From positions 1,674,001 through 1,738,000 of the forward strand of contig NZ_QYUQ01000002.1 of the NCBI RefSeq assembly GCF_003590835.1: DNA of 64,000 nt, written 5' to 3'. The notes beneath the pieces were generated by a model that did no database searches, was not told the DNA's origin, and worked only from the letters and a program-made list of their open reading frames with translations. Numbering within the stretch: position 1 is the first letter of the stretch; the number at the start of each line of letters is the position of its first letter. Positions 1 through 64,000 of the stretch are shown here, piece by piece. The translations under genes and the position numbers were made by a program. This stretch comes from Noviherbaspirillum sedimenti (GTDB taxonomy: Bacteria > Pseudomonadota > Gammaproteobacteria > Burkholderiales > Burkholderiaceae_D).

Positions 1-414
1 CGAAAGTTTGTCGAGCACGCGGTCGAGCACTTCACGGCAATAGGTTTTCATGGCGCCGGCACCCGGCAAATCGAGCGACCAGCGCGCATCGTGCGCCACC
101 GTATTGGAGTCGAACCAGTCGTCGCCACGGTTCAGCAAGGAGGCACGCTGCGCGGCAGCGGGATGGCTCGACTGCGCCTCACGCAGAATGTACCATTCGG
201 CAAACCAGGCCACATGGCCCAATTCCCACAGCGGCGGATTGACGATGGTCAGGCGCGGCACCCGGGCCGGCGCGTCCAATCCTGCCTCAAGGAAATAATC
301 GAACAGGGCCAGCGTATAATCGCGCGCATCCCGCAATGCGCGCGCCAGTTCGGGCGGCGAAGCCTGGCGGAAAGAAACGTCGGCGGATGGTGCGGACGGT
401 GCGGATGGTTCCAT
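1..414 (-). CDS. senA: Selenoneine synthase SenA, N-terminal part (cut by window edge)
   Basis: Reverse translation from the ATG at 414 gives 138 codons open to the window edge. Residues 25-80 are a DinB-type four-helix bundle. The motif PLWELGHVAWFAEW (about 61-74) carries the first iron-ligand His (H67) expected in EgtB-like sulfoxide/selenoneine synthases. In the known pathway SenA joins hercynine to a selenosugar using a non-heme iron centre. The gene diverges by 20 bp from senB, which lies next to a selD homologue, and that context separates it from an ordinary EgtB. The second iron motif (HxxxHxE) and the FGE-sulfatase domain lie outside the window. It could be another EgtB-family enzyme, but the context favours SenA. 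Confidence 0.82.
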   Translation of the reverse strand, partial: MEPSAPSAPSADVSFRQASPPELARALRDARDYTLALFDYFLEAGLDAPARVPRLTIVNPPLWELGHVAWFAEWYILREAQSSHPAAAQRASLLNRGDDWFDSNTVAHDARWSLDLPGAGAMKTYCREVLDRVLDKLS

Positions 415-434
415 TTATACGGGAAGCGACAAAG

Positions 435-1445
435 GTGAAACCGCATATTGTCATGATCAGCCCGGCGCTGGCAAATGCCAACAACGGCAACTGGCAAACC
501 GCCAGCCGCTGGGCGCGCATGCTGCGTCACCATTATGCAGTCACGATCGTGGCCAGCGGCGCGGCGCCGGCAAGCGATGCCGCGCGCTGCCCCGACCTCG
601 TGATCGCCCTGCATGCGCGCCGCTCCGCCGCCGCGCTGCAGACCCTGGGCGCAAGTTGCCCGCAGACCCCGGTAATGCTGGTATTGACCGGCACCGACCT
701 GTATCGCGACATCCACACCGATGCCGCCGCGCGCCAGGTCCTGCAACGCGCCGACCGGCTGGTGATATTGCAACAGGCCGGCCTGCAGGAACTCGCGCCC
801 GCGCTACGCACCAAGGCGCACGTCATTCACCAGTCCGCCCCCATGCTCAAAGCCATCGGCGCAGATGTGAAAAACCGCATGCGCCACTTCGATGTCTGCA
901 TGGTCGGCCACCTGCGCATTGAAAAGGACCCGGCCACCTTCATGCGCGCAGCCGCCCTGCTCGCTCCGCCGCGCATCCGCCTGCTGCATATCGGCGGCGC
1001 GCTCGATGCGGCATTGGCGACCCAGGCGCAGGCAACAGCACAAGCGCAGGCCAATTACCGCTGGCTCGGCGCATTGCCGCACGCCGACACCCGCCGTCGC
1101 CTGAAACACTGTCACCTGATGGTGATCGCCTCGCACATGGAGGGCGGCGCGAATGTCATCATCGAAGCCTTGACCTCGGGCGTACCGGTGCTGGCTTCCG
1201 ACATTTCCGGCAACCGCGGCATGCTCGGCGACGACTATGCCGGCTACTTCCCGCCGGGCGACAGCGCCGCGCTGGCGCAAGCCATCGAGCGCGCCGCCCG
1301 CGACCCCGCCTTTTACGCGCGACTTGAGCAGCAGTGCCAGGTGCGGGCGCCGCTGTTTGCACCGGAGCGTGAACAAACGGCCTTGCTGGACTTGGTGGAT
1401 AATATGCTGCATAGCAAGGACACACACAGGAACCCCTCCCCATGA
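435..1445 (+). CDS. senB: Selenosugar synthase SenB (GT4-type glycosyltransferase)
   Basis: This is a 336-residue protein if the GTG at 435 is the start. GGGAAG lies 8 bp upstream, and the residues after it (KPHIVMISPAL) are the first beta strand of a GT-B fold. An upstream ATG at 336 would overlap senA and is unlikely. Near residue 244 the segment EGGANVIIEALTSGVPVLAS is the nucleotide-sugar-binding motif of GT4 enzymes. In characterised sen clusters this family uses UDP-sugar and selenophosphate to make a selenosugar for SenA. It overlaps senC by ATGA, so the two are translationally coupled. The function is inferred from family and neighbours. Confidence 0.85.
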   Translation: MKPHIVMISPALANANNGNWQTASRWARMLRHHYAVTIVASGAAPASDAARCPDLVIALHARRSAAALQTLGASCPQTPVMLVLTGTDLYRDIHTDAAARQVLQRADRLVILQQAGLQELAPALRTKAHVIHQSAPMLKAIGADVKNRMRHFDVCMVGHLRIEKDPATFMRAAALLAPPRIRLLHIGGALDAALATQAQATAQAQANYRWLGALPHADTRRRLKHCHLMVIASHMEGGANVIIEALTSGVPVLASDISGNRGMLGDDYAGYFPPGDSAALAQAIERAARDPAFYARLEQQCQVRAPLFAPEREQTALLDLVDNMLHSKDTHRNPSP

Positions 1446-2500
1446 ACGCACCCATCGAACCCGGCATCCGGCTCACTTCGTTTTCCCATGGCGGCGGCTG
1501 CGGCTGCAAGATTGCCCCCGGCATCCTGGCGGAAATCCTGAAAAAGTCCAGCGGCTTTCCGGTTCCCAAGGAATTGTTGGTCGGCATCGAGACCGCCGAT
1601 GACGCCGCCGTCTACAAGCTCAATGACGAGCAGGCGCTGATTGCCACCACCGATTTCTTCATGCCCATCGTCGACGATCCCTTCGACTTCGGCCGCATCG
1701 CCGCCACCAATGCCATCTCCGATGTCTATGCCATGGGCGGCACGCCGATCATGGCGCTGGCGCTGGTGGCCATGCCGGTCAACCAGTTGCCCATCGAAGT
1801 GATCGGCAAGATCATCCAGGGCGGTGAGGCTGCCTGCGCCGAAGCCGGCATCCCGATTGCCGGCGGCCACACCATCGACTCGGTCGAGCCGATCTACGGC
1901 CTGGTGGTGATGGGCATCGTGCATCCTGCGAAAATCAAGCGCAACGCCGACGCCCGCGCCGGCGACAAGCTCATCCTCGGCAAGCCGCTGGGCGTGGGCA
2001 TCCTGTCGGCGGCACTGAAGAAAAATGCCCTCGACGCCGACGGCTATGCCGCCATGATCGCCAATACCACCAAGCTCAACAAGCCGGGCCGCGCATTGTC
2101 CGAACTGGATGGCGTGCATGCCCTGACCGATGTCACCGGCTTCGGTCTGCTCGGCCACACGCTGGAAGTGGCACGCGGCGCCGGCCTCACCGCACGCATC
2201 GAGATGCCAGCCGTCCCGCTGTTGCCGGGCGTGGCGCAACTGGCGGAAAACGGTTTCATCACCGGGGCCTCCGGCCGCAACTGGGCCGGCTATGGCCAGG
2301 ACGTCCGCCTGGGAAGCGAGATCGGTCCGGTGCAGCAAGCCTTGCTGACCGATCCCCAGACTTCCGGCGGCCTGCTGGTGTCGTGCGCCGCCGATGCCGT
2401 GGAGCAAGTACTGGAAATTTTCCGGCGTGAAGGTTTCGCCGATGCCGCCGTGATCGGCGAGATGGCCGCAGGTCCGGCCAGCGTCGTCGTCAGCGCATGA
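1442..2500 (+). CDS. senC: Selenophosphate synthase (SenC/SelD)
   Basis: This is a 352-residue SelD homologue of normal length. It makes selenophosphate from selenide and ATP. The glycine-rich N-terminus reads SHGGGCGCK. C20 and K23 match the catalytic Cys17 and Lys20 of E. coli SelD, and there is no in-frame UGA, so it is a Cys form. ISTTDFFMPIVD-like (TTDFFMPIVDDPFDFGRIAA) and DVTGFGLLGH segments are conserved. The start overlaps the senB stop (ATGA). No selA, selB or selU lies nearby, so I infer that its main role here is to feed SenB. It could also serve selenoprotein or seleno-tRNA synthesis elsewhere in the genome. Confidence 0.92.
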   Translation: MNAPIEPGIRLTSFSHGGGCGCKIAPGILAEILKKSSGFPVPKELLVGIETADDAAVYKLNDEQALIATTDFFMPIVDDPFDFGRIAATNAISDVYAMGGTPIMALALVAMPVNQLPIEVIGKIIQGGEAACAEAGIPIAGGHTIDSVEPIYGLVVMGIVHPAKIKRNADARAGDKLILGKPLGVGILSAALKKNALDADGYAAMIANTTKLNKPGRALSELDGVHALTDVTGFGLLGHTLEVARGAGLTARIEMPAVPLLPGVAQLAENGFITGASGRNWAGYGQDVRLGSEIGPVQQALLTDPQTSGGLLVSCAADAVEQVLEIFRREGFADAAVIGEMAAGPASVVVSA

Positions 2501-2503
2501 ACT

Positions 2504-2538
2504 TTGCCTTGGCGCAATGCCAAGGCAAAAAGTTTTAC
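2504..2538 (+). terminator. Hairpin terminator after senC
   Basis: A perfect 10-bp stem (TTGCCTTGGC at 2504-2513 with its complement at 2519-2528) and a 5-nt loop are followed by AAAGTTTT, four bases after the senC stop. The T tract is short, so termination may be partial. From 2539 to the start of the next gene at 2687 I see no gene. Confidence 0.65.
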
Positions 2539-2686
2539 TACGATCTAATTTCTGCGATCTAATTTCAATGTGTGCCAGGTCACTTTGGCGACCTGATTTT
2601 TTCCGCTCCTGCCATCGGCACGGTTAACCTCCAAAACATGCTCCGCGCGCAAGCCTGCGCGCCGGTACTGTGCGGGAGGTCGTGCT

Positions 2687-5077
2687 TTGCCGAACCAAAA
2701 CAATTCAGACGCTGTTCCGAATTCCCGCAAGGGAGGCTGGCGCCGCCGGGCACGCCAGTGTGCCACCGGACTGGGCGTGATCCTCAGCCTTGCCGTGCTT
2801 GCGGGCCTGACTTACCTTGCCTGGTTATTGCCCAGCCTGCCCGCGCTGGATGTCATGCAAAAGGTCCAGAATGTTCGCCCGAGCACGGTGCTGGCTGCCG
2901 ACGGCACCGTACTGACAGAATTTCGCCAGAAACAGCAGGAAACAATTGCGTTGGATCAGGTATCGCCGCATGTGCTGCAGGCGCTGATCGCCACCGAAGA
3001 CCAGCGCTTCCATGAACACCGCGGCGTCGACCTGCGCCGCACCGCGCTGGCGCTGCTGCACACCATCACCGGCCGCGGCCAGGGCGGCTCGACCATTACC
3101 CAGCAACTGGCGCGCAACCTGTTTCCGCAACAGATCGGCCGCGCCCGCAGCGTACACCGCAAGGCGCGCGAAATGCTGACCGCGCTGAAAATCGAACGCA
3201 GCTATGGCAAGCGGGAAATCCTCGAAATCTACCTCAATACCGTGCCCTTCCTGTATAACGTGTACGGCATCGAAATGGCCGCCCGCACCTATTTCGACAA
3301 ACCGGCGGCGCAACTGAGCCTGCCGGAGAGCGCCACCCTGGTCGGCATGCTCAAAGGCACCCAGTATTACAATCCCGTGAAAAATCCCGAACGGGCGCTC
3401 AAGCGACGCAATGTCGTGCTCGGCCAGCTGCTGCGGCAAGGATGGCTGACGCAGCAGAATTTTGACGTCCTCGTCAAACAGCCGCTGGGCGCCGCCCTGC
3501 ACCGCCCGCCGGAGGTTGGCGGCATGGCGCCGCATTTCACCGCCCATGTGCGCAAATGGCTGCTCGACTGGGCCGCGCGCGAGGACCACGACCTGTATGC
3601 GGAGGGCATGGTGGTGCACACCACGCTGGATCCCACGCTGCAAGCCGTCGCCGAAGCTGCGGTCGAACGCCAGACCCAGGCGCTGCAGCAGATCGCCGAT
3701 GTCGAATGGGGATCGGGCCGCTTGCGCACGTCCCTGCAGGCCGAATTTTATGCCCGCCTGCACGAACAGGTGACGCCGTTCAGCCATCTGTGGAAATCGC
3801 GGCCGGAACTGGTCGACACCTTCATCCGCGAAACGCCGGACTACAAGAAATACGCCGCCGGCGGCGCCGGCCCTGACGGCGCGCTGGCGCAGATGAAAGC
3901 GGACCAGACGTTCATGCGGCAACTACTGCGCAGAAAATCCCGCCTGGAAGCCGGCTTGCTGGCAATGGAGCCCACCAGCGGCGCAATCAAGGCCTGGGTC
4001 GGCAGCCGGGATTTCGGCATCGACCAGTTCGACCATGTGGCGCAAGCCGTGCGCCAGCCCGGCTCGACCTTCAAGCCTTTCGTATACGGCGCGGCGCTGG
4101 AACAGGGCATCAGTCCGCGCCAAACCTTCCGCGGCGGCCCGGTCGAAATCAGGATGGCCAACGGCCGCGTCTGGCGGCCGACCGACATGGATGTGGCCGA
4201 CCGCCCGATGAGCCTGCGTGAAGGCCTGGTGTATTCCAAAAACACCATTACCGCCCAGGTGATGCAAGAGGTCGGCGTCGATCCCGTGGTCGAACTGGCG
4301 CAGGCGATGGGCGTGCGCCAGAGCCGGCTCGATCCGGTCATCTCGATCGGCCTGGGCACCAGCCCGGTCACCCTGCTGGAAATGGTCTCGTCCTATGCAA
4401 CCATCGCCCGCGCGGGGGAATACCGCGCGCCGCTGGCGGTCAGGCGCATTATCGACCGCAACGGCAAGCGCATTGCCGAATTCGGCGAACAGGCCGGCGA
4501 ACGCGTCTTGTCGGAAGATACTGCAACCGAGCTGATCGACATGCTGCGCGCCGCGGTGGACCAGGGCACCGGGCGCCTGGTCAAGCGGCAGTTCGGCATT
4601 GTCGCCGACATTGCCGGCAAGACCGGCACCACGCAAAACAATACCGATGGCTGGTTCATTCTGATGCATCCGGGCCTGGTGGCCGGCGCCTGGATCGGCT
4701 TCAACGACCAGCGTGTGACCATGCGCAGCAGCTACTGGGGACAAGGTGGCCACAATGCCATCCTGGTGGTGGGCGATTTTTTCCGCGATGCCTTGCGGCA
4801 GAAGCACATCGACATTGCCGCGCAATTCCCGCGCCCGGAACGTTCGCCCCGGTTGGCAAACGGCCTGCTGCATGACGGCGAAGCCGGGCCTGCAGCGGAA
4901 GAAGACGATACCCTGGGCAACGGCGCGCAGGATGACGCCGGACTGCCGCTGGCCGGACTGGCGTCGGGACACGGCATCATCGTACGCCGCAAAGGCGGGC
5001 GCATCCTGATCGGCGACGCCAGCGGCATGCAAAGCATGGAAAACGACATGGCGCCCGCCGCCGCACCGGATCGCTGA
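2687..5077 (+). CDS. Class A penicillin-binding protein (PBP1A/1C-like)
   Basis: This 796-residue bifunctional peptidoglycan synthase has one N-terminal membrane helix (about 28-49) after a basic cytoplasmic tail. The GT51 transglycosylase motifs are EDQRF (104-108, catalytic Glu104) and GGSTITQQ (133-140). The transpeptidase motifs are STFK (Ser460 nucleophile), SKN (517-519) and KTG (645-647). The start is a TTG at 2687 with GGGAGG 7 bp upstream; no better ATG fits the helix. A stretch of about 100 residues separates the two domains. The C-terminal tail, after about 710, is low-complexity and acidic. It is monocistronic and convergent with ntrC. Confidence 0.9.
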   Translation: MPNQNNSDAVPNSRKGGWRRRARQCATGLGVILSLAVLAGLTYLAWLLPSLPALDVMQKVQNVRPSTVLAADGTVLTEFRQKQQETIALDQVSPHVLQALIATEDQRFHEHRGVDLRRTALALLHTITGRGQGGSTITQQLARNLFPQQIGRARSVHRKAREMLTALKIERSYGKREILEIYLNTVPFLYNVYGIEMAARTYFDKPAAQLSLPESATLVGMLKGTQYYNPVKNPERALKRRNVVLGQLLRQGWLTQQNFDVLVKQPLGAALHRPPEVGGMAPHFTAHVRKWLLDWAAREDHDLYAEGMVVHTTLDPTLQAVAEAAVERQTQALQQIADVEWGSGRLRTSLQAEFYARLHEQVTPFSHLWKSRPELVDTFIRETPDYKKYAAGGAGPDGALAQMKADQTFMRQLLRRKSRLEAGLLAMEPTSGAIKAWVGSRDFGIDQFDHVAQAVRQPGSTFKPFVYGAALEQGISPRQTFRGGPVEIRMANGRVWRPTDMDVADRPMSLREGLVYSKNTITAQVMQEVGVDPVVELAQAMGVRQSRLDPVISIGLGTSPVTLLEMVSSYATIARAGEYRAPLAVRRIIDRNGKRIAEFGEQAGERVLSEDTATELIDMLRAAVDQGTGRLVKRQFGIVADIAGKTGTTQNNTDGWFILMHPGLVAGAWIGFNDQRVTMRSSYWGQGGHNAILVVGDFFRDALRQKHIDIAAQFPRPERSPRLANGLLHDGEAGPAAEEDDTLGNGAQDDAGLPLAGLASGHGIIVRRKGGRILIGDASGMQSMENDMAPAAAPDR

Positions 5078-5110
5078 CGCCGGCCTGCCCGGCCTGGCCG
5101 ATCAGGCGGC

Positions 5111-6661
5111 CTAATCGTCCTTGGCGCCGGAAATGCCGAGTTCCTGGATCTTGCGGGTGATGGTGTTGCGGCCGATTCCCAGGCGTACCGCCGCATCATT
5201 CTTGCGGCCATGAGTATGCTTCAAGGCCACCTTGATCAGGGTCGATTCGAACTGCCGCCCCAGAGCCTCCATCACCTCGGGTTGACCAGCCGACAGCATC
5301 TGCGCCGCCTCCGACTCCAGCAAGGACAGCCAGCTCTCGCGGTCGGCGCCGTTCAGATAGGCTGCCGCGCCAGCAACACCGGACGCCACCACTTGGGGCG
5401 CGCCATGCGCGTAGCCGCCCCCGGGCGGTGCATCCATCGCCGGCACCGCACCAACATAGACAGGCGGCGCCGCCATCGTGGTGGCCGGCACGCTCGGCTC
5501 GATGCCTTTTTCCTCGATCAGGTCCTGTGGCAAATCCTTGATTTCGACGGTCTGGCCCGGCGCCATGACGGTGATCCAGTTGCACAGATTTTCCAGCTGA
5601 CGCACATTGCCCGGCAATTCCCGCGTGGCAAGGAACTGCATGGCGCTCTCCGACATGCGCTTGGCTTCCACCCCGAGCTGCCTGGCGCTCTGCGCAAGGA
5701 AATGCCTGGTCAGCAGCGGAATGTCTTCGCGCCGCTCGCGCAGGCTGGGCAGGCGCAGACGGATCACATTCAGGCGATGGAACAAGTCCTCGCGAAACAG
5801 GCCATCCTTGACCCGGCTTTCCAGATTCTGGTGGGTGGCGGCGATCACGCGTACATTGGCTTTCAGGGGCTGGTGCCCGCCAACGCGGTAGAAATGGCCA
5901 TCCGACAGCACCCGCAACAGGCGCGTCTGCAGGTCAAACGGCATATCGCCGATTTCGTCGAGGAACAGCGTGCCGCCTTCGGCCTGCTCGAAGCGGCCGC
6001 GCCGGGTCACCTGGGCGCCAGTGAAGGCGCCGCGCTCGTGGCCGAACAGTTCGGACTCCAGCAAGTCTTTCGGGATCGCCGCGGTATTCAGCGCGATGAA
6101 GGGCTGCGCGGCGCGCGGGCTGTGCTTGTGCAGGGCGCGCGCCACCAGCTCCTTGCCGCTGCCGGATTCGCCCGTGATCAGCACCGTGACATTGGATTGC
6201 GACAGGCGGCCGATGGCGCGGAACACGTCCTGCATCGCCGGCGCCTGGCCGAGGATTTCCGGGGTCTCCGCCGAGACCTGCTCGACGCTGGCTTCGCGCA
6301 GGCTTTCTTCCAGGGCGCGGCGGATCAGCTCGACCGCCTTGTCGACATCAAAAGGCTTGGCGAGGTATTCGAAGGCGCCGCCCTGGAATGCCGCCACCGC
6401 CGAATCGAGGTCGGAAAAGGCAGTGATGATGATCACCGGCAGGCCGGGATGGCTGGCCTTGACGGCCTGCAGCAGCTCCAGTCCGGTTTCGCCCGGCATG
6501 CGGATATCCGACACCAGCACCTGCGGGCTGCTGGTCTGCAACGCATCCATCGCATCGCGGGCATTGGCAAAGCTGCGCGTGACCAGGTTCTCGCGCGCCA
6601 GGGCTTTTTCAAGCACCCAGCGAATCGATTCGTCGTCGTCAACAATCCAGATTGGTTTCAT
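5111..6661 (-). CDS. ntrC: Nitrogen regulation response regulator NtrC
   Basis: This is a 516-residue sigma-54 activator with receiver, AAA+ and Fis-type HTH domains. The phospho-acceptor is Asp52 (SDIRMPG) and the conserved Lys is 102. The Walker A GESGSGKE is at 164-171 and the sigma-54 loop GAFTGA at 211-216. The C-terminal helix-turn-helix reads VRLGIGRNTITRKIQELG. A Gly/Ala/Pro-rich linker of about 70 residues separates AAA+ from HTH and is longer than in E. coli. It is phosphorylated by the upstream NtrB and probably acts on the glnA promoter in this window. Confidence 0.95.
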   Translation of the reverse strand: MKPIWIVDDDESIRWVLEKALARENLVTRSFANARDAMDALQTSSPQVLVSDIRMPGETGLELLQAVKASHPGLPVIIITAFSDLDSAVAAFQGGAFEYLAKPFDVDKAVELIRRALEESLREASVEQVSAETPEILGQAPAMQDVFRAIGRLSQSNVTVLITGESGSGKELVARALHKHSPRAAQPFIALNTAAIPKDLLESELFGHERGAFTGAQVTRRGRFEQAEGGTLFLDEIGDMPFDLQTRLLRVLSDGHFYRVGGHQPLKANVRVIAATHQNLESRVKDGLFREDLFHRLNVIRLRLPSLRERREDIPLLTRHFLAQSARQLGVEAKRMSESAMQFLATRELPGNVRQLENLCNWITVMAPGQTVEIKDLPQDLIEEKGIEPSVPATTMAAPPVYVGAVPAMDAPPGGGYAHGAPQVVASGVAGAAAYLNGADRESWLSLLESEAAQMLSAGQPEVMEALGRQFESTLIKVALKHTHGRKNDAAVRLGIGRNTITRKIQELGISGAKDD

Positions 6662-6712
6662 AAGTTCTCGGTTTCTCGTGTGCGGGTCGACGGGTTCATG
6701 TTGCCGCCCCTG

Positions 6713-7789
6713 TCAGGGCAGCGGTATCAAAATCCTGAAATCGGTGCATCCCGGCCGGCTCTCGCATTCAATCACGCCCATGTGCTGCTGCACGAAAGTC
6801 TGCGCCAGCGTCAACCCCAGCCCACTGCCGCCGTCCCTTCCCGACACCAGGGGATAGAAGATGCGGTCCTGGATTTCGGTCGGGATGCCAGGTCCATTGT
6901 CGATGATATGCAAATCTAATGCCAATCGATAACGAACCTTGGCCAGCGTCACCTGACGGGCAATCCGCGTGCGGAAAATCAGCTGCGCATCGCCCGCCGC
7001 GATGCGCGGCGCCAGCGCCTGGGCAGCGTTATGGGCGATGTTCAGCACCGCCTGGATCAGCTGTTCCTTGTCACCCCGGAATTCCGGTATCGACAAGTCA
7101 TAATCGCGCTCGATCGTCAGGCCGCTGGAGAACTCCGCCATGATCAAACTGCGCACGCGCTCGAACACTTCATGGATGTTGACGTCGCCGACGATGTGCG
7201 GGCGCCGGTGCGGCGCCAGCAGGCGGTCGACCAGGGTTTGCAGGCGGTCGGCTTCCTTGACGATGACCTGGGTGTATTCGCGCAACTCCTTGAGATGGCG
7301 CTCCGGCAACTCCAGTTCCAGCAGCTGGGCGGCGCCGCGAATACCGCCCAGCGGATTCTTGATTTCGTGCGCCAGGTTGCGGATCAGTTCCTTGTTGGCC
7401 TGGCTCTGGTCGAGCAGGCGCTCCTCACGATCGAGCTTCAACTGCTGCACGGTTTCACGCAGCTCGATCATGATCGCCATGCCGGGACGGTGCAGTCCGC
7501 TGACGATGCAATGCACGTGCAAGACTTCGCGCCCGGCTCGCTCCAGGGTCAGGTCCTGGCGCAAGTCGGCAAACTGGTTTTCGATCGCCTGGCGGAACAA
7601 CACGGCCATCTGCTCGCCGTTCTGGAACAGCTCGCTGAACTTGTGCTGCGACAAGGCCTTGAATGAACTCTCCAGCAAATGCTCGGCGGCGGGATTGGCG
7701 TAGACGATCCGGCTTTCATCGTCCAGGACGAGCACGGCCGATGCCAGCAGATCGAGGCCATCCAGTCCATGCAGCGGGGGTAATATCAT
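6713..7789 (-). CDS. ntrB: Nitrogen regulation sensor kinase NtrB
   Basis: This cytoplasmic histidine kinase has about 358 residues. A PAS domain (LLASAVLVLDDESRIVYANP) comes first, then the H box AHEIKNPLGGIRGAAQ, an N box near NIAHNAAQAL, and G boxes DNGPGIP and GGSGLGL. I place the start at 7789 (MILPPLHG) because an intrinsic terminator at 7813-7834 lies just upstream; longer starts at 7825 or 7846 would run through it. Fifty bases separate it from ntrC, so the two are probably co-transcribed. NtrB sets NtrC phosphorylation in response to PII. Confidence 0.93.
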   Translation of the reverse strand: MILPPLHGLDGLDLLASAVLVLDDESRIVYANPAAEHLLESSFKALSQHKFSELFQNGEQMAVLFRQAIENQFADLRQDLTLERAGREVLHVHCIVSGLHRPGMAIMIELRETVQQLKLDREERLLDQSQANKELIRNLAHEIKNPLGGIRGAAQLLELELPERHLKELREYTQVIVKEADRLQTLVDRLLAPHRRPHIVGDVNIHEVFERVRSLIMAEFSSGLTIERDYDLSIPEFRGDKEQLIQAVLNIAHNAAQALAPRIAAGDAQLIFRTRIARQVTLAKVRYRLALDLHIIDNGPGIPTEIQDRIFYPLVSGRDGGSGLGLTLAQTFVQQHMGVIECESRPGCTDFRILIPLP

Positions 7790-7812
7790 ATTTGGAACTT
7801 GATTTGGAATTG

Positions 7813-7834
7813 AAAAAGGCCGCATAGCGCGGCC
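7813..7834 (-). terminator. Intrinsic terminator of the DUF4124 gene
   Basis: On the minus strand GGCCGC pairs with GCGGCC across a 5-nt loop and is followed by TTTTT. It sits between the DUF4124 gene and ntrB, so it would reduce read-through from glnA into ntrBC. Confidence 0.75.
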
Positions 7835-7855
7835 TCTTGAAAGCAATTGCCATAC

Positions 7856-8347
7856 CTACTTCAAATTGGCGATTTCGCGCTTGAGCGCATCGACGTTTTT
7901 TTCAGTGCGCTCGAGGTCTGTTTTCATCGATCCTACACGCTCCTGGTACTTGGCGTAATTGCGTTCGCCACCCTGGCGCTCCGGCTCGCCATTGTTGTAA
8001 TCCTTCTTCAGCGCCGCCAGCTTCTGTTCCTCGTTTTTCAACTCATCCGCCAAAATCTGGCGACGGTCGTTGTCGCGCGCCTTTTGCGTGGTACTGTCCA
8101 CCTTCGGGAAACCCTCTGACGCGGCGGTCTTCGCAACCGCCGTTGGCGCCGCAGCCGGACGCGCCCTTGGCGCCTCGATCGTGGTAATGCCTGGCAGTTC
8201 AACGCGCTTGCAGCCTTTGGTGCCACCGGTATTCTTGTATTCCTTGTTGCCGCGATCGTCCACGCACAGATAGACTTCGGATTGCGCATAAGCACTCACC
8301 GAACCAAGGACAGCCAATAAAACAGCAGAGAATATTGCAAATTTCAT
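7856..8347 (-). CDS. Secreted DUF4124-type protein with coiled coil
   Basis: This is a 163-residue protein. Residues 1-21 are a typical Sec signal peptide ending in SAYAQ. Residues 23-50 (VYLCVDDRGNKEYKN...GCKRV) match the short DUF4124 pattern with two cysteines, probably a disulfide-stabilised beta module. After an Ala/Pro-rich linker, residues 100-163 form a charged coiled coil. The family is common between glnA and ntrBC in beta-proteobacteria and has no known function. I infer a periplasmic location. The ribosome-binding site is weak. Confidence 0.8.
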   Translation of the reverse strand: MKFAIFSAVLLAVLGSVSAYAQSEVYLCVDDRGNKEYKNTGGTKGCKRVELPGITTIEAPRARPAAAPTAVAKTAASEGFPKVDSTTQKARDNDRRQILADELKNEEQKLAALKKDYNNGEPERQGGERNYAKYQERVGSMKTDLERTEKNVDALKREIANLK

Positions 8348-8454
8348 AACATTACTTATGAGAAACCAACATTGCGGAATGTCAGTTTAGGATAAGAATC
8401 AGTTATTTACAATTATTGCTTAATACTTCTTCTCATATTACAACGCCGCAAAAA

Positions 8455-8482
8455 ACAAAAGGGCGGGTTACCCCGCCCTTTT
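8455..8482 (-). terminator. Terminator of glnA
   Basis: A 7-bp all-GC stem (GGGCGGG at 8461-8467 with CCCGCCC at 8472-8478) has a 4-nt loop and is flanked by A and T runs, so it can work in both directions. It lies 22 bases after the glnA stop. Confidence 0.85.
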
Positions 8483-8503
8483 GAATTGCTTACCGCCGTT
8501 GGA

Positions 8504-9919
8504 TTACGACGAATAGTACATGTCGAACTCAACCGGATGCGGTGTCATACGCATGCGCTGGACTTCCTGCATCTTCAGTTCCAGGTAGGCATCGATCATG
8601 CTGTCGCTGAAGACGCCACCACGGGTCAGGAACTCGCGGTCCTTGTCGAGGGCTTCCAGCGCCTGCTCGAGCGACGAGCACACGGTCGGGATCAGTGCAT
8701 CTTCTTCTGGCGGCAGATGGTACAGGTCTTTCGAGGCAGCTTCGCCAGGATGGATCTTGTTCTGCACACCGTCCAGGCCTGCCATCAGCAATGCAGCGAA
8801 GCACAGGTACGGATTGGCCAGCGGATCCGGGAAGCGCGCTTCGACGCGACGGCCCTTCGGGTTGGCCACGTGCGGAATACGGATCGAAGCCGAACGGTTC
8901 TTGGCCGAGTAAGCCAGCTTGACCGGCGCTTCATAGCCAGGCACCAGGCGCTTGTACGAGTTGGTGCCCGGATTGGTGATCGCGTTCAGTGCACGGGCGT
9001 GCTTGATGATACCGCCGATGTAGTACAGGGCGAAATCCGACAGGCCTGCATAACCGTCGCCGGCGAACAGGTTTTTGCCGTCTTTCCAGACCGACTGGTG
9101 CACGTGCATGCCCGAGCCATTGTCGCCAACGATCGGCTTCGGCATGAAGGTCGCGGTCTTGCCATAGGTGTGAGCAACGTTCCAGACCACGTACTTCAGG
9201 TTCTGGGTCCAGTCGGCGCGCTCCACCAGGGTGGAAAACTTGGTGCCGAGCTCGTTCTGGCCGGCGCCTGCCACTTCGTGGTGGTGCACTTCGACCGGGA
9301 TGCCCAGCGATTCGAGGATCAGGCTCATTTCCGAGCGCATGTCCTGGAAGCTGTCGACTGGCGGCACCGGGAAATAGCCGCCCTTGACGGTCGGACGATG
9401 GCCGCTGTTGCCGCCTTCAAGCTTCTCGCCGGTGCTCCAAGATGCTTCTTCGGAATCGATCTTGACGAAGCAGCCGGACATGTCAGACTTCCAGCGCACG
9501 CTGTCGAAAATGAAGAATTCCGGCTCCGGGCCGAAGTAGGCGGTGTCGCCCAGGCCGGAGGATTTCAGGTAGGCTTCAGCGCGCTTGGCGATCGAACGCG
9601 GATCGCGGTCATAGCCCTTGCCGTCGGACGGTTCGATCACGTCGCACTGCATGAACAGTGTGGTTTCTTCCATGAACGGATCGATGTTGGCCGTGTTCGG
9701 ATCGGGAATCAGCAGCATGTCGGAAGCTTCGATACCCTTCCAACCGGCAATCGACGAACCGTCGAAGGCATGGCCGGATTCGAACTTGTCCATATCGAAG
9801 TGGGAAACAGGCACGGTCACGTGCTGTTCCTTGCCCCGGGTGTCAGCAAAACGGAAATCAACGAATTTGACTTCGTTGTCTTTCACCATCTTCAAGACCT
9901 CTGCGGCCGTTCTTGCCAT
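8504..9919 (-). CDS. glnA: Type I glutamine synthetase GlnA
   Basis: This is a 471-residue dodecameric glutamine synthetase that condenses glutamate and ammonia with ATP. The beta-grasp N-terminus includes DGSSIAGW (53-60). Metal and substrate motifs include GPEPEFF (130-136) and [10 protein letters not shown] (267-276). Tyr400 in DLYHLPPEE is the adenylylation site of the GSI-beta class, so post-translational control by GlnE is expected. The start has AGGAG about 6 bp upstream. A sigma-54 promoter and NtrC-like sites lie 110-320 bp upstream. Confidence 0.97.
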
Positions 9920-10041
9920 GCGAATCTCCTAAATGTGAGCGGAAATTAATAAGAAAATGCGAATTGAGATCGGAGCAACCGTCAGCGGATAACAGGAGGC
10001 CGACGGGCTTGAGAAAAATCAAAAATTCAACCAAGAATGAT

Positions 10042-10058
10042 AGCAGGTTCCATGCCAC
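10042..10058 (-). promoter_or_regulatory. Sigma-54 promoter of glnA
   Basis: The minus strand reads TGGCATGGAACCTGCT. It has the invariant GG and GC with 10 nt between them and differs little from TGGCACG-N4-TTGCT. The predicted transcript start is near 10031, about 110 nt before the glnA ATG. Co-occurrence with NtrC-like sites upstream makes a chance match unlikely. Confidence 0.75.
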
Positions 10059-10152
10059 CAACAGAATAATTAAACCCGATGGCAATTGCTTTGAACTGCG
10101 CTGATTCTGGCGGCATTCAACAAGTTTGGCACGCCCCCCTTGCGCCGTAATC

Positions 10153-10167
10153 GCACCATTTTGATGC
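10153..10167. promoter_or_regulatory. NtrC-like site A
   Basis: GCACCATTTTGATGC is a near-perfect dyad of the GCACCA-N3-TGGTGC type. It lies about 100 bp upstream of the glnA sigma-54 promoter and overlaps an ANR/FNR-type box. Confidence 0.6.
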
Positions 10168-10174
10168 AAATCAA
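10161..10174. promoter_or_regulatory. ANR/FNR-type box between glnA and the rhodanese gene
   Basis: TTGATGCAAATCAA is an exact match to TTGAT-N4-ATCAA. If it acts on the plus strand at -41.5, transcription would start near 10209 with a poor -10 (TTCTAT). It overlaps NtrC-like site A, so it may instead compete with or modulate NtrC. The function is inferred. Confidence 0.45.
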
Positions 10175-10181
10175 AATTGAC

Positions 10182-10196
10182 GCACCAATATAGTGA
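10182..10196. promoter_or_regulatory. NtrC-like site B
   Basis: Read on the minus strand this is TTCACTATATTGGTGC, one or two bases from the classical E. coli glnA NtrC enhancer site TGCACTATATTGGTGCA. It is the best match of the three. Confidence 0.7.
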
Positions 10197-10221
10197 AAAT
10201 TCTATTTGGAAATATTTGTAC

Positions 10222-10236
10222 GCACTGTTTTGGTGC
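10222..10236. promoter_or_regulatory. NtrC-like site C
   Basis: GCACTGTTTTGGTGC is a dyad of the same type, 40 bp from site B (about four helical turns), as expected for cooperative NtrC binding. Confidence 0.65.
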
Positions 10237-10330
10237 CTCGGTGCGCAATCCGGCGCTTCGCTCCCTGAACCTGTTTGTTTCACAAGGCTATAATCCAGTA
10301 TCTTGTGCATTCTTTTGGATGGATCCAATC

Positions 10331-10795
10331 ATGACCACGGTAGCTGAAATTCTCGCGAACGCCCGCCAACGTGCCGAGGCCGGCAACCTGCCCTATGCTG
10401 GCGCGCTCACCCCTCAGGAAGCCTTTGCACTTTTGCAGGCCGATCCCAATGCCAAACTGGTGGATGTGCGCACTGCCGCTGAACGCGACTGGGTCGGCCG
10501 CGTCGCCCTGCCTGAAAGCCAGCACCGCGCGGTGCAATGGAATCTCTATCCGGGCGGCGTCCACAATCCGGATTTTCTCGCGCAACTCGCGCAATCCGCC
10601 ACACACGAAGATCCCCTGCTGTTCCTGTGCCGCTCGGGGGTGCGCTCGCGCCATGCCGCCAAACTTGCCACCGAACAGGGCTACAAGCATTGCTACGATA
10701 TCCTCGAAGGATTCGAAGGCGACAAGGATAGTGAAGGCCATCGCAAGCACGTCTCCGGCTGGTGCAAGGCCGGCCTGCCCTGGCTCGGCGCCTGA
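10331..10795 (+). CDS. Single-domain rhodanese (sulfurtransferase)
   Basis: This 154-residue protein has one rhodanese domain. The active-site loop FLCRSGVRSRHAA carries the catalytic Cys, and the N-terminal LVDVRTAAERDWVGR is the usual first half of the fold. A start at 10319 would add MDPI; I prefer 10331 because GGATGGA lies about 8 bp upstream. It would move sulfane sulfur as a cysteine persulfide in the cytoplasm. It diverges from glnA and shares the regulatory region. The acceptor is unknown. Rhodaneses can also handle selenium, but nothing here shows that. Confidence 0.88.
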   Translation: MTTVAEILANARQRAEAGNLPYAGALTPQEAFALLQADPNAKLVDVRTAAERDWVGRVALPESQHRAVQWNLYPGGVHNPDFLAQLAQSATHEDPLLFLCRSGVRSRHAAKLATEQGYKHCYDILEGFEGDKDSEGHRKHVSGWCKAGLPWLGA

Positions 10796-10842
10796 GGGCC
10801 AAGGCCGCGACGGGCAAGACTAGAGAGCAAACGCGCAAAGGC

Positions 10843-12174
10843 TCACTGCCCTTGCGTCAGCCAGAGGATACGCTTGCGCACGAAGTTGATATGGCTGCGC
10901 AAGCCATACAGTTCCTCGGCAAAGGAAAGCGGGATCGAGGTGTGATTGGCTTTTTCCTCGATCTCGTTCAGCCGCTGCAATTGCTCCTGATACACTTCGG
11001 CGCGCCGCTCGGCCGGCACCTCCTCGATCGCCTGCTCGACGGCACGCAGCTTGCCGTACCAGCGATAGATACGCGAACGCACCTTCCACACATACAACGG
11101 CGGCAGAATGCGCGATAGCGGCAGCGCCAGCGCGCCGACGGCAATGATGACGACCCACATGCGGCTGAAGAAATTGGCCAGCCAGAACGGCAGGTAACGT
11201 TCCAGGAAGGAAGGCCCACTGCGGTAATAGCGTTCGGCGTCGCGGGCAACCGGGATCTCGGTATAGCTGGCGGTCGGGAATGCCTTTTGCACATTGAACC
11301 AGCTGGCGCCGCCATGGATGCGCGCTGCCGCCTGCACGAACAGATCCACCAGGGCCGGATGCAGGTCTTCGCGCGCCACCAGGGTGGCGGTCGGGGCAAT
11401 CAGGTGGTAATCCCGGGCGGGCAGGTTCTTGCCCAGGTCGGCAATGCCGCGCGGCAGCACCACATGCGAAAGGAAAGGAAAGCGCCGGGTATAGGCTTCA
11501 GCCTGGGGGAAATCGACCAGCTGGATGCCGGGCGTTTGCAGCAGCATCTGGATCAGCGGCGCATCCGGCGCCGAACTGAACACCAGGCCATCGATCCGCC
11601 CCGCCAGCAATTCCACCGTGGCAGGCGTGTTGTCCAGATCACCCAGGCGCACTTCCGTCGCCTCGATATTATTCACTTCCAGCAAACTCTTGAACAGCTG
11701 CGGCACGCCGGTCCCCGCCGGACCGACATTGATTTTCAAACCCTTCAACTGGCTCAGCTCGCTTATTTTTTTATTGCCGCGCAAGAAAATCCACACAGGC
11801 TCGGTAAACAGGCTGCCCAGCGAAACCAGCCCCTGGCGCTCGGCTTCGGCCTGTTCGGTCGAGCCGCTCTGCACAAAGGCGATATCCACCCCGGAATCCT
11901 GTTCCTGCAGGCGCTTGAGGTTTTCCCGCGAACCGGGCGAGGCGCGCAATTCGACCTGGATGCCTTGCCTGGCCAGGGTGGCGGCATATTTTTTGCCGAA
12001 CTCCTGGTAGGCGCTGTTTTCCTGGCCGGTCGACATCACCACCTGTTTCGGCGGCGAAGGATCGATCAGCCAGTAGGCTACAAAGCACAAGCCGATCACC
12101 AGCAAGGTCGCTGGTCCGGCGGTGACGATCAGGTCGCGCAAAGAGAATTGGGTGAACTTGAATATTTTAGGCAT
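10843..12174 (-). CDS. TAXI-type solute-binding protein with extra C-terminal membrane helix
   Basis: This is a 443-residue protein. The start at 12174 (MPKIFKF) is chosen because a terminator at 12254-12279 sits in any longer version. An uncleaved N-terminal helix (about 14-33) is followed by a periplasmic binding domain (MSTGQENSAYQEFGKKYA onwards) of the TRAP-TAXI family. Near residue 330 a second hydrophobic helix (MWVVIIAVGALALPL) leads into a charged coiled-coil tail of about 90 residues. Ordinary TAXI proteins are about 320 residues and free in the periplasm. No DctQM-type membrane partner is nearby. It may be a sensor-like or anchored binding protein; the ligand is unknown. Confidence 0.82.
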   Translation of the reverse strand: MPKIFKFTQFSLRDLIVTAGPATLLVIGLCFVAYWLIDPSPPKQVVMSTGQENSAYQEFGKKYAATLARQGIQVELRASPGSRENLKRLQEQDSGVDIAFVQSGSTEQAEAERQGLVSLGSLFTEPVWIFLRGNKKISELSQLKGLKINVGPAGTGVPQLFKSLLEVNNIEATEVRLGDLDNTPATVELLAGRIDGLVFSSAPDAPLIQMLLQTPGIQLVDFPQAEAYTRRFPFLSHVVLPRGIADLGKNLPARDYHLIAPTATLVAREDLHPALVDLFVQAAARIHGGASWFNVQKAFPTASYTEIPVARDAERYYRSGPSFLERYLPFWLANFFSRMWVVIIAVGALALPLSRILPPLYVWKVRSRIYRWYGKLRAVEQAIEEVPAERRAEVYQEQLQRLNEIEEKANHTSIPLSFAEELYGLRSHINFVRKRILWLTQGQ

Positions 12175-12253
12175 GACGGTGAGCAAAAGGTAATGCCGAC
12201 ACGATGCCAAGAAATGCCATTGCGCGCAAGAGAAGTTCCCGACTGCCGGAAGC

Positions 12254-12279
12254 AAAAAAAAAGAGCGACCAGGTCGCTC
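12254..12279 (-). terminator. Intrinsic terminator of the hemerythrin-like gene
   Basis: The inverted repeat GAGCGACC/GGTCGCTC is followed on the minus strand by nine T residues. It is a strong Rho-independent terminator 25 bases after the stop at 12304. Confidence 0.9.
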
Positions 12280-12303
12280 CACAGAATTGCCCCTACTGAA
12301 ACC

Positions 12304-12870
12304 TTATTGTGAAGATGAATGATGCTCTGATGAATGCTGGGCGCTGCCTGGCACGATGGCTGGATGATGCCGATTTTTCTCATCGTCGGAAAGAAATTTG
12401 GCCGCCAGGTCGAACCATTCCTCAATGGAGAGGGTACCCCTTACAATCGGAAACAACTCTTCTTCTTCCTTGGCAAAACGCTTGCGCAAGTTATGGCAAT
12501 ACAGTTCCATGGTGGAACAGATTTCTCGCACGTCGGCCAAACCGCGTTCGAATGCGCTGCACAACTGCTCATGCAGCGAGCGCAGGATGCGCATGCTGCG
12601 CGAACTCAGGGAGTCGAGTTCATCCAGAATCGGATCGGCCTTGCGGGTGGTCTTGCGCAATGCCGGGATCACGTAAGTCTCGACTTTCCGTTTGTGACAA
12701 TATGCCTCGAACTGTTCAAGCTTGTTCAAGGCCGCTTCCACACTGGCTCGATTGATCGTGTGCAAATCCTGCAAAATGCTTTGAATTTGGTGATGTACTC
12801 TGGACAACATGCTGCGTGTATTTTTTTGTTCTGCTGATAATGCTACCAAGGAATAAGTGGCGGTCAACAT
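12304..12870 (-). CDS. Hemerythrin-like helical protein
   Basis: This 188-residue, all-helical cytoplasmic protein starts at 12870, where AGGAG lies about 10 bp upstream. Helices with HHQIQSILQDL, YCHKRKVETYVIPAL and KEEEELFPI follow the spacing of an HHE/hemerythrin bundle. Several His ligands are replaced (the last helix has KEEEE where HEEEE is usual). The His/Ser-rich C-terminal tail is unusual. It may bind iron weakly or serve as an oxygen or NO sensor. An ANR-type promoter lies upstream and supports a role under low oxygen. The family assignment is by pattern only. Confidence 0.65.
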   Translation of the reverse strand: MLTATYSLVALSAEQKNTRSMLSRVHHQIQSILQDLHTINRASVEAALNKLEQFEAYCHKRKVETYVIPALRKTTRKADPILDELDSLSSRSMRILRSLHEQLCSAFERGLADVREICSTMELYCHNLRKRFAKEEEELFPIVRGTLSIEEWFDLAAKFLSDDEKNRHHPAIVPGSAQHSSEHHSSSQ

Positions 12871-12985
12871 AATCAATTCACTCCTTTTCCGTGCCATTGA
12901 ATTGCCGGCAATGTGGATTTAAATATCTTGTCTCGTAATACGTCTTTATTATTGGTGCGAGGGAGCTAATATAAGTCAGGCAAGA

Positions 12986-13027
12986 ACTATAAAAACAAAT
13001 TCCACACATCAACTTGACTAAAATCAA
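12986..13027 (-). promoter_or_regulatory. ANR/FNR class II promoter of the hemerythrin-like gene
   Basis: The box at 13014-13027 reads TTGATTTTAGTCAA on the minus strand (one mismatch to TTGAT-N4-ATCAA). The hexamer TATAGT at 12986-12991 is placed where a -10 belongs if the box is centred at -41.5. The predicted start is near 12979, leaving a leader of about 110 nt. The rest of 12898-13241 holds AT-rich DNA and the prfC terminator. Confidence 0.6.
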
Positions 13028-13124
13028 ATGTGAAATTTTTATAAATCTTCAATTATTCTTTATCGCCGTCCATGCATCACACATGCGCCACGCGAAAAAT
13101 GCACCTTGGAATGATGTACGCTGG

Positions 13125-13181
13125 AAATAAAAAATAATGCCTAACCATGACGCAGTAACAACATGCGCCACGGTTAGGCAT
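13125..13181 (-). terminator. Hairpin terminator of prfC
   Basis: On the minus strand ATGCCTAACC pairs with GGTTAGGCAT over a long, partly paired loop, then TATTTTTTATT follows. It begins about 60 bases after the prfC stop. Confidence 0.7.
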
Positions 13182-13241
13182 AACAAGATGGTATGAGTTC
13201 CCGATGTCTTGCGGAAAAATCAGACAGGGAATCAGCGACGA

Positions 13242-14921
13242 TTATTCGAGCTTGACGGAATGCTCGCGCGTGGCGTGGAAGGTCAGTTGCGGCCAGCGCT
13301 CTTGCGTATGACGCAAGTTGACGCCCGATGTGGCCAGATAAGCCATATTTCCGGCGGCATCGAAAGCAATGTTATTGCCGGCAATCGATTTTTCAAATTC
13401 GGCCAGGGCTTTCTTGTCGTCGCAGGTAATCCAGCGCGCACTGCTGATGCTGGTGCCTTCGAATACCGCATCGACGCCATATTCGTTCAGCAAGCGGCTG
13501 GCAACCACCTCAAACTGCAGCACGCCGACCGCGCCCAGGATCAGGTCGCCGCCATGCACCGGCTTGAAGACCTGCACCGCGCCCTCCTCGCCCAGCTGCT
13601 GCAAACCCTTGTGCAATTGCTTGATCTTCAGCGGATTGCGAATCCGCACCGAACGGAAGAAATCCGGGGCGAAATAAGGAATGCCGGTGAACTGCAGCAT
13701 TTCCCCTTCGGAAAAACTGTCGCCGATCTGCATGTTGCCATGGTTGGGCAAGCCGATGATATCGCCGGCAAAGGCTTCTTCCACCTGCTCCCGGCTTGAC
13801 GCCATGAAGGTCACCACATTCGACACGCGAATGTCGCGATTGATGCGCAGGTGCTTGATTTTCATGCCGCGCTCAAAGCGCCCGGAACACACCCGCAGGA
13901 ACGCGATGCGGTCGCGGTGGGCCGGGTCCATGTTGGCCTGGATCTTGAAGACGAAGCCGGAAAACGGCGTTTCCTGCGGCTCGACCGTGCGCACGGTGGC
14001 ATCGCGCGGACGCGGCGCCGGCGCCCATTCCAGCAAGGCATCAAGGATTTCGCGCACGCCGAAGTTGTTGATGGCCGAGCCGAAGAAGACCGGCGTTTGC
14101 TTGCCGGCGAGATAAGCATCGAGATCAAAGGCGTGCGAGGCGCCATGCACCAGCTCGACTTCCATTTTCAATTGTTCGATTTCCAGCGGGAACATCTCTG
14201 CCAGACGCGGATTGTCGATACCCTTGACGACTTCAAAGGTCTGGTCGGCGCGCTCGCTGCCCGGGGCAAACAGCAGGATTTCATCGCGCAGCAAATGATA
14301 GACGCCGCGGAAGGTCTTGCCCATGCCGATCGGCCAGGTCACCGGCGCGCATTCGATCTGCAGCACCGACTCGACTTCATCGAGCAACTCCAGCGGATCG
14401 CGGGTTTCGCGGTCCATCTTGTTCATGAATGTCAGGATCGGCGTATTGCGCATGCGGCAGACGTTGAGCAGCTTGATGGTCTGCTCTTCCACGCCCTTGG
14501 CGGCGTCGATCGCCATCAGGGCCGAGTCGACCGCTGTCAGCACGCGATAGGTATCTTCCGAGAAATCCTGGTGGCCCGGGGTATCGAGCAGGTTGACCAC
14601 GTGGTCACGGTATTCGAACTGCATCACCGAACTGGCCACGGAAATGCCGCGCTGCTTTTCGATTTCCATCCAGTCCGAAGTGGCGTGGCGGCCGCTCTTG
14701 CGGCCCTTGACGGTGCCGGCCAGCTGGATGGCGCCGGAAAACAGCAGCAGTTTTTCCGTCAGCGTGGTCTTGCCGGCGTCCGGGTGGGAAATGATGCCGA
14801 AAGTGCGGCGGCGCGTGACTTCGCGCGCAATCTGCGCAGCGCTGACGGTGCGCGTCGTTTCGGCCTGGGCCGAGGCAAGCTCGGGGGCATCTGCGCCTGG
14901 CAGATCGGAATCGGTAGACAT
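13242..14921 (-). CDS. prfC: Peptide chain release factor 3
   Basis: This is a 559-residue translational GTPase that recycles RF1/RF2 after peptide release. G1 is SHPDAGKTT, the switch II region is DTPGHQDF and G4 is NKMD. The following EF-Tu-like domain 2 and RF3 C-terminal domain are full length. I choose the ATG at 14921; a GTG at 14945 would add eight residues. The roughly 35 residues before G1 are an acidic, variable extension. It stands alone in its operon. Confidence 0.96.
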
Positions 14922-15018
14922 GGGGCGGTAGTGCGCAAAACTCACAAGTCTACCGGCTCTTGGGCGCGGTGTCTAATGCCTTGACGACAAAGGGAAAATT
15001 CCTTGTCCGTATGTGCGC

Positions 15019-15474
15019 TCAACGCCCATGGCGACCGTGACCGCCGTCATGACCATGACCATGACCATGACCATGACCGTGACCGTGACCGTGACCATGA
15101 CCATGACCGTGACCATGACCGTGACCATGACCGTGACCATGGTCATGCCGGTGACCATGACGGTGACCATGTCCATGGTGGTGACCGTGCCGGTGATGAC
15201 GCCAGTCAGGCCCATACACGTAGCGCGGCGCCGGGGCGCCATAGTATTCACCGTAGCCCATCACCGGCACCGGCCGCTGGACCACCACCACGGGAGGCCT
15301 GTGGACAACCACCGGCGGCTGCACCACGACCGGCGCCGGATAGCCATAACCGCCGCCCGAACCGATATTCACCGACCAGTCGACATTGTCGCGCGCCATG
15401 GCGGCGGGGGTGACGACCATCAGGCTGGCGCCCAGAATGGCGGCGCCGGTAATCAGGGAATAGAATTTGTTCAT
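15019..15474 (-). CDS. Secreted protein with Gly-His dipeptide repeat
   Basis: This 151-residue protein has AGGAG 6 bp before the ATG. Residues 1-28 are a signal peptide ending in AMARD. A Gly/Tyr patch and a Pro/Val-rich stretch (about 35-75) follow. From about residue 92 to the end there are mostly HG or GH dipeptides, about 20 of them in a row. Such tracts bind Ni, Cu or Zn in other proteins, so I infer metal binding or storage at the cell surface. No homologous function is recognised. The repeat DNA is prone to slippage, so the length may vary between strains. Confidence 0.75.
   Translation of the reverse strand: MNKFYSLITGAAILGASLMVVTPAAMARDNVDWSVNIGSGGGYGYPAPVVVQPPVVVHRPPVVVVQRPVPVMGYGEYYGAPAPRYVYGPDWRHHRHGHHHGHGHRHGHRHDHGHGHGHGHGHGHGHGHGHGHGHGHGHGHGHDGGHGRHGR
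15049..15138 (+). repeat. Hexanucleotide tandem repeat (RTGACC)15
   Basis: Fifteen uninterrupted 6-bp units, each ATGACC or GTGACC, are followed by degenerate units to about 15186. It encodes the Gly-His tract of the minus-strand protein. Units in multiples of 6 bp keep the frame, so copy-number change would alter only the tract length. Confidence 0.95.
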
Positions 15475-15624
15475 GTCTGGCTCCTAGGGGGGCGAATGTT
15501 TCGTTGGTTGCTGTACACTCTATTTAACTTCACGCCCTCGCTGGCAACCAGTCCTTGCACAGTAAATATTGAAACAATTTGTATCCGTCGCGTCTTCCTC
15601 CGATGCTCCGATTTACGCTTGCAC

Positions 15625-15659
15625 AAAAAAAAAGCCCGCAGTGCTTGCGCAACGCGGGC
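15625..15659 (-). terminator. Terminator with no gene in front of it
   Basis: On the minus strand GCCCGC pairs with GCGGGC around an inner TTGCGCAA palindrome and is followed by nine T residues. No minus-strand gene lies upstream; it falls in the leader of the Gly-His protein, 150 nt before its start. It may be an attenuator or the 3' end of a small RNA. The remaining DNA of 15475-15772 shows no gene. Confidence 0.7.
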
Positions 15660-15772
15660 CAAAACAACTCCAGGGGGAGTGTATTGAAGGATCAGATGTC
15701 ATCGTAAGCCAATCCCCAAGCAAGTATTTGCGATTACGCAAATTTCCATCAGTTTAGATTTTTTACACCGTT

Positions 15773-16600
15773 ATGTTGAAGTCAAGAATTATTCTGCTTG
15801 GCCTGTTGCTGGTTGCCAGCCAGGCTTTCAGCCGCCCCCTTGATCCCGATTGCGCCACCCACTTTGCCGATGGCACTGTGCCCGAGCTTGTCGCGGAAAA
15901 GTTGCGGCCGCAAACCCGCACCCTTTGTTTCGAAAATTTTGCCGTACTGCATTCGGGTGTTTCGCGCACACCGCTGTGGTCAGCCGAATATCTCACGGCG
16001 CCTCGACTGGGCCAGGCGCGGATGCTGAAACGCAAAAATACCTACCATGAAGAAAAACAATTGCCCTTCTGGCAGCGCGCCGAACTGGAGGATTATGTAC
16101 GCTCCGGCTTCGACCGCGGTCATTTGAGCCCGTCGGGCGACATGGCGACCGACCAGGCGCAACATGAAAGTTTTTCATTGGCCAATATCATTCCGCAACA
16201 TCGGAAAAACAACCAGATCCTGTGGGAAGGGATCGAATACAGCACGCGCGAACTCGTGTTCGAGCGCGGCGCATTGTATGTCATCACCGGCCCGATCTTC
16301 GAAGGCGAAGAATTGCAACGGCTCAATGGCCGGGTGCTTGTGCCGACGCATGTTTTCAAGGCAATATACGATCCAGCCAGGGGCGAGGCCGGGGCTTATG
16401 TCGCCGTCAATGCGGCAGGGCTGGAATACCAGGAGCTCAGCATCGATGCCCTGGAAAAACGCATCGGCATCAAGCTTTTTCCCCGCATGCGCGCCAGCGT
16501 GAAGACGGCCGGCATGCAACTGCCGCCGCCGCAGCCGTACAAATACCGCAGCCGCGGCAAACCCATGCCCGTCGCCGGGTCCAATCCATCCATGAGGTAA
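15773..16600 (+). CDS. Secreted DNA/RNA non-specific endonuclease (NUC family)
   Basis: This is a 275-residue protein with a signal peptide (1-20, ending in SQAFS). The catalytic motif DRGHLSPSGDM (about 114-124) holds the general-base His. The metal-ligand Asn is in the NIIPQHRKNNQ segment. It belongs to the beta-beta-alpha metal NUC family, like EndoG and Serratia nuclease, and would degrade extracellular or periplasmic nucleic acid. The basic, Pro-rich last 30 residues are outside the domain. The small gene at 16605 follows after 4 bp, so they are probably co-transcribed. Confidence 0.9.
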   Translation: MLKSRIILLGLLLVASQAFSRPLDPDCATHFADGTVPELVAEKLRPQTRTLCFENFAVLHSGVSRTPLWSAEYLTAPRLGQARMLKRKNTYHEEKQLPFWQRAELEDYVRSGFDRGHLSPSGDMATDQAQHESFSLANIIPQHRKNNQILWEGIEYSTRELVFERGALYVITGPIFEGEELQRLNGRVLVPTHVFKAIYDPARGEAGAYVAVNAAGLEYQELSIDALEKRIGIKLFPRMRASVKTAGMQLPPPQPYKYRSRGKPMPVAGSNPSMR

Positions 16601-16604
16601 AGCC

Positions 16605-16853
16605 ATGACGCAATTGCAGCCATTTCAGGACGAAGCAACGGTACTGACGCTGGACCAGATGACGCTGGAAAACCGCCTGGATCGCATCGAGATGTATGGC
16701 AGCTTGCAAATTACCCGCGACAAAGCGGGCCTGGCGCTGGCGCAGGAATTGAAGCAATTGATCGATGCCACGATAGCGGCGCTGGAGGGGGCCGAATTAC
16801 CAGAGAAAATTGCTCTCAAGCCGCTCGACAAGGTGGCCAATCCTTTCAAGTGA
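16605..16853 (+). CDS. Small helical protein, unknown
   Basis: This 82-residue cytoplasmic protein has a good ribosome-binding site (GAGGTAAAGCC before the ATG). It is predicted helical (about 18-60), acidic, without cysteines or a signal peptide. The C-terminal KPLDKVANPFK looks conserved-protein-like. It follows the nuclease gene by 4 bp. I do not recognise a family. An immunity role against the neighbouring nuclease is possible in principle, but that enzyme is exported, so there is no direct support. Confidence 0.7.
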   Translation: MTQLQPFQDEATVLTLDQMTLENRLDRIEMYGSLQITRDKAGLALAQELKQLIDATIAALEGAELPEKIALKPLDKVANPFK

Positions 16854-16979
16854 GCCGGGCAAGCCCCCCACGCCGCCCCGGACCAAGATCATTGACCCGG
16901 CACAAGGTTCCATCCAGTTGCTCTTTTATCATCGTGCAGCGAAACCGAAGTCCACACGATGGCGACACAGGAGATTGCG

Positions 16980-18368
16980 ATGGGCACTAGCGATGCAAGA
17001 TTCAGCGGCGCCTTGCGCAGGAAAAGCACCACCCTGCCCCTGATGGGCGCGATCCTGCTGCTGCTTGGGTCATTCGGGCCAGTTGTGCCGGTTGGCACCG
17101 CGCACGCGAGCGGTTTTGCACTCAATGAAATGAGCGCAGCCGGCGTCGCCAATGCCCATGCCGGCGGCGCCGCGGCAGCCGAAGATCTCGGCACCATCTA
17201 TTTCAACCCGGCGGGCTTGTCGCGCATGTCCGGCCAACAATTCATGCTGGTCGGCTCCGCCATCCGGACCTCCTCCAAATTCAGCAACGCCGGCTCCCTC
17301 TCCGCGCTCGGCACTGCGGCAAGCGGCGGCAGCAGCGACGATGCCGGCGGCTGGGCGGCGGTGCCCGCCGTGTATTTTGCGATGGATATCGCACCGCAGC
17401 TGCGCTTTGGCATTGGCCTGCAATCGCCGTTTGGCCTGAAGACCGACTACGACGCCGGCTGGGTCGGCCGCTACCAGGCGCTGAAATCGGACATGAAATC
17501 CGTCAACATCAACCCCGCGCTGTCATACAAGCTGAGTGACGCCGTCGCGCTCGGCGCCGGCATCAGTGCGCAATACGTCAATGTCGAACTGTCCCGGGCC
17601 ATCGACTTCGGCACGGTTTGCGTCGCCAGCCTTGGCCCCGGCGCCTGCGCACCGCTGGGTTTGCTGCCACAAGCCAGCGATGGCAAGGCGACCGTCAAAG
17701 GCAATGACTGGGGTTTCGGCTTCAACCTCGGCGTGCTGTTGACGCCGAACGAGGCGACGCGCATCGGCATCGCCTATCGCTCCCGCATCAGGCACACACT
17801 GTCCGGTGACGCCAGCTACGACAAGCCGGCTGGCCTGCCAGCCCCGCTGGCCGCCGCACCCACCTTCACCAACAGCGGCGTCAGCGCCGACGTGACGCTG
17901 CCGGAGTCATTGAGCGTGAGCGGCCACTTCGATCTCAATCCGCGCTGGACGGTGATGGGCGATGTGAGCTGGATGCGCTGGAGCCGTTTCCAGGAATTGC
18001 GGATACGTTTTGCCAACGGCGCAGCCGACAGCGTGACGCCTGAACAATGGCGCAACACGGTGCGCATTGCAGTCGCGGCGAATTATCGCTACAACGATGC
18101 CTGGAAACTACGCGCCGGCCTCGCCTACGATCCAACGCCCCTGGAAGAGCAGTTCCGCACGCCGCGCATCCCCGACGCCGACCGCACCTGGCTCGGCTTC
18201 GGTGCGCAGTTCAAGCCAACGCCGCAGGATGCCTGGGATTTCGGCTATGCCCATCTGTTCATCAAGGATGGCGCCATCGACAAGACGGAAACCGGCGCCG
18301 GCAGGCTCATAGGTAACTATGACAGCAAGGTTGATATCCTGAGCGTGCAGTACAGCCGGAGTTTCTAG
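16980..18368 (+). CDS. FadL/TodX-type outer-membrane transporter
   Basis: This is a 462-residue protein. The ATG at 16980 has GGAG 6 bp upstream, better than the upstream ATG at 16959. A signal peptide runs to about TAHAS, and the mature N-terminus (SGFALNEMSAAGVANAHAG) is the FadL hatch region. Its usual NPAGLSR motif follows. Repeated amphipathic strands and a C-terminal YSRSF (terminal Phe) are typical of a beta barrel. It would take up long-chain fatty acids or aromatic hydrocarbons. There are no catabolic genes beside it. Its stop shares a CTAG with the convergent gene. Confidence 0.92.
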   Translation: MGTSDARFSGALRRKSTTLPLMGAILLLLGSFGPVVPVGTAHASGFALNEMSAAGVANAHAGGAAAAEDLGTIYFNPAGLSRMSGQQFMLVGSAIRTSSKFSNAGSLSALGTAASGGSSDDAGGWAAVPAVYFAMDIAPQLRFGIGLQSPFGLKTDYDAGWVGRYQALKSDMKSVNINPALSYKLSDAVALGAGISAQYVNVELSRAIDFGTVCVASLGPGACAPLGLLPQASDGKATVKGNDWGFGFNLGVLLTPNEATRIGIAYRSRIRHTLSGDASYDKPAGLPAPLAAAPTFTNSGVSADVTLPESLSVSGHFDLNPRWTVMGDVSWMRWSRFQELRIRFANGAADSVTPEQWRNTVRIAVAANYRYNDAWKLRAGLAYDPTPLEEQFRTPRIPDADRTWLGFGAQFKPTPQDAWDFGYAHLFIKDGAIDKTETGAGRLIGNYDSKVDILSVQYSRSF

Positions 18369-19036
18369 TCACCGCCACCGCCACATCCGCCGCCACCGTC
18401 GCCGCAGCCATCACTGCCGCTGGAACAACCGTCAGCCGACGAGGAGCCGCCGCACCCGCTGCCGCAACCAATGTGCGAAGCACAGTAATCGGCGCCGGAC
18501 TGGCAGTTCAGCGCGTAGCGATAGCCATCAGGGATTGCCAGCATGGCGTCCATCGCGAATAACAGCGGCAGTCTTGCGGGACTCTTGGGATCGATGCCTT
18601 CTCGTTTACAGGACAGCCGCCATGCACGCTTGATGCCGTGCTGGGCCTGTGTTGGCGTGCGCATCGCCTCGGACGGCGTGTGATGCAGGTAACGTCCCAG
18701 GGTCGTGCGGCAGAAATGATGGTACAGCCGGGTGAAAAGAATGAACTCATGCCAGGCCACGTCGACCACTTTGCTGGGCATGGAAACCATGTGCCGCTCG
18801 GCAATGGCGGAGATGTGGAAGTATTCACGCAAGCCGTTCATGACCGTGGCGGTCTGGGCATCGGTGAGGTGGGGGTATGCATCCTTGAGCTTATTCGCAA
18901 TCGATGGCGGAAATACGAACTGGCTGATCCGTTCGGCTTTCGTATTGCCTGCGCGTTTGCGCAAAAGCAGAAAGGCGGCTGTGGCGGCGAGCATCAAGGA
19001 TAGTGACAACATGAGCATGGTTGTGACCTCGTTCAT
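18365..19036 (-). CDS. Membrane-anchored protein with Cys/Gly-rich tail
   Basis: This is a 223-residue protein from the ATG at 19036. One N-terminal helix (about 7-24) is followed by a soluble domain of about 150 residues with WHEFILFTRLYHHFC (near 95-110), a pattern like the plant and bacterial glycine-rich-domain proteins (DUF1399). The last 40 residues are almost only Gly, Cys, Ser and Asp, with repeated GCGSGCGG-like units. I infer metal binding or a heavily disulfide-linked tail. Function unknown. It converges on the FadL gene with overlapping stops. Confidence 0.72.
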   Translation of the reverse strand: MNEVTTMLMLSLSLMLAATAAFLLLRKRAGNTKAERISQFVFPPSIANKLKDAYPHLTDAQTATVMNGLREYFHISAIAERHMVSMPSKVVDVAWHEFILFTRLYHHFCRTTLGRYLHHTPSEAMRTPTQAQHGIKRAWRLSCKREGIDPKSPARLPLLFAMDAMLAIPDGYRYALNCQSGADYCASHIGCGSGCGGSSSADGCSSGSDGCGDGGGGCGGGGD

Positions 19037-19078
19037 TCTGGCGCAGCGGAAAGAGTGGACTGATTCCTGCCTCGTCAA

Positions 19079-19632
19079 GCCAGACTAATCGATCAGTTTC
19101 CTGAATTGTCGGATGAGACCATATACGAGTCAGATGTATAAATTGTGATTTTATCTGAAAGGATGTGTCAGATTACCGTTACGTAGGCCCAAGTTCGACC
19201 CGTTGCAGCCGGTCAGCCAGATTTCATGACTGGCTGCTTTGCAAGCGAAAGCAGTCGGTCAATTCCAAGATGGACAGGCAAGAGCCGGCCAAAACCGGAC
19301 CTTGATGAAAGTCATGGGAGCCTGATGTTTATTAGCTCAAAGTAGGTAGGGTATACCGTGTCAGATTAAGTTGAAACGACGGCAATGATGAATGCCATTA
19401 ATCGGCCATAAGCGGGCGGTGATGAAGAAATTCATCAGAGTACTCAAATTGCAGCCAAGGTGACCGAGAATATAGATAGGATGCAAAGTAACCGTGAGGT
19501 GCTGCTTTTCACGAAAATTTAATACTGCATGAATGTATAGTACCGTGCTCGAAAAACCAGTTTACAAGCGACTCTTAGGCGATTTCATGTTCCGAAATTA
19601 AGGCGATTTCAAGTCAATCGAGGAGGATGCCG
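19079..19632. other. Gene-free, AT-richer stretch at the island's left border
   Basis: There is no credible ORF. It contains a direct repeat GTGTCAGATTA (19165-19175 and 19358-19368), a hairpin CAGCCAG/CTGGCTG near 19205, and GGCGATTTCA twice (19578-19587 and 19602-19611) just before the first cassette-like gene. Composition is lower in GC than the flanks. It looks like decayed mobile DNA. Confidence 0.55.
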
Positions 19633-19947
19633 ATGAAGTACATGATCAGCTGGTTCGAACGCCCGCAAGGTTCGCCTACAGAGTACGAGAATGCCCAGAA
19701 GCGAATACTTGATGTGTTCGGTCAATGGAAGGCGCCCGCCAATTTCAAGATCGAATTGTTCGTAGTGCGAGTCGGCGAGTGGGGTGGGCATATGTTGGTA
19801 GACTGCGACGATCCGCTGGCCGTTCACAAAGTTTGTTCGACCTGGCCTGCTTTCGAATTCCAGGCACGACCCGTGATTGCCGTCGAAGACGCTGTCCGCG
19901 TCGAACTCGAGGCTATTGCCTGGCGAGATGGACTGCAACCCAAGTGA
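19633..19947 (+). CDS. DUF3303-type small protein
   Basis: This 104-residue protein starts at the second ATG (19633), since AGGAGG ends 6 bp before it. The opening MKYMISWFERPQGS and the small alpha/beta composition match the DUF3303 pattern, a ferredoxin-like fold of unknown role. An attC-like site follows at 19983, so this looks like a gene-cassette ORF. Codon use is less GC-biased than in the neighbouring chromosome. Confidence 0.75.
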   Translation: MKYMISWFERPQGSPTEYENAQKRILDVFGQWKAPANFKIELFVVRVGEWGGHMLVDCDDPLAVHKVCSTWPAFEFQARPVIAVEDAVRVELEAIAWRDGLQPK

Positions 19948-19982
19948 TAGTAGCCATCGCCTTCGGCATCGGCCAGACCGCG

Positions 19983-20054
19983 GGCTAACCCCTCGCTTAA
20001 CCAGATGGCCAGCGGCCTGCTGCCACTGGCCGCCGGTTAGCTCGAACGTTGGGC
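19983..20054 (+). other. attC-like recombination site 1
   Basis: It ends with GTTGGGC (R'-type, 20048-20054) and begins with GGCTAAC (imperfect R''). Between them are complementary arms, AACC/GGTT and GGCC/GGCC, that would fold into a hairpin, the form used by integron integrases. The R'' box departs from RYYYAAC at one base. Confidence 0.5.
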
Positions 20055-20103
20055 GGCGTCTATGTCGGAGGACAAGAATCACAGTACCAGAAAGGAGATG
20101 CAC

Positions 20104-20478
20104 ATGGCATACCAAGGTAAGATTCAGCTCATCTACGTCATCGTTGCTCCGCCGGATCAAGCGGATGAAGGTGATCGTCTTTTTCGAAGCCATGGACCAT
20201 GGATGGAGGCTACGCATCACCGCGACGGAGAAAAGGCTCTTTTGAGCTACAACGTTTCTAAGGCGCCAGAGCTTTCCAACCCCATGGATCCCGACTCCGC
20301 TCCCACCGGAAACACCTGCTTCATCCTGAGCGAGATCTACGAGACAGACGCTGGTGTGGCCGACCACTTCCAGATGTCCGAATCAAGTTGGCAGGACTTC
20401 CCAGCCCTCGTCAAGTGGATGGAGAAATGCACGGTCACGGGACTGCCGGCGGCTCCGATCATCAACTCGCTCTGGTGA
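20104..20478 (+). CDS. Hypothetical cassette protein (dimeric alpha/beta-barrel-like)
   Basis: This 124-residue protein starts at 20104, with AAGGAG 6-7 bp upstream. It opens with a beta strand (KIQLIYVIVAPP), and the segment ILSEIYETDAGVADHF resembles the second half of antibiotic-biosynthesis-monooxygenase-like folds. I cannot assign a family. It lies between two attC-like sites (19983-20054 and 20558-20617) and so occupies a standard 563-bp gene cassette. The upstream neighbour is also a small alpha/beta protein. Confidence 0.7.
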   Translation: MAYQGKIQLIYVIVAPPDQADEGDRLFRSHGPWMEATHHRDGEKALLSYNVSKAPELSNPMDPDSAPTGNTCFILSEIYETDAGVADHFQMSESSWQDFPALVKWMEKCTVTGLPAAPIINSLW

Positions 20479-20557
20479 ACGTGGGATGGAGGGCTCGATT
20501 CGGCGTGTCTACCTCAACGTCTATGACTCGATTGAGAAGCACAAGATTTGATGGCCC

Positions 20558-20617
20558 GCCTAACAACGGCATGCAGCGGACGACGCTTCGCGCCGCCGCT
20601 GATGCCGAACGTTGAGC
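20558..20617 (+). other. attC site 2
   Basis: The site is 60 bp long. R'' is GCCTAAC and R' is GTTGAGC, both fitting the consensus. The arms CGGCAT-GCAGCGG and CCGCTGATGCCG are complementary with one unpaired G, the extrahelical base typical of attC hairpins. It is a convincing integron recombination site. Confidence 0.8.
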
Positions 20618-20650
20618 GTCCGCTTTTGCGAAGCACGATAGTCAGTTTCG

Positions 20651-20680
20651 GGTCGCTATGTAGAGGTTTACATAGCGACC
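20651..20680. repeat. Perfect palindrome at the RIT left end
   Basis: GGTCGCTATGTA at 20651-20662 pairs exactly with TACATAGCGACC at 20669-20680 over a 6-nt loop. The right arm runs into the 35-bp inverted repeat. The right end of the element has no equivalent, so the ends are asymmetric. Confidence 0.9.
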
Positions 20681-20710
20681 CCTATGCGCAGATCGCAACT
20701 ATGCGCAGGT
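20676..20710 (+). repeat. RIT terminal inverted repeat, left
   Basis: Identical over 35 bp to the reverse complement of 24147-24181. It contains TATGCGCA twice, 17 bp apart, likely recombinase-binding half sites. A related inverted TACGCATAGTT lies at 20769-20779, at the end of the last gene. Confidence 0.95.
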
Positions 20711-20777
20711 GACATGCGAATGATGGCGCCGGCCCCTGTTGCGGTGGGCGTTGGGGTCCGGAGCTTTCTACGCATAG

Positions 20778-21806
20778 TTACAGCGTCTGCAAGAATCGCA
20801 TGAGCGAGTCCGGCGCCCGGAACCGACGCATGCTGGTATCGGGCGGCGCCAGCCGGGCGAGCGCTTTTTCCTTCATGGAGAGATCGGCCTCGACGTAGCG
20901 GTGGGTCGTAGTTGCACTCTCGTGCCCGAGCCACAGTGCGATCACATTGAACGGCACGCCGGACTGCAGCAGATGCATCGCCGTGGTGTGTCGCAGCGTG
21001 TGCGGCGAGACCCGCTTCTTGAGGATGCTGGGCTCTTGAGTTGACGCGCGGGCGACGGCAAGGTCCAGACGCTGCGCGACGTTGGATCTTGACATCGCAC
21101 GCCCGTCTCGGTTGGGCAGCAATGCTGCCTCGCCACGCAACGTCGGATTAAGACGTAGCCAAGCCCGGATCTCAAGGAGTGTAGTCTTCCACAGGGGCAC
21201 TGATCGCTGCTTGCGCCCTTTGCCCTGTAGATGGACGCAGGCGGCGCCTTCAAGCACAACGTCGATGACACGCACGCCGATGATCTCCGAAACCCGCGCG
21301 CCGGTGTTGTAGAGCATGGCCAACAGCAGATGGTCACGCTGCGAAGACCAACTCGACCCGGGTTGCCCTAGCACCGCAATCATTTCCTCACGCGTGAGAA
21401 AGCCCAGCATTGGCCGCTCGAAGCGCTTCATCGGGACGGCCAGTGTTCGCTCGACAACGTGTAGTGAGTCCACGTCGCGCCGGCCGGCGAACTTCAGGAA
21501 CGCGCGTAATGCGGTGAGCCTCAGATTGCGACTGCGAATCGCGTTGTGTCGCTCGTGCTCCAAATGGTCCAAGAACGCCATGATCAGATCGGGTTGAATG
21601 TCGTCCAATTTCATGGCCGTCGGCGCCTTGCCCAGCTTGTGACTGGCGAAGTCCAGGAACAGCATCAATGCATCTCGGTAGCAGGCTACCGTGCGCGGAC
21701 TGACCGCGCGCTGCGCGACCAGATACTCGGTGAAGAACTGCTGGACCAGGGAGGGGAACGACGGCGGCTTCGGTGCAATGGCCTTGAATGCGGTGGATTT
21801 ACGCAT
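20778..21806 (-). CDS. ritC: RIT tyrosine recombinase, third of the trio
   Basis: This 342-residue protein starts at 21806 with GGAGG 6 bp upstream, overlapping the previous gene by 8 bp. The N-terminal SAM-like DNA-binding domain (about 20-110) includes SPRTVACYRDALMLFLDF. The catalytic domain has the first Arg in TGARVSEI, the HxxR box HTLRHTTAM, and H-x-TTTHRY leading to the Tyr nucleophile in THRYVEAD. All catalytic residues are present, so it should be active. Confidence 0.9.
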   Translation of the reverse strand: MRKSTAFKAIAPKPPSFPSLVQQFFTEYLVAQRAVSPRTVACYRDALMLFLDFASHKLGKAPTAMKLDDIQPDLIMAFLDHLEHERHNAIRSRNLRLTALRAFLKFAGRRDVDSLHVVERTLAVPMKRFERPMLGFLTREEMIAVLGQPGSSWSSQRDHLLLAMLYNTGARVSEIIGVRVIDVVLEGAACVHLQGKGRKQRSVPLWKTTLLEIRAWLRLNPTLRGEAALLPNRDGRAMSRSNVAQRLDLAVARASTQEPSILKKRVSPHTLRHTTAMHLLQSGVPFNVIALWLGHESATTTHRYVEADLSMKEKALARLAPPDTSMRRFRAPDSLMRFLQTL

Positions 21807-22776
21807 CTGAAACCTCCGACCGAGGCATGAATGACTCAAAGCGTCCGGCAGCCAATGCCATTAACTCCGGCACCGCTGAGAGGTACCAATAGGTATTGGT
21901 CACCATCGCATGTCCGACGTAAGTCGATAGCGACAACATCGCCTGATCGATGTCTACCCCCTGCGCCTGCCACAGCACAATGCGGCGCACTACGAATGTG
22001 TGCCGCAGATCGTGGATGCGCGGGGCGTGGTGAGTCCCACGGTTGCGCCAGCCCAACTGCTGGCGAAGTTCGGCGAATACGCGATGCACCTGGCGGTCGC
22101 CCAGTGGCAGTCCCCGCCTCCGACCTCGCGTGCCTATGAAGAATGGTGCATCGCCCTGCGCGGACTCACCGGCCAGGTCGCGCATGCAGCGATAGCGCCG
22201 CAGCGCTTCCACGGTGCTTGGGTGCATGGGCACCTGGCGCGACTTGCCGAACTTGGTCTGATGAATGGAGAGCATCTCGCGCTGGAGATCGACGTCTTCG
22301 TTGTGCAGCGACAGCGCCTCGGAGATCCGCAGCCCAGTGCAGGCGATCAGACCGAACAGCGTTTCAAAGATGACACCGCGCAGCCCTGGCGTCGGCCCGA
22401 GCCGTCGCGCGGCGGCCAGCAGATCGATGATCTCATGCTCGTTATAGATGTGCGGTGCCTGCCGCTCGGGCAGGCGGCCGAAGATCGCGTCGTCTGGGAC
22501 CTCGGTTCGCGGCTCGAACTGCTGCAGCCAGCGCGTGAACGAACGTAGGTTCTTCAGCCGGCGCGCCCAGGTGCGCGGGTCACTGCTGCCGTGGCTGTCG
22601 CACCGCGCCCAGTCGGCCATGACTTCCACGGTCAGTGGCCCGCAGTGACCGGCGTCCTGGATATGGCGCGCGAAGCTGCGCAAGGCATAGCCCGGGGTGC
22701 GCACGGAGAAGCCCAAGCGGCGACGCTCGGCCAGATAGCGCTCGACGCGCGCTTGCAGGGATGTGGTCGCGCTCAT
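21799..22776 (-). CDS. ritB: RIT tyrosine recombinase, second of the trio
   Basis: This 325-residue protein has its ATG at 22776 overlapping the upstream stop as ATGA, with GGGGAG 7 bp before. The catalytic residues are Arg in TGLRISEAL, HxxR in IHDLRHTFVV, and the C-terminal GHAMVTNTYWYLS with a candidate Tyr nucleophile in TYWYL. The spacing differs a little from the other two members. The trio is expected to act as a set. Confidence 0.9.
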   Translation of the reverse strand: MSATTSLQARVERYLAERRRLGFSVRTPGYALRSFARHIQDAGHCGPLTVEVMADWARCDSHGSSDPRTWARRLKNLRSFTRWLQQFEPRTEVPDDAIFGRLPERQAPHIYNEHEIIDLLAAARRLGPTPGLRGVIFETLFGLIACTGLRISEALSLHNEDVDLQREMLSIHQTKFGKSRQVPMHPSTVEALRRYRCMRDLAGESAQGDAPFFIGTRGRRRGLPLGDRQVHRVFAELRQQLGWRNRGTHHAPRIHDLRHTFVVRRIVLWQAQGVDIDQAMLSLSTYVGHAMVTNTYWYLSAVPELMALAAGRFESFMPRSEVSDA

Positions 22777-24026
22777 GCTGCGCTCCCCGGCCACGGCAGC
22801 GCCACATCGACAAGCTTGCGGCTATCGAGCTTGGCGTAGATTAGCGTGGTGTTCAGCGATCGGTGGCGCAATACGTCGGCCACCTCTTTGAGGGAAGAGC
22901 CGCCTGCCAGCAGCCGGTTGGCCATCGTGTGGCGCAGCAAATGCGAGCGCGTGTAGGGCAGCCCGGTGCGCGCGAAGGCCTGGCGGATCGTCTTGCGCAC
23001 GAGGTCGGGGCCGATGGGCTGATCGCGCGGTGCCACATGGCGCACGAAGACGGCACGATTGCGCGTCTTGGGGCGTTCGTGTTTCAGGTAAGCCGCGATC
23101 GCCTCGCCGGTGGTCGCCGGCAGTGGCAGCACATCTTCGCGACGACCCTTGGTGTGACGTAGTGTGATCGTGCCGGCGCGCCAGTCGATGTCATCGAGGC
23201 TGATACGGGCGATCTCACCACTTCGAAGCCCGAGATCCATGGCGCAGCGCACGATGGCGTCGGCGCGCCTCATGGAGCGGCCCGGTCTGCCAAGCGAGCC
23301 GACCAACTGCTCGACTTCCTCGGCAGTGAGGGTCTTGGGAAGCGATGCCAACTGCCAGTTGGCAGGGTAGGACACCGCGCCGATCAACCCGTGCACCGCG
23401 TCGCCAAGCGATGCGCGATAGCGGAAGTACCCGCGCAGTGCCGAGATCACCGTGCCGGCGTTTGCCGGCTTGCGGTAGAGCTTGGCTTGTTGCGCGAAGA
23501 AGCGGCGAACATGGTCGGGCTTGATCGCTGCAATGTCGATGGCGCCGTCGCCAAAGCGAGAGGCCAGCAGCCGCCCCACGATACGCAAGGCGATGTCGCG
23601 GGTCTTGGGCGCCAGGCCGCGCACATGGTCCATGTACTCCTCGTAGCAGAGCAGTTCCTCATCCACCGGTGTCGTCCTCATCATTGGCGGAGCAACCACA
23701 CCCTGAGCGCGCAAAACAACCAGAAGATGGCCCAGCGCGGCGCTCAGATTGCGTCGGTCGCAGTGAACTGGGCCGGTACAGTGGCATCGCGGAAGATGAT
23801 CGTCAAGAAACTCGGCGACGACTGTCTCGTCGATGCGTTGGACGCGCAGACGGCGACCGTGAACCCATTGAGCAAAGTGGGCAACGCTGCGCACGCAGTT
23901 GGCAAACGTGGTCGCAGCGTAGCCGCAGTCAGTCAGGTACTGCTTAAACGCGTCAACGTGAGGCGCGAGAGGTCCCGTCGCGAGCCAGTCGGTACGGGTG
24001 AATCGAGATGATCGGGTGTTTCCCAT
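22773..24026 (-). CDS. ritA: RIT tyrosine recombinase, first of the trio
   Basis: This 417-residue protein starts at 24026 with CAGGAG 7 bp upstream. An N-terminal extension with a Cys/His cluster (PRCHCTGPVHCDRR, about 88-101) could bind zinc. The catalytic residues are Arg in LGLRSGEIA, HxxR in HLLRHTMAN, and LRHRSLNTTLIYAKLD with the Tyr nucleophile. It is the promoter-proximal gene, about 120 bp inside the right inverted repeat. Confidence 0.9.
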   Translation of the reverse strand: MGNTRSSRFTRTDWLATGPLAPHVDAFKQYLTDCGYAATTFANCVRSVAHFAQWVHGRRLRVQRIDETVVAEFLDDHLPRCHCTGPVHCDRRNLSAALGHLLVVLRAQGVVAPPMMRTTPVDEELLCYEEYMDHVRGLAPKTRDIALRIVGRLLASRFGDGAIDIAAIKPDHVRRFFAQQAKLYRKPANAGTVISALRGYFRYRASLGDAVHGLIGAVSYPANWQLASLPKTLTAEEVEQLVGSLGRPGRSMRRADAIVRCAMDLGLRSGEIARISLDDIDWRAGTITLRHTKGRREDVLPLPATTGEAIAAYLKHERPKTRNRAVFVRHVAPRDQPIGPDLVRKTIRQAFARTGLPYTRSHLLRHTMANRLLAGGSSLKEVADVLRHRSLNTTLIYAKLDSRKLVDVALPWPGSAA

Positions 24027-24146
24027 GGTGGTCTCCTGAAGTGGAGCCACCACTGCACTCTGATCCGGAAACTATGTCCAGATCTACGCTGATCGACCTC
24101 GCCAAATGCCACGCCACGATTGAATCGGCAAAGTTCTACCAGGACG

Positions 24147-24181
24147 ACCTGCGCATAGTTGCGATCTGCGCATAGGGGTCG
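24147..24181 (-). repeat. RIT terminal inverted repeat, right
   Basis: Exact reverse complement of 20676-20710. It lies upstream of the first recombinase gene, so it may also hold the operator for autoregulation. Confidence 0.95.
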
Positions 24182-24568
24182 GCTGCAGCAATTGGCGAAT
24201 CAAGTATGACTGACCGGAATCAGCCTTGGATTCAACCAGTCATTCGGACATTTCGGTCGAATGACGACTCCTGGCCGTTTGCAGAAAAGAGATGCTGGCC
24301 CACGCGGACGTAAAAGGCCCCAAGTCACTTTGATAGTGAAACTCCACTTGCCTCAAACAGTTGGTTCAGAATTTCGCACACCAATTCCAAGGTGCCTAGC
24401 ACTTGGTTGTGCAACATAGTGCTACCGTGCGCGTAAGAATTCCGAATGCCCGGAAGCACGACAACAATATGTCTTTCAGGAAAGACAGTATAACCACATT
24501 CCGCAGCCGCTCCCTCATAAATATGGGAGAAACGCAGGGAAAATGCAGCTATACAGCCCTATCTGGAC
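24182..24568. other. Gene-free stretch right of the RIT element
   Basis: No coding sequence is supported; a 60-codon plus-strand ORF at 24403 lacks a ribosome-binding site and any family resemblance. The first 100 bases hold short GGTCG-type and GACTGGTT motifs and continue from the left flank of the RIT element if the element is removed. It ends at the last gene of the cbb3 cluster. Confidence 0.5.
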
Positions 24569-25366
24569 TCAATGCACCGGAGTGATACAAAACAGCGGAG
24601 AAATCGCGGAAGGATCAGTGAGGTGAAACAGGCCATACACGCCAAAGCCGAGCAGCGCCAGCGCGCCGACTGCCTTCGCCACCAGCGGCAAGCGCCGCCC
24701 ATGCAGCCATTGCCCGGCGCCCTGCGCGACCAATATATGCGGCAAGGCCGCCAGGCCGAACACCAGCATCAGCGCCGCGCCCGACCAGGCGTCGCCTGAC
24801 AACAGCGCAAACGGCAGCACGCCATACAGCAAGCCGCACGGCAGGCCGCCCCAGGCCATGCCGGTCAGGAAGGGATGGCGCCCGGCTTGTGCCGCCGGCG
24901 AAAACCGCGCCGGCACCAGCGCCGCCAGCCTGCCGCCGAAGCGCGACAGCGCGCCTTCCAGCGGCGCGTAACCCACCAACCGCAAGCCAAGCCAGATCAG
25001 CGCCAGGTTGCCGAACACGAACAGCGCGGTATGCACCGGCATGATGGGCTTGAGCAGCAAGCCGGCCGCACCCAGCAAGCCGACCACCGCCCCCAGCAAA
25101 CCGTAGGTGGAAATCCTGCCCGCATGCAGTAGGGCCGCATGGCGCCAACCGGCGGCCGCAGGCTGCGAGGCGCAGGCCGAAAACGTACGGATGGAGGTCG
25201 TCACGGCCGGCGCCGGCATGATGGGAATGGTGCGCCCACTATCCTGCCCCTGTCGGCGTCCAGCCGAGCCCAGCATGGTCGCCATGCCGCCGCACATGCC
25301 GGCGCAATGGATGCCGCCCAGGAGTCCGGCGGTGGCGACTGCGGTAATCAGGGGAAGGTTCAGCAT
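24569..25366 (-). CDS. SafE/TauE-like membrane protein of the cbb3 cluster
   Basis: This 265-residue polytopic protein starts at 25366 (MLNLPLIT). The first helix ends in GGIHCAGMCGG, the Cys-containing signature of the DsbD_2/SafE-like group usually found beside ccoNOPG. About six helices follow, with a second GLPCGLLYG motif near residue 185. I infer a role in copper or thiol transfer for oxidase maturation, from location and cysteines only. It is the last gene of the cco block before the island. Confidence 0.82.
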   Translation of the reverse strand: MLNLPLITAVATAGLLGGIHCAGMCGGMATMLGSAGRRQGQDSGRTIPIMPAPAVTTSIRTFSACASQPAAAGWRHAALLHAGRISTYGLLGAVVGLLGAAGLLLKPIMPVHTALFVFGNLALIWLGLRLVGYAPLEGALSRFGGRLAALVPARFSPAAQAGRHPFLTGMAWGGLPCGLLYGVLPFALLSGDAWSGAALMLVFGLAALPHILVAQGAGQWLHGRRLPLVAKAVGALALLGFGVYGLFHLTDPSAISPLFCITPVH

Positions 25367-25439
25367 GATGGGAAAGCTGCAGCCGCCCCGCGGCACGGTC
25401 CGTGGCAGCGATAGTCAGGCGGCATGACCGTATGGCGGC

Positions 25440-25712
25440 TTACGTCGGTTCGGCGCCGGCCAGCAGCAGCGCCGTCAGGGCGCTGGAAATCGCGCCCAGG
25501 AACCAGAACAGGAAAAATCCGACGGTATAGGTGCCGAGCTGGCTCAGGTGCACCTGGCTGTCGAGCAGCACCAGCTCGACCGGATCCACCAGGCTGAACA
25601 GCACGCCGCTGGAGACGCACGCCATCAGGAAGGATGACCACAGGATTGCCATGACGAGGCGCGGCAGGTGTCCCTCTTTGCGTGTAGGTGCTGCGGTATG
25701 GCTGGCATTCAT
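25440..25712 (-). CDS. Small two-helix membrane protein
   Basis: This 90-residue protein has GGGGAG before the ATG at 25712. Two hydrophobic helices (about 20-42 and 62-85) are joined by a short loop with a charged Asp/Glu pair (VDPVELVLLDS). It lies between ccoH and the SafE-like gene in the same direction. No family is recognised; I infer an accessory role in cbb3 oxidase assembly from context. Confidence 0.65.
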   Translation of the reverse strand: MNASHTAAPTRKEGHLPRLVMAILWSSFLMACVSSGVLFSLVDPVELVLLDSQVHLSQLGTYTVGFFLFWFLGAISSALTALLLAGAEPT

Positions 25713-25788
25713 TTGGTCTCCCCGTGTCACAAATGGCTTGCGATCTAAAATGTTGTGCGTCCATTGTATGCATGGCTGACGGGATTGA

Positions 25789-26328
25789 TCAACCGGCCGG
25801 CTTGATCGTCACGGCAGCATGGATCGGCCCGTACCAGCCGGATGTCAGGCGCCAGTCGCCGCCATCCAGATTGACCTGCCACAGGAACGCGGCATTGGCA
25901 TCCAGCGCAGCCGGCCAATCCAGCTTGCCGCGATAGACGCCGGCGCCGGCCTGCAGCAGATTCGCCTTGAGTACGATTTCTTCGGTGCCCTCGCCGGCCG
26001 GGCGCGAGAGGCGCAAGGCCAGGGTCGGCGGCAGCGAGCCCTGCCCGCTCAGCCGCAAGCTGACCGCACGGGTGGATTCATCGATCTGCAGCCCGGCTTC
26101 CAGGCCGCGTTCGCGTGCCGCCATGTCGCGCCGGATGTCGACGTTGATCGCCAGGCCGCGCTTGTAGTAATCCGGCGCGATCACATGGTCGGCGCCCTTG
26201 TACGCCAGGAAGGCCAGGTAGAAGCTGGCCACGATGACAATCGCAGGGCCGCCGATCACCAGCAGCATCCAGGGCTCCTGGTACCAGTGCTTTTGCTGCG
26301 GCTTTTCCGTGGTGAATATCGATTCCAT
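25789..26328 (-). CDS. ccoH: cbb3 oxidase assembly protein CcoH (FixH)
   Basis: This is a 179-residue protein. An N-terminal membrane helix (about 20-45) precedes DHVIAPDYYKRGL, a conserved FixH segment, and a periplasmic beta domain. It is needed for stable assembly of the cbb3 oxidase. Its GGAGAAATAC ribosome-binding site overlaps the ccoG stop. Confidence 0.92.
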   Translation of the reverse strand: MESIFTTEKPQQKHWYQEPWMLLVIGGPAIVIVASFYLAFLAYKGADHVIAPDYYKRGLAINVDIRRDMAARERGLEAGLQIDESTRAVSLRLSGQGSLPPTLALRLSRPAGEGTEEIVLKANLLQAGAGVYRGKLDWPAALDANAAFLWQVNLDGGDWRLTSGWYGPIHAAVTIKPAG

Positions 26329-26337
26329 GTATTTCTC

Positions 26338-27750
26338 CTAGCGCGGCACGATGAAGACCGCTTTTTCCGTGATCTTCACGCTCTGGTCGTCCGTATCCTG
26401 TATCACGAACTTGATCCGGTTGGATCCCGGTTGCGCCGCACCGGCAGGTACCCGCACCCGCACCGGCACTGCCTTGGTGGTGGCCGCGGCCACCTCGAAT
26501 TGCGATTCCGAGACGATGCTGACGCCATTGATGCCTTGCACAGAAATCACGTAGCGGTTCGGCTTTTCCTCGGTATTCATCATCTGCAGGCGATAGACGT
26601 TGTCGACCGAACCATCTTCGGTCGCGCGCGGCATGCCGCGGTCGCGGATGACGTCGACCTTGAGCGGCTGGCGCAGCGCCAGCGACATGGCCGCCGCCAG
26701 GATGATCAGGCCGAGAATGCTGAAATAGATCAAAGTGCGCGGACGCAGCACGCGGCGCCAGATGTCGCGGCGGCCCAGCTTGTTGATCATGGCATGTTCG
26801 GTGGTGTAGCGGATCAGCCCCTTGGGGTAACCCATCTTGTCCATCACCTGGTCGCAGCCGTCGATGCAGGCGGCGCAGCCGATGCATTCGTACTGCAGGC
26901 CCTCGCGGATGTCGATGCCGGTCGGGCAGACTTGCACGCAGATGCCGCAATCGATGCAGTCGCCCATGCCGAGTTCGAAACGGTCGGCCTGCTTGCTGCG
27001 CGGGCCGCGCGGCTCGCCGCGCACGGTGTCGTAGGTGACGGTAAGGGTGTCCTTGTCGAACATCGCGCTCTGGAAGCGCGCGTACGGGCACATGTACTTG
27101 CACACCTGCTCGCGCATCCAGCCGGCATTGCCGTAGGTGGCGAAGCCGTAGAACAGGATCCAGAAAGTTTCCCAGGGGCCGAGCGCGAAGCTCATGACTT
27201 CCTCGGCCAGCAGGTGGATCGGCGTGAAATAGCCGACAAAGGTAAAACCGGTCCACAGCGCAATCGCGCCCCATACCAGGTGCTTGGAACCCTTCAGCGC
27301 CACCTTGCGCGCCGACAGCGGCTCACGGTCGAGGCGGATGCGGGCGCTGCGTTCGCCCTCGATCTTGCGCTCGACCCACATGAAGATTTCGGTGTAGACG
27401 GTCTGCGGACAGGCGTAGCCGCAAAACACGCGCCCGCCCACCGCAGTAAACAAAAACAGCGCCAGCGCCGAGATGACCAGCAGGACCGCCAGGTAAATGA
27501 AGTCCTGCGGCCACAGCACCAGGCCAAAGATATAAAACTTACGGGAAACCAGGTCGAACAATACCGCCTGGCGATCGTTCCAGGTCAGCCAGGGGCCGCC
27601 GTAGAAGATGATCTGGGTAAACCACACCAGTATCCAGCGCCAGGTGGCAAACCAGCCGGTCAGCGCCCGCGGGTAAATCTTCTTGCGGACTTCATACAGG
27701 CTTTGCTCGATCTCTTGCTGCGAGTACTGCTTGGGGGGTGAGGTTTCCAT
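26338..27750 (-). CDS. ccoG: Cytochrome oxidase maturation protein CcoG (FixG)
   Basis: This is a 470-residue membrane ferredoxin. Five or so helices in the first half carry FCGYACPQTVYTE. Two 4Fe-4S sites follow: CIDCGICVQVCPTGIDIR and CIGCAACIDGCDQVM. A C-terminal periplasmic Ig-like domain follows. CcoG reduces Cu(II) for delivery to the oxidase CuB centre in characterised systems. Confidence 0.95.
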   Translation of the reverse strand: METSPPKQYSQQEIEQSLYEVRKKIYPRALTGWFATWRWILVWFTQIIFYGGPWLTWNDRQAVLFDLVSRKFYIFGLVLWPQDFIYLAVLLVISALALFLFTAVGGRVFCGYACPQTVYTEIFMWVERKIEGERSARIRLDREPLSARKVALKGSKHLVWGAIALWTGFTFVGYFTPIHLLAEEVMSFALGPWETFWILFYGFATYGNAGWMREQVCKYMCPYARFQSAMFDKDTLTVTYDTVRGEPRGPRSKQADRFELGMGDCIDCGICVQVCPTGIDIREGLQYECIGCAACIDGCDQVMDKMGYPKGLIRYTTEHAMINKLGRRDIWRRVLRPRTLIYFSILGLIILAAAMSLALRQPLKVDVIRDRGMPRATEDGSVDNVYRLQMMNTEEKPNRYVISVQGINGVSIVSESQFEVAAATTKAVPVRVRVPAGAAQPGSNRIKFVIQDTDDQSVKITEKAVFIVPR

Positions 27751-27813
27751 CGTCTTTCCTGCTTGCCGATGGCACCCCGCAGGGCGGCCACCGGTACTGC
27801 TCTATGCTTTGGA

Positions 27814-28815
27814 TTACTGCCTGGCCGGGGTGTCGCTCACGCCGGTCAGCTTGCCCATCGCCCTGGCATCGCCAGCCGAAATGCCGGCTACCGTGGCTTG
27901 CCGGTTCGATAGCCCCCAGACATAGGCTGCCAGCAAATGTACCTTGGCGTCGGACAGGATGCCTTTGTGCGCCGGCATCATGTTGCCGCGGCCCTTGTTG
28001 ATGGCATCCATCACGTTGTTGAGGCCGCCACCATACAGCCAGGTCTTGTCGGTCAGGTTGGGCGCGCCGAGGACCTGGTTGCCCTTGCCGTCGGCGCCAT
28101 GGCAGGCGGCGCAGGCGGCATACTTCGCCTTGCCCATCACGGCCTTGATCGGGTCATGGCTCGAGCCGGACAGGCTCAGCACGTAATTGGCGACATTGCG
28201 CACGTCCTGGTCGCCGCCGACGGCCGCGGCCATGGAAGGCATCTGGCCATGGCGGCCTTCGCGAATCGACGCCAGCACCGTTTCCGGGGCGCCGCCGTAC
28301 AGCCAGTCGGTGTCGGCGAGGTTGGGGAAGCCCTTGCTGCCCTGCGCGTCCGAGCCGTGGCACTGGGCGCAGGAATTCAGGAACAGGCGCTCGCCGATTT
28401 CCCTGGCCTGCGGATCCTGGGCCAGCGCCGGGATGGGCATGGCCTGGTACTTGTTGAAGATCGGGCCGTATTTTTCTTCACCGGCTTTCATTTCCTGCGC
28501 ATATTTTCCAACCTGGCTCCAGCCGAGCGTGCCCTGCATCGAGCCAAGGCCGGGATACAGGATCAGGTAGCCGAGAGCGAAGACGATGGTCAGGTAGAAC
28601 ATGATCATCCACCAGCGCGGCAAGGGATTGTTGTTTTCAACCAGGTCCTCATCCCAGACGTGGCCGGTAGTCTGCACCGGCAGCGGCTGGCCGTCCGCAC
28701 CCACCTTGACCTTGACCTTGGACTGCGAATACAGCAGCAGTCCGCAGGCAAGGATGCCCAGCAGCGTGACGCCGGCGATGAAAAGGCTCCAGCCGTTATG
28801 TAAGAAATCTGCCAT
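27814..28815 (-). CDS. ccoP: cbb3 oxidase diheme subunit CcoP
   Basis: This 333-residue subunit has two helices (about 10-30 and 68-88) and two c-type heme sites, CAQCH (149-153) and CAACH (235-239). The two-helix N-terminus is the form in which CcoQ and CcoP work together. It passes electrons to CcoO and CcoN. Its start is two bases after the ccoQ stop. Confidence 0.96.
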   Translation of the reverse strand: MADFLHNGWSLFIAGVTLLGILACGLLLYSQSKVKVKVGADGQPLPVQTTGHVWDEDLVENNNPLPRWWMIMFYLTIVFALGYLILYPGLGSMQGTLGWSQVGKYAQEMKAGEEKYGPIFNKYQAMPIPALAQDPQAREIGERLFLNSCAQCHGSDAQGSKGFPNLADTDWLYGGAPETVLASIREGRHGQMPSMAAAVGGDQDVRNVANYVLSLSGSSHDPIKAVMGKAKYAACAACHGADGKGNQVLGAPNLTDKTWLYGGGLNNVMDAINKGRGNMMPAHKGILSDAKVHLLAAYVWGLSNRQATVAGISAGDARAMGKLTGVSDTPARQ

Positions 28816-28817
28816 GA

Positions 28818-28976
28818 TCAGTTTCCAGTTGTTGCGTTATCTTGATCTTGTTCGAGCGGCATGCGGCCCATCGCCTCGAAGCGTTCCTTGTTGTGGCGGC
28901 TGTAGGCCCAGAACGCGATGCCGAGGAAGACCAGCAAGCTCAATATCGTAAAAATGATGTTAAGGATCGTAGACAT
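28818..28976 (-). CDS. ccoQ: cbb3 oxidase small subunit CcoQ
   Basis: This 52-residue protein was found by direct translation. One membrane helix (about 5-26) is followed by WAYSRHNKERFEA, typical of CcoQ, and a short acidic tail. It sits between ccoO and ccoP, with 21 and 2 bp gaps. CcoQ stabilises CcoP in the complex. Confidence 0.9.
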   Translation of the reverse strand: MSTILNIIFTILSLLVFLGIAFWAYSRHNKERFEAMGRMPLEQDQDNATTGN

Positions 28977-28997
28977 GATTGGGTTCCCCCGTGTCGA

Positions 28998-29615
28998 TCA
29001 ATACTTGTTCTTGACCGCGGTGCCAAGCACCTGCAAGTAAGCGACCAGAGCGTCTTCCTCGGTCTTGCCCTTGACGTCATCGGCTGCCTTGGCGATCTGC
29101 TCGTCCGTATAAGGCACGCCTACCGAGCGCATCGCGCGCATCTTCGGTGCGATCGCGGCCGGATCGAGAACCGCCTTGGTTAGCCAGCTGTAGGCCGGCA
29201 TGTTCGACTCCGGCACCACGTCGCGCGGATTGCGCAGGTGGATGCGATGCCACTCGTCGCTGTAACGGCCGCCGACGCGCGCCAGGTCCGGACCGGTGCG
29301 CTTGCTGCCCCACTGGAACGGGTGGTCATAGATCGATTCGCCGGGCACCGAATAGTGGCCGTAGCGCTCGGTTTCGGCGCGGAACGGCCGGATCATCTGC
29401 GAGTGGCAGTTGTAGCAGCCTTCGCGCAGGTAGACGTCGCGCCCGGCCAGCTGCAGCGCCGAATACGGCTTCCAGCCCTCGACTGGCTGCGTGGTGGTTT
29501 TCTGGAAGAACAACGGCACGATTTCCACCAGGCCGCCGATACTGACCACCAGCACCGACAGCACGATCAGCAGGGTGACGTTTTTTTCAATCAGTTCGTG
29601 AGTAAATTTACGCAT
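28998..29615 (-). CDS. ccoO: cbb3 oxidase monoheme subunit CcoO
   Basis: This is a 205-residue protein with one N-terminal membrane anchor (about 13-36) and a heme c site CYNCH (67-71) followed by [10 protein letters not shown]. The later conserved Met ligand region reads [11 protein letters not shown]. It takes electrons from CcoP and passes them to CcoN. Confidence 0.96.
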
Positions 29616-29643
29616 CTATCTTCTCCTCTTGGCGCGGACCGGC

Positions 29644-31098
29644 TCAGGCAGCCGCATGGACAGGCGCATGGGCGGCGTCGCTCTGCACGGGGATTTTGGG
29701 ATCGACCGCGGGTGCGCCGGCGATGGTCTTGACCATGTTGTAGGCCATGCACAGCATGCCGAACAGGTACAGCGCGCCGCCGGAGAAACGGATGATGTAG
29801 TACGGATAGGTGGCCTTGACGCTTTCCACGAAGGTATAGGTCAGGGTACCGTCCGCGTTCACCGCACGCCACATCAGGCCTTGCATGACGCCGGCGATCC
29901 ACATCGAGGCGATGTACAGCACCACGCCGATGGTGGCGGTCCAGAAGTGCACCTCGATCAGGCTCTTGCTGTACATTTCAGTCTTGCCGAACAGGCGCGG
30001 GATCATGTAGTACAGGCTGCCCATGGTGATGAAGCCGACCCAGCCGAGGGCGCCGGCGTGGACGTGGCCGATGGTCCAGTCGGTGTAGTGCGACAGGGCA
30101 TTGACGGTCTTGATCGACATCATCGGGCCTTCGAAGGTGGCCATGCCGTAGAACGACAGGGCGACGATCAAAAAGCGCAGGATCGGGTCGGAACGCAGCT
30201 TGTGCCAGGCGCCCGACAGGGTCATCATGCCGTTGATCATGCCGCCCCAGCTCGGCGCCAGCAGGATCAGCGAGAACACCATGCCGACCGATTGCGCCCA
30301 GTCGGGCAAGGCGGTGTAGTGCAGATGGTGCGGGCCCGCCCACATGTAGGTGAAGATCAGCGCCCAGAAGTGCACGATCGACAGGCGGTAGGAATAGATC
30401 GGCCGGCCGGCTTGCTTGGGAATGAAGTAATACATCATGCCGAGGAAGCTGGTGGTGAGGAAAAAGCCCACGGCGTTATGGCCATACCACCACTGGATCA
30501 TCGCGTCCTGCACGCCGGCATAGGCGGAGTAGGACTTCATGAACTCGACCGGGATCGCGATGTTGTTGACGATGTGTAGCAAGGCGATGGTCAGAACGAA
30601 GCTGCCAAAGAACCAGTTCGCGACATAAATATGCGAGACCTTGCGCTTGTAGAGCGTGCCGAAGAACACGATGGCGTAAGCGACCCAGACCAGCGTGATG
30701 AGGATATCGATCGGCCATTCGAGTTCGGCGTATTCCTTGCCTTGGGTAAAGCCCAGCGGCAGCGAAATGGCGGCGGCGACGATCACCGCTTGCCAGCCCC
30801 AGAACACGAAGGCGGCCAGCTTGTCCGAAAACAGCCGTACGCCGCAGGTGCGCTGCACCACGTAAAAGGAAGTCGCCATCAGGGCGGTGCCGCCAAAGGC
30901 GAAGATCACCGCATTGGTGTGCAGCGGCCGCAGGCGGCCGTAACTGAGCCAGGGAATGCCCATCCCCAGCTCCGGCCAGGCCAGCTGGGCGGCAATGAAA
31001 ACGCCCACCAGCATGCCCACTACGCCCCAGACGACGGACATGATGGTCAATTGGCGAACGACCTTGTAGTTGTAACTCGAAGCAAGGGCTTGGGTCAT
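29644..31098 (-). CDS. ccoN: cbb3 oxidase catalytic subunit CcoN
   Basis: This 484-residue, 12-helix heme-copper oxidase starts at 31098 ([14 protein letters not shown]); a longer frame to 31152 would include part of the promoter. The heme ligands lie in [15 protein letters not shown] and in the [13 protein letters not shown] segment, where the CuB His and the cross-linked Tyr belong. It reduces oxygen with high affinity and pumps protons. It is the first gene of the N-O-Q-P-G-H operon. Confidence 0.96.
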
Positions 31099-31129
31099 AT
31101 GTCGGCTCTTTGAGAAAATTTCTGGGGAG

Positions 31130-31171
31130 ACTGTACTGGAGGGATTTTGCAACGCACTTGATTCAGATCAA
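31130..31171 (-). promoter_or_regulatory. ANR/FNR class II promoter of ccoN
   Basis: TTGATCTGAATCAA at 31158-31171 is a perfect TTGAT-N4-ATCAA box. TACAGT at 31130-31135 falls exactly at -10 when the box is centred at -41.5, giving a start near 31123. It should switch the oxidase on at low oxygen. The other DNA of 31172-31371 has two short hairpins (CTGCC/GGCAG and CCGCAG/CTGCGG) and no gene. Confidence 0.8.
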
Positions 31172-31371
31172 GCGGTATTGCCAATTTGCAATCATTTTAG
31201 CCGAGCGAGGATGCGTCACGCTGCATAGGGGTGACACTGCCGCGGAATTCATGCGGCGAAATAACGATACGGAGCGATTGCAAGCTGCCGAAGCTTGGCA
31301 GCGCAATGCGGACCGCAGCCGCGCTGCGGGATTACAGGAAGAAGATGAAGTGCGCGTTGCTCGCCGGCAGT

Positions 31372-31533
31372 TCAGGCGGCCGGTGGCGGTTTCTCGTCAT
31401 CGTCGGCGAGGAGGCGCTCGCTGACTTCGTCGAGATCGTCGAACTGGCGGCTGCTCAAGGCCCACCAGAACACGGCGCCGACGGCGAACACCAGGATCAC
31501 GCTCAGGGGCACCAGCAAATAAAGGACATCCAT
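31372..31533 (-). CDS. ccoS: cbb3 maturation protein CcoS
   Basis: This 53-residue protein was found by direct translation. MDVLYLLVPLSVILVF starts a single membrane helix. WWALSSRQFDDLD is the conserved CcoS segment, followed by an acidic tail. It starts five bases after the ccoI stop. CcoS is required for cofactor insertion into CcoN. Confidence 0.92.
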   Translation of the reverse strand: MDVLYLLVPLSVILVFAVGAVFWWALSSRQFDDLDEVSERLLADDDEKPPPAA

Positions 31534-31538
31534 TTGAG

Positions 31539-33830
31539 TCAATCAGTCCGAGAAAATATGCGCAACGAATTCAAAACAACGATGAGCGAACTGAGCGCCA
31601 TGCCGATCGCCGCATGCCAGGGTTGCAACAGGCCGGAGACGGCGGCGGGAATCGCCACCAGGTTGTACAACAGCGCCCAGCCGAGGTTTTGCCGGATCAG
31701 GGCCAGCGCCCGGCCGGTGGTCGTCACTGCCGCTGCCATGTCCTGCAGGCGGTTCGACATCAGCACCAGGTCGCTGCGCACCTGGGCGATCGGCGCCCCC
31801 TGCCCCATCGCGATCGAGACGTCGGCCAGCGACAATACCGGGCCATCGTTCATGCCGTCGCCGACCATCGCCACCAAGGCTCCCTGCTTCTGCAACGCCG
31901 CCACCATGTCGTGCTTGTGCTCCGGGCGCAGTTCGCCGTGGGCGACATCGATGCCCAGTTCGCGCGCCACCTTGGCCACCACGTCGTGCTTGTCGCCGGA
32001 CAGCAGCCATACCTGTTTGCCTTGCCGACGCAGGAAGGCGATGCAGGCGGCGGCGTCCGCGCGGATCTGGTCCTGCAGCGCGAACAGGGCGATCCAGCCG
32101 CGCTCATCGCCCAGCGCCGAGACGGTCTTGCCGGCGAACTCTGGCGGCAAGACGAGGGCTTGGCCGTGCAATTCCTGCACGAACGCCAGATTGCCAAGGC
32201 GGTAACGCTGCGCGCCAGCCTGCGCTTCCATGCCCTGGCCGGCGACTTCACGCAAATCCGTATATTGGGTGCCGTGGCCGAAGATGCCGGCGGCGGCCGC
32301 GGCCCTGGCCAGGGCCTGCGATACCGGGTGGGTGGAGGCGGCGGCGATGGCCGCCGTCATGCCCAGCAATTCGGCGTGCTCGAGGCCGGGCTGCAGGGTG
32401 TGCACGCCGGCCAGTTGCAGGCGGCCTTCGGTCAGGGTGCCGGTCTTGTCGAAAACGAAATGCGTGGCGCGCGCCAACGTCTCGACCGCGCGGCCGCGTG
32501 CCACCAGCACGCCGCTTTTGGCCAGGCGGCCGATGGCGCCGGCCATGACGCTGGGCGCGGCCAGCGACAGCGCGCACGGGCAAGTCACCACCAGCACGCT
32601 GATCGCGATCCATAGCGCACGCGCGGAATCGATCTGCCACCACACCAGCGCCGCCAGCAGCGCCACCACCAGGATCGCCGTCATGAAGCGGCTGGCGTGG
32701 CGATCGGCCAGCGCCACCAGCGGCGGCTTTTCATTGGCGGCCGCTTCCATTTTCTGCACCAGCGCCGACAACTGGGTGGCGTCGCCGACCCGTTCCGCCC
32801 GCATCACCAGTTGCCCCGAAAGGTTGATGGCGCCGCCCACCAGTTCGGCGCCGACCTCCTTGGCCACCGGCTGCGATTCGCCGGTCATCAGAGCTTCGTC
32901 GCATTCGCTGTACCCTTCCAGCACGCGGCCGTCGGCCGGAATCTGCGCGCCTGGCGCCACCAGCAAAAGGTCGCCTTCGCGCAGCTCGCCCGCATCCACC
33001 TGCTCGGTGCGGCGGCTGGCGGGATAGTCGGGCAGGCGCTGCGCATTCAGCGGCGCCAGCGCGGTCAGGGCCTGCAATGCCGCCATGCTCTTGCCCTGCA
33101 CACGGTCCTGGAGCAGGCGCGCAATCAGCAGCAGGGTCACGAACATGATCAGTGAATCGTAATACACCGGGCCGCCGCGGTAGGTGGCCCAGACGCTGGC
33201 GCCGAAGGTGGCGAGGATGCCTGCCGAGACCGGCACATCCATGCCGACATGGCGGTTGCGCAGGTCGCGCCAGGCCGCACTGAAGAACGGCGCGGAAGAA
33301 AAGAACACCACCGGCACGGTCAGCACCATGCTGGCGATCTTCAGCAGGCGGTCGATATCCGGGGTCAGGTCGCCATTGATATCCGGCACCGGCTGCAAGT
33401 AGGCAGGAAAGGCATACATCATCACCTGCATCATGGCGAAAGCGGCGACGAACAGACGCCACCACACCATCTTATTCTGTTGCGCGGCGCTACTGTCTTT
33501 GGCGCCGGCCGGCAAGGCGCTGTAGCCGAGCGCGGCAATCGCCTCGACGATCTCGCGCAAGCCGATGCGGCGCGGGTCCCAGCGCAGTTCGGCGCGGTGG
33601 CTGGCGGCATTGATGCGGAAAGTCTCGACGCCGGCAAGGTGCTGCACCCGGTATTCGATGATTTGCGAACAGGCGGCGCAGCGCATGCCGCCGATGGCGA
33701 GCTTGTCGTACGCCAGCGCCATGTGCGCCAGTTCCGCAGGCGCCGGTTCCGGTTGCGCCGGCATGTCCTTAGCGCGTTCTGGCTGCGCCAGTTGCTGCGC
33801 GCCGGACATGAGGGATGTTTCACTTGTCAT
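31539..33830 (-). CDS. ccoI: Copper P1B-type ATPase CcoI (FixI)
   Basis: This is a 763-residue heavy-metal P-type ATPase. An HMA domain with CAAC (51-54) precedes eight helices. The transport motif CPC is at 417-419 and the phosphorylation site DKTGT begins at Asp461. MVGDGMNDGPVL is the hinge motif. It supplies copper for the oxidase. The Cys-rich domain that usually forms the N-terminus of FixI is a separate overlapping ORF here. The two overlap by 11 bp. Confidence 0.94.
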   Translation of the reverse strand: MTSETSLMSGAQQLAQPERAKDMPAQPEPAPAELAHMALAYDKLAIGGMRCAACSQIIEYRVQHLAGVETFRINAASHRAELRWDPRRIGLREIVEAIAALGYSALPAGAKDSSAAQQNKMVWWRLFVAAFAMMQVMMYAFPAYLQPVPDINGDLTPDIDRLLKIASMVLTVPVVFFSSAPFFSAAWRDLRNRHVGMDVPVSAGILATFGASVWATYRGGPVYYDSLIMFVTLLLIARLLQDRVQGKSMAALQALTALAPLNAQRLPDYPASRRTEQVDAGELREGDLLLVAPGAQIPADGRVLEGYSECDEALMTGESQPVAKEVGAELVGGAINLSGQLVMRAERVGDATQLSALVQKMEAAANEKPPLVALADRHASRFMTAILVVALLAALVWWQIDSARALWIAISVLVVTCPCALSLAAPSVMAGAIGRLAKSGVLVARGRAVETLARATHFVFDKTGTLTEGRLQLAGVHTLQPGLEHAELLGMTAAIAAASTHPVSQALARAAAAAGIFGHGTQYTDLREVAGQGMEAQAGAQRYRLGNLAFVQELHGQALVLPPEFAGKTVSALGDERGWIALFALQDQIRADAAACIAFLRRQGKQVWLLSGDKHDVVAKVARELGIDVAHGELRPEHKHDMVAALQKQGALVAMVGDGMNDGPVLSLADVSIAMGQGAPIAQVRSDLVLMSNRLQDMAAAVTTTGRALALIRQNLGWALLYNLVAIPAAVSGLLQPWHAAIGMALSSLIVVLNSLRIFSRTD

Positions 33831-34071
33831 TGCTTGCGGCCACCTGCCCTTTTTGCGCGCGGTATTGCTGCACCATGCCCATCTGTTCCACCGTCTTCAG
33901 AATGGCGGCGCAGCCGTGGCAGCAGACAGTGCGCGCGGCGCCATCGAATTGCACGTCGATGGCATGACGCCGTTTCACCAGATCGCCGCAATGAAAGCAC
34001 GGCAGCTTCTCCGACGCCGGCACTTGCCCGGCCCGTTCCCCGCCAACCAGCGATGTCAGCCAACGCAGCAT
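33820..34071 (-). CDS. Detached N-terminal metal-binding domain of CcoI
   Basis: This is an 83-residue protein from the ATG at 34071 (MLRWLTSLVGG); longer starts at 34122 or 34239 have no better ribosome-binding sites. PCFHCGDLV and CCHGCAAILKTVEQMG match the zinc-finger-like domain normally fused to FixI ATPases. It overlaps ccoI by 11 bp in another frame, with no slippery sequence at the junction. I infer two coupled proteins, not a frameshifted gene. Confidence 0.75.
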   Translation of the reverse strand: MLRWLTSLVGGERAGQVPASEKLPCFHCGDLVKRRHAIDVQFDGAARTVCCHGCAAILKTVEQMGMVQQYRAQKGQVAASNDK

Positions 34072-34324
34072 AGTCTGATCCGGCCCAAAGCCGGATAAAA
34101 AATAAATAAAGACAGTCCGCATTTTCTCATGATTACCCGCGAGTATGCAGTCCGGCATGACCGTGCAACTCAGGCAGGGGGCTTGCTGCACAGGGTTGTT
34201 GCCAGACAATTCGTGAACCATGTACAGGCAAATCATCATTCCGGTGCGCCAGCTTCTGGTGTAATATTTGAATGTAGCCGGGCTTGTTCGCCAGCCTTTT
34301 CAGAAACTTTTTATGTCAGGCACC

Positions 34325-34663
34325 ATGCAAAATTCCCTGCAAATTCTCTTTCGAGACATCCCGACATCCGAAGCTATCGACGCCGAAATCCGCAAGCGCG
34401 TGGCCAAGCTGGAAAAACTCTGCAGCGACCTGATGACATGTCTGGTTTCAGTCGAGTCCGAAGCCAACCACAAGCAGCAAGGCAAGCTTTACCGCGTACG
34501 GGTCGACATCAAGGCGCGCGGCGCCGAACTGGTGGTCGATGGTTCGCGTACGTCGAATGAGGATGCCTATGTGGCCGTGCGCGACAGTTTCGATGCCATG
34601 ACGCGCCAGGTGGAAGAATTCGTCGAACGCCGCCGCGGCGATGTCAAGACCCATACGGCCTGA
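34325..34663 (+). CDS. HPF/RaiA-family ribosome-associated protein
   Basis: This 112-residue protein begins MQNSLQILFRDIP; a start at 34313 would add four residues. The beta-alpha-beta-beta-beta-alpha pattern and YRVRVDIKARGAELVVDG fit short hibernation factors of the sigma-54-modulation group. It would bind the 30S decoding region when growth slows. It is divergent from the ccoI block, with about 250 bp between them that hold promoters but no gene. Confidence 0.85.
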   Translation: MQNSLQILFRDIPTSEAIDAEIRKRVAKLEKLCSDLMTCLVSVESEANHKQQGKLYRVRVDIKARGAELVVDGSRTSNEDAYVAVRDSFDAMTRQVEEFVERRRGDVKTHTA

Positions 34664-34708
34664 ACGCATCGTTCCCATCGTTTCATTCAATTCGATATCC
34701 AGGCATAC

Positions 34709-34744
34709 AAACAGCCTTGGCGCTTACCAGCGCCAAGGCTGTTT
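34709..34744. terminator. Bidirectional terminator
   Basis: A perfect 15-bp stem (AAACAGCCTTGGCGC with its complement) has a 6-nt loop. The terminal A:T pairs give a short U run in both directions. It separates the convergent HPF and small-protein genes. Confidence 0.8.
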
Positions 34745-34824
34745 CAGTTTACTGCCATTACGTTGATTACTTTGATTACTGGCAAGCATGCCTTACAGTG
34801 CATGCGCCTGCGGTTCTTTAAAGT

Positions 34825-35151
34825 TTAGTGCAAACTGTGCTTCAAGTCGGACAGTTCCCGATGCGCCAGTAACACGGCATCCCGCACATCCTCATCCAGA
34901 TCACTTGCATTTTCGCAAGCATATTTAGCCCGATCCCCCAGTTCTTCCAGATCATCAACACACTGGATGATCTGGCTTTCATCCTGCGATTGCATGACTT
35001 TCCTGGCTTGGCCGGTTTGCTGATCGAGTTCGTTTATGCATTGTTTCAAATCCGACGGTACGTCGGCAGAAGTGCGGCAAGCCTCGCTGGCGTGCTCGAT
35101 GGTTTGCTCAATATGATTGAACCGCTGCCGAATTTCGTTTACTTGCATCAT
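34825..35151 (-). CDS. Small acidic helical protein, unknown
   Basis: This 108-residue protein has AAGGAG 7 bp before the ATG at 35151. It is almost entirely heptad-rich helix (IRQRFNHIEQTIEHA onwards), acidic, with three cysteines. No signal peptide or membrane segment is seen. No family is recognised, though similar short coiled-coil proteins are frequent in Oxalobacteraceae. It is monocistronic. Confidence 0.72.
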   Translation of the reverse strand: MMQVNEIRQRFNHIEQTIEHASEACRTSADVPSDLKQCINELDQQTGQARKVMQSQDESQIIQCVDDLEELGDRAKYACENASDLDEDVRDAVLLAHRELSDLKHSLH

Positions 35152-35344
35152 GGCGACACTCCTTGTTCAAGATTACCCGGAATAAAAATTACCGGTTGAA
35201 GATCCATCCCCTTCCTGCCACGCTGGGCGTGCGCGCTGCAAGCGCAACAGATGCCGCCCAACTTGTCATGGGTATTTGATAAGCAGGCAACAATGAAGTT
35301 CCGGCGAACCCGGCGTGCCGCTGCGCCACGCTGCGTGCGCGCAT

Positions 35345-35375
35345 AAAAAAACGCGAGACCTGCTCGCGCTTTTTT
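35345..35375. terminator. Bidirectional terminator after the FabG-like gene
   Basis: CGCGAG pairs with CTCGCG over a 5-nt loop and is flanked by A6 on one side and T6 on the other. It serves the minus-strand reductase gene that ends at 35402. Confidence 0.85.
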
Positions 35376-35401
35376 CCGATGGCGCTTTTGTACGATGGCG
35401 C

Positions 35402-36142
35402 TTACAGGGTCAGGCCACCGGTGACTTCAATGACGGCACCATTGATGTAGCTGGCCTCGTCGGAAGCGAGAAAGGCAAAGGTGTTGGCAATTTCTTCCGG
35501 TTTACCCAGGCGGCCCATCGGCACGCGGTCTTCCATCGACTTGATCACATCGGCCGGCATGTCCTTCAGGATCGGGGTGGCGATGAAACCGGGACAGACC
35601 GAGTTGACGCGGATGCCCTTGCGGCCGAGTTCGCGGGTCCAGGTCTTGGCCATGCCGATCACGCCGAACTTGGCAGCGGCGTAATTGGTCTGGCCGAAGT
35701 TGCCGAACAGTCCGACGACTGAAGAGGCATTGACGATGGCGCCGGATTTTTGTTCCAGCATGATGTCGACCACAGCCTTGGTACAGTTGTAGACGCCCTT
35801 GAGGTTGACATCGATCACCTTGTCGAATTGCGCTTCCGTCATTTTCTTCAGGGTCGAATCCATCACGATGCCGGCATTGTTGATCAGGGTATCGATGCGG
35901 CCGTACTTGGCCATCGTGCCCTGGACCATGGCGGCGATGGTGTCCTTTTTGGTGACATCGACCGCAAAACCGATCGCTTCGCCGCCGGCTTCGCGGATCT
36001 GCTCGACCACGTTGTCGACGCCGGCCTGGTTCATGTCGCAAACCACGACCTTGGCGCCTTCCCGGGCGAATTTCAGCGCGGTGGCCTGGCCGATACCCTG
36101 AGCCGCCCCGGTGATGATTGATACCTTGTTTGCAAGTCGCAT
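35402..36142 (-). CDS. FabG-like short-chain reductase
   Basis: This 246-residue SDR starts at 36142 with GGGGGAG 5 bp upstream. The NAD(P) motif TGAAQGIG is at 12-19, NNAG near 89, and the catalytic Ser/Tyr/Lys set is in NASSVVG and TNYAAAKFG. The closest pattern is 3-oxoacyl-ACP or acetoacetyl-CoA reductase. There are no other fatty-acid genes beside it, so a PHB-type or general role is possible. Substrate not proven. Confidence 0.88.
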   Translation of the reverse strand: MRLANKVSIITGAAQGIGQATALKFAREGAKVVVCDMNQAGVDNVVEQIREAGGEAIGFAVDVTKKDTIAAMVQGTMAKYGRIDTLINNAGIVMDSTLKKMTEAQFDKVIDVNLKGVYNCTKAVVDIMLEQKSGAIVNASSVVGLFGNFGQTNYAAAKFGVIGMAKTWTRELGRKGIRVNSVCPGFIATPILKDMPADVIKSMEDRVPMGRLGKPEEIANTFAFLASDEASYINGAVIEVTGGLTL

Positions 36143-36469
36143 AAATTCTCCCCCTGGCAATACGGTTACATTCGGTTAAATACTTCCATTCTTTGTCTTG
36201 TCGGCCCGGATTTTGGTCCAGACAAACTCATTGTAGAACCGGCGTACATTATTTCCTGATTATTTTGCCGCTCAACGGCCCTAATTTAACCGATTGGCAG
36301 CGACCGGTTAAGCAAGTTAAGAGGCGATGTGGTTTATTTTTAATATCGGCCAAATAAAAGCTTGCCGCGGGGCTTGGACGTGTTGTATTTACAATGCAAA
36401 ACTGGTTTTTTGCACACAAAATGTGCGTGCAGATTAGCTTGCGCTCTTGAAAAAGTGCAGGCCCAGCGC
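36143..36469. other. Intergenic region before prpD
   Basis: About 330 bp without a gene. It holds the promoter of the FabG-like gene on the minus strand and the end of the prp operon. Two weak dyads (AACCG/CGGTT near 36290 and GCACA/TGTGC near 36420) lack T runs. Confidence 0.5.
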
Positions 36470-37921
36470 TCAAATCACGTACAGGTCGACGTATTCGTGC
36501 ACCGGCATGATTGCCAGCTTCTTTTGATCGAGCGAAACGTCCAGGATGGTTTTTTGTTGTTTTGGCGGGAACCTGCGCGCGAGATTCGTATGGAACTTGG
36601 CTTCCAGCAGGGGGATGCCTTCCTGCCGCCGACGGGCGTGGCCGATCGGGTATGCCACCACTACTTCCGCGAGCTTGCTGCCGTCATTGCACTCGACCGT
36701 CAGGGCATTGGCGATCGCGCGCTGCTGCGGATCGTGGTAATCCTGCGTGAAGAGCGGGTCTTCGACGCAGACGATCTTGTCGCGCAGGATGTCGATGCGC
36801 TTGTCGGCGGCGACCTCATCCTCGTAGTCGGCCGCAGTCAGGCGGCCGAAGATCAGCGGCACGGCAACCATGTACTGGATACAGTGGTCGCGGTCGGCCG
36901 GATTATTCAGCGGCCCCTGCTTGTCGATGATGCGGATGCAGGCTTCGTGGGTGCGGATAGTGACCCGGCGAATCTCTTCCACCGCCTTGCCAGCCTTTCG
37001 CAGCTGCGCGTGCAGGGTCATCGCCGCTTCCACGGCGGTTTGCGCGTGGAACTCGGCCGGGAAGGAAATCTTGAACAGGACGTTTTCCATCACGTAGCTG
37101 CCCCACTGCGAAACCGGCCGCTGGAACCGGAATGGCTGGCCCTTGAACAGGACGTCGTAGAAGCCCCAGGTGTTCGCGGTCAGCACCGATGGATAGCCCA
37201 TCTCGCCGGTCCTGGCGATCAGCGCCAGGCGCACGGCGCGCGCCGTGGCGTCGCCGGCGGCCCAGGACTTGCGCGAGCCGGTATTGGGCGCATGACGGTA
37301 AGTGCGCAGCGCCTGGCCATCGACCCAGGCCAGCGAGACGGCGTTGAGCATTTCTGCGCGCGACAGGCCCAGCATCTGCGCGACGACTGCAGTGGATGCC
37401 ACCTTGACCAGCACCACGTGGTCGAGGCCGACCTTGTTGAAGGCGTTTTCCAGCGCGATGCAGCCCTGGATTTCATGCGCCTTGATCATGGCGCTCAGGA
37501 CATCCTGCATGAGCAGCGGCTGCTTGCCGGCGGCAATGGCGCTGCGCGAAAGCCAGTCGGCAGTCGCGAGGATGCCGCCGAGGTTGTCGGATGGATGCCC
37601 CCATTCGGCCGCCAGCCAGGTGTCGTTGAAGTCGAGCCAGCGGATCATGGCGCCGATGTTGAAGGCGGCCTGTACCGGATCGAGCTGGAATTGCGTGCCC
37701 GGCACCCTGGCGCCGTTGGGAACAATGGTGCCAGGCACGACGGGTCCGAGCAGCTTGGTGCAGGCCGGGTACTCGAGTGCTTCGAGGCCGCAACCGAGCG
37801 TGTCGATCAGGCAGTTGCGCGCAGTGTCATAGGCGAGATCAGAGCTGATCTCGCATTTCTGGACGTAGTCGACAATATCGACCAGAACTGCATCCCAGTC
37901 AGGGCGCTTGGCGGAATCCAT
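36470..37921 (-). CDS. prpD: 2-Methylcitrate dehydratase PrpD
   Basis: This is a 483-residue MmgE/PrpD-family enzyme of full length. RWLDFNDTWLAAEWGHPSDN (about 93-112) is the conserved PrpD segment and KGQPFRFQRPVSQWG another. It dehydrates 2-methylcitrate to 2-methylaconitate in the methylcitrate cycle. Operons with acnD-prpF usually lack prpD or keep it as a side branch, so its presence beside acnD gives an apparent redundancy. It is last in the operon. Confidence 0.93.
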   Translation of the reverse strand: MDSAKRPDWDAVLVDIVDYVQKCEISSDLAYDTARNCLIDTLGCGLEALEYPACTKLLGPVVPGTIVPNGARVPGTQFQLDPVQAAFNIGAMIRWLDFNDTWLAAEWGHPSDNLGGILATADWLSRSAIAAGKQPLLMQDVLSAMIKAHEIQGCIALENAFNKVGLDHVVLVKVASTAVVAQMLGLSRAEMLNAVSLAWVDGQALRTYRHAPNTGSRKSWAAGDATARAVRLALIARTGEMGYPSVLTANTWGFYDVLFKGQPFRFQRPVSQWGSYVMENVLFKISFPAEFHAQTAVEAAMTLHAQLRKAGKAVEEIRRVTIRTHEACIRIIDKQGPLNNPADRDHCIQYMVAVPLIFGRLTAADYEDEVAADKRIDILRDKIVCVEDPLFTQDYHDPQQRAIANALTVECNDGSKLAEVVVAYPIGHARRRQEGIPLLEAKFHTNLARRFPPKQQKTILDVSLDQKKLAIMPVHEYVDLYVI

Positions 37922-37973
37922 GCTCCTTGAGACATGGCGTCCGCGCCATTGTTCCTCCGGGCCCGCCGGGCTT

Positions 37974-39167
37974 TCAGAAAGCGTCGCCAGGCACCCTTAC
38001 CCATCCTTCCATCAGCACGCGGGCGCTGCGGCTCATGATGGCCTTGGTCACGCTCCATTCGCCATTGGCCTGGATCGCTTCGGCGCCCACGCGCAAGGTG
38101 CCCGAGGGATGACCGAAGCGCACCGCCGTGCGCGCACCGCCACCGGCGGCCAGGTTCACCAGCGTGCCTGGAATGGCGGCAGCGGTGCCGATGGCAACCG
38201 CAGCCGTCCCCATCATGGCGTGATGGAGTTTACCCATGGATAGCGCCCGCACCAGCAGATCGATATCGCCGGCAGCGACCTGCTTGCCGCTGGAAGCCAC
38301 GTAATCGGCCGGCTTGGCGACATAGGCGACCTTTGGCGTGTGCTGGCGCCTGGCAGCTTCATCGACGTGCTTGATGAGCCCCATGCGCAGTGCGCCATAA
38401 GCGCGGATCGTCTCGAACATGGCCAGCGCCTTGGCATCGCCGTTGATGGCATCCTGCAACTCGGTGCCGGTGTAGCCGATCGCTTCCGCATTCACGAAGA
38501 TGGTCGGGATGCCGGCATTGATCATGGTGACCTTGAGCGTGCCGACACCCGGCACCTCGAGATCGTCGACCATGTTCCCGGTCGGGAACATGGCGCCGCC
38601 ACCATCGCCCTCGCCTTCATCGGCCGGGTCCAGGAATTCGAGTTGCACTTCGGCTGCGGGGAAAGTGACGCCATCGAGTTCAAAGTCGCCGGTTTCCTGC
38701 ACTTCGCCGTTGGTGATCGGTACGTGGGCGATGATGGTCTTGCCGATGTTGGCTTGCCAGATGCGCACAGTGGCGATGCCGTTTTGCGGGATGCGGGCAG
38801 CATCGACCAGGCCGCTGGCAAGCGCGAAGGAGCCCACCGCAGCCGACAGGTTGCCGCAGTTGCCGCTCCAGTCGACGAAAGCCTTGTCGATCGCGACTTG
38901 GCCGAACAGGTAATCGACGTCATGCCCAGGCTTGCTGGATTTGGACAGGATGACGGTCTTGCTGGTGCTGGAAGTCGCCGCGCCCATGCCATCAATCTGC
39001 TTGCCGTAAGGGTCGGGGCTGCCGATGACGCGCAACAGCAAAGCATCGCGCGCCGCACCTGGCACCTGGGCGGCTGCTGGCAAGTCTTGCAGGCGGAAAA
39101 ACACGCCTTTGCTGGTGCCGCCACGGATGTAGGTGGCGGGGATTTTGATCTGGGGTACGTGAGCCAT
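37974..39167 (-). CDS. prpF: 2-Methylaconitate isomerase PrpF
   Basis: This 397-residue protein begins MAHVPQIKIPATYIRGGTSK with AGGAGAAC upstream. It is a member of the diaminopimelate-epimerase-like PrpF family. It isomerises the trans-2-methylaconitate made by AcnD to the cis form. The CGNLSAAVGSFAL segment carries the conserved Cys. It lies directly after acnD. Confidence 0.94.
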   Translation of the reverse strand: MAHVPQIKIPATYIRGGTSKGVFFRLQDLPAAAQVPGAARDALLLRVIGSPDPYGKQIDGMGAATSSTSKTVILSKSSKPGHDVDYLFGQVAIDKAFVDWSGNCGNLSAAVGSFALASGLVDAARIPQNGIATVRIWQANIGKTIIAHVPITNGEVQETGDFELDGVTFPAAEVQLEFLDPADEGEGDGGGAMFPTGNMVDDLEVPGVGTLKVTMINAGIPTIFVNAEAIGYTGTELQDAINGDAKALAMFETIRAYGALRMGLIKHVDEAARRQHTPKVAYVAKPADYVASSGKQVAAGDIDLLVRALSMGKLHHAMMGTAAVAIGTAAAIPGTLVNLAAGGGARTAVRFGHPSGTLRVGAEAIQANGEWSVTKAIMSRSARVLMEGWVRVPGDAF

Positions 39168-39187
39168 GAAATGTTCTCCTGAAATGG

Positions 39188-39217
39188 CTGAGGCGGCACG
39201 TTGCCGTACCGCCTCAG
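39188..39217 (-). other. Intercistronic hairpin acnD-prpF
   Basis: CTGAGGCGG pairs with CCGCCTCAG (9 bp) and an inner ACG/CGT, with no T run after it. It is probably an mRNA-stability or processing element. Confidence 0.6.
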
Positions 39218-39256
39218 TATGTTGCGTCAGTGCGTCTGATGCAGGCGGCTTTGGAT

Positions 39257-41851
39257 TCAGGCCGCTTTTGACGATGCCAGGAAGTCCTGGGCGAAGCGTT
39301 GCAGCACGCCGCCGGCTTCGTAGACAGACACTTCTTCGGCGGTATCGAGACGGCAGGTCATCGGTACTTCCACGCGCTCACCGTTCCTGCGGGTGATCGC
39401 AAGAGTCAAGTCCGCGCGCGGCCTGAGCTCTCCGATCACGTCATAGGTCTCGGTGCCGTCGATGTTCAGGGTCAGGCGGTTGGTGCCAGGCTTGAACTCC
39501 AGCGGCAGCACGCCCATGCCGATCAGGTTGGTGCGGTGGATGCGCTCGAAGCCTTCGGCTGCGATGACTTCCACGCCTGCCAGGCGCACGCCCTTGGCGG
39601 CCCAGTCACGCGAGGAGCCCTGGCCGTAGTCGGCGCCGGCGACGATGATCAGCGGCTGCTTGCGCTCCATGTAGGTCTCGATGGCTTCCCACATGCGCAT
39701 GACCTTGCCTTCCGGCTCGACGCGGGCCAGCGAACCGGCCTTCACCGTGCCGTCTTCCTTCTTCACCATCTCGTTCTTCAGCGTCGGGTTGGCGAAGGTG
39801 GCGCGCTGTGCAGTGAGGTGGTCGCCGCGGTGGGTGGCGTAGGAATTGAAGTCTTCCTCCGGCAGGCCCATTTTCGCCAGGTACGCACCGGCAGCGCTGT
39901 CCAGCATGATGGCATTGGACGGCGACAGGTGGTCGGTGGTGATGTTATCCGGCAGCACCGCCAGCGCACGCATGCCCGTCATGGTGCGCGCGCCAGCGAG
40001 GGCGCCTTCCCAATACGGCGGGCGACGGATATAGGTGGACTGCGGGCGCCAGTCGTACAGCGGCGTGACCTTTTCGCCGGCATCCGCTGAAATCGCGAAC
40101 ATCGGCTCGTAGACCTTGCGGAACTGTTCCGGCTTGACGCTGGACTTGACGATGGCGTCGATCTCTTCGTCGTTCGGCCAGATGTCTTTCAGGCGGATTT
40201 CGCGGCCGTCGACCACGGCCAGCACATCCTTCTCGATATCGAAGCGGATGGTGCCGGCAATCGCGTAAGCCACCACCAGCGGCGGCGACGCCAGGAAAGC
40301 CTGCTTGGCATAGGGGTGAATGCGGCCGTCGAAGTTGCGGTTACCGGACAACACGGCCGTGGCATACAGGTCGCGGTCGATGATTTCCTGCTGAATCTTC
40401 GGATCCAGTGCACCGGACATGCCGTTACAGGTGGTGCAGGCAAACGCGACGATGCCGAAGCCCAGCTTTTCCAGGTCCGGCAGCAATCCGGCTTCTTCCA
40501 GATACAGCTCAACCGCCTTGGAGCCCGGCGCCAGCGACGACTTCACCCAGGGCTTGCGGGTCAGGCCCAGCTTGTTGGCATTGCGCGCCAGCAGGGCCGC
40601 AGCGATGACGTTGCGCGGGTTGCTGGTGTTGGTGCAGCTGGTAATCGCCGCGATGATCACGGCGCCGTCCGGCATCTGGCCGGGGACTTCGTCCCACTTG
40701 CCGGCGATGCCCCTGGCGGCGAGATCAGCAGTCGCCACGCGCGCATGCGGGTTGGAAGGGCCTGCCATGTTGCGCACGACAGTCGACAGGTCGAACTTGA
40801 GTACGCGCTCATATTCGGCATTCTTCAAGGTATCCGACCACAGGCCGGCTTCTTTCGCGTAAGTCTCCACCAGCCTGACCTGCTCGTCGGCACGGCCGGT
40901 TAGCTTCAGGTAGGTAATGGTCTGCTCATCGATGGAGAACATCGCCGCCGTGGCGCCGTATTCCGGCGCCATATTGGAGATGGTCGCGCGGTCGCCCAGG
41001 GTCAAGGCAGCGGCGCCCTCGCCGTAGAACTCGAGGTAGGCGCCGACCACCTTGGACTTGCGCAGGAACTCGGTCAGCGCCAGCACGACGTCGGTGGCGG
41101 TGATGCCCGGCTGCGGGCGGCCGGCGAGCTCGACGCCGACGATTTCCGGCAGGCGCATCCAGGAGGCGCGGCCCAGCATCACGTTCTCGGCTTCCAGACC
41201 TCCGACACCGACGGCAATCACGCCGAGCGCGTCGACGTGCGGCGTGTGGCTGTCGGTGCCGACCAGCGTATCCGGAAAGGCGACGCCGTCCTGCGCGTGC
41301 ACCACCGGGCTCATCCGCTCCAGATTAATCTGGTGCATGATGCCGTTACCCGGCGGGATCACTTCGACGTTCTTGAACGCCAGCTTGGTCCAGTTGATGA
41401 AGTGGAAGCGGTCTTCGTTACGGCGGTCTTCGATGGCGCGGTTCTTGGCGAAGGCGTCGGGATCGAAGCCGCCGCACTCCACCGCCAGCGAATGGTCGAC
41501 GATCAGTTGCACCGGCACGACCGGATTGACCTTGGCGGGGTCGCCGCCCTGCTCGGCAATGGCGTCACGCAGGCCGGCCAGGTCGACCAGCGCGGTCTGG
41601 CCGAGGATGTCGTGGCACACCACGCGCGCCGGGAACCACGGGAAGTCGAGGTCGCGCCTGCGCTCGACGAGTTGTTTCAGGGAGTCGGTCAGCGTGGCCG
41701 GGTCGCAGCGGCGCACGAGGTTTTCGGCATGCACGCGCGAGGTATACGGCAGCTTGTCCCAGGCGCCCGGCTGGATCGCGTTCACCGCGGCACGCGCGTC
41801 GAAGTAATCCAGTGTGGTGCCCGGCAGGGATTTGCGATAGGCGGAATTCAT
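39257..41851 (-). CDS. acnD: Fe/S-dependent 2-methylcitrate dehydratase AcnD
   Basis: This is an 864-residue aconitase-A-type protein. The 4Fe-4S cysteines lie in ITSCTNTSNP and ACTTCNGMSG. DNITTDHLSP and YGQGSSRDWAAKG are aconitase signatures. AcnD with PrpF converts 2-methylcitrate to 2-methylaconitate and then to the cis isomer. The length is normal. The methylcitrate context distinguishes it from housekeeping AcnA. Confidence 0.94.
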   Translation of the reverse strand: MNSAYRKSLPGTTLDYFDARAAVNAIQPGAWDKLPYTSRVHAENLVRRCDPATLTDSLKQLVERRRDLDFPWFPARVVCHDILGQTALVDLAGLRDAIAEQGGDPAKVNPVVPVQLIVDHSLAVECGGFDPDAFAKNRAIEDRRNEDRFHFINWTKLAFKNVEVIPPGNGIMHQINLERMSPVVHAQDGVAFPDTLVGTDSHTPHVDALGVIAVGVGGLEAENVMLGRASWMRLPEIVGVELAGRPQPGITATDVVLALTEFLRKSKVVGAYLEFYGEGAAALTLGDRATISNMAPEYGATAAMFSIDEQTITYLKLTGRADEQVRLVETYAKEAGLWSDTLKNAEYERVLKFDLSTVVRNMAGPSNPHARVATADLAARGIAGKWDEVPGQMPDGAVIIAAITSCTNTSNPRNVIAAALLARNANKLGLTRKPWVKSSLAPGSKAVELYLEEAGLLPDLEKLGFGIVAFACTTCNGMSGALDPKIQQEIIDRDLYATAVLSGNRNFDGRIHPYAKQAFLASPPLVVAYAIAGTIRFDIEKDVLAVVDGREIRLKDIWPNDEEIDAIVKSSVKPEQFRKVYEPMFAISADAGEKVTPLYDWRPQSTYIRRPPYWEGALAGARTMTGMRALAVLPDNITTDHLSPSNAIMLDSAAGAYLAKMGLPEEDFNSYATHRGDHLTAQRATFANPTLKNEMVKKEDGTVKAGSLARVEPEGKVMRMWEAIETYMERKQPLIIVAGADYGQGSSRDWAAKGVRLAGVEVIAAEGFERIHRTNLIGMGVLPLEFKPGTNRLTLNIDGTETYDVIGELRPRADLTLAITRRNGERVEVPMTCRLDTAEEVSVYEAGGVLQRFAQDFLASSKAA

Positions 41852-41885
41852 GGCTCAGTCCTGAAAGGAAACAACATTCTTAACT

Positions 41886-41915
41886 CGGCGCTGCCATGCT
41901 GGCATGGCAGCGCCG
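41886..41915 (-). other. Intercistronic hairpin prpC-acnD
   Basis: A perfect 13-bp stem (CGGCGCTGCCATG with its complement) has a 4-nt loop and no T tract. It lies 35 bp before acnD and could protect the upstream prpBC message or reduce downstream expression. Confidence 0.7.
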
Positions 41916-41992
41916 AAACGTCGGATAGCCGGCGTAGCGAGCAGCCCACTTCATTCATCCATGGGTTGCGCAGTAGCCGGACGCCGACGTTT

Positions 41993-43147
41993 TTACTTGC
42001 GATCTTTAATCGGCACAAACTTCAGATCTTCCGGGCCAACGTAGTTGGCGCTCGGGCGGATGATCTTGTTGTCGATGCGCTGCTCGATAATGTGCGCGGC
42101 CCAGCCGGAAGTACGTGCGATCACGAACAGCGGGGTGAACATCGCAGTCGGCACGCCCATCATGTGGTACGACACAGCCGAGAACCAGTCGAGGTTGGGG
42201 AACATCTTCTTGATGTCCCACATCACGGCTTCGAGGCGCTCGGCGATGTCGAACATCTTCAGCGAGCCGGCGTCCTTGGACAGGGTGCGGGCGACTTCCT
42301 TGATGACCTTGTTGCGCGGGTCCGAAATGGTATAGACGGGATGGCCGAAACCGATCACGACTTCCTTGTTCTCGACACGCATCTTGATGTCGGCTTCGGC
42401 TTCGTCCGGATTGTCATAGCGTTTCTGGATTTCGAAGGCGACTTCGTTGGCGCCGCCATGCTTGGGACCGCGCAGCGCACCGATGGCGCCGGTGATGGCC
42501 GAGTGCATGTCCGAGCCCGTGCCGGCGATGACGCGGCCGGTGAAGGTCGAGGCATTGAACTCGTGCTCGGCGTACAGGATCAGCGAGGTGTGCATGGCTT
42601 TTTCCCACAAGGCCGACGGCTTTTCGCCATGCAGCAGATGCAGGAAGTGGCCGCCGATGGAATCGTCGTCGGTTTCCACTTCGATGCGGCGGCCGTTGTT
42701 GCTGTAGTGGTACCAGTACAGCAGCATCGAACCCAGCGAGGCCATCAGGCGGTCGGCGATATCGCGCGCGCCCGGGGTGTTGTGATCATCCTTTTCCGGC
42801 AGCACGCAACCCAGCGCGGAAACGCCGCTGCGCATCACGTCCATCGGGTGGCTCGATGCCGGCAGCGCTTCCAGCACGGCCTTGACGCCGGCCGGCAAGC
42901 CGCGCAGGGCTTTGAGCTTGGCCTTGTAGGCCTTCAGTTCGGCGGCGGTCGGCAGCTTGCCGTGCACCAGCAGGTGGGCGATTTCCTCGAATTCGCAGGC
43001 GTCCGCCACATCCAGGATGTCATAGCCGCGATAATGCAGGTCGTTGCCGGTCTTGCCGACGGTGCACAGTGCAGTATTGCCGGCGGTAACGCCAGACAGG
43101 GCCACGGATTTTTTCGGCTTGAAACCGCTTGCTTGTTGTTCGCTCAT
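41993..43147 (-). CDS. prpC: 2-Methylcitrate synthase PrpC
   Basis: This is a 384-residue citrate-synthase-fold enzyme. Catalytic His residues are in GPKHGGANE and GFGHPVYTI; the C-terminal Asp region follows. It condenses propionyl-CoA with oxaloacetate. Good AGGAG before the start. It is the second gene after prpB. Confidence 0.95.
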
Positions 43148-43197
43148 TGTCTTCTCCTGATTCAGTTTGTCGGGGTTTTATTCGGGCTTATCTGAGA

Positions 43198-44088
43198 TTA
43201 CTTGGCTTTTTGCTGGGCGAACAGGGCGTCCAGTCTGCGCTCGAAATCGTGGTAGCCGATGCTCTCGTACAGTTCCATGCGGGTCTGCATGGTATCGACC
43301 ACATTCTTTTGCGTGCCGTCGCGGCGGATCGCAGTGTAGACGTTTTCGGCAGCCTTGTTCATGGCGCGGAAAGCCGACAGCGGATACAGCACCAGGCCCA
43401 CCTCCACCGACTTCAGCTCTTCGACCGTATACAGCGGGGTCGCGCCGAATTCGGTGATGTTGGCCAGCACCGGCACCTTCAGGGCGTCGGCGAAGGTCTT
43501 GTACATCGACAGCTCGGTGATCGCTTCCGGGAAAACCATGTCGGCGCCGGCTTCGACGCAAGCCTGGGCGCGGTCGAGCGCGGCTTCCAGGCCTTCGACG
43601 GCGAGCGCATCGGTGCGCGCCATGATGACGAAGTTTTCATCGGTGCGGGCATCGACGGCGGCCTTGATGCGGTCGACCATTTCCTGTTTGGTGACGATTT
43701 CCTTGTTGGGACGGTGGCCGCAGCGCTTGGCGCCGACCTGGTCTTCGATGTGGATGGCGGCGGCGCCGAACTTGATCATCGATTTGACCGTGCGGGCGAC
43801 GTTGAAGGCCGAGGAACCGAAACCGGTATCGACGTCCACCAGCAGCGGCAGGTCGCAGACGTCGGTGATGCGGCGCACATCGGTCAAGACGTCGTCGAGA
43901 TTGGAAATACCGAGGTCGGGCAGGCCGAGCGAACCGGCAGCAACGCCGCCGCCGGACAGGTAGATTGCCTTGAAGCCGGCGCGTTTGGCCAGCAGCGCAT
44001 GGTTGGCGTTGATGGCGCCGACGACTTGCAAGGGGGATTCTTCCTGAACCGCCTTGCGAAAGGCGGCGCCTGCTGAAAATTGGGTCAT
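43198..44088 (-). CDS. prpB: 2-Methylisocitrate lyase PrpB
   Basis: This 296-residue ICL/PEP-mutase-family lyase starts at 44088 ([12 protein letters not shown]). KRCGHRP holds the catalytic Cys (about 118-124). DVDTGFGSS is the metal site. It splits 2-methylisocitrate into pyruvate and succinate. It is the first gene of the operon, with a leader of about 37 nt from a sigma-54 promoter. Confidence 0.95.
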
Positions 44089-44135
44089 GTGTGCACCTTT
44101 TCGTGGTGAGTGAGTGTTGCGATGGCCTGCCTGTT

Positions 44136-44152
44136 TGCAATGCCTGTGCCAA
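44136..44152 (-). promoter_or_regulatory. Sigma-54 promoter of the prp operon
   Basis: The minus strand reads TTGGCACAGGCATTGCA, an essentially perfect TGGCAC-N5-TTGCA with 10 nt between GG and GC. The predicted start is near 44125. It fits the PrpR activator encoded divergently. Confidence 0.88.
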
Positions 44153-44262
44153 CCAGGCGTTCCGCTACATGAAACCGCATGCTCCCGCGCATCATTCCTA
44201 TTAAAATCAGGCACTTAAGCGAAGAGACGGAAATTCACAAGAGCGCATCGACGTCACCATGG

Positions 44263-44310
44263 CGTTTCATTCTATGTTACATTTGAAACGTTTGAAACAC
44301 CACTTGAAAC
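44263..44310. promoter_or_regulatory. Candidate PrpR-binding sites
   Basis: CGTTTCA (44263-44269) and TGAAACG (44284-44290) form an inverted repeat. TTGAAAC recurs at 44283-44289, 44292-44298 and 44304-44310. The cluster ends at the prpR start codon and is 110-160 bp upstream of the sigma-54 promoter, an enhancer-like distance that would also allow autorepression. Confidence 0.6.
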
Positions 44311-45945
44311 ATGACACGTTCCAACTACCCGCTACGCGAAAGCGCCGACAAGCCGGTCATCTGGACCGTGTCGATCTCGCGCCTGTTCGACCTGTTCCGC
44401 GACATCATGGTCGAGTTCGACGAACGCGCCATCATCGAGCCGATCCATCTCGGCTTCGAGGATGCGGTGCAGCACATCCGCGAGCGCATGGCGACCGAGC
44501 GCTGCGACGCCATCATCGCTGCCGGCTCCAACGCCGCCTACCTGAAGAGCCGCATATCGGCGGTGCCGGTGGTGATCGCCAAGGCCAGCGGCTTCGATGT
44601 CATGCAGGCGCTGGCGCGCGCCCGCAAGCTCACCCCCGAGATCGGCCTGGTCACCTATCAGGAAACCATGCCGGCAGTGGCCGAGTTCATCGACACCTTC
44701 AGCCTGCGACTGGTGCAGCGCACCTATGTGACCGAGGAAGATGCCCGCGCCCAGATCAATGAATTGAAGGCGGCCGGCATCAAGGCCGTGGTCGGCCCCG
44801 GCCTGATCACCGACCTGGCCGAGGAAGCCGGCCTGACCGGGGTGTTTTTGTATTCCGCCGCCACCATCCGCCAGGCTTTCGAGGATGCGCTGGAAATCGC
44901 CCGCTTCACGCAACTCGAATCGTCGCGCGGCCGCAGCCATCCGCAGGCAGAATCGCTGCGCGCGCGCCACGGCCTGAACGATTTGAGAGGCGAATCCGCC
45001 GCCATGCAAGGCGTGCGCCAGTCGATTGCGCTGTTTGCGCGCTCGCCCGCGACGGTCCTGATCCAGGGCGAGACCGGCACCGGCAAGGAACTGGTGGCAC
45101 AGGCCATCCACCGCGAAAGCCCGCGCGCGCGTCATCCCTTTGTCGCCATCAATTGCGGCGCGGTGGCGGAATCACTGCTGGAGTCCGAGCTGTTCGGCTA
45201 CGAGGAAGGCGCCTTCACCGGCTCGCGCCGCGGCGGTCATGCCGGCCTGTTCGAAGCAGCCAATCGCGGCACCCTCTTCCTCGACGAGATCGGCGAAATG
45301 CCGGCGCAACTGCAGACGCGCCTGCTGCGCGTGCTGGAAGAGCGCGAGGTGGTGCGGGTCGGCGGTACGCGGCCGATTCCGGTGGATGTGCGCATCGTCT
45401 CGGCAACCCATTGCGACCTCGATGCACGCATCCATGACGGCCGCTTTCGCGCCGACCTGTTCTACCGGCTCGGCGTGCTGCGCGTGACGCTGCCGCCGCT
45501 GCGCGAGCGGCCGGACGACCTGGTGGCGCTGGCCGCGTGGTGCCTGAAGAACGCCCTGGCGGCGATGAACGTGCGCCCGCACGCCAACCTGCATGCGGAA
45601 GTGGTCGCCTGCGCGCCGCTGCTGGCCAGCTATGCCTGGCCGGGCAATGTGCGCGAACTGCGCAACATGATGGAACGCCTGGCATTGTTCCTGGCGGCGC
45701 AGCCGCTGCAGGCTTTGACACCCAGCTTCGTGCTGGGAGTGGCGCCGGAGCTGGCGCGGGATTTGGGACAGCGCCCGGCAGGCGCCATGATGCCTGTCTC
45801 CGCCCTGCCCGCGCCGGCGCCCCGACCGGGTCAGGAAAGCATCGCCGAGGTGCTGGCGCGCTTCGGCGGCAACCGCGAAGCGGCGGCCCGACATCTGGGC
45901 ATCAGCCGCACGACCTTGTGGCGAAAATTGCGGGAACGCGGCTAG
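44311..45945 (+). CDS. prpR: Propionate catabolism activator PrpR
   Basis: This is a 544-residue sigma-54 activator. The N-terminal PrpR_N domain (about 15-200) senses a cycle intermediate, 2-methylcitrate in known cases. The AAA+ domain has GETGTGKE, and the sigma-54 loop is GAFTGS, the form usual in PrpR in place of GAFTGA. The C-terminal Fis-type HTH is [16 protein letters not shown]. It is divergent from prpB. Confidence 0.95.
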
Positions 45946-45954
45946 CGCCTTGCC

Positions 45955-47562
45955 TTACCAGGCGCCGACCCCGCCGTCGCTGCGCGGGTCGGTGCCGCCT
46001 TCGAACAAGCCGTTGGCATGCCGCACGATCGCCCCGGCGTGCCCCATGGTTTCATCATACGCCGCCATGATTTCCACATCATGCCCCATGTCGCGCAGGC
46101 GCGCGCCGACCGCACCGCCAAAGCGCGCTTCCAGCTTGAGCGTGTCGCTCGACTGTCCCCAGGTCCGGCCCAGCAGCCAGCGCGGCGCATCGATCGCCGC
46201 CTGCGGATTCATGTTGAAATTGGCAATGCGGGTAAACACCGCCGACTGGCTCTGCGGCTGGCCGTCGCCGCCCATGTTTCCATAGACGATGGTGCGACCG
46301 TCATTGAGGCGCGCCAGCGGCGGGTTCAGCGTATGGAAGGGCTTGCGGCCAGGCATGAGCGGGTTGCGCGCCGTGGCATCCAGCGCAAAGCTGCAGCCGC
46401 GATTCTGCCAGTTCACGCCGCTGTGGTCGAGCACGATGCCGCTGCCGAACTCGTGATAGATGCTCTGGATAAAACTGACGGCGACGCCATTGCCGTCCAC
46501 CACCCCCATCCACACCGTATCCGCCGGGCCGAGCCCCCTGCCCCAGGGCGCGGCGCGTTCCAGCGAAATACTGTCAGCCATCCCGGCGATGCGGACGGGA
46601 TCGAGCAAGTCCTGCGCATCGATTTCCATGTAGCGCGGATCGGTGATGTGACGGTCGCGAATGGCAAAGGCGCGCTTGGTGGCTTCCACGCAGGCATGCA
46701 CATATTCCGCGCCCAGCGGATCCATGCCGGCCTTGAGCAGGCGGTCGAGCTGCCCGAGGATCAGCAGCGACACCAGTCCCTGCGTCGGCGGCGGCATGTT
46801 GTAGATGGTGCCGAGCGAATGCTGCAGCGCCAGCGGCGTCTTCCATGCGGCCCGATGCGATTCCAGGTCGGCCAGGGTCAGCGGGCTGCCGACTTCGGCG
46901 AGGTCGCGCGCCATGCTGCGCGCCAGCTCGCCGCGGTAGAAATCATCGAGACCGTTCTTTGCCAACTGCTCCAGCGTGGCTGCCAGCCGCGGCTGCGTGA
47001 AACGTGCCCCCGTTGCCGGCGTGGCGCCGTCGGCCAGGAAAGTGTGGGCAAAGCCGGCAATGTCCTGCAATTCGTCGCGCTTGGCGGCGATGCAGGCCGA
47101 CTGGCTGCGGGTCACCGGTATGCCGTCCTTTGCATAATGGATGGCGTCGCCAAGCAGGCGCGTGAGCGGCAACTTGCCGCCGATCGCCTCGCGCGACCAG
47201 GCATAGGCGGCATCCCAGCCGGAAATCGTGCCCGCCACGGTATTGGCCGCCAGGCCGCCGCGAAAAGGGATAGCCGACAGGCCCTGCGCGCGGTACAAGT
47301 CGATGCTGGCGGCGCCAGCGGCCGCGCCGCAGGCTTCCAGCCCCATCGGCGCTTCGCCGGGGCGTGAAATCAGCCAGAAGCCGTCGCCGCCGATGCTGTT
47401 CATGTGCGGGTAAACCACGGCGATGGTCGAGGCGGCGGCGATCATCGCCTCGACCGCATTGCCGCCCTCGCGCAGGACGGCCAGCGCGCTCTGCGATGCC
47501 AGGGAGTGCGGCGCGACGGCCATGCCGCGCGTGCCGCGGGCTGGATTGATGTGCTGGTTCAT
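45955..47562 (-). CDS. Gamma-glutamyltransferase-family hydrolase
   Basis: This 535-residue Ntn-hydrolase starts at 47562 (MNQHINPARGTRG). The autocleavage/nucleophile Thr is T349 in GPADTVWMGVVD. Classical GGTs have TTHxS there, while TVWM is the form I associate with oxamate-amidohydrolase (HpxW-like) members. GGDGQPQSQ near the C-terminus is typical of the family. No signal peptide is seen, so it is probably cytoplasmic and acts on an imported substrate. It is the last gene of the ABC-importer operon. Substrate unknown. Confidence 0.82.
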   Translation of the reverse strand: MNQHINPARGTRGMAVAPHSLASQSALAVLREGGNAVEAMIAAASTIAVVYPHMNSIGGDGFWLISRPGEAPMGLEACGAAAGAASIDLYRAQGLSAIPFRGGLAANTVAGTISGWDAAYAWSREAIGGKLPLTRLLGDAIHYAKDGIPVTRSQSACIAAKRDELQDIAGFAHTFLADGATPATGARFTQPRLAATLEQLAKNGLDDFYRGELARSMARDLAEVGSPLTLADLESHRAAWKTPLALQHSLGTIYNMPPPTQGLVSLLILGQLDRLLKAGMDPLGAEYVHACVEATKRAFAIRDRHITDPRYMEIDAQDLLDPVRIAGMADSISLERAAPWGRGLGPADTVWMGVVDGNGVAVSFIQSIYHEFGSGIVLDHSGVNWQNRGCSFALDATARNPLMPGRKPFHTLNPPLARLNDGRTIVYGNMGGDGQPQSQSAVFTRIANFNMNPQAAIDAPRWLLGRTWGQSSDTLKLEARFGGAVGARLRDMGHDVEIMAAYDETMGHAGAIVRHANGLFEGGTDPRSDGGVGAW

Positions 47563-47584
47563 GTTTATGCCTGTTTTCAAATTT

Positions 47585-48607
47585 TCATTTGCCCGGCGCC
47601 ACGTGGCCGGGCTGGACCGGCACTGGCGCTTCTGCTTCTGCGGCGGCGGCACGGCGTGCGTAACGATTGGCCAATACCGCGCAGAGCATGAGCTGCATCT
47701 GGTGGAACAACATGAGCGGCAAGACCATCACACCCACGACACTCCCGGCGAACAGGACTTTGGCAATCGGCACTCCGCTGGCAAGGCTCTTCTTGGAACC
47801 GCAGAAGACCATGACCACTTCATCTTCGCGGCTGAAGCCAAGGCGGCGGCTCGACCAGGTCGTGATGCCGATGGTAAGCGTGAGCAGGATGGCATTGGCA
47901 AGCAGCAGGCCAGCCAGCGCGCCCGAGGGCAGTTGCTGCCACAGCCCCTGCACCACCGCTTCGCTGAAGGCGGTATACACCACCAGCAGGATCGAGCCCT
48001 GGTCAACGAAACGCAACATGGTCTTGTTGTGAGCAACCCAGGCGCCGATCCAGCGCCGCGCCACATGGCCTGCGACAAACGGCAGCAAAAGCTGCACCAC
48101 GATCTTGAATATGGAATCGAGCGATGACTGGCTCTCGCCATGCAGCGACAGCACCAGGCCGGCCAGCACGGGGGTCAGGAAAATGCCGAAAAAATTGGAT
48201 GCCGATGCGCTGCATACTGCCGCAGGCACATTGCCGCGCGCAACCGAAGTCAGGGCGATCGAGGATTGCACCGTCGACGGCAAGACGCACAGGAACAGGA
48301 TGCCGAGATACAGATCCGGCCCGACCAGGCGTGTGAACAGCGGACCGAGCGCAAGGCCCAGCAGCGGAATCAGCAGGAAGGTGGACGCCAGCACGGCCAG
48401 GTGCAGGCGCCAGTGCGTGATGCCAGCGACAATCGACTCCCGCGATAGCTTGGCGCCATGCAGGAAAAACAGCAGGCCGACAGCGACGGCGGTAATGCTG
48501 TCGAACGCCTCGGCAAGCATGCCCTGGACCGGCAGGAAACTGGCGAGGACGACGGTGCCTGCCAGCGCGAGGACGTAATTATCAGGAAGAAAACGAGGGC
48601 GGATCAT
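47585..48607 (-). CDS. Bile acid:sodium symporter-like transporter (SBF-like)
   Basis: This is a 340-residue protein with about ten helices. It begins NYVLALAGTVVLASFLPVQG and has the conserved SASASNFFGIFLTP and FCGSKKSLASGVP segments of the PF13593-like group. Substrates of this group are mostly unknown organic anions. It lies 13 bp after gntR and 22 bp before the GGT-family gene, so it may export or import the same metabolite. Confidence 0.85.
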   Translation of the reverse strand: MIRPRFLPDNYVLALAGTVVLASFLPVQGMLAEAFDSITAVAVGLLFFLHGAKLSRESIVAGITHWRLHLAVLASTFLLIPLLGLALGPLFTRLVGPDLYLGILFLCVLPSTVQSSIALTSVARGNVPAAVCSASASNFFGIFLTPVLAGLVLSLHGESQSSLDSIFKIVVQLLLPFVAGHVARRWIGAWVAHNKTMLRFVDQGSILLVVYTAFSEAVVQGLWQQLPSGALAGLLLANAILLTLTIGITTWSSRRLGFSREDEVVMVFCGSKKSLASGVPIAKVLFAGSVVGVMVLPLMLFHQMQLMLCAVLANRYARRAAAAEAEAPVPVQPGHVAPGK

Positions 48608-48620
48608 TATCAGATTTATA

Positions 48621-49295
48621 TCAAGGCAGGGAGTGAAAAACGGCTTTGCGCGCCGACAACAGGTGCAAGCGCATATGCCGATGGGCCAGCGCGGCGTCGC
48701 GCGCCAGAATGGCGTCGAGGATGTAGGAATGCTCTTCGAATGATTCGCCGATACGCTCGATGTTGTGGAACTGGCTGCGCCGGAATGGCGCAGCCCGGTT
48801 ACGCAGATGCACCGTCATCTCGCTGAGCACTGGATTGTGGGCGCCCTGGATGATGGCCGCATGCAGTTGGCGATTGAGGGAATCGTAGCTGTCCATGTCA
48901 CCGGCCTGCATCGCTGCGCGTCCCTGCGCATGCAATTCGCACAGGGACGCGCGCTCGTCGTCGGTCATGCGCAGCGCCGCATGGCGCGCGCAGGCCGCCT
49001 CGAGTTCGCCGATGGCCTCGAACAGCTGGTCCAGTTGTTCCGCAGTCATTTCCGCGACAATGGCGCCACGGTTCGGGCGGTAGTCCACCAGGCCCATGAT
49101 GGCGAGCTGCTTGAGCGCCTCCCGCACCGGCGTGCGGGACACGCCGAACATTTCGGCCAGCGTGTTTTCATCCAGCCTGGAGTTCGGCTGGAAGCGCCCC
49201 AGCACGATATCGTCGGCGATCTTGCGGCACACCTCCTCGGCCAGTCCGCCGCGCGAACGGGTACGGGCGCCGGCGATTTCCACGGCTTCGCTCAT
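48621..49295 (-). CDS. GntR-family (FadR/FCD) regulator
   Basis: This 224-residue protein starts at 49295 with GGAGG upstream, overlapping the previous stop as ATGA. The winged helix includes FGVSRTPVREALKQL. The C-terminal FCD helical domain has metal-ligand-type residues in YDSLNRQLHAAI and HRHMRLHL. It is encoded inside the operon it probably controls. Confidence 0.9.
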   Translation of the reverse strand: MSEAVEIAGARTRSRGGLAEEVCRKIADDIVLGRFQPNSRLDENTLAEMFGVSRTPVREALKQLAIMGLVDYRPNRGAIVAEMTAEQLDQLFEAIGELEAACARHAALRMTDDERASLCELHAQGRAAMQAGDMDSYDSLNRQLHAAIIQGAHNPVLSEMTVHLRNRAAPFRRSQFHNIERIGESFEEHSYILDAILARDAALAHRHMRLHLLSARKAVFHSLP

Positions 49296-50272
49296 GCTGC
49301 CTCCGTCATCATCGTGACCGGATGCCAGCATGCCAGCCGCGTCCCGGCGGCGTCGATCATGGGCGGAACTTCCGCGCGGCAGCGCGCGCTGGCATGGCCG
49401 CAGCGCGGCGCGAAGCCGCATCCCGCCGGCAGGTTGGCAAGATCCGGCGGCGATCCCGGCACCGCCGCCAGTGGCTTGCCGCGGTTGTCCGCGCTGACAG
49501 TTGCCGCCAGCAGTCCGGCGGTATAGTGATGTTGCGGACGCTGCACGATATTCTCCACCGCGCCTTCCTCGACGATGCGGCCGGCATACATGACCGCAAT
49601 CTTGTCGGCGACCTCTACCGCCGCGCCAATATCGTGGGTGACGAAAATCACCGACATGCCGGTCTCTTTCTGCAGCTCGCGCAGCAGCAGCAGGATCTGG
49701 ATCTGCACCGTGGCGTCCAGCGCCGTGGTCGGCTCGTCGGCCAGCAGCAGCCTGGGCTTGCAGGCAAGCGCCAGGGCAATCATGGCGCGCTGGCGCATGC
49801 CGCCCGACAATTCATGAGGATAGGCGTCAAGCCGACGCCTCGCCTGCGGAATTTGCACGCGCTCGAGCATGCGCAGCGCTTCGGCATTGGCGGCCTGACG
49901 GTCGATGACTGCGTGTGCGCGGATGCATTCGGCAATCTGCTGGCCTATCGTATATACGGGGTCGAAAGCAAGCCCCGGCTCCTGGAATACCATCGATGCT
50001 GTGCCGCCCCGATAGCTGTCCAGTGCCTTGCCGCGCAAGGCCAGGACATCCAGTCCATCCACCAGGACGCTACCATCGACACGGGTGGTGGCAGCAGGAT
50101 GCAGGCGCAGCAATGTGCGCAAGGTCACGCTTTTTCCGGAGCCGGATTCGCCCAGCAGCCCCAGCACCTGGCCGGCCTCGAGGTCGAAGCTGACCTGGTT
50201 GAGCGCGCTTGCCTTGCGCGCGCCATGGAAGTTCACATTCAGGTCGCGAACGGATACCAGGGGGGTACTCAT
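49292..50272 (-). CDS. Peptide-type ABC importer ATPase (DppD-like)
   Basis: This is a 326-residue ATPase. Walker A is GESGSGKSV, the signature [12 protein letters not shown] and Walker [10 protein letters not shown]. The OppD/DppD C-terminal extension has [14 protein letters not shown], the cysteine motif of a possible Fe-S site. It pairs with the DppF-like ATPase just upstream, which it overlaps by 4 bp. Confidence 0.92.
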
Positions 50273-51333
50273 GCAATCATCTCCACTTTTGCCTCGACAA
50301 ATCCGGACTGTACATCATTCATGTGGCATGCCACCCAATGGCCATTGCCGGGCGCGGTTTCCGCCAGCGCGGGCATGCGCTCGGCGCAGACGCCCTGGGC
50401 AAACTGGCAGCGGTCGCGAAAACGGCAGCCGCTGGGCGGGTTGATCGGGTTCGGCGGATCGCCGCTCAGGGGCGAGCGCTCAGTCCGATTGGCCGGATCC
50501 ATCGAAGGCACCGCCGACAGCAGCGCGCGCGTGTAGGGATGCGCCGCGCTGCCGTAGATACGTTCCACCGGACCTTTTTCCACCACCTGGCCGAGGTACA
50601 TTACCATCACCTCGTCGCTGATGTAATGCACCACGTGCAGGTCATGCGAGATGAACAGATAGGTCAGCGAGTGTTCCGCCTTCAATTCCTGCAGCAGGTT
50701 GAGCACCTGCGCCTGCACCGACTTGTCGAGGGCAGCTACGGCCTCGTCGAGCACCACCAGGCGCGGGTCGAACGCCAGCGCGCGGGCGATATTGACGCGT
50801 TGCCGCTGGCCGCCAGAAAGTTCATGCGGATAGCGTGAGGCGAACTGGTCCGGTTCGAGACCGACCCGCGCCAGCAATCGGCGCGCCCTGGCATTGGCAT
50901 CGGCGGCGGACACGCCGTGCACCCTGGGACCGTAGGCGATCGTCTCGGCGATGGTCAGGCGCGGGTTCAGCGAGGCGAACGAATCCTGGAACACCATCTG
51001 CAGGTTGCGCCGGAATTCCTTGAGTTCCATGCCGCCGTATTCGTTGACGCCGTCGCCGTCGAATATCATGAAACCGCTGTCCGGCGCCATCAGGCGGGCA
51101 ATCAGGCGCGCCGTCGTCGATTTTCCGCAACCGGATTCGCCGACGATGCCGAGGGTTTTACCCTTGGCCACCGAAAAGCTCACGCCATCAACGGCATGCA
51201 CATACTTGCGCTCCCGTTCGAAGACGCTGCCGCGCACTGCGAAGCGCTTCTTCAGGTCGCGCACCACCAGCAGAGGCTGGGCCGGCCCGCCACGGTCGTC
51301 GCGGGATAAGTCTGGCTGTTTCATGATGTTCAT
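50269..51333 (-). CDS. Peptide-type ABC importer ATPase (DppF-like)
   Basis: This is a 354-residue ATPase with Walker A GESGCGKST, signature LSGGQRQRVNIA and Walker B LVVLDEAVAALD. The last residues contain CRFRDRCQFAQGVC, the family Cys motif. It overlaps both neighbours by ATGA, so the three genes are translationally coupled. A start at 51324 is also possible. Confidence 0.92.
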   Translation of the reverse strand: MNIMKQPDLSRDDRGGPAQPLLVVRDLKKRFAVRGSVFERERKYVHAVDGVSFSVAKGKTLGIVGESGCGKSTTARLIARLMAPDSGFMIFDGDGVNEYGGMELKEFRRNLQMVFQDSFASLNPRLTIAETIAYGPRVHGVSAADANARARRLLARVGLEPDQFASRYPHELSGGQRQRVNIARALAFDPRLVVLDEAVAALDKSVQAQVLNLLQELKAEHSLTYLFISHDLHVVHYISDEVMVMYLGQVVEKGPVERIYGSAAHPYTRALLSAVPSMDPANRTERSPLSGDPPNPINPPSGCRFRDRCQFAQGVCAERMPALAETAPGNGHWVACHMNDVQSGFVEAKVEMIA

Positions 51334-52226
51334 TTGCGGATATCCATGGCTGAGCGAAGGCCGTCAGCGAGTAGATTGAAGGCGATGGAGGTGACAAAAA
51401 TGAGCGCGCCGGGAATTGCCGCGACCGTCGGATTGCTGTAGATCGCCGAGCGCAGCGTGTTGAGCATCAGGCCCCACTCCGGCTCCGGCGGCTTGACGCC
51501 CAGGCCGAGAAAGGACAGGCCGGAGCCGAGGATCATGCTGACGCTCAGCAAACCGGTGGCATACACGAATACCGGCCCGAGCACGTTGCCCAGCACATGC
51601 ACGCGAATGATGGAGAACGCGCTGGCGCCGCTCATGCGCGCCGCTTCGATGTAATCGAGCCGGCGCACCTGCGTCGTCACGCTCTCGGCGATGCGCACCA
51701 CCTGCGGCACGAACACCAGCGTCAGGGCAATCAGGCTATTGCTCATGCCAGGCCCGAGCGCGCCGGAAATGGCCACGGCCAGGAGCACCGAGGGGAACGC
51801 GTAGAAGATGTCGAGCACGCGCATGATGATCGTGTTCAGGCGGCCGCCGACATAGCCGGCCATCAGACCGACCGAGGTGCCGATGACAAATGCCGCCAGC
51901 ACGGGCACCACGCCCATCAGCAGGGACAGGCGGCCGCCGTACATCAGGCGGGAGACCAGGTCGCGGCCGAGCTCGTCGGTGCCCAGCAGGTAGCCCTCGC
52001 TGCCCACCGGCAGCAGACGGTTCAGCATGCTGGCCTTGTAAGGGTCTGCCGGCGCCAGCCACGGCGCAAACACGGCAGCGCCAATGATCAGGATAAGGAT
52101 CACCGCGCTGGCAAGGGCAACCGGCTCTCGGCAGAACTGCCGGGCCACCACGGTCCAGTAACTGCGGCTGGCCGGCGGCCTGACAGCGTCTTGCGCCGGC
52201 AAAGCGATATCGAGGGATGCAGACAT
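51330..52226 (-). CDS. Peptide-type ABC permease (DppC-like)
   Basis: This is a 298-residue permease with six helices. LGTDELGRDLVSRLMYGGR is the DppC N-terminal signature and EAARMSGASAFSIIRVHVL the EAA coupling loop. AAGGAACG precedes the ATG. It pairs with the DppB-like permease. Confidence 0.92.
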   Translation of the reverse strand: MSASLDIALPAQDAVRPPASRSYWTVVARQFCREPVALASAVILILIIGAAVFAPWLAPADPYKASMLNRLLPVGSEGYLLGTDELGRDLVSRLMYGGRLSLLMGVVPVLAAFVIGTSVGLMAGYVGGRLNTIIMRVLDIFYAFPSVLLAVAISGALGPGMSNSLIALTLVFVPQVVRIAESVTTQVRRLDYIEAARMSGASAFSIIRVHVLGNVLGPVFVYATGLLSVSMILGSGLSFLGLGVKPPEPEWGLMLNTLRSAIYSNPTVAAIPGALIFVTSIAFNLLADGLRSAMDIRK

Positions 52227-52238
52227 GAAGCGTTCCTT

Positions 52239-53195
52239 TCAGCCCCGGCCCATGCGGGGGTCGAGCAGCGGTTGCAGAATATCGACGATCAGGTTGAGCG
52301 CCACGAAAAACATGCACAGCACCAGGATCGTTCCCTGCAATAGCGGGATATCGCGCTGGAAGATCGCTGTATTGAGCAAAAAGCCGGTGCCCGGCCAGGC
52401 GAAAACCGTCTCCACCAGGATCGAACCACCCATCAGGTAGCCGATCTGCAGGCCGGCCACGGCCAGCACGGTGGGTGCCGTGTTCTTGGCGATGTGGCGA
52501 AATACCCTGCTGCCGCCAAGACCGCGCGCCCGCAGGGAAGTCACGAATTCCTGTTGCAGCATGTCGGCGACCAGGGCACGCACCGTGCGCGTGATGATGC
52601 CCATCGGGATCACCGACAGCGTCAAGGCCGGCAGCACGAGATGGCGCATGTGCTCGATATCCCACCGCCATTCGGAAGAGCCGCCCGGCCCCGCGCCCAT
52701 GGCCGGGAACCAGTCAAGCCAGATCGAGAAAATGATGGTGAGAACCAGTCCCAGCCAGTAGTGGGGGATACTGACGCCAACGACCGAAATCAAGGTCGCG
52801 ATGCGGTCGATCCAGCCGCCGTTTTTGTAGCCGGCCAGCGCGCCGAGCGCGCAGCCGGCCAGGACGCCGACCAGGCCGGCAATGCCAGCGAGCAGCAAGG
52901 TATTGCTGACCGCACTCATGACCTCGGTGTTGACAGCACGGCCGGAGGCAATCGACGTGCCGAGGTCGCCCTGCACCGCCCGCCATAGCCAGACGCCATA
53001 CTGCACCGGAACCGGGCGGTCGAGCCCGTACGCGCTTTTCAGCGCCTCAATCACGTCTGCCGGCGCATCCGCCGGCGCGATGGCATTCAAGGGGTCGCCC
53101 GGCGCCAGATATACCAGCATGAATGACACCAGCGTCACACCCAGCGCGATCGGAATAGCGTACAAGAAACGCTTAAGGATATAGAACAACATCAT
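52239..53195 (-). CDS. Peptide-type ABC permease (DppB-like)
   Basis: This is a 318-residue permease opening YILKRFLYAIPIALGVTLVS, a typical DppB first helix. The EAA-type loop reads LRARGLGGSRVFRHIAKN. Six helices. It is 12 bp before the DppC-like gene. Confidence 0.92.
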   Translation of the reverse strand: MMLFYILKRFLYAIPIALGVTLVSFMLVYLAPGDPLNAIAPADAPADVIEALKSAYGLDRPVPVQYGVWLWRAVQGDLGTSIASGRAVNTEVMSAVSNTLLLAGIAGLVGVLAGCALGALAGYKNGGWIDRIATLISVVGVSIPHYWLGLVLTIIFSIWLDWFPAMGAGPGGSSEWRWDIEHMRHLVLPALTLSVIPMGIITRTVRALVADMLQQEFVTSLRARGLGGSRVFRHIAKNTAPTVLAVAGLQIGYLMGGSILVETVFAWPGTGFLLNTAIFQRDIPLLQGTILVLCMFFVALNLIVDILQPLLDPRMGRG

Positions 53196-53209
53196 CGTCT
53201 TTCATGAAT

Positions 53210-53240
53210 ACGGTCGGGGCCGGGGCGGCGCCCCGACCGT
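53210..53240 (-). other. Hairpin between binding protein and permease genes
   Basis: An 11-bp stem (ACGGTCGGGGC with its complement) has a 9-nt loop and no T run. In such operons this placement commonly stabilises the message of the abundant binding protein. Confidence 0.7.
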
Positions 53241-53251
53241 CAAACGTCACA

Positions 53252-54862
53252 TCACATGCGGATCGTGGTGAGATCCTGGAACCAGTGCTGCGCCTGCACG
53301 AACTCCTTGACCTTGGGGGAAAGGGCGTGGGGATTGACGTCATGCACCACCCACAGCATCAGCGCATCGTCGACCATGGCCTGGTGCACGCTGGCCAGCA
53401 AGCCGTCCTGGACCTTGGTGTCGAAGCTGACGCGGATCTTGTCGATGGCGGCATCGACCTTCGGGTTGGCGTATCCACCCCAGTTCACGCCATTCGGCGC
53501 CTGGTACCGGCCGTAGGCAAAGCGGGTGAGCGCGTAGAACGGATCGGCCGTCACATAGCCCAGGTTGATGCCGGTGATGCCCTTGCCTGCATTCATGTCA
53601 GCCTTGGCGCCGCTCCTCCAGTGCAGATAGAGATTTTCCAGTTCGACGACTTCGAATTCCAGCTGGATGCCGACTTCTGCCAGGCTTTGCTGGATGAATT
53701 CATTCATCGGCAGCGACAGCATTTGTCCGGTGCCGCCCTGGGCGATGATGATCTTGGCCTTGAGCGGCTTGCTCGGGCTGTAGCCGGCCTGGGCCATCAG
53801 CGCCTTGGCGGTTGCCAGGTCGTATTTGATCTGGAAGCCAGGCTTGCCGAACCAGGGACTGGTAGCGTCCAGCTGGCCCTTGGCCGGTGTCGCCAGGCCA
53901 TTGAGCAGTTTGACGATGGCATCGCGATCGATGGCCAGGTTGGCTGCCTTGCGCACGCGGATATCGGTCCAGGGCGAGCCCGGCTGGGTACTGAAGTGAT
54001 AAGGCCAGACGTGCGGCGTGACATTCTTGACCAGCTTGTATCCCGAGCGCTGCAACTGCGGCAGCACATCCGGCGGCGGCGTCTCGATGATGTCGACCTG
54101 GCCGTTCATCAGGGCATTCGCGCGCGTCAATGCATCGGGAATCGGCACCAGCACGATGCGGTCGGTCTTGGCCATGCGGGTCTTGTCCCAGTAGCCGGCA
54201 TTCTTCACCAGGTCGGCGCGCTCGCGCGGCACCAGCTTGTCCAGCTTGAAAGGACCTGTGCCGGAAGGCTGGGAAGCAAACTTGTTCCAGTCGCGGCCGA
54301 GCTTGTCCCACTGGGTCGGGCTGGAAATCAGGAACCACGGCAATTGATAGGGAAACAGGGCGTCGACATCCTTGGTAACGATTTCCACCGTGCTGTCGTC
54401 CACCTTGCGGTAGGACGCAATGGAGGGAATGCGCGGACGCACCTGGGCGCTTTGCTTCGCATCGAACTGCGGCGACTTGTCGTCCAACACCTTGTCAAGG
54501 TTCCACACCACGGCATCGGCCGTCAGGTCAGACCCGTCATGGAACTTCACGCCCTTGCGGAGAGAAAATCGCCATTTCTTGTTGTCCTTGGGATCGACAT
54601 TCCATGCCGTCGCCAGGCCGGGAATCAGCTTGCCGGGACGGTTGCCGATATTGGCTTCCCAGGCGACCAGCGGATCATAGAGGGTGTGTCCGGTGAATTG
54701 ATAAGCGCCGGCACCACGGTCCGGCTGCCCGGTCGTCAGCGGAATATCCGCCATGGAAATGCCATAACGGGCAACAGTCTCGGCGTGCAGACTTGCATGC
54801 AAAGTGAGGGCAAACGGTAGTGCGATCAGACAGCGAGCGAATTTCTTGCTTAGGGGTTGCAT
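53252..54862 (-). CDS. ABC importer substrate-binding protein, family 5
   Basis: This 536-residue protein starts at 54862 with GGAG upstream. A signal peptide (about 1-28, ending in SLHAE) precedes a Dpp/Opp-type fold (SBP_bac_5): FSLRKGVKFHDGSDLTADAV is the family signature. There is no lipobox Cys. With the GGT-family enzyme downstream, the ligand may be a gamma-glutamyl compound or another small amide; this is inference. Confidence 0.9.
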   Translation of the reverse strand: MQPLSKKFARCLIALPFALTLHASLHAETVARYGISMADIPLTTGQPDRGAGAYQFTGHTLYDPLVAWEANIGNRPGKLIPGLATAWNVDPKDNKKWRFSLRKGVKFHDGSDLTADAVVWNLDKVLDDKSPQFDAKQSAQVRPRIPSIASYRKVDDSTVEIVTKDVDALFPYQLPWFLISSPTQWDKLGRDWNKFASQPSGTGPFKLDKLVPRERADLVKNAGYWDKTRMAKTDRIVLVPIPDALTRANALMNGQVDIIETPPPDVLPQLQRSGYKLVKNVTPHVWPYHFSTQPGSPWTDIRVRKAANLAIDRDAIVKLLNGLATPAKGQLDATSPWFGKPGFQIKYDLATAKALMAQAGYSPSKPLKAKIIIAQGGTGQMLSLPMNEFIQQSLAEVGIQLEFEVVELENLYLHWRSGAKADMNAGKGITGINLGYVTADPFYALTRFAYGRYQAPNGVNWGGYANPKVDAAIDKIRVSFDTKVQDGLLASVHQAMVDDALMLWVVHDVNPHALSPKVKEFVQAQHWFQDLTTIRM

Positions 54863-55217
54863 GTAATTCTCCAAGTGAGTGAAACACGCTCCAAGTTGCA
54901 TGAAGCGTGCCAGAAAGCAAAATCACTTGAAATGTTTTTTATAAAACCTTGTTATATCTGAGTTATTTTTCTTATTGTATTTAATGAAGACGCCTCATCC
55001 AGCAGAAAGAATGACAAACAGAAAACAAATCTTGCATACAATTTCACCGAAATAGGATGCAGTTGAGGGATTGCGCACCAAATCAGGCGCCTGACTGCAT
55101 ACAAGATCCGAATGCCACCCATCTACCAAAGCACCAGCGAGGTGCGAAAGCCGGTCTATTTATCGGCATGAATATTGCTGGAATTCCTGCATATTCGTTC
55201 TTCAGAAAGGATGTGCA
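54863..55217. other. AT-rich control region
   Basis: About 350 bp with no credible gene. It is AT-rich at 54930-55010 and likely holds the promoter of the eight-gene importer operon on the minus strand. Confidence 0.5.
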
Positions 55218-55403
55218 ATGGATACTGCAACCACCTTCAAGACAATAAAGCCGGCAGATATCCCGATTACGCCAGCACGAACGGAAATTGGGTACCATGC
55301 CGCCTCGCAATGCGTCTCCTTGCACTGTCCGCTGCATGTCTGGGTCTGCGACCTGAACGGCGACCTGGTATTCGCCACCAATCGCCCCGCCGTGACGGCC
55401 TAG
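55218..55403 (+). CDS. Small ORF, unknown
   Basis: This is a 61-residue ORF with AAGGA 7-8 bp before the ATG. Its second half uses high-GC third positions like real genes, and it contains CVSLHCPLHVWVCD, with three cysteines and two histidines that could bind metal. Its stop shares a CTAG with the convergent GST gene. No family recognised. Confidence 0.45.
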   Translation: MDTATTFKTIKPADIPITPARTEIGYHAASQCVSLHCPLHVWVCDLNGDLVFATNRPAVTA

Positions 55404-56116
55404 GGCTGCAGTTCCGGGTAGTGGCGGAATATTCCCTCTTCTGAAAATGGCAGGCGCCGCGCCGACGCCAGGTAGGCCGCGATGCGCGGACGCTGCGCCA
55501 CGCGATCGTGCAGATCGACCAGCAACGGCCATCCCGACTCCCTTTTTGCCATCGCATGCGGAAAAGCGTAGCGCATGCCCTCGACCACCTGGAACATCGA
55601 CAGGTCGGCATACGACAGCCGGGCGCCGACCATGAAGCGGCTGCCGCGCGGATTATGTGCCAGCACCTGCTCGAAGTAATCCAGGTACTTGGGCAGCCGG
55701 ACTGCGGTGAAATCGGCTGCACGGATTTTCGCCGCCTTCTTCTGCTCTTCGTAATACAGGTTGACCGACAGCGGATGATGGGTGTCGTGCACTTCCGTGA
55801 CGAGGTCGGCGACGGTCAGCTGCAACTGGTGCGTCCACAGCCGCCCTGCCTCGGCTTTCGGCGCCAGGCCGAGCGCAGTGCCGAGAAACAGCAGGATGTT
55901 GGCGGTCTGGCCGATCAGCAGGTCGCCTGCCTTCAGGAATGGCGGCGCAAACGAAAACCGGCCCGACGCGCCGGGCTCCAGCAGCCGCATCATGGCCGCC
56001 GTCCCGCCATCCTGGCGCGCCACGTCGACATAATCGGCGCCAGCCTCTTCCAGCACCAGGCGCACGAATTCACCGCGCCCCTGGATCCCCGGCCAATAAT
56101 ACAGTTCGTAAATCAT
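55400..56116 (-). CDS. Glutathione S-transferase-like protein
   Basis: This 238-residue protein starts at 56116 (MIYELYYWPGIQGRGEFVRL), 10 bp after egtB. The thioredoxin-like N-domain with a Tyr near residue 7 fits alpha/mu/pi- or sigma-type GSTs. The helical C-domain has SYADLSMFQVVEGM. It is third in the egtD-egtB operon, so it may act on thiol or thione stress products. That role is inferred from context only. Confidence 0.85.
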   Translation of the reverse strand: MIYELYYWPGIQGRGEFVRLVLEEAGADYVDVARQDGGTAAMMRLLEPGASGRFSFAPPFLKAGDLLIGQTANILLFLGTALGLAPKAEAGRLWTHQLQLTVADLVTEVHDTHHPLSVNLYYEEQKKAAKIRAADFTAVRLPKYLDYFEQVLAHNPRGSRFMVGARLSYADLSMFQVVEGMRYAFPHAMAKRESGWPLLVDLHDRVAQRPRIAAYLASARRLPFSEEGIFRHYPELQP

Positions 56117-56126
56117 TTTACGGCGA

Positions 56127-57404
56127 TCATGAACGCGCCAGGCGGATGCCGGAAAACTGCCAGCGTGCTGTGGCGGGAAAGAAATTGCGGTAAGTCGCGC
56201 GGGCATGGCCGGCCGGGGTGGCGCAGGATGAGCCGCGCAGCACGTACTGGTTGACCATGAATTTGCCGTTGTATTCGCCGAGCGCCCCGGCGGACGGCGC
56301 ATAGCCGGGATACGGCGCGTAGCTGCTGGCAGTCCATTGCCAGCAGGCGCCGAACATCTGCGCCAATCCTTCCTGGCGCGCCGCCTGCGGATGCATGGCT
56401 TCGTGCGCCAGTTCGTGGCGACCGCTGGCGGCGACTTCCCACTCGGTTTCCGTCGGCAGCCGCGCTCCCGCCCAGCGCGCATAGGCATCGGCCTCGAAAT
56501 AGGAAAGGTGACTGACCGGCGCGTGCAATTCCAGCGGCAGCAAGCCATGCAGGGTGAACTCCTGCCAGCCATCCTGCGCCGGCCGCTCCGCGTTCTCCCC
56601 GGGCGCATGCCAGTACAGTGGCGCCGACAAGCGGCTCGCCTGCACCCAATCCCAGCCTTCCGACAACCACAAGGCCGGCGTGGCATAGCCGCCGCCAATC
56701 ACGAAAGCCAGGTATTCGCCATTGCTGACCAGCCGCGACGCCAGCTGGAAAGGCTCGACGAACTGGCGATGACGCGGCAGTTCATTATCGAAGCAAAAGC
56801 CGTTGCCGGCATGGCCGATCTCGACGACATCGGCTTCGTAGGCCAGCCAGTCCAGCGGCAAGGTCTGGCGTGCTTCAGGCCCAGGCTGGCTGGCGTAAGC
56901 CGGCTTCAGCGGGTTTTGCGCCAGCAGGTGCTTGACGTCGGTGAGCATCAGTTCCTGGTGCTGCTGCTCGTGGTGCAGGCCCAGTTCCACCAGTGGCAGC
57001 ATGTCCTTCGCCGCACTCGCGTCGGACAGCAATGCCAGCATGCGGGCGTCGACATTGCGGCGATAGTCGAATACCGCCGACAAGGGCGGACGCGTCAGCA
57101 GGCCACGCTGCGAACGCGGATAGCGGGCGCCGACGTCGTTATAATAGGAATTGAACAGCACGCGAAATTGCGGCTGGAACGGGTGGAAGTTCCGCTCGAA
57201 GCGCTCCAGGATGAAGGTCTCGAAAAACCAGGTGGTATGCGCCAGGTGCCATTTGACAGGACTGGCGTCCGCCATCGACTGCGCGCAGCAATCCTCTTCC
57301 GAGAGCGGCTCGCACAGCATCATCGAGCGCGCCCGCACGCTGAAGTAATGCTGCGACAGGGCTTCGACCCCTTGCAGGAAATGCGCCTCGGCGTGCGTGT
57401 TCAT
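56127..57404 (-). CDS. egtB: Ergothioneine synthase-type EgtB
   Basis: This 425-residue protein starts at 57404, with AAGGAAG upstream and 23 bp after egtD. The N-terminal DinB domain has H56 (WHLAHTTWFFETF) and the iron motif H145-x3-H149-x-E151 (HHEQQHQELM). The C-terminal FGE-sulfatase domain is complete. It forms the C-S bond between hercynine and a thiol with oxygen. egtA, egtC and egtE are absent nearby, which suggests direct use of cysteine and a lyase encoded elsewhere. Confidence 0.93.
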   Translation of the reverse strand: MNTHAEAHFLQGVEALSQHYFSVRARSMMLCEPLSEEDCCAQSMADASPVKWHLAHTTWFFETFILERFERNFHPFQPQFRVLFNSYYNDVGARYPRSQRGLLTRPPLSAVFDYRRNVDARMLALLSDASAAKDMLPLVELGLHHEQQHQELMLTDVKHLLAQNPLKPAYASQPGPEARQTLPLDWLAYEADVVEIGHAGNGFCFDNELPRHRQFVEPFQLASRLVSNGEYLAFVIGGGYATPALWLSEGWDWVQASRLSAPLYWHAPGENAERPAQDGWQEFTLHGLLPLELHAPVSHLSYFEADAYARWAGARLPTETEWEVAASGRHELAHEAMHPQAARQEGLAQMFGACWQWTASSYAPYPGYAPSAGALGEYNGKFMVNQYVLRGSSCATPAGHARATYRNFFPATARWQFSGIRLARS

Positions 57405-57427
57405 GGCGACATCGCTTCCTTCACCTG

Positions 57428-58423
57428 TCAATGCGGCGCGCGCGCATGGCACACCATGAACCAGCCGCGCGCGTCGGTCCAGGCGCGCGGCTGGACGAAG
57501 CCGGCCTCTTCCAGAAGTTGCAGGAAGCCCTCGCGCGTGTACTTGTAACTATTCTCGGTATGGATGCGTTCGCCTTCGGCGAAGCGGCGGCGCGCGCCCG
57601 GCCAGCCCACGCTGACGTCGCGGCGCGCCTCCAGATGCATTTCGACGCGGCTGGCATCCGGATTGAAATAGCCGAGATGGCGCCAGTCGCGCACATCGAA
57701 GTCAGCGCCGAGCAAGACATTCAGGTGCTGCAACAGGTTCAGGTTGAAGGCGGCGGTCACGCCCAGGGCATCGTCGTAGGCGGCATCCAGCAGCCGCTTG
57801 TCCTTGACCAGGTCGACGCCGATCAGCAAGCCGCCGCCCGCGCCCTTTTCCGCCCCATCGCTGCAGGCTGCGCGAACGCGGCGCAGGAAGGCCAGTGCCT
57901 GGTCGGGCGCATCGTTGCCGATCGAGGAGCCGGGGTAAAAGATCAGGCGCCGCGTGCGGCCGACCGCTTCGGGCAAGTCCAGCGCGCTGGAAAAATCCAG
58001 GCCGATGCTGGTGACGGCAAGTTGTGGATGGCGCTGCTTGAGCTGCGCCACCGCCTCGCGCAGAAAATCGACCGAGATATCTACCGGTACATACTGGCGC
58101 GGCGCCAGCGCATCGAACAGCCTGGCGGCCTTGGCGCAGTTGCCGGCGCCGAGATCGATCAGGGTCACGCCGGTGCCGATGGCCGCGGCCATGGCGGGCA
58201 GGTGCCGCGCAAAAATTTCCGTTTCAGTGCGGGTCGGGTAATATTCCGGCAATTCGCAAATCGCCTCGAACAGTTTTGATCCGAGCGGGTCGTAGAGGAA
58301 TTTGGGCGCAACGGTCGCATTCGTGGCAAGCAAGCCCGCCACCAGCTCGGCGCGAATGGCGGTGTCATCCCGATGAAAAGCCTGGATGAATCCGTCCGGC
58401 AAATGTTCAGCGGGTCTCGACAT
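57428..58423 (-). CDS. egtD: Histidine N-alpha-methyltransferase EgtD
   Basis: This is a 331-residue SAM-dependent enzyme. FLYDPLGSKLFEAICELPEY (about 40-59) is the EgtD signature and LIDLGAGNCAKA the SAM site. FYPGSSIGND is also conserved. It trimethylates histidine to hercynine, the common precursor of ergothioneine and selenoneine. It is first in the minus-strand operon. Confidence 0.95.
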   Translation of the reverse strand: MSRPAEHLPDGFIQAFHRDDTAIRAELVAGLLATNATVAPKFLYDPLGSKLFEAICELPEYYPTRTETEIFARHLPAMAAAIGTGVTLIDLGAGNCAKAARLFDALAPRQYVPVDISVDFLREAVAQLKQRHPQLAVTSIGLDFSSALDLPEAVGRTRRLIFYPGSSIGNDAPDQALAFLRRVRAACSDGAEKGAGGGLLIGVDLVKDKRLLDAAYDDALGVTAAFNLNLLQHLNVLLGADFDVRDWRHLGYFNPDASRVEMHLEARRDVSVGWPGARRRFAEGERIHTENSYKYTREGFLQLLEEAGFVQPRAWTDARGWFMVCHARAPH

Positions 58424-58587
58424 GGCGTTCGATCCGGTTGATGCTGCATGAAAAGCTGATCTGCCCGCAGCAATACATGATTATTTTGGCTATCATAGCG
58501 GATTATCCCACCCCCCGGTTGAGACCAGACAAAGGCTACCCGCCCTTTGCTCGACGACTTTCCAATAACCTTACAAGAAAGCTTACC
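58424..58587. promoter_or_regulatory. Shared control region of egtD and the PhnD-like importer
   Basis: A 164-bp divergent spacer. GCTATCATAGC (58489-58499) is a perfect dyad whose centre offers a TATCAT/TATGAT -10-like hexamer in both directions. No clear -35 is seen. A common regulator for both operons is possible. Confidence 0.45.
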
Positions 58588-59466
58588 ATGCTCAAGCGCG
58601 TTGCTTCTCCCTGCAAAAAAATGGTGTTGACCCTGGTGCTGGCTGTCGGCGCCGCCGCCTCCGGCAGCCTTGCGTATGCACAACAAGTCCTGCGCGTATC
58701 TGCCATCCCCGACGAGGCGCCGACCGAACTGCAGCGCAAGTTCAAGCCGCTAGGCGAATACCTGGAACAGAAGACCGGCCTGAAAGTCGAATTCACTCCG
58801 GTCACCGACTATGCCGCATCGGTGGAAGGCTTGCTGAACAATAAGCTGGATATGGTCTGGTTCGGCGGCTTCACCTTCGTGCAAGCCAATGTCCGCAGCA
58901 AGGGCCAGGTGATCCCGATCGTGCAGCGCGAGGAAGACGAGAAATTCAAGTCGGTGTTCATCACCACCCACAAGGACATCAACAAGCTGGAAGACCTGAA
59001 GGGCAAGACCTTCTCCTTCGGCTCCGAGTCGTCGACCTCCGGCCACCTGATGCCGCGCTCCTTCCTGCTGGGCGCAAAGGTCAATCCGGACACCGACATG
59101 AAGCGCATCGCCTTCTCGGGCGCGCATGACGCCACCGTGGCGGCGGTTAGCGGCGGCAAGGTCGATGCCGGCGCCCTGAACATCTCGGTGTGGGAAAAGC
59201 TGGTTTCGCAAGGCAAGGTCGATCCGAAGGAAGTGCGCGTGTTCTACACCACACCCGGCTATTACGACTACAACTGGACGGTGCGCGCCGACATGAACCC
59301 GGCGCTGCGCAAGAAGCTCACCGATGCCTTCCTGGCGCTGAACAAGGACACCGCGCAAGGCAAGGAAATCCTCGAACTGCAACGCGCCACCCGTTTCATC
59401 CCGACCAAGCCCGAGAACTACAAGGCGATCGAGGATGCAGCGAAGAACGCCGGCCTGTTGAAGTAA
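58588..59466 (+). CDS. Putative selenate-type ABC importer binding protein (PhnD family)
   Basis: This is a 292-residue protein. The signal peptide runs to about LAYAQ (residue 31). It belongs to the PhnD phosphonate-binding family. SAIPDEAPTELQRKFKPLG, WFGGFTFVQA and FGSESSTSGHLMPRSF resemble the clade annotated as putative selenate-binding (TIGR04553), which I recall as defined by nearness to selenium genes. The ligand has not been shown. Phosphonate, phosphite or another oxyanion are alternatives. It is the first gene of a binding protein-ATPase-two-permease set. Confidence 0.82.
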   Translation: MLKRVASPCKKMVLTLVLAVGAAASGSLAYAQQVLRVSAIPDEAPTELQRKFKPLGEYLEQKTGLKVEFTPVTDYAASVEGLLNNKLDMVWFGGFTFVQANVRSKGQVIPIVQREEDEKFKSVFITTHKDINKLEDLKGKTFSFGSESSTSGHLMPRSFLLGAKVNPDTDMKRIAFSGAHDATVAAVSGGKVDAGALNISVWEKLVSQGKVDPKEVRVFYTTPGYYDYNWTVRADMNPALRKKLTDAFLALNKDTAQGKEILELQRATRFIPTKPENYKAIEDAAKNAGLLK

Positions 59467-59508
59467 GCGGTATTGGCCAGGGCGAACGGTGCGACTGACG
59501 AAAACATC

Positions 59509-60333
59509 ATGGTTTTTTCATTGAACCAGCTGTCGGTGCGCCATCACGGCGCCGGCGGTGCCGCGTACGCCCTGCGCGAACTGACCCTCACGGTCGCGGC
59601 CGGCGAACAGGTCGCCCTGATCGGTCCGTCCGGCGCCGGCAAGACCACCCTGCTGCACACCCTGGCCTGCGCCCATCGCCCGGATAGCGGCACGCTTGAA
59701 GTGTTTGGCGTCTCGCCCTGGGCGCTGTCCGATGCCCAGCGCCATGCGTTGCGGCGCCGTTTGTTCCTGGCGCCGCAGACGCCGCCGCTGCCACCGCGCC
59801 AGCGCGTCGTCACGGCGGTGCTGGCCGGCCGTCTGCCGCAATGGAGCCTGGCGCACGCCATCGTCTCGCTGTTCAAGCCAGCCGATCCGCAACTGGCCTT
59901 CGAGGCGCTGGCGCACTTTCATCTGCAGGACAAACTGTATTCCCGCGTCGACCGCCTGTCCGGCGGCGAACGCCAGCGCTGCGGCATGGCCCGGCTGCTG
60001 GTTTCCGGCGCCGAGGCGCTGCTGGTCGACGAACCCCTGTCGGCGCTCGACCCGACACTGGCGCTGCAGACGCTCGCCGTGCTGCAACAGGAAGCGCAAT
60101 CCCGCAAGGCCGCCATGATCTGCAGCCTGCACCAGGTCGAACTGGCCCGGCAGCACTTCCCGCGCATCATAGGCCTGCGCGATGGCCGTATCGTCTTCGA
60201 CGCCGCCCGCGAGGATGTCACCGACGCCATGATCGCCGCGCTGTATCGCCATGCGACCACGCCGCTGCATGCCGCCGACGAAGCGGAAAACGGCAGCCTG
60301 CAGCAGGCGCCCACCATCACGCGCTGCTTCTGA
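59509..60333 (+). CDS. PhnC-like ABC ATPase
   Basis: This 274-residue ATPase starts at 59509 (MVFSLNQLSV); a TTG at 59473 would add 12 residues. Walker A GPSGAGKTT, signature LSGGERQRCGMA, Walker B LLVDEPLSALD. It drives the importer formed with the binding protein upstream and the two permeases downstream. Its stop overlaps the next start as TGATG. Confidence 0.9.
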   Translation: MVFSLNQLSVRHHGAGGAAYALRELTLTVAAGEQVALIGPSGAGKTTLLHTLACAHRPDSGTLEVFGVSPWALSDAQRHALRRRLFLAPQTPPLPPRQRVVTAVLAGRLPQWSLAHAIVSLFKPADPQLAFEALAHFHLQDKLYSRVDRLSGGERQRCGMARLLVSGAEALLVDEPLSALDPTLALQTLAVLQQEAQSRKAAMICSLHQVELARQHFPRIIGLRDGRIVFDAAREDVTDAMIAALYRHATTPLHAADEAENGSLQQAPTITRCF

Positions 60334-61166
60334 TGCCATCCGCCGCGCCCAATCAGTACGCCGATCCCGCCTGGCGCATTCGCGTGGCCGGCCTGGCGAT
60401 CGGCATCGCCCTGCTGTGGCCGCTGCTGGTGGCGAGCGAATTCAAGCCCTGGATCCTGTTCGACGCGCAAAGCCTGCGGGCGACCGGGCGCTTCCTGGCT
60501 GATTTCTTCCCGCCGGCGCACTCTGCCGAATTCCTCGCCATGGTAGTCACGGCGACCTGGGAAACCATCGCCATGGCGACCGCCGGCCTGACCCTGGCGA
60601 TCGTCGGCGCGATCCCGCTGACCCTGGTGGTCAACGAACAATTATCCATTTCCCGTATCGGCGGCGGCCGCATGCGCCTGCCGGCGCAGCTGGCGCGGCA
60701 AGCCGCGCGCTGGCTGCTGGTGGGCCTGCGCAGCGTGCCCGAACTGGTGTGGGCGCTGCTGTTCGTGCGCATTGTCGGCCTCGGCCCGACCGCCGGCGTG
60801 CTGGCGATCGCACTGACCTATTGCGGCATGCTCGGCAAGGTGTACGCCGAAATTCTCGACTCGGCCGACGCCCATGCGACGCAGGCGCTGTTGCGAGCCG
60901 GCAGTTCGCGCCTGTCGGCGCTGCTTTACGGCACCCTGCCGCAAGCCGCATCGGAACTGGTTTCCTACACGGTATACCGCTGGGAATGCGCGATCCGTGG
61001 CTCGATCATCATGGGCTTCGTCGGCGCCGGCGGGCTCGGACAAAGGATGGATGAATCCATGAAAATGCTGGCAGGCGGCGAAGTGGCGAGCATGCTGCTG
61101 GTCTTCATCCTGCTGGTGGGCTGCGCCGACGGCGCCAGCCGGCTGTTGCGACGGCGGCTGGGATGA
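60333..61166 (+). CDS. PhnE-like ABC permease 1
   Basis: This 277-residue permease has its ATG overlapping the ATPase stop by one base. About six helices; LRSVPELVWALLFVRIVGLG and GTLPQAASELVSYTVYRWE are PhnE-type signatures, the second holding the ATPase-coupling loop. It is not a product of the longer reading frame that begins inside the ATPase gene. Confidence 0.9.
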   Translation: MPSAAPNQYADPAWRIRVAGLAIGIALLWPLLVASEFKPWILFDAQSLRATGRFLADFFPPAHSAEFLAMVVTATWETIAMATAGLTLAIVGAIPLTLVVNEQLSISRIGGGRMRLPAQLARQAARWLLVGLRSVPELVWALLFVRIVGLGPTAGVLAIALTYCGMLGKVYAEILDSADAHATQALLRAGSSRLSALLYGTLPQAASELVSYTVYRWECAIRGSIIMGFVGAGGLGQRMDESMKMLAGGEVASMLLVFILLVGCADGASRLLRRRLG

Positions 61167-61969
61167 GCGGCGACGCCCTCAAGCTGGTAGCACCGGCGCC
61201 GCCGCCGCGCGACTGGCCGATCCTGTTGCTGCTGGCGGCAATCCTGCTGATGGTCATTGCCAGCTTCGCCACCCTGCCGCTGAAATGGGGCGAGTTGTTC
61301 AGCGCCGGGGCCTTGCAATCCACCCTGGAATTCCTGCGCGGCTTCGCGCCGCCGGAACTGGCGCCGGCATTCCTGCGCAAGGTCGCCGGCGCCACCCTGG
61401 AGACGCTGGCGATGTCGGCGCTGGGCACCCTGCTGGCGGCAATCGCGGGGCTGGCGCTGGCGCTGCCGGCGGCCGGCCGCTTCGGCGCCGCGCCGCGCGC
61501 AGCCACCCGCATGCTGCTCAATGTCCTGCGCTCGGTGCCGGAACTGGTGTGGGCCTCGATCCTGCTGATCGCCGCCGGCCTCGGACCCTTCGGCGGCACC
61601 ATGGCGCTGGCCGCGCACACCGCTGGCGTCTTGGGGCGGCTGTTCGCCGACGCCATGGAGAACCTGCCGCCGCAGCCGGAAGCAACGCTGCGCATCAACG
61701 GCGTCACGCCGGCGGCGGCCTTCCTGTACGCGACCCTGCCGCAAGCGCTGCCGCAGATCATGTCGTACACCCTCTACCGCTGGGAAAACAATATCCGCGC
61801 CGCCGCCGTGCTGGGCGTGGTCGGCGCCGGCGGTCTCGGCCAGATGCTGAAATACCACCTGTCGCTGTTCCAGATGCAGCAAGCCGCCACGGTCATCATC
61901 GCCATGCTGCTGCTGGTGGCGGCAGTCGACGCGGCAAGCTTCGCGCTGCGCCGCGGCATGACCCGCTAG
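61163..61969 (+). CDS. PhnE-like ABC permease 2
   Basis: This is a 268-residue permease that overlaps permease 1 by ATGA. It repeats the same signatures (LRSVPELVWASILLIAAGLG, TLPQALPQIMSYTLYRWE), so the two are paralogues that probably form a heterodimer. It completes the importer. Confidence 0.9.
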   Translation: MSGDALKLVAPAPPPRDWPILLLLAAILLMVIASFATLPLKWGELFSAGALQSTLEFLRGFAPPELAPAFLRKVAGATLETLAMSALGTLLAAIAGLALALPAAGRFGAAPRAATRMLLNVLRSVPELVWASILLIAAGLGPFGGTMALAAHTAGVLGRLFADAMENLPPQPEATLRINGVTPAAAFLYATLPQALPQIMSYTLYRWENNIRAAAVLGVVGAGGLGQMLKYHLSLFQMQQAATVIIAMLLLVAAVDAASFALRRGMTR

Positions 61970-61979
61970 CAGGGGCGCC

Positions 61980-62627
61980 ATGCTGGAACTGCGCCACCTC
62001 AGCAAGGCTTACGCGAACGGACGCCAGGTGTTGTCCGACCTGTCCTGGCGCCTGGCGCCCGGCGAATACGTCGCCATCATGGGCGAATCCGGCGTCGGCA
62101 AGTCGACCTTGCTGAATATCATCGCCGGCCTGGATACGCCGGACTCAGGCGATGTCGTGGTCGATGGCGTGGCGATTTCCACGCTGGACGACGATGCCAC
62201 GACCCGTCTGCGCCGCGAAAAATTCGGCTTCATCTTCCAGGCTTTCCACATCCTGCCGCACCTGAACCTGCTGCAGAACATCGCCCTGCCGCTGCTGTTG
62301 AACGGCATGCCGCAGGCGCGCGCCGCGCAGATGCTGGCAGCAGTCGGCCTGGACGGGCGCGGCGCGGATTTCCCGCGCCAGCTGTCGGGCGGCGAATTGC
62401 AGCGCGTGGCGATCGCCCGCGCACTGGTGCACCAGCCCCGGCTCATCCTCGCGGATGAGCCGACCGGCAATCTCGACCCGGAGACTGCGCACGGCATCCA
62501 GCAATTGCTGCGCGCCGAAATCAAGGCCAACCAGGCCAGCGCCATCCTGGTCACCCATTCGCCGGCGGCGGCTGCCAGCGCCGACCGCGTGCTGGTGCTG
62601 AGCCGGGACGGCTTGCGCCCGGCCTGA
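61980..62627 (+). CDS. LolD/MacB-like ABC ATPase
   Basis: This is a 215-residue ATPase with Walker A GESGVGKST, signature LSGGELQRVAIA and Walker B LILADEPTGNLD. The KFGFIFQAFHILPHLN Q-loop is typical of the MacB/LolD group. It works with the FtsX-type permease downstream. It follows the importer by 10 bp in the same direction but belongs to a different ABC class. Confidence 0.9.
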   Translation: MLELRHLSKAYANGRQVLSDLSWRLAPGEYVAIMGESGVGKSTLLNIIAGLDTPDSGDVVVDGVAISTLDDDATTRLRREKFGFIFQAFHILPHLNLLQNIALPLLLNGMPQARAAQMLAAVGLDGRGADFPRQLSGGELQRVAIARALVHQPRLILADEPTGNLDPETAHGIQQLLRAEIKANQASAILVTHSPAAAASADRVLVLSRDGLRPA

Positions 62628-62628
62628 C

Positions 62629-64000
62629 ATGCCAACGCCAGCGCGCACTACCTCCCTGCGACGCTTGCTGCACTGGCTGCTGGCCGGCGAATGGCGCGCC
62701 CATCCGCTGCGCAGCGGTATCGCCATCCTTGCCATCGCCGTCGGCGTGGCGCTCGGCTTTGCCATCCATCTGATCAACAGCGCCGCCCTCAATGAATTCT
62801 CGGCCGCGGTGCAAACCCTGTCCGGCCAGGCCGACCTGCAGGTGCGCGGCACACAAAGCTGGTTCGACGAAACGCTCTATCCGCCGCTGGCAGAGCATCC
62901 CTCGGTGGCGCTGGCCAGTCCGGTTCTGGAGGTCGACGCGGCCCTGCCCGGCCAGACCAGACCGCTGAAAATCATCGGCATCGACGTCTTTCGCGCGGCG
63001 GCAATCACTCCCGAACTGGTCGGCACCGTGCTCGAAGACAATCGTACCGACACCCTGGCCGACGACGCCATCTTCCTGTCGCCGGCGGCGCTGCAATGGC
63101 TGCAGCGCCAGCCTGGCCAGCAGCTGCAGCTGCGCGCCGGCACCGGTACGGTAAGCTTGCGCATCGCCGGCACCCTGACTGGCGCGCGTCCCGGCCAGCG
63201 CCTTGCCGTCATGGACATCGGCGCGCTGCAATGGCGCCTGCACCACCTCGGGCAGTTGTCGCGCATCGACCTGAAACTGCGGGACGGCGTGCCGCGTGCG
63301 GCCTTGCAACGGCAACTGGCGCAGCAGCTGCAGGGCCGCGCGCTCGTCGGCGAACCGCAAGAACAGCAAACGCGCATCGCCAGCATGTCGCGCGCCTACC
63401 GCGTCAACCTCAACGTGCTGGCGCTGGTGGCCCTGTTTACCGGCGCCTTCCTGGTGTTTTCCAGCCAGGCGCAGGCCGTCATCCGCCGCCGCAGCCAGCT
63501 GGCGCTGCTGCGTGTGCTCGGCATGACGCGCCGCCAATTACTGCTGCAACTGCTGGCCGAAGGCGCCCTGCTCGGCACCGCAGGCGCCCTGCTGGGACTG
63601 GCAGGCGGCCACGCGGCCGCTGCCGCCGCCCTGCATTTTTTCGGTGGCGACCTCGGCGGCGGCTACTTTCCCGGCGTGCAGCCGAGCGTGCAATTCGCGC
63701 CCGGCGCCGCCCTGGTGTTTTTCCTGCTCGGCACCGGCGTCGCCGTGCTCGGCAGCGCCGCCCCGGCATGGGAAGCGGCCCGCGCGCAGCCCGCGCAAGC
63801 CTTGAAACCCGGCAGCGAGGAAAGCGCCCTGTCGAGGCTGGCGACGCCATGGCCGGCGCTGGCCTGCCTTCTGCTGGGGGCGCTATTCACCCGCCTGCCG
63901 CCGCTGGCCGGCTTGCCGGTATTCGGCTACCTGGCGGTGGCGTTGCTGCTGGTCGGCGGCATTGCACTGATGCCGCGCCTGGCGGCGCTGGCCTTCGGCG
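62629..64000 (+). CDS. FtsX-type ABC permease (cut by window edge)
   Basis: The frame is open from the ATG at 62629 to the window end, 457 codons so far. A first helix (about 28-48) is followed by a MacB-type periplasmic domain and then FtsX core helices from about 260 (LNVLALVALFTGAFLVFSS). RRRSQLALLRVLGMTRRQL is a conserved FtsX loop. It is probably an exporter or mechanotransmission system with the ATPase upstream. Substrate unknown. Confidence 0.85.
   Translation, partial: MPTPARTTSLRRLLHWLLAGEWRAHPLRSGIAILAIAVGVALGFAIHLINSAALNEFSAAVQTLSGQADLQVRGTQSWFDETLYPPLAEHPSVALASPVLEVDAALPGQTRPLKIIGIDVFRAAAITPELVGTVLEDNRTDTLADDAIFLSPAALQWLQRQPGQQLQLRAGTGTVSLRIAGTLTGARPGQRLAVMDIGALQWRLHHLGQLSRIDLKLRDGVPRAALQRQLAQQLQGRALVGEPQEQQTRIASMSRAYRVNLNVLALVALFTGAFLVFSSQAQAVIRRRSQLALLRVLGMTRRQLLLQLLAEGALLGTAGALLGLAGGHAAAAAALHFFGGDLGGGYFPGVQPSVQFAPGAALVFFLLGTGVAVLGSAAPAWEAARAQPAQALKPGSEESALSRLATPWPALACLLLGALFTRLPPLAGLPVFGYLAVALLLVGGIALMPRLAALAFG

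What the first reader, a model, noticed from the sequence alone, without database searches (positions are those of the whole stretch)
55400..61969. Ergothioneine operon back to back with a putative selenium-oxyanion importer, 55 kb from senABC
egtD gives hercynine, the substrate of both EgtB and SenA. The divergent PhnD-like importer resembles a clade named putative selenate-binding. The window thus holds an acceptor-making enzyme, both C-S and C-Se bond-forming enzymes, selenophosphate synthase and a possible selenium uptake system. I infer one sulfur/selenium antioxidant network, with the importer as its selenium source.
Basis: inference. Interest (0 to 1): 0.8.

Follow-up and report, generated by a model that had tools for sequence, protein, structure and literature searches.

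The report
Probable selenium importer for selenoneine synthesis
A PhnD-type nutrient importer beside the ergothioneine genes belongs to a family that, in many bacteria, sits next to genes that build selenium compounds; it is therefore a strong candidate for a dedicated bacterial selenium importer, but what it carries has not been measured.

Summary
egtB-egtD face a four-gene PhnD-type ABC importer, 53-56 kb from senABC (senA is cut by the window start). The binding protein scores 406 bits on NCBIfam TIGR04553, 'putative selenate' (cut-off 250). In 41 of 80 related loci a selenium gene (selD, senA, senB or mnmH) lies within 10 kb (about 1.4 expected); in 7, senA is next upstream and co-directional. 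Related PhnD proteins below the cut-off: 1 of 20. In 200 genomes of the order, importer and SenA co-occur in 24 (9.9 expected). PhnJ is absent here and found in 8 of 76 importer genomes. New point: the crystallised marine cyanobacterial PhnD1 (7s6g) is a TIGR04553 member, identical at all 11 published pocket positions; it prefers phosphite, and its paper's main text never mentions selenium. I infer hydrogen-selenite, not selenate, as ligand. Binding is untested. A 2026 review says no specific high-affinity selenium transporter is known in prokaryotes, so the candidate is directly testable.

The parts
55400..56116 (-). glutathione S-transferase-like gene, last of the egtD-egtB-GST string
   Evidence: Pfam GST_C_3 109 bits; found in 1 of 80 related loci by tblastn, so not a conserved part
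56127..57404 (-). egtB, ergothioneine sulfoxide synthase (ORF can be read from GTG 57452; ATG at 57404)
   Evidence: TIGR03440 564.5 bits over cut-off 360; SenA model 382.9, below its cut-off 420
57428..58423 (-). egtD, histidine N-methyltransferase making hercynine; only EgtD match in the genome
   Evidence: TIGR03438 367.8 bits, cut-off 290.9; one match in G000
58489..58499 (.). perfect palindrome GCTATCATAGC between egtD and the importer; candidate shared divergent promoter (symmetrical -10) or operator
   Evidence: 1 in window, 0.02 expected; 10 copies of GCTATNATAGC in 1.485 Mb of 80 loci, 9 of them upstream of the binding protein, i.e. in 9 of the 36 loci with a divergent egtD and 0 of 44 without; one other copy in the genome, inside an integrase ORF
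58588..59466 (+). substrate-binding protein of the importer (TIGR04553, 'putative selenate'); pocket residues D42, Y75, T96, S148, S149, T150, S151, H180, N198, D227, Y228
59509..60333 (+). PhnC-like ATPase (ORF from TTG 59473; ATG at 59509)
   Evidence: TIGR02315 182.9 bits, below cut-off 266.1; a match in 77 of 80 loci
60333..61166 (+). PhnE-like permease A, start overlaps the ATPase stop
   Evidence: TIGR01097 191.1 bits, below cut-off 216.7
61163..61969 (+). PhnE-like permease B, start overlaps the permease A stop
   Evidence: TIGR01097 237.6 bits over cut-off 216.7
61980..62627 (+). LolD/MacB-like ATPase 10 bp downstream; perhaps co-transcribed, not part of the claim
   Evidence: LolD model 205.3, below cut-off 307.75; a match in 22 of 80 loci, directly downstream of the permeases in 18
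1..414 (-). 5' part of senA, selenoneine synthase; continues outside the window
   Evidence: NF041186 523.9 bits, cut-off 420
405..1445 (+). senB, selenosugar synthase (ORF 336-1445; start probably 405 or 435)
   Evidence: TIGR04348 413.9 bits from residue 38 of the ORF, cut-off 300
1442..2500 (+). senC/selD, selenophosphate synthase, only SelD match in the genome
   Evidence: TIGR00476 434.8 bits; one match in G000

Best explanation
The four-gene operon encodes an ABC importer that brings a selenium oxyanion, most likely hydrogen-selenite, into the cell for SelD/SenC. SenC makes selenophosphate, SenB the selenosugar, and SenA joins selenium to the hercynine made by the neighbouring EgtD, giving selenoneine; EgtB uses the same hercynine for ergothioneine, and MnmH draws on the same selenophosphate. 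Shown here: the genes, the family, the pocket identity with a crystallised relative, and the gene-neighbour and genome-wide association with selenium genes. Inferred: selenium as ligand; selenite over selenate (the pocket holds three oxygens and has an aspartate, D227, described in the relative as a hydrogen-bond acceptor: HSeO3- can give such a bond, SeO4 2- and SO4 2- cannot); common control of egtD and importer from the shared 164-bp gap.
For: Neighbourhoods: of the 80 best-matching loci (up to 10 kb each side), 41 have selD, senA, senB or mnmH (chance about 1.4); selD 39, egtD 36, senB 23, senA 21, mnmH 6. Layouts include senC-senB / senA / egtD | importer (6, plus 2 with egtB), senC-senB / senA-importer co-directional (7), mnmH-selD-importer (5). 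Wider sampling: 12 of 32 genomes from phylum and class draws against 1 of 20 loci of related PhnD proteins below the cut-off (Fisher 0.008); this includes members only 34-35% alike (L177-L179, L202-L204). Genome level: in 200 genomes of the order, importer 45, SenA 44, both 24 (9.9 expected, Fisher 8e-8); within the 143 SelD genomes SenA in 23 of 40 with importer against 19 of 103 without (9e-6); within the 84 EgtD genomes still 0.004; importer genomes with SelD 40 of 45 against 103 of 155 (0.002). Outside that set 29 of 31 importer genomes have SelD. PhnJ absent from G000 and present in 8 of 76 importer genomes.
Against: No ligand data. Measured members (PhnD1) bind phosphite at 0.05-4.3 uM and phosphate at 7-182 uM, and in a cocktail screen only phosphorus conditions stabilised them. 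26 of 80 loci have no selenium or egt gene within reach, and none of 8 further order-level loci has a selenium gene (seven of these were picked knowing that 1.5 kb held none). In the order set, of 24 genomes with importer and SenA, 5 have both on one contig and only 2 within 15 kb; three, this genome included, are 51-59 kb apart. Among the 101 SelD genomes without SenA the importer-EgtD link is not significant (EgtD in 9 of 17 with importer against 26 of 84 without, 0.07). 5 of 45 order genomes and 2 of 31 others have the importer but no SelD match. D227 is not invariant: D in 34 of 40 wider family members, N in 6. Fisher tests ignore relatedness; the 24 genomes fall in 14 families (labels). 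The 8 of 49 SelD rate in importer-free genomes is mostly from other classes and is a poor baseline. Sulfite would also fit a three-oxygen pocket.
Confidence: 0.73

Rival explanations
1. The importer takes up phosphite or phosphate (or small phosphonates) as a phosphorus source, and its place near selenium genes is a by-product of genome organisation.
For: All 11 published pocket residues of Synechococcus PhnD1 are identical here, and that protein binds phosphite and phosphate. Nearest solved structures by sequence and fold are phosphite/phosphonate proteins.
Against: 41 of 80 loci beside selenium genes in several unlike layouts; PhnJ absent from G000 and in 8 of 76 importer genomes; the PhnD1 authors found no growth of two strains on phosphite or methylphosphonate and call that affinity fortuitous (abstract). 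PtxD was not searched for.
Confidence: 0.15
2. The importer takes up a sulfur oxyanion such as sulfite or thiosulfate, for ergothioneine.
For: egtD lies immediately divergent in 36 of 80 loci.
Against: The importer sits with selD and mnmH and no egt gene in reach in Janthinobacterium and on the Sphaerotilus plasmid, and with senA, senB and selD without egt genes in 7 loci. EgtB takes sulfur from a thiol, not an oxyanion (recalled).
Confidence: 0.06
3. The adjacency of egtBD and the importer in this window is accidental.
For: 26 of 80 loci have the importer without egt or selenium genes nearby.
Against: egtD lies immediately divergent (<900 bp) in 36 of 80 loci, and in 9 of these an otherwise rare 11-bp palindrome is kept in the gap.
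Confidence: 0.06

Closest known systems
[quoted passage not shown]
   Same: 406.1 bits against a cut-off of 250; selenium gene neighbourhood in relatives
   Different: The model is of the kind 'hypoth_equivalog' with a putative name; the pocket points to a protonated three-oxygen anion (selenite), not selenate (inference)
PhnD1 of marine Synechococcus and Prochlorococcus (PDB 7s6g, 5lq5, 5lq8)
   Different: Described as a phosphorus transporter; its genomic selenium context was not examined here
PtxB / E. coli PhnD / HtxB / ArrX / AioX (phosphite, phosphonate, hypophosphite, arsenate, arsenite binders)
   Same: Same fold; PtxB shares the STS and His of the pocket
   Different: PtxB lacks the W-F-G-G motif, S148 and D227; the PhnD model score 171.4 is below its cut-off 261.1
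senABC selenoneine pathway of Variovorax paradoxus
   Same: SenA, SenB, SenC all over their cut-offs
   Different: Here senA is divergent from senBC and the importer is 56 kb away; what I saw of three papers (passages, the whole short text) describes no selenium transporter

Membership tests
TIGR04553 putative selenium-oxyanion binding protein | score over the curated cut-off of 250 bits | tested here: met
   406.1 bits
TIGR04553 putative selenium-oxyanion binding protein | association with selenium genes | tested here: met
   41 of 80 loci; 24 genomes with SenA against 9.9 expected
TIGR04553 putative selenium-oxyanion binding protein | binds selenate or selenite | not testable with these tools
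   needs purified protein
cyanobacterial PhnD1 | published pocket residues D11 Y44 T65 S123 S124 T125 S126 H156 N174 D203 Y204 | tested here: met
   all identical in the window protein and in 80 of 80 named relatives; in 40 wider members Y44, S124-T125-S126 and H156 are invariant, the others vary
cyanobacterial PhnD1 | binds phosphite more tightly than phosphate | not testable with these tools
   published for PhnD1 only
phosphonate-specific PhnD (TIGR03431) | score over cut-off 261.1 | tested here: not met
   171.4 bits
phosphonate-specific PhnD (TIGR03431) | C-P lyase (PhnJ) in the genome | tested here: not met
   none in G000; 8 of 76 importer genomes
phosphite uptake (Ptx) system | phosphite dehydrogenase PtxD in the genome | not tested
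   no genome search left; the PtxB pocket differs at W91, G94, T96, S148, N198, D227
selenoneine pathway | SenA, SenB, SenC and a hercynine source | tested here: met

The most novel reading that the evidence does not exclude
TIGR04553 importers, including PhnDCE1, whose binding protein is reported in all picocyanobacterial strains (PMC8786288, passage) and is described as a phosphate transporter, are high-affinity selenite importers: a dedicated selenium uptake system of prokaryotes, found alike in selenoneine-making Burkholderiales and in the most abundant photosynthetic cells of the ocean. The measured phosphite affinity would be mimicry of selenite.
Probability: 0.33. Interest if true: 0.87.

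Novelty: new variant of a known kind. Interest (0 to 1): 0.7.

Why it matters
Two reviews, one of May 2026, state that no specific high-affinity selenium transporter has been identified in prokaryotes (passages of PMC13188914, and PMC9312934). This gives a named four-gene candidate, its likely ion, the residue that should set the choice (D227), and lineages where it is one block with the selenoneine genes. It also shows that a crystallised 'phosphorus' protein is of the same family, so the first test needs only selenite and an existing protein.

Tried and rejected
Hercynine or ergothioneine import: rejected, since the pocket is a conserved small-oxyanion pocket and the importer also sits with selD/mnmH without egt genes. 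Phosphonate use by C-P lyase: PhnJ absent. Clustering the ORFs of 108 loci to find further conserved neighbours was useless, as shadow frames and ABC proteins merged. A motif shared between the egtD-importer gaps (37) and the senA-senB gaps (18): none. The palindrome as a genome-wide regulon: one other copy only, inside an integrase ORF. Rfam on 55000-63000: nothing. A sigma-70 consensus scan of the gap: nothing. tRNAs in the window: none. Six records of the plasmid collection were looked at: Sphaerotilus has selenium neighbours; four Rhodobacterales plasmids show none annotated within 8 kb; the Aeromonas record has no annotation there. SelD or sen genes in picocyanobacteria could not be checked with the tools left; the novel case rests on family identity and pocket alone. 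Searches for print on a selenium role of such importers: 'putative selenate ABC transporter' 1 paper (passages, an annotation), TIGR04553 0, selenoneine + ABC transporter + senA + selenate 1, selenoneine with gene cluster, transporter, SelD 1, selenoneine + ABC transporter 9 (listing, two of them read in passages), PhnD + selenite 2 (listing), selenium uptake with ABC and SelD terms 18, 15 listed (listing, two read in passages), PhnD1 + selenium 0. The original selenoneine paper (Nature 2022) was not read; only accounts of it were seen, so it may show such neighbours.
Full report
What is there. The window is G000:C2:1674001-1738000 of a 5.04 Mb genome. The nearest named proteins to its binding protein are from Janthinobacterium sp. 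17J80-10 (93%) and an Oxalobacteraceae MAG (91%). On the minus strand lie egtD (57428-58423), egtB (56127-57404) and a GST gene (55400-56116). Facing them, after a 164-bp gap, lie a binding protein (58588-59466), a PhnC-like ATPase (59509-60333) and two PhnE-like permeases (60333-61166, 61163-61969) with overlapping or near ends. SenB and SenC are at ~405-2500; SenA is divergent from them and straddles the window start. One EgtD and one SelD match exist in the genome; MnmH is at C2:1178769.

Family. [quoted passage not shown] The name is NCBI's and is marked putative; in the library of open papers the phrase appears in one paper, as an annotation, and the accession in none.

Neighbourhoods. 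I fetched the best 80 named loci of the clade (63-91% identical) with up to 10 kb on each side and searched them with the window's own genes plus MnmH and SelD of Sphaerotilus. 41 of 80 hold selD, senA, senB or mnmH; about 1.4 would be expected for four randomly placed genes in a 4.5 Mb genome. The layouts differ: senC-senB, senA, egtD, importer (6, plus 2 with egtB after it); senC-senB, then senA and importer in one direction without egtD (7); senA, senB-senC, egtB-egtD, importer (3: Pseudoduganella, Duganella and an Oxalobacteraceae MAG); mnmH-selD-importer (5: four Janthinobacterium and an Oxalobacteraceae MAG). NCBIfam confirmed SenA in three of these loci (L061, L070, L075) and SenB and the binding protein in L070. 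A Sphaerotilus plasmid has mnmH, ATPase, permease, binding protein and selD in a row. Against: 26 of 80 loci have no selenium or egt gene in reach.

Wider sample. The best-80 set is close to the window, so I drew genomes from the whole class and phylum. TIGR04553 is over its cut-off in 9 of 219 and 31 of 378 genomes. I took stretches of up to 9 kb each side for 25 of the 31 phylum and 7 of the 9 class genomes (32 different genomes): 12 of 32 have a selenium gene there. Of those left out, G000 is the window, G162 is already in the 25, G107 is in the 7, G310 and G350 had none (in the eight below), and G293 and G388 have selD next to the importer within 1.5 kb. Eight further order-level loci have none; seven of them were picked knowing that their nearest 1.5 kb held none, the eighth (G307) unseen. 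As a control I took 20 loci of related PhnD proteins below the cut-off (18 of the 21 listed class loci, one from the order set, and the paralogue in this genome): 1 of 20 has a selenium gene, and that one (L231) is itself a phnC-phnD-phnE-selD-mnmH row, perhaps a second selenium-linked branch. Members only 34-35% identical to the window protein (L177-L179, L202-L204) stand next to senA, senB or a divergent SelD; SenA and the binding protein of L202 and SenB of L177 were confirmed by NCBIfam. So the link is not confined to close relatives.

Whole genomes. In the same 200 genomes of the order the counts over cut-off are: importer 45, SenA 44, SelD 143, EgtD 84. Importer and SenA occur together in 24 (9.9 expected, Fisher 8e-8); within the 143 SelD genomes in 23 (9e-6); within the 84 EgtD genomes the link is weaker (0.004). 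Importer and SelD occur together in 40 of 45 (0.002), importer and EgtD in 35 (18.9 expected, 4e-8); but among SelD genomes without SenA the importer-EgtD link is not significant (0.07). Close linkage is not universal in this set: of 24 genomes with importer and SenA, 5 have both on one contig, two within 15 kb and three (this genome included) at 51-59 kb; of 40 with importer and SelD, 13 have both on one contig and 9 within 15 kb. These tests ignore relatedness; the 24 genomes fall in 14 families by the labels. Outside the order set, 29 of 31 importer genomes have SelD, 27 of 27 among those in the window's class; the 49 importer-free genomes in that call gave 8, but 45 of them belong to other classes, so I do not lean on that contrast. 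PhnJ, the mark of phosphonate use by C-P lyase, is absent from this genome and found in 8 of 76 importer genomes.

The pocket. By sequence and by fold the nearest solved protein is PhnD1 of Synechococcus MITS9220, PDB 7s6g (model mean pLDDT 88.3). [quoted passage not shown] All 11 pocket residues named in the paper are identical in the window protein and in 80 of 80 named relatives; in 40 wider members Y75, S149-T150-S151 and H180 are invariant, while D227 is D in 34 and N in 6, T96 is T in 25 and S in 15, and S148 is S in 22. I read the abstract, passages and sections 6, 7 and 14 of that paper (PMC10284923). PhnD1 proteins bind phosphite at 0.05-4.3 uM, phosphate at 7-182 uM and, where bound, methylphosphonate at 17-109 uM; hypophosphite is not bound, which the authors read as a need for three oxygens; two strains could not grow on phosphite or methylphosphonate; the authors call the phosphite affinity fortuitous and propose a phosphate transporter. 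The main text contains no word beginning 'selen'. A first screen of cocktails with metals and C, N, S and P sources gave shifts only with phosphorus; its list is in a supplement that I did not see. [quoted passage not shown]

Mechanism. Selenite is a three-oxygen pyramid like phosphite. D227 (D203 in PhnD1) is described as a hydrogen-bond acceptor, so the bound anion should carry a proton. Near neutral pH selenite is largely HSeO3-, while selenate and sulfate carry none (pKa values recalled). I therefore predict selenite, not selenate, and exclusion of sulfate. This is inference. Once inside, selenite would be reduced by cellular thiols to selenide for SelD/SenC (recalled chemistry).

Regulation. 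The 11-bp palindrome GCTATNATAGC sits once in the window, at 58489-58499 in the egtD-importer gap (0.02 expected). Among the 80 loci there are 10 copies in 1.485 Mb; 9 lie upstream of the binding protein, in 9 of the 36 loci with a divergent egtD and 0 of the 44 others, and the tenth lies just upstream of permease A in L043, where about 4 kb separates ATPase and permease. Its core can be read as a -10 box on both strands, so the simplest reading is a symmetrical divergent promoter; no consensus -35 was found. It is not a genome-wide motif, and most loci with a divergent egtD lack the exact form.

Verdict. What is new is the strength and variety of the link to selenoneine genes, and that the family includes PhnD1, a protein already crystallised and assayed as a phosphorus binder. 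What is missing is a binding measurement with selenium. A May 2026 review still says that no specific high-affinity selenium transporter is known in prokaryotes, which makes this worth testing.

Noticed in passing
L231 8317-12923 (G179): A PhnD-type importer below the TIGR04553 cut-off (149 bits) is followed on the same strand by selD and mnmH: possibly a second selenium-linked PhnD branch.
   Followed up: partly
order-level SelD matches: SelD matches in 13 genomes of the order carry one in-frame TGA, as expected for SelD proteins that contain selenocysteine.
   Followed up: no
L043 10793-16606: The importer operon is split by about 4 kb between ATPase and permease, and a second copy of the gap palindrome lies just upstream of permease A.
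   Followed up: no
L199 6946-10042 (G664): Two tandem TIGR04553-type binding proteins next to selD, in a genome outside the window's class.
   Followed up: no
window 61980-64000 and L005 1-3354: Directly downstream of the importer: LolD-like ATPase, a large FtsX/MacB-like permease and a protein that looks like the AttH/carotenoid hydratase family (recalled, not scanned). The ATPase is directly downstream in 18 of 80 relatives; the permease matched in 2 of 80.
   Followed up: partly
L057, L061, L201-L204: SelD near several sen clusters is a divergent form; in G752, G126, G154 and G218 its open frame is 762-776 aa, so probably an oxidoreductase-SelD fusion.
   Followed up: partly
NZ_AP026896.1 4736804-4753589 (L010): A 4.9 Mb record filed as an Aeromonas caviae plasmid with 18 annotated features; looks like a chromosome, and carries a 63.5% identical binding protein.
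   Followed up: no
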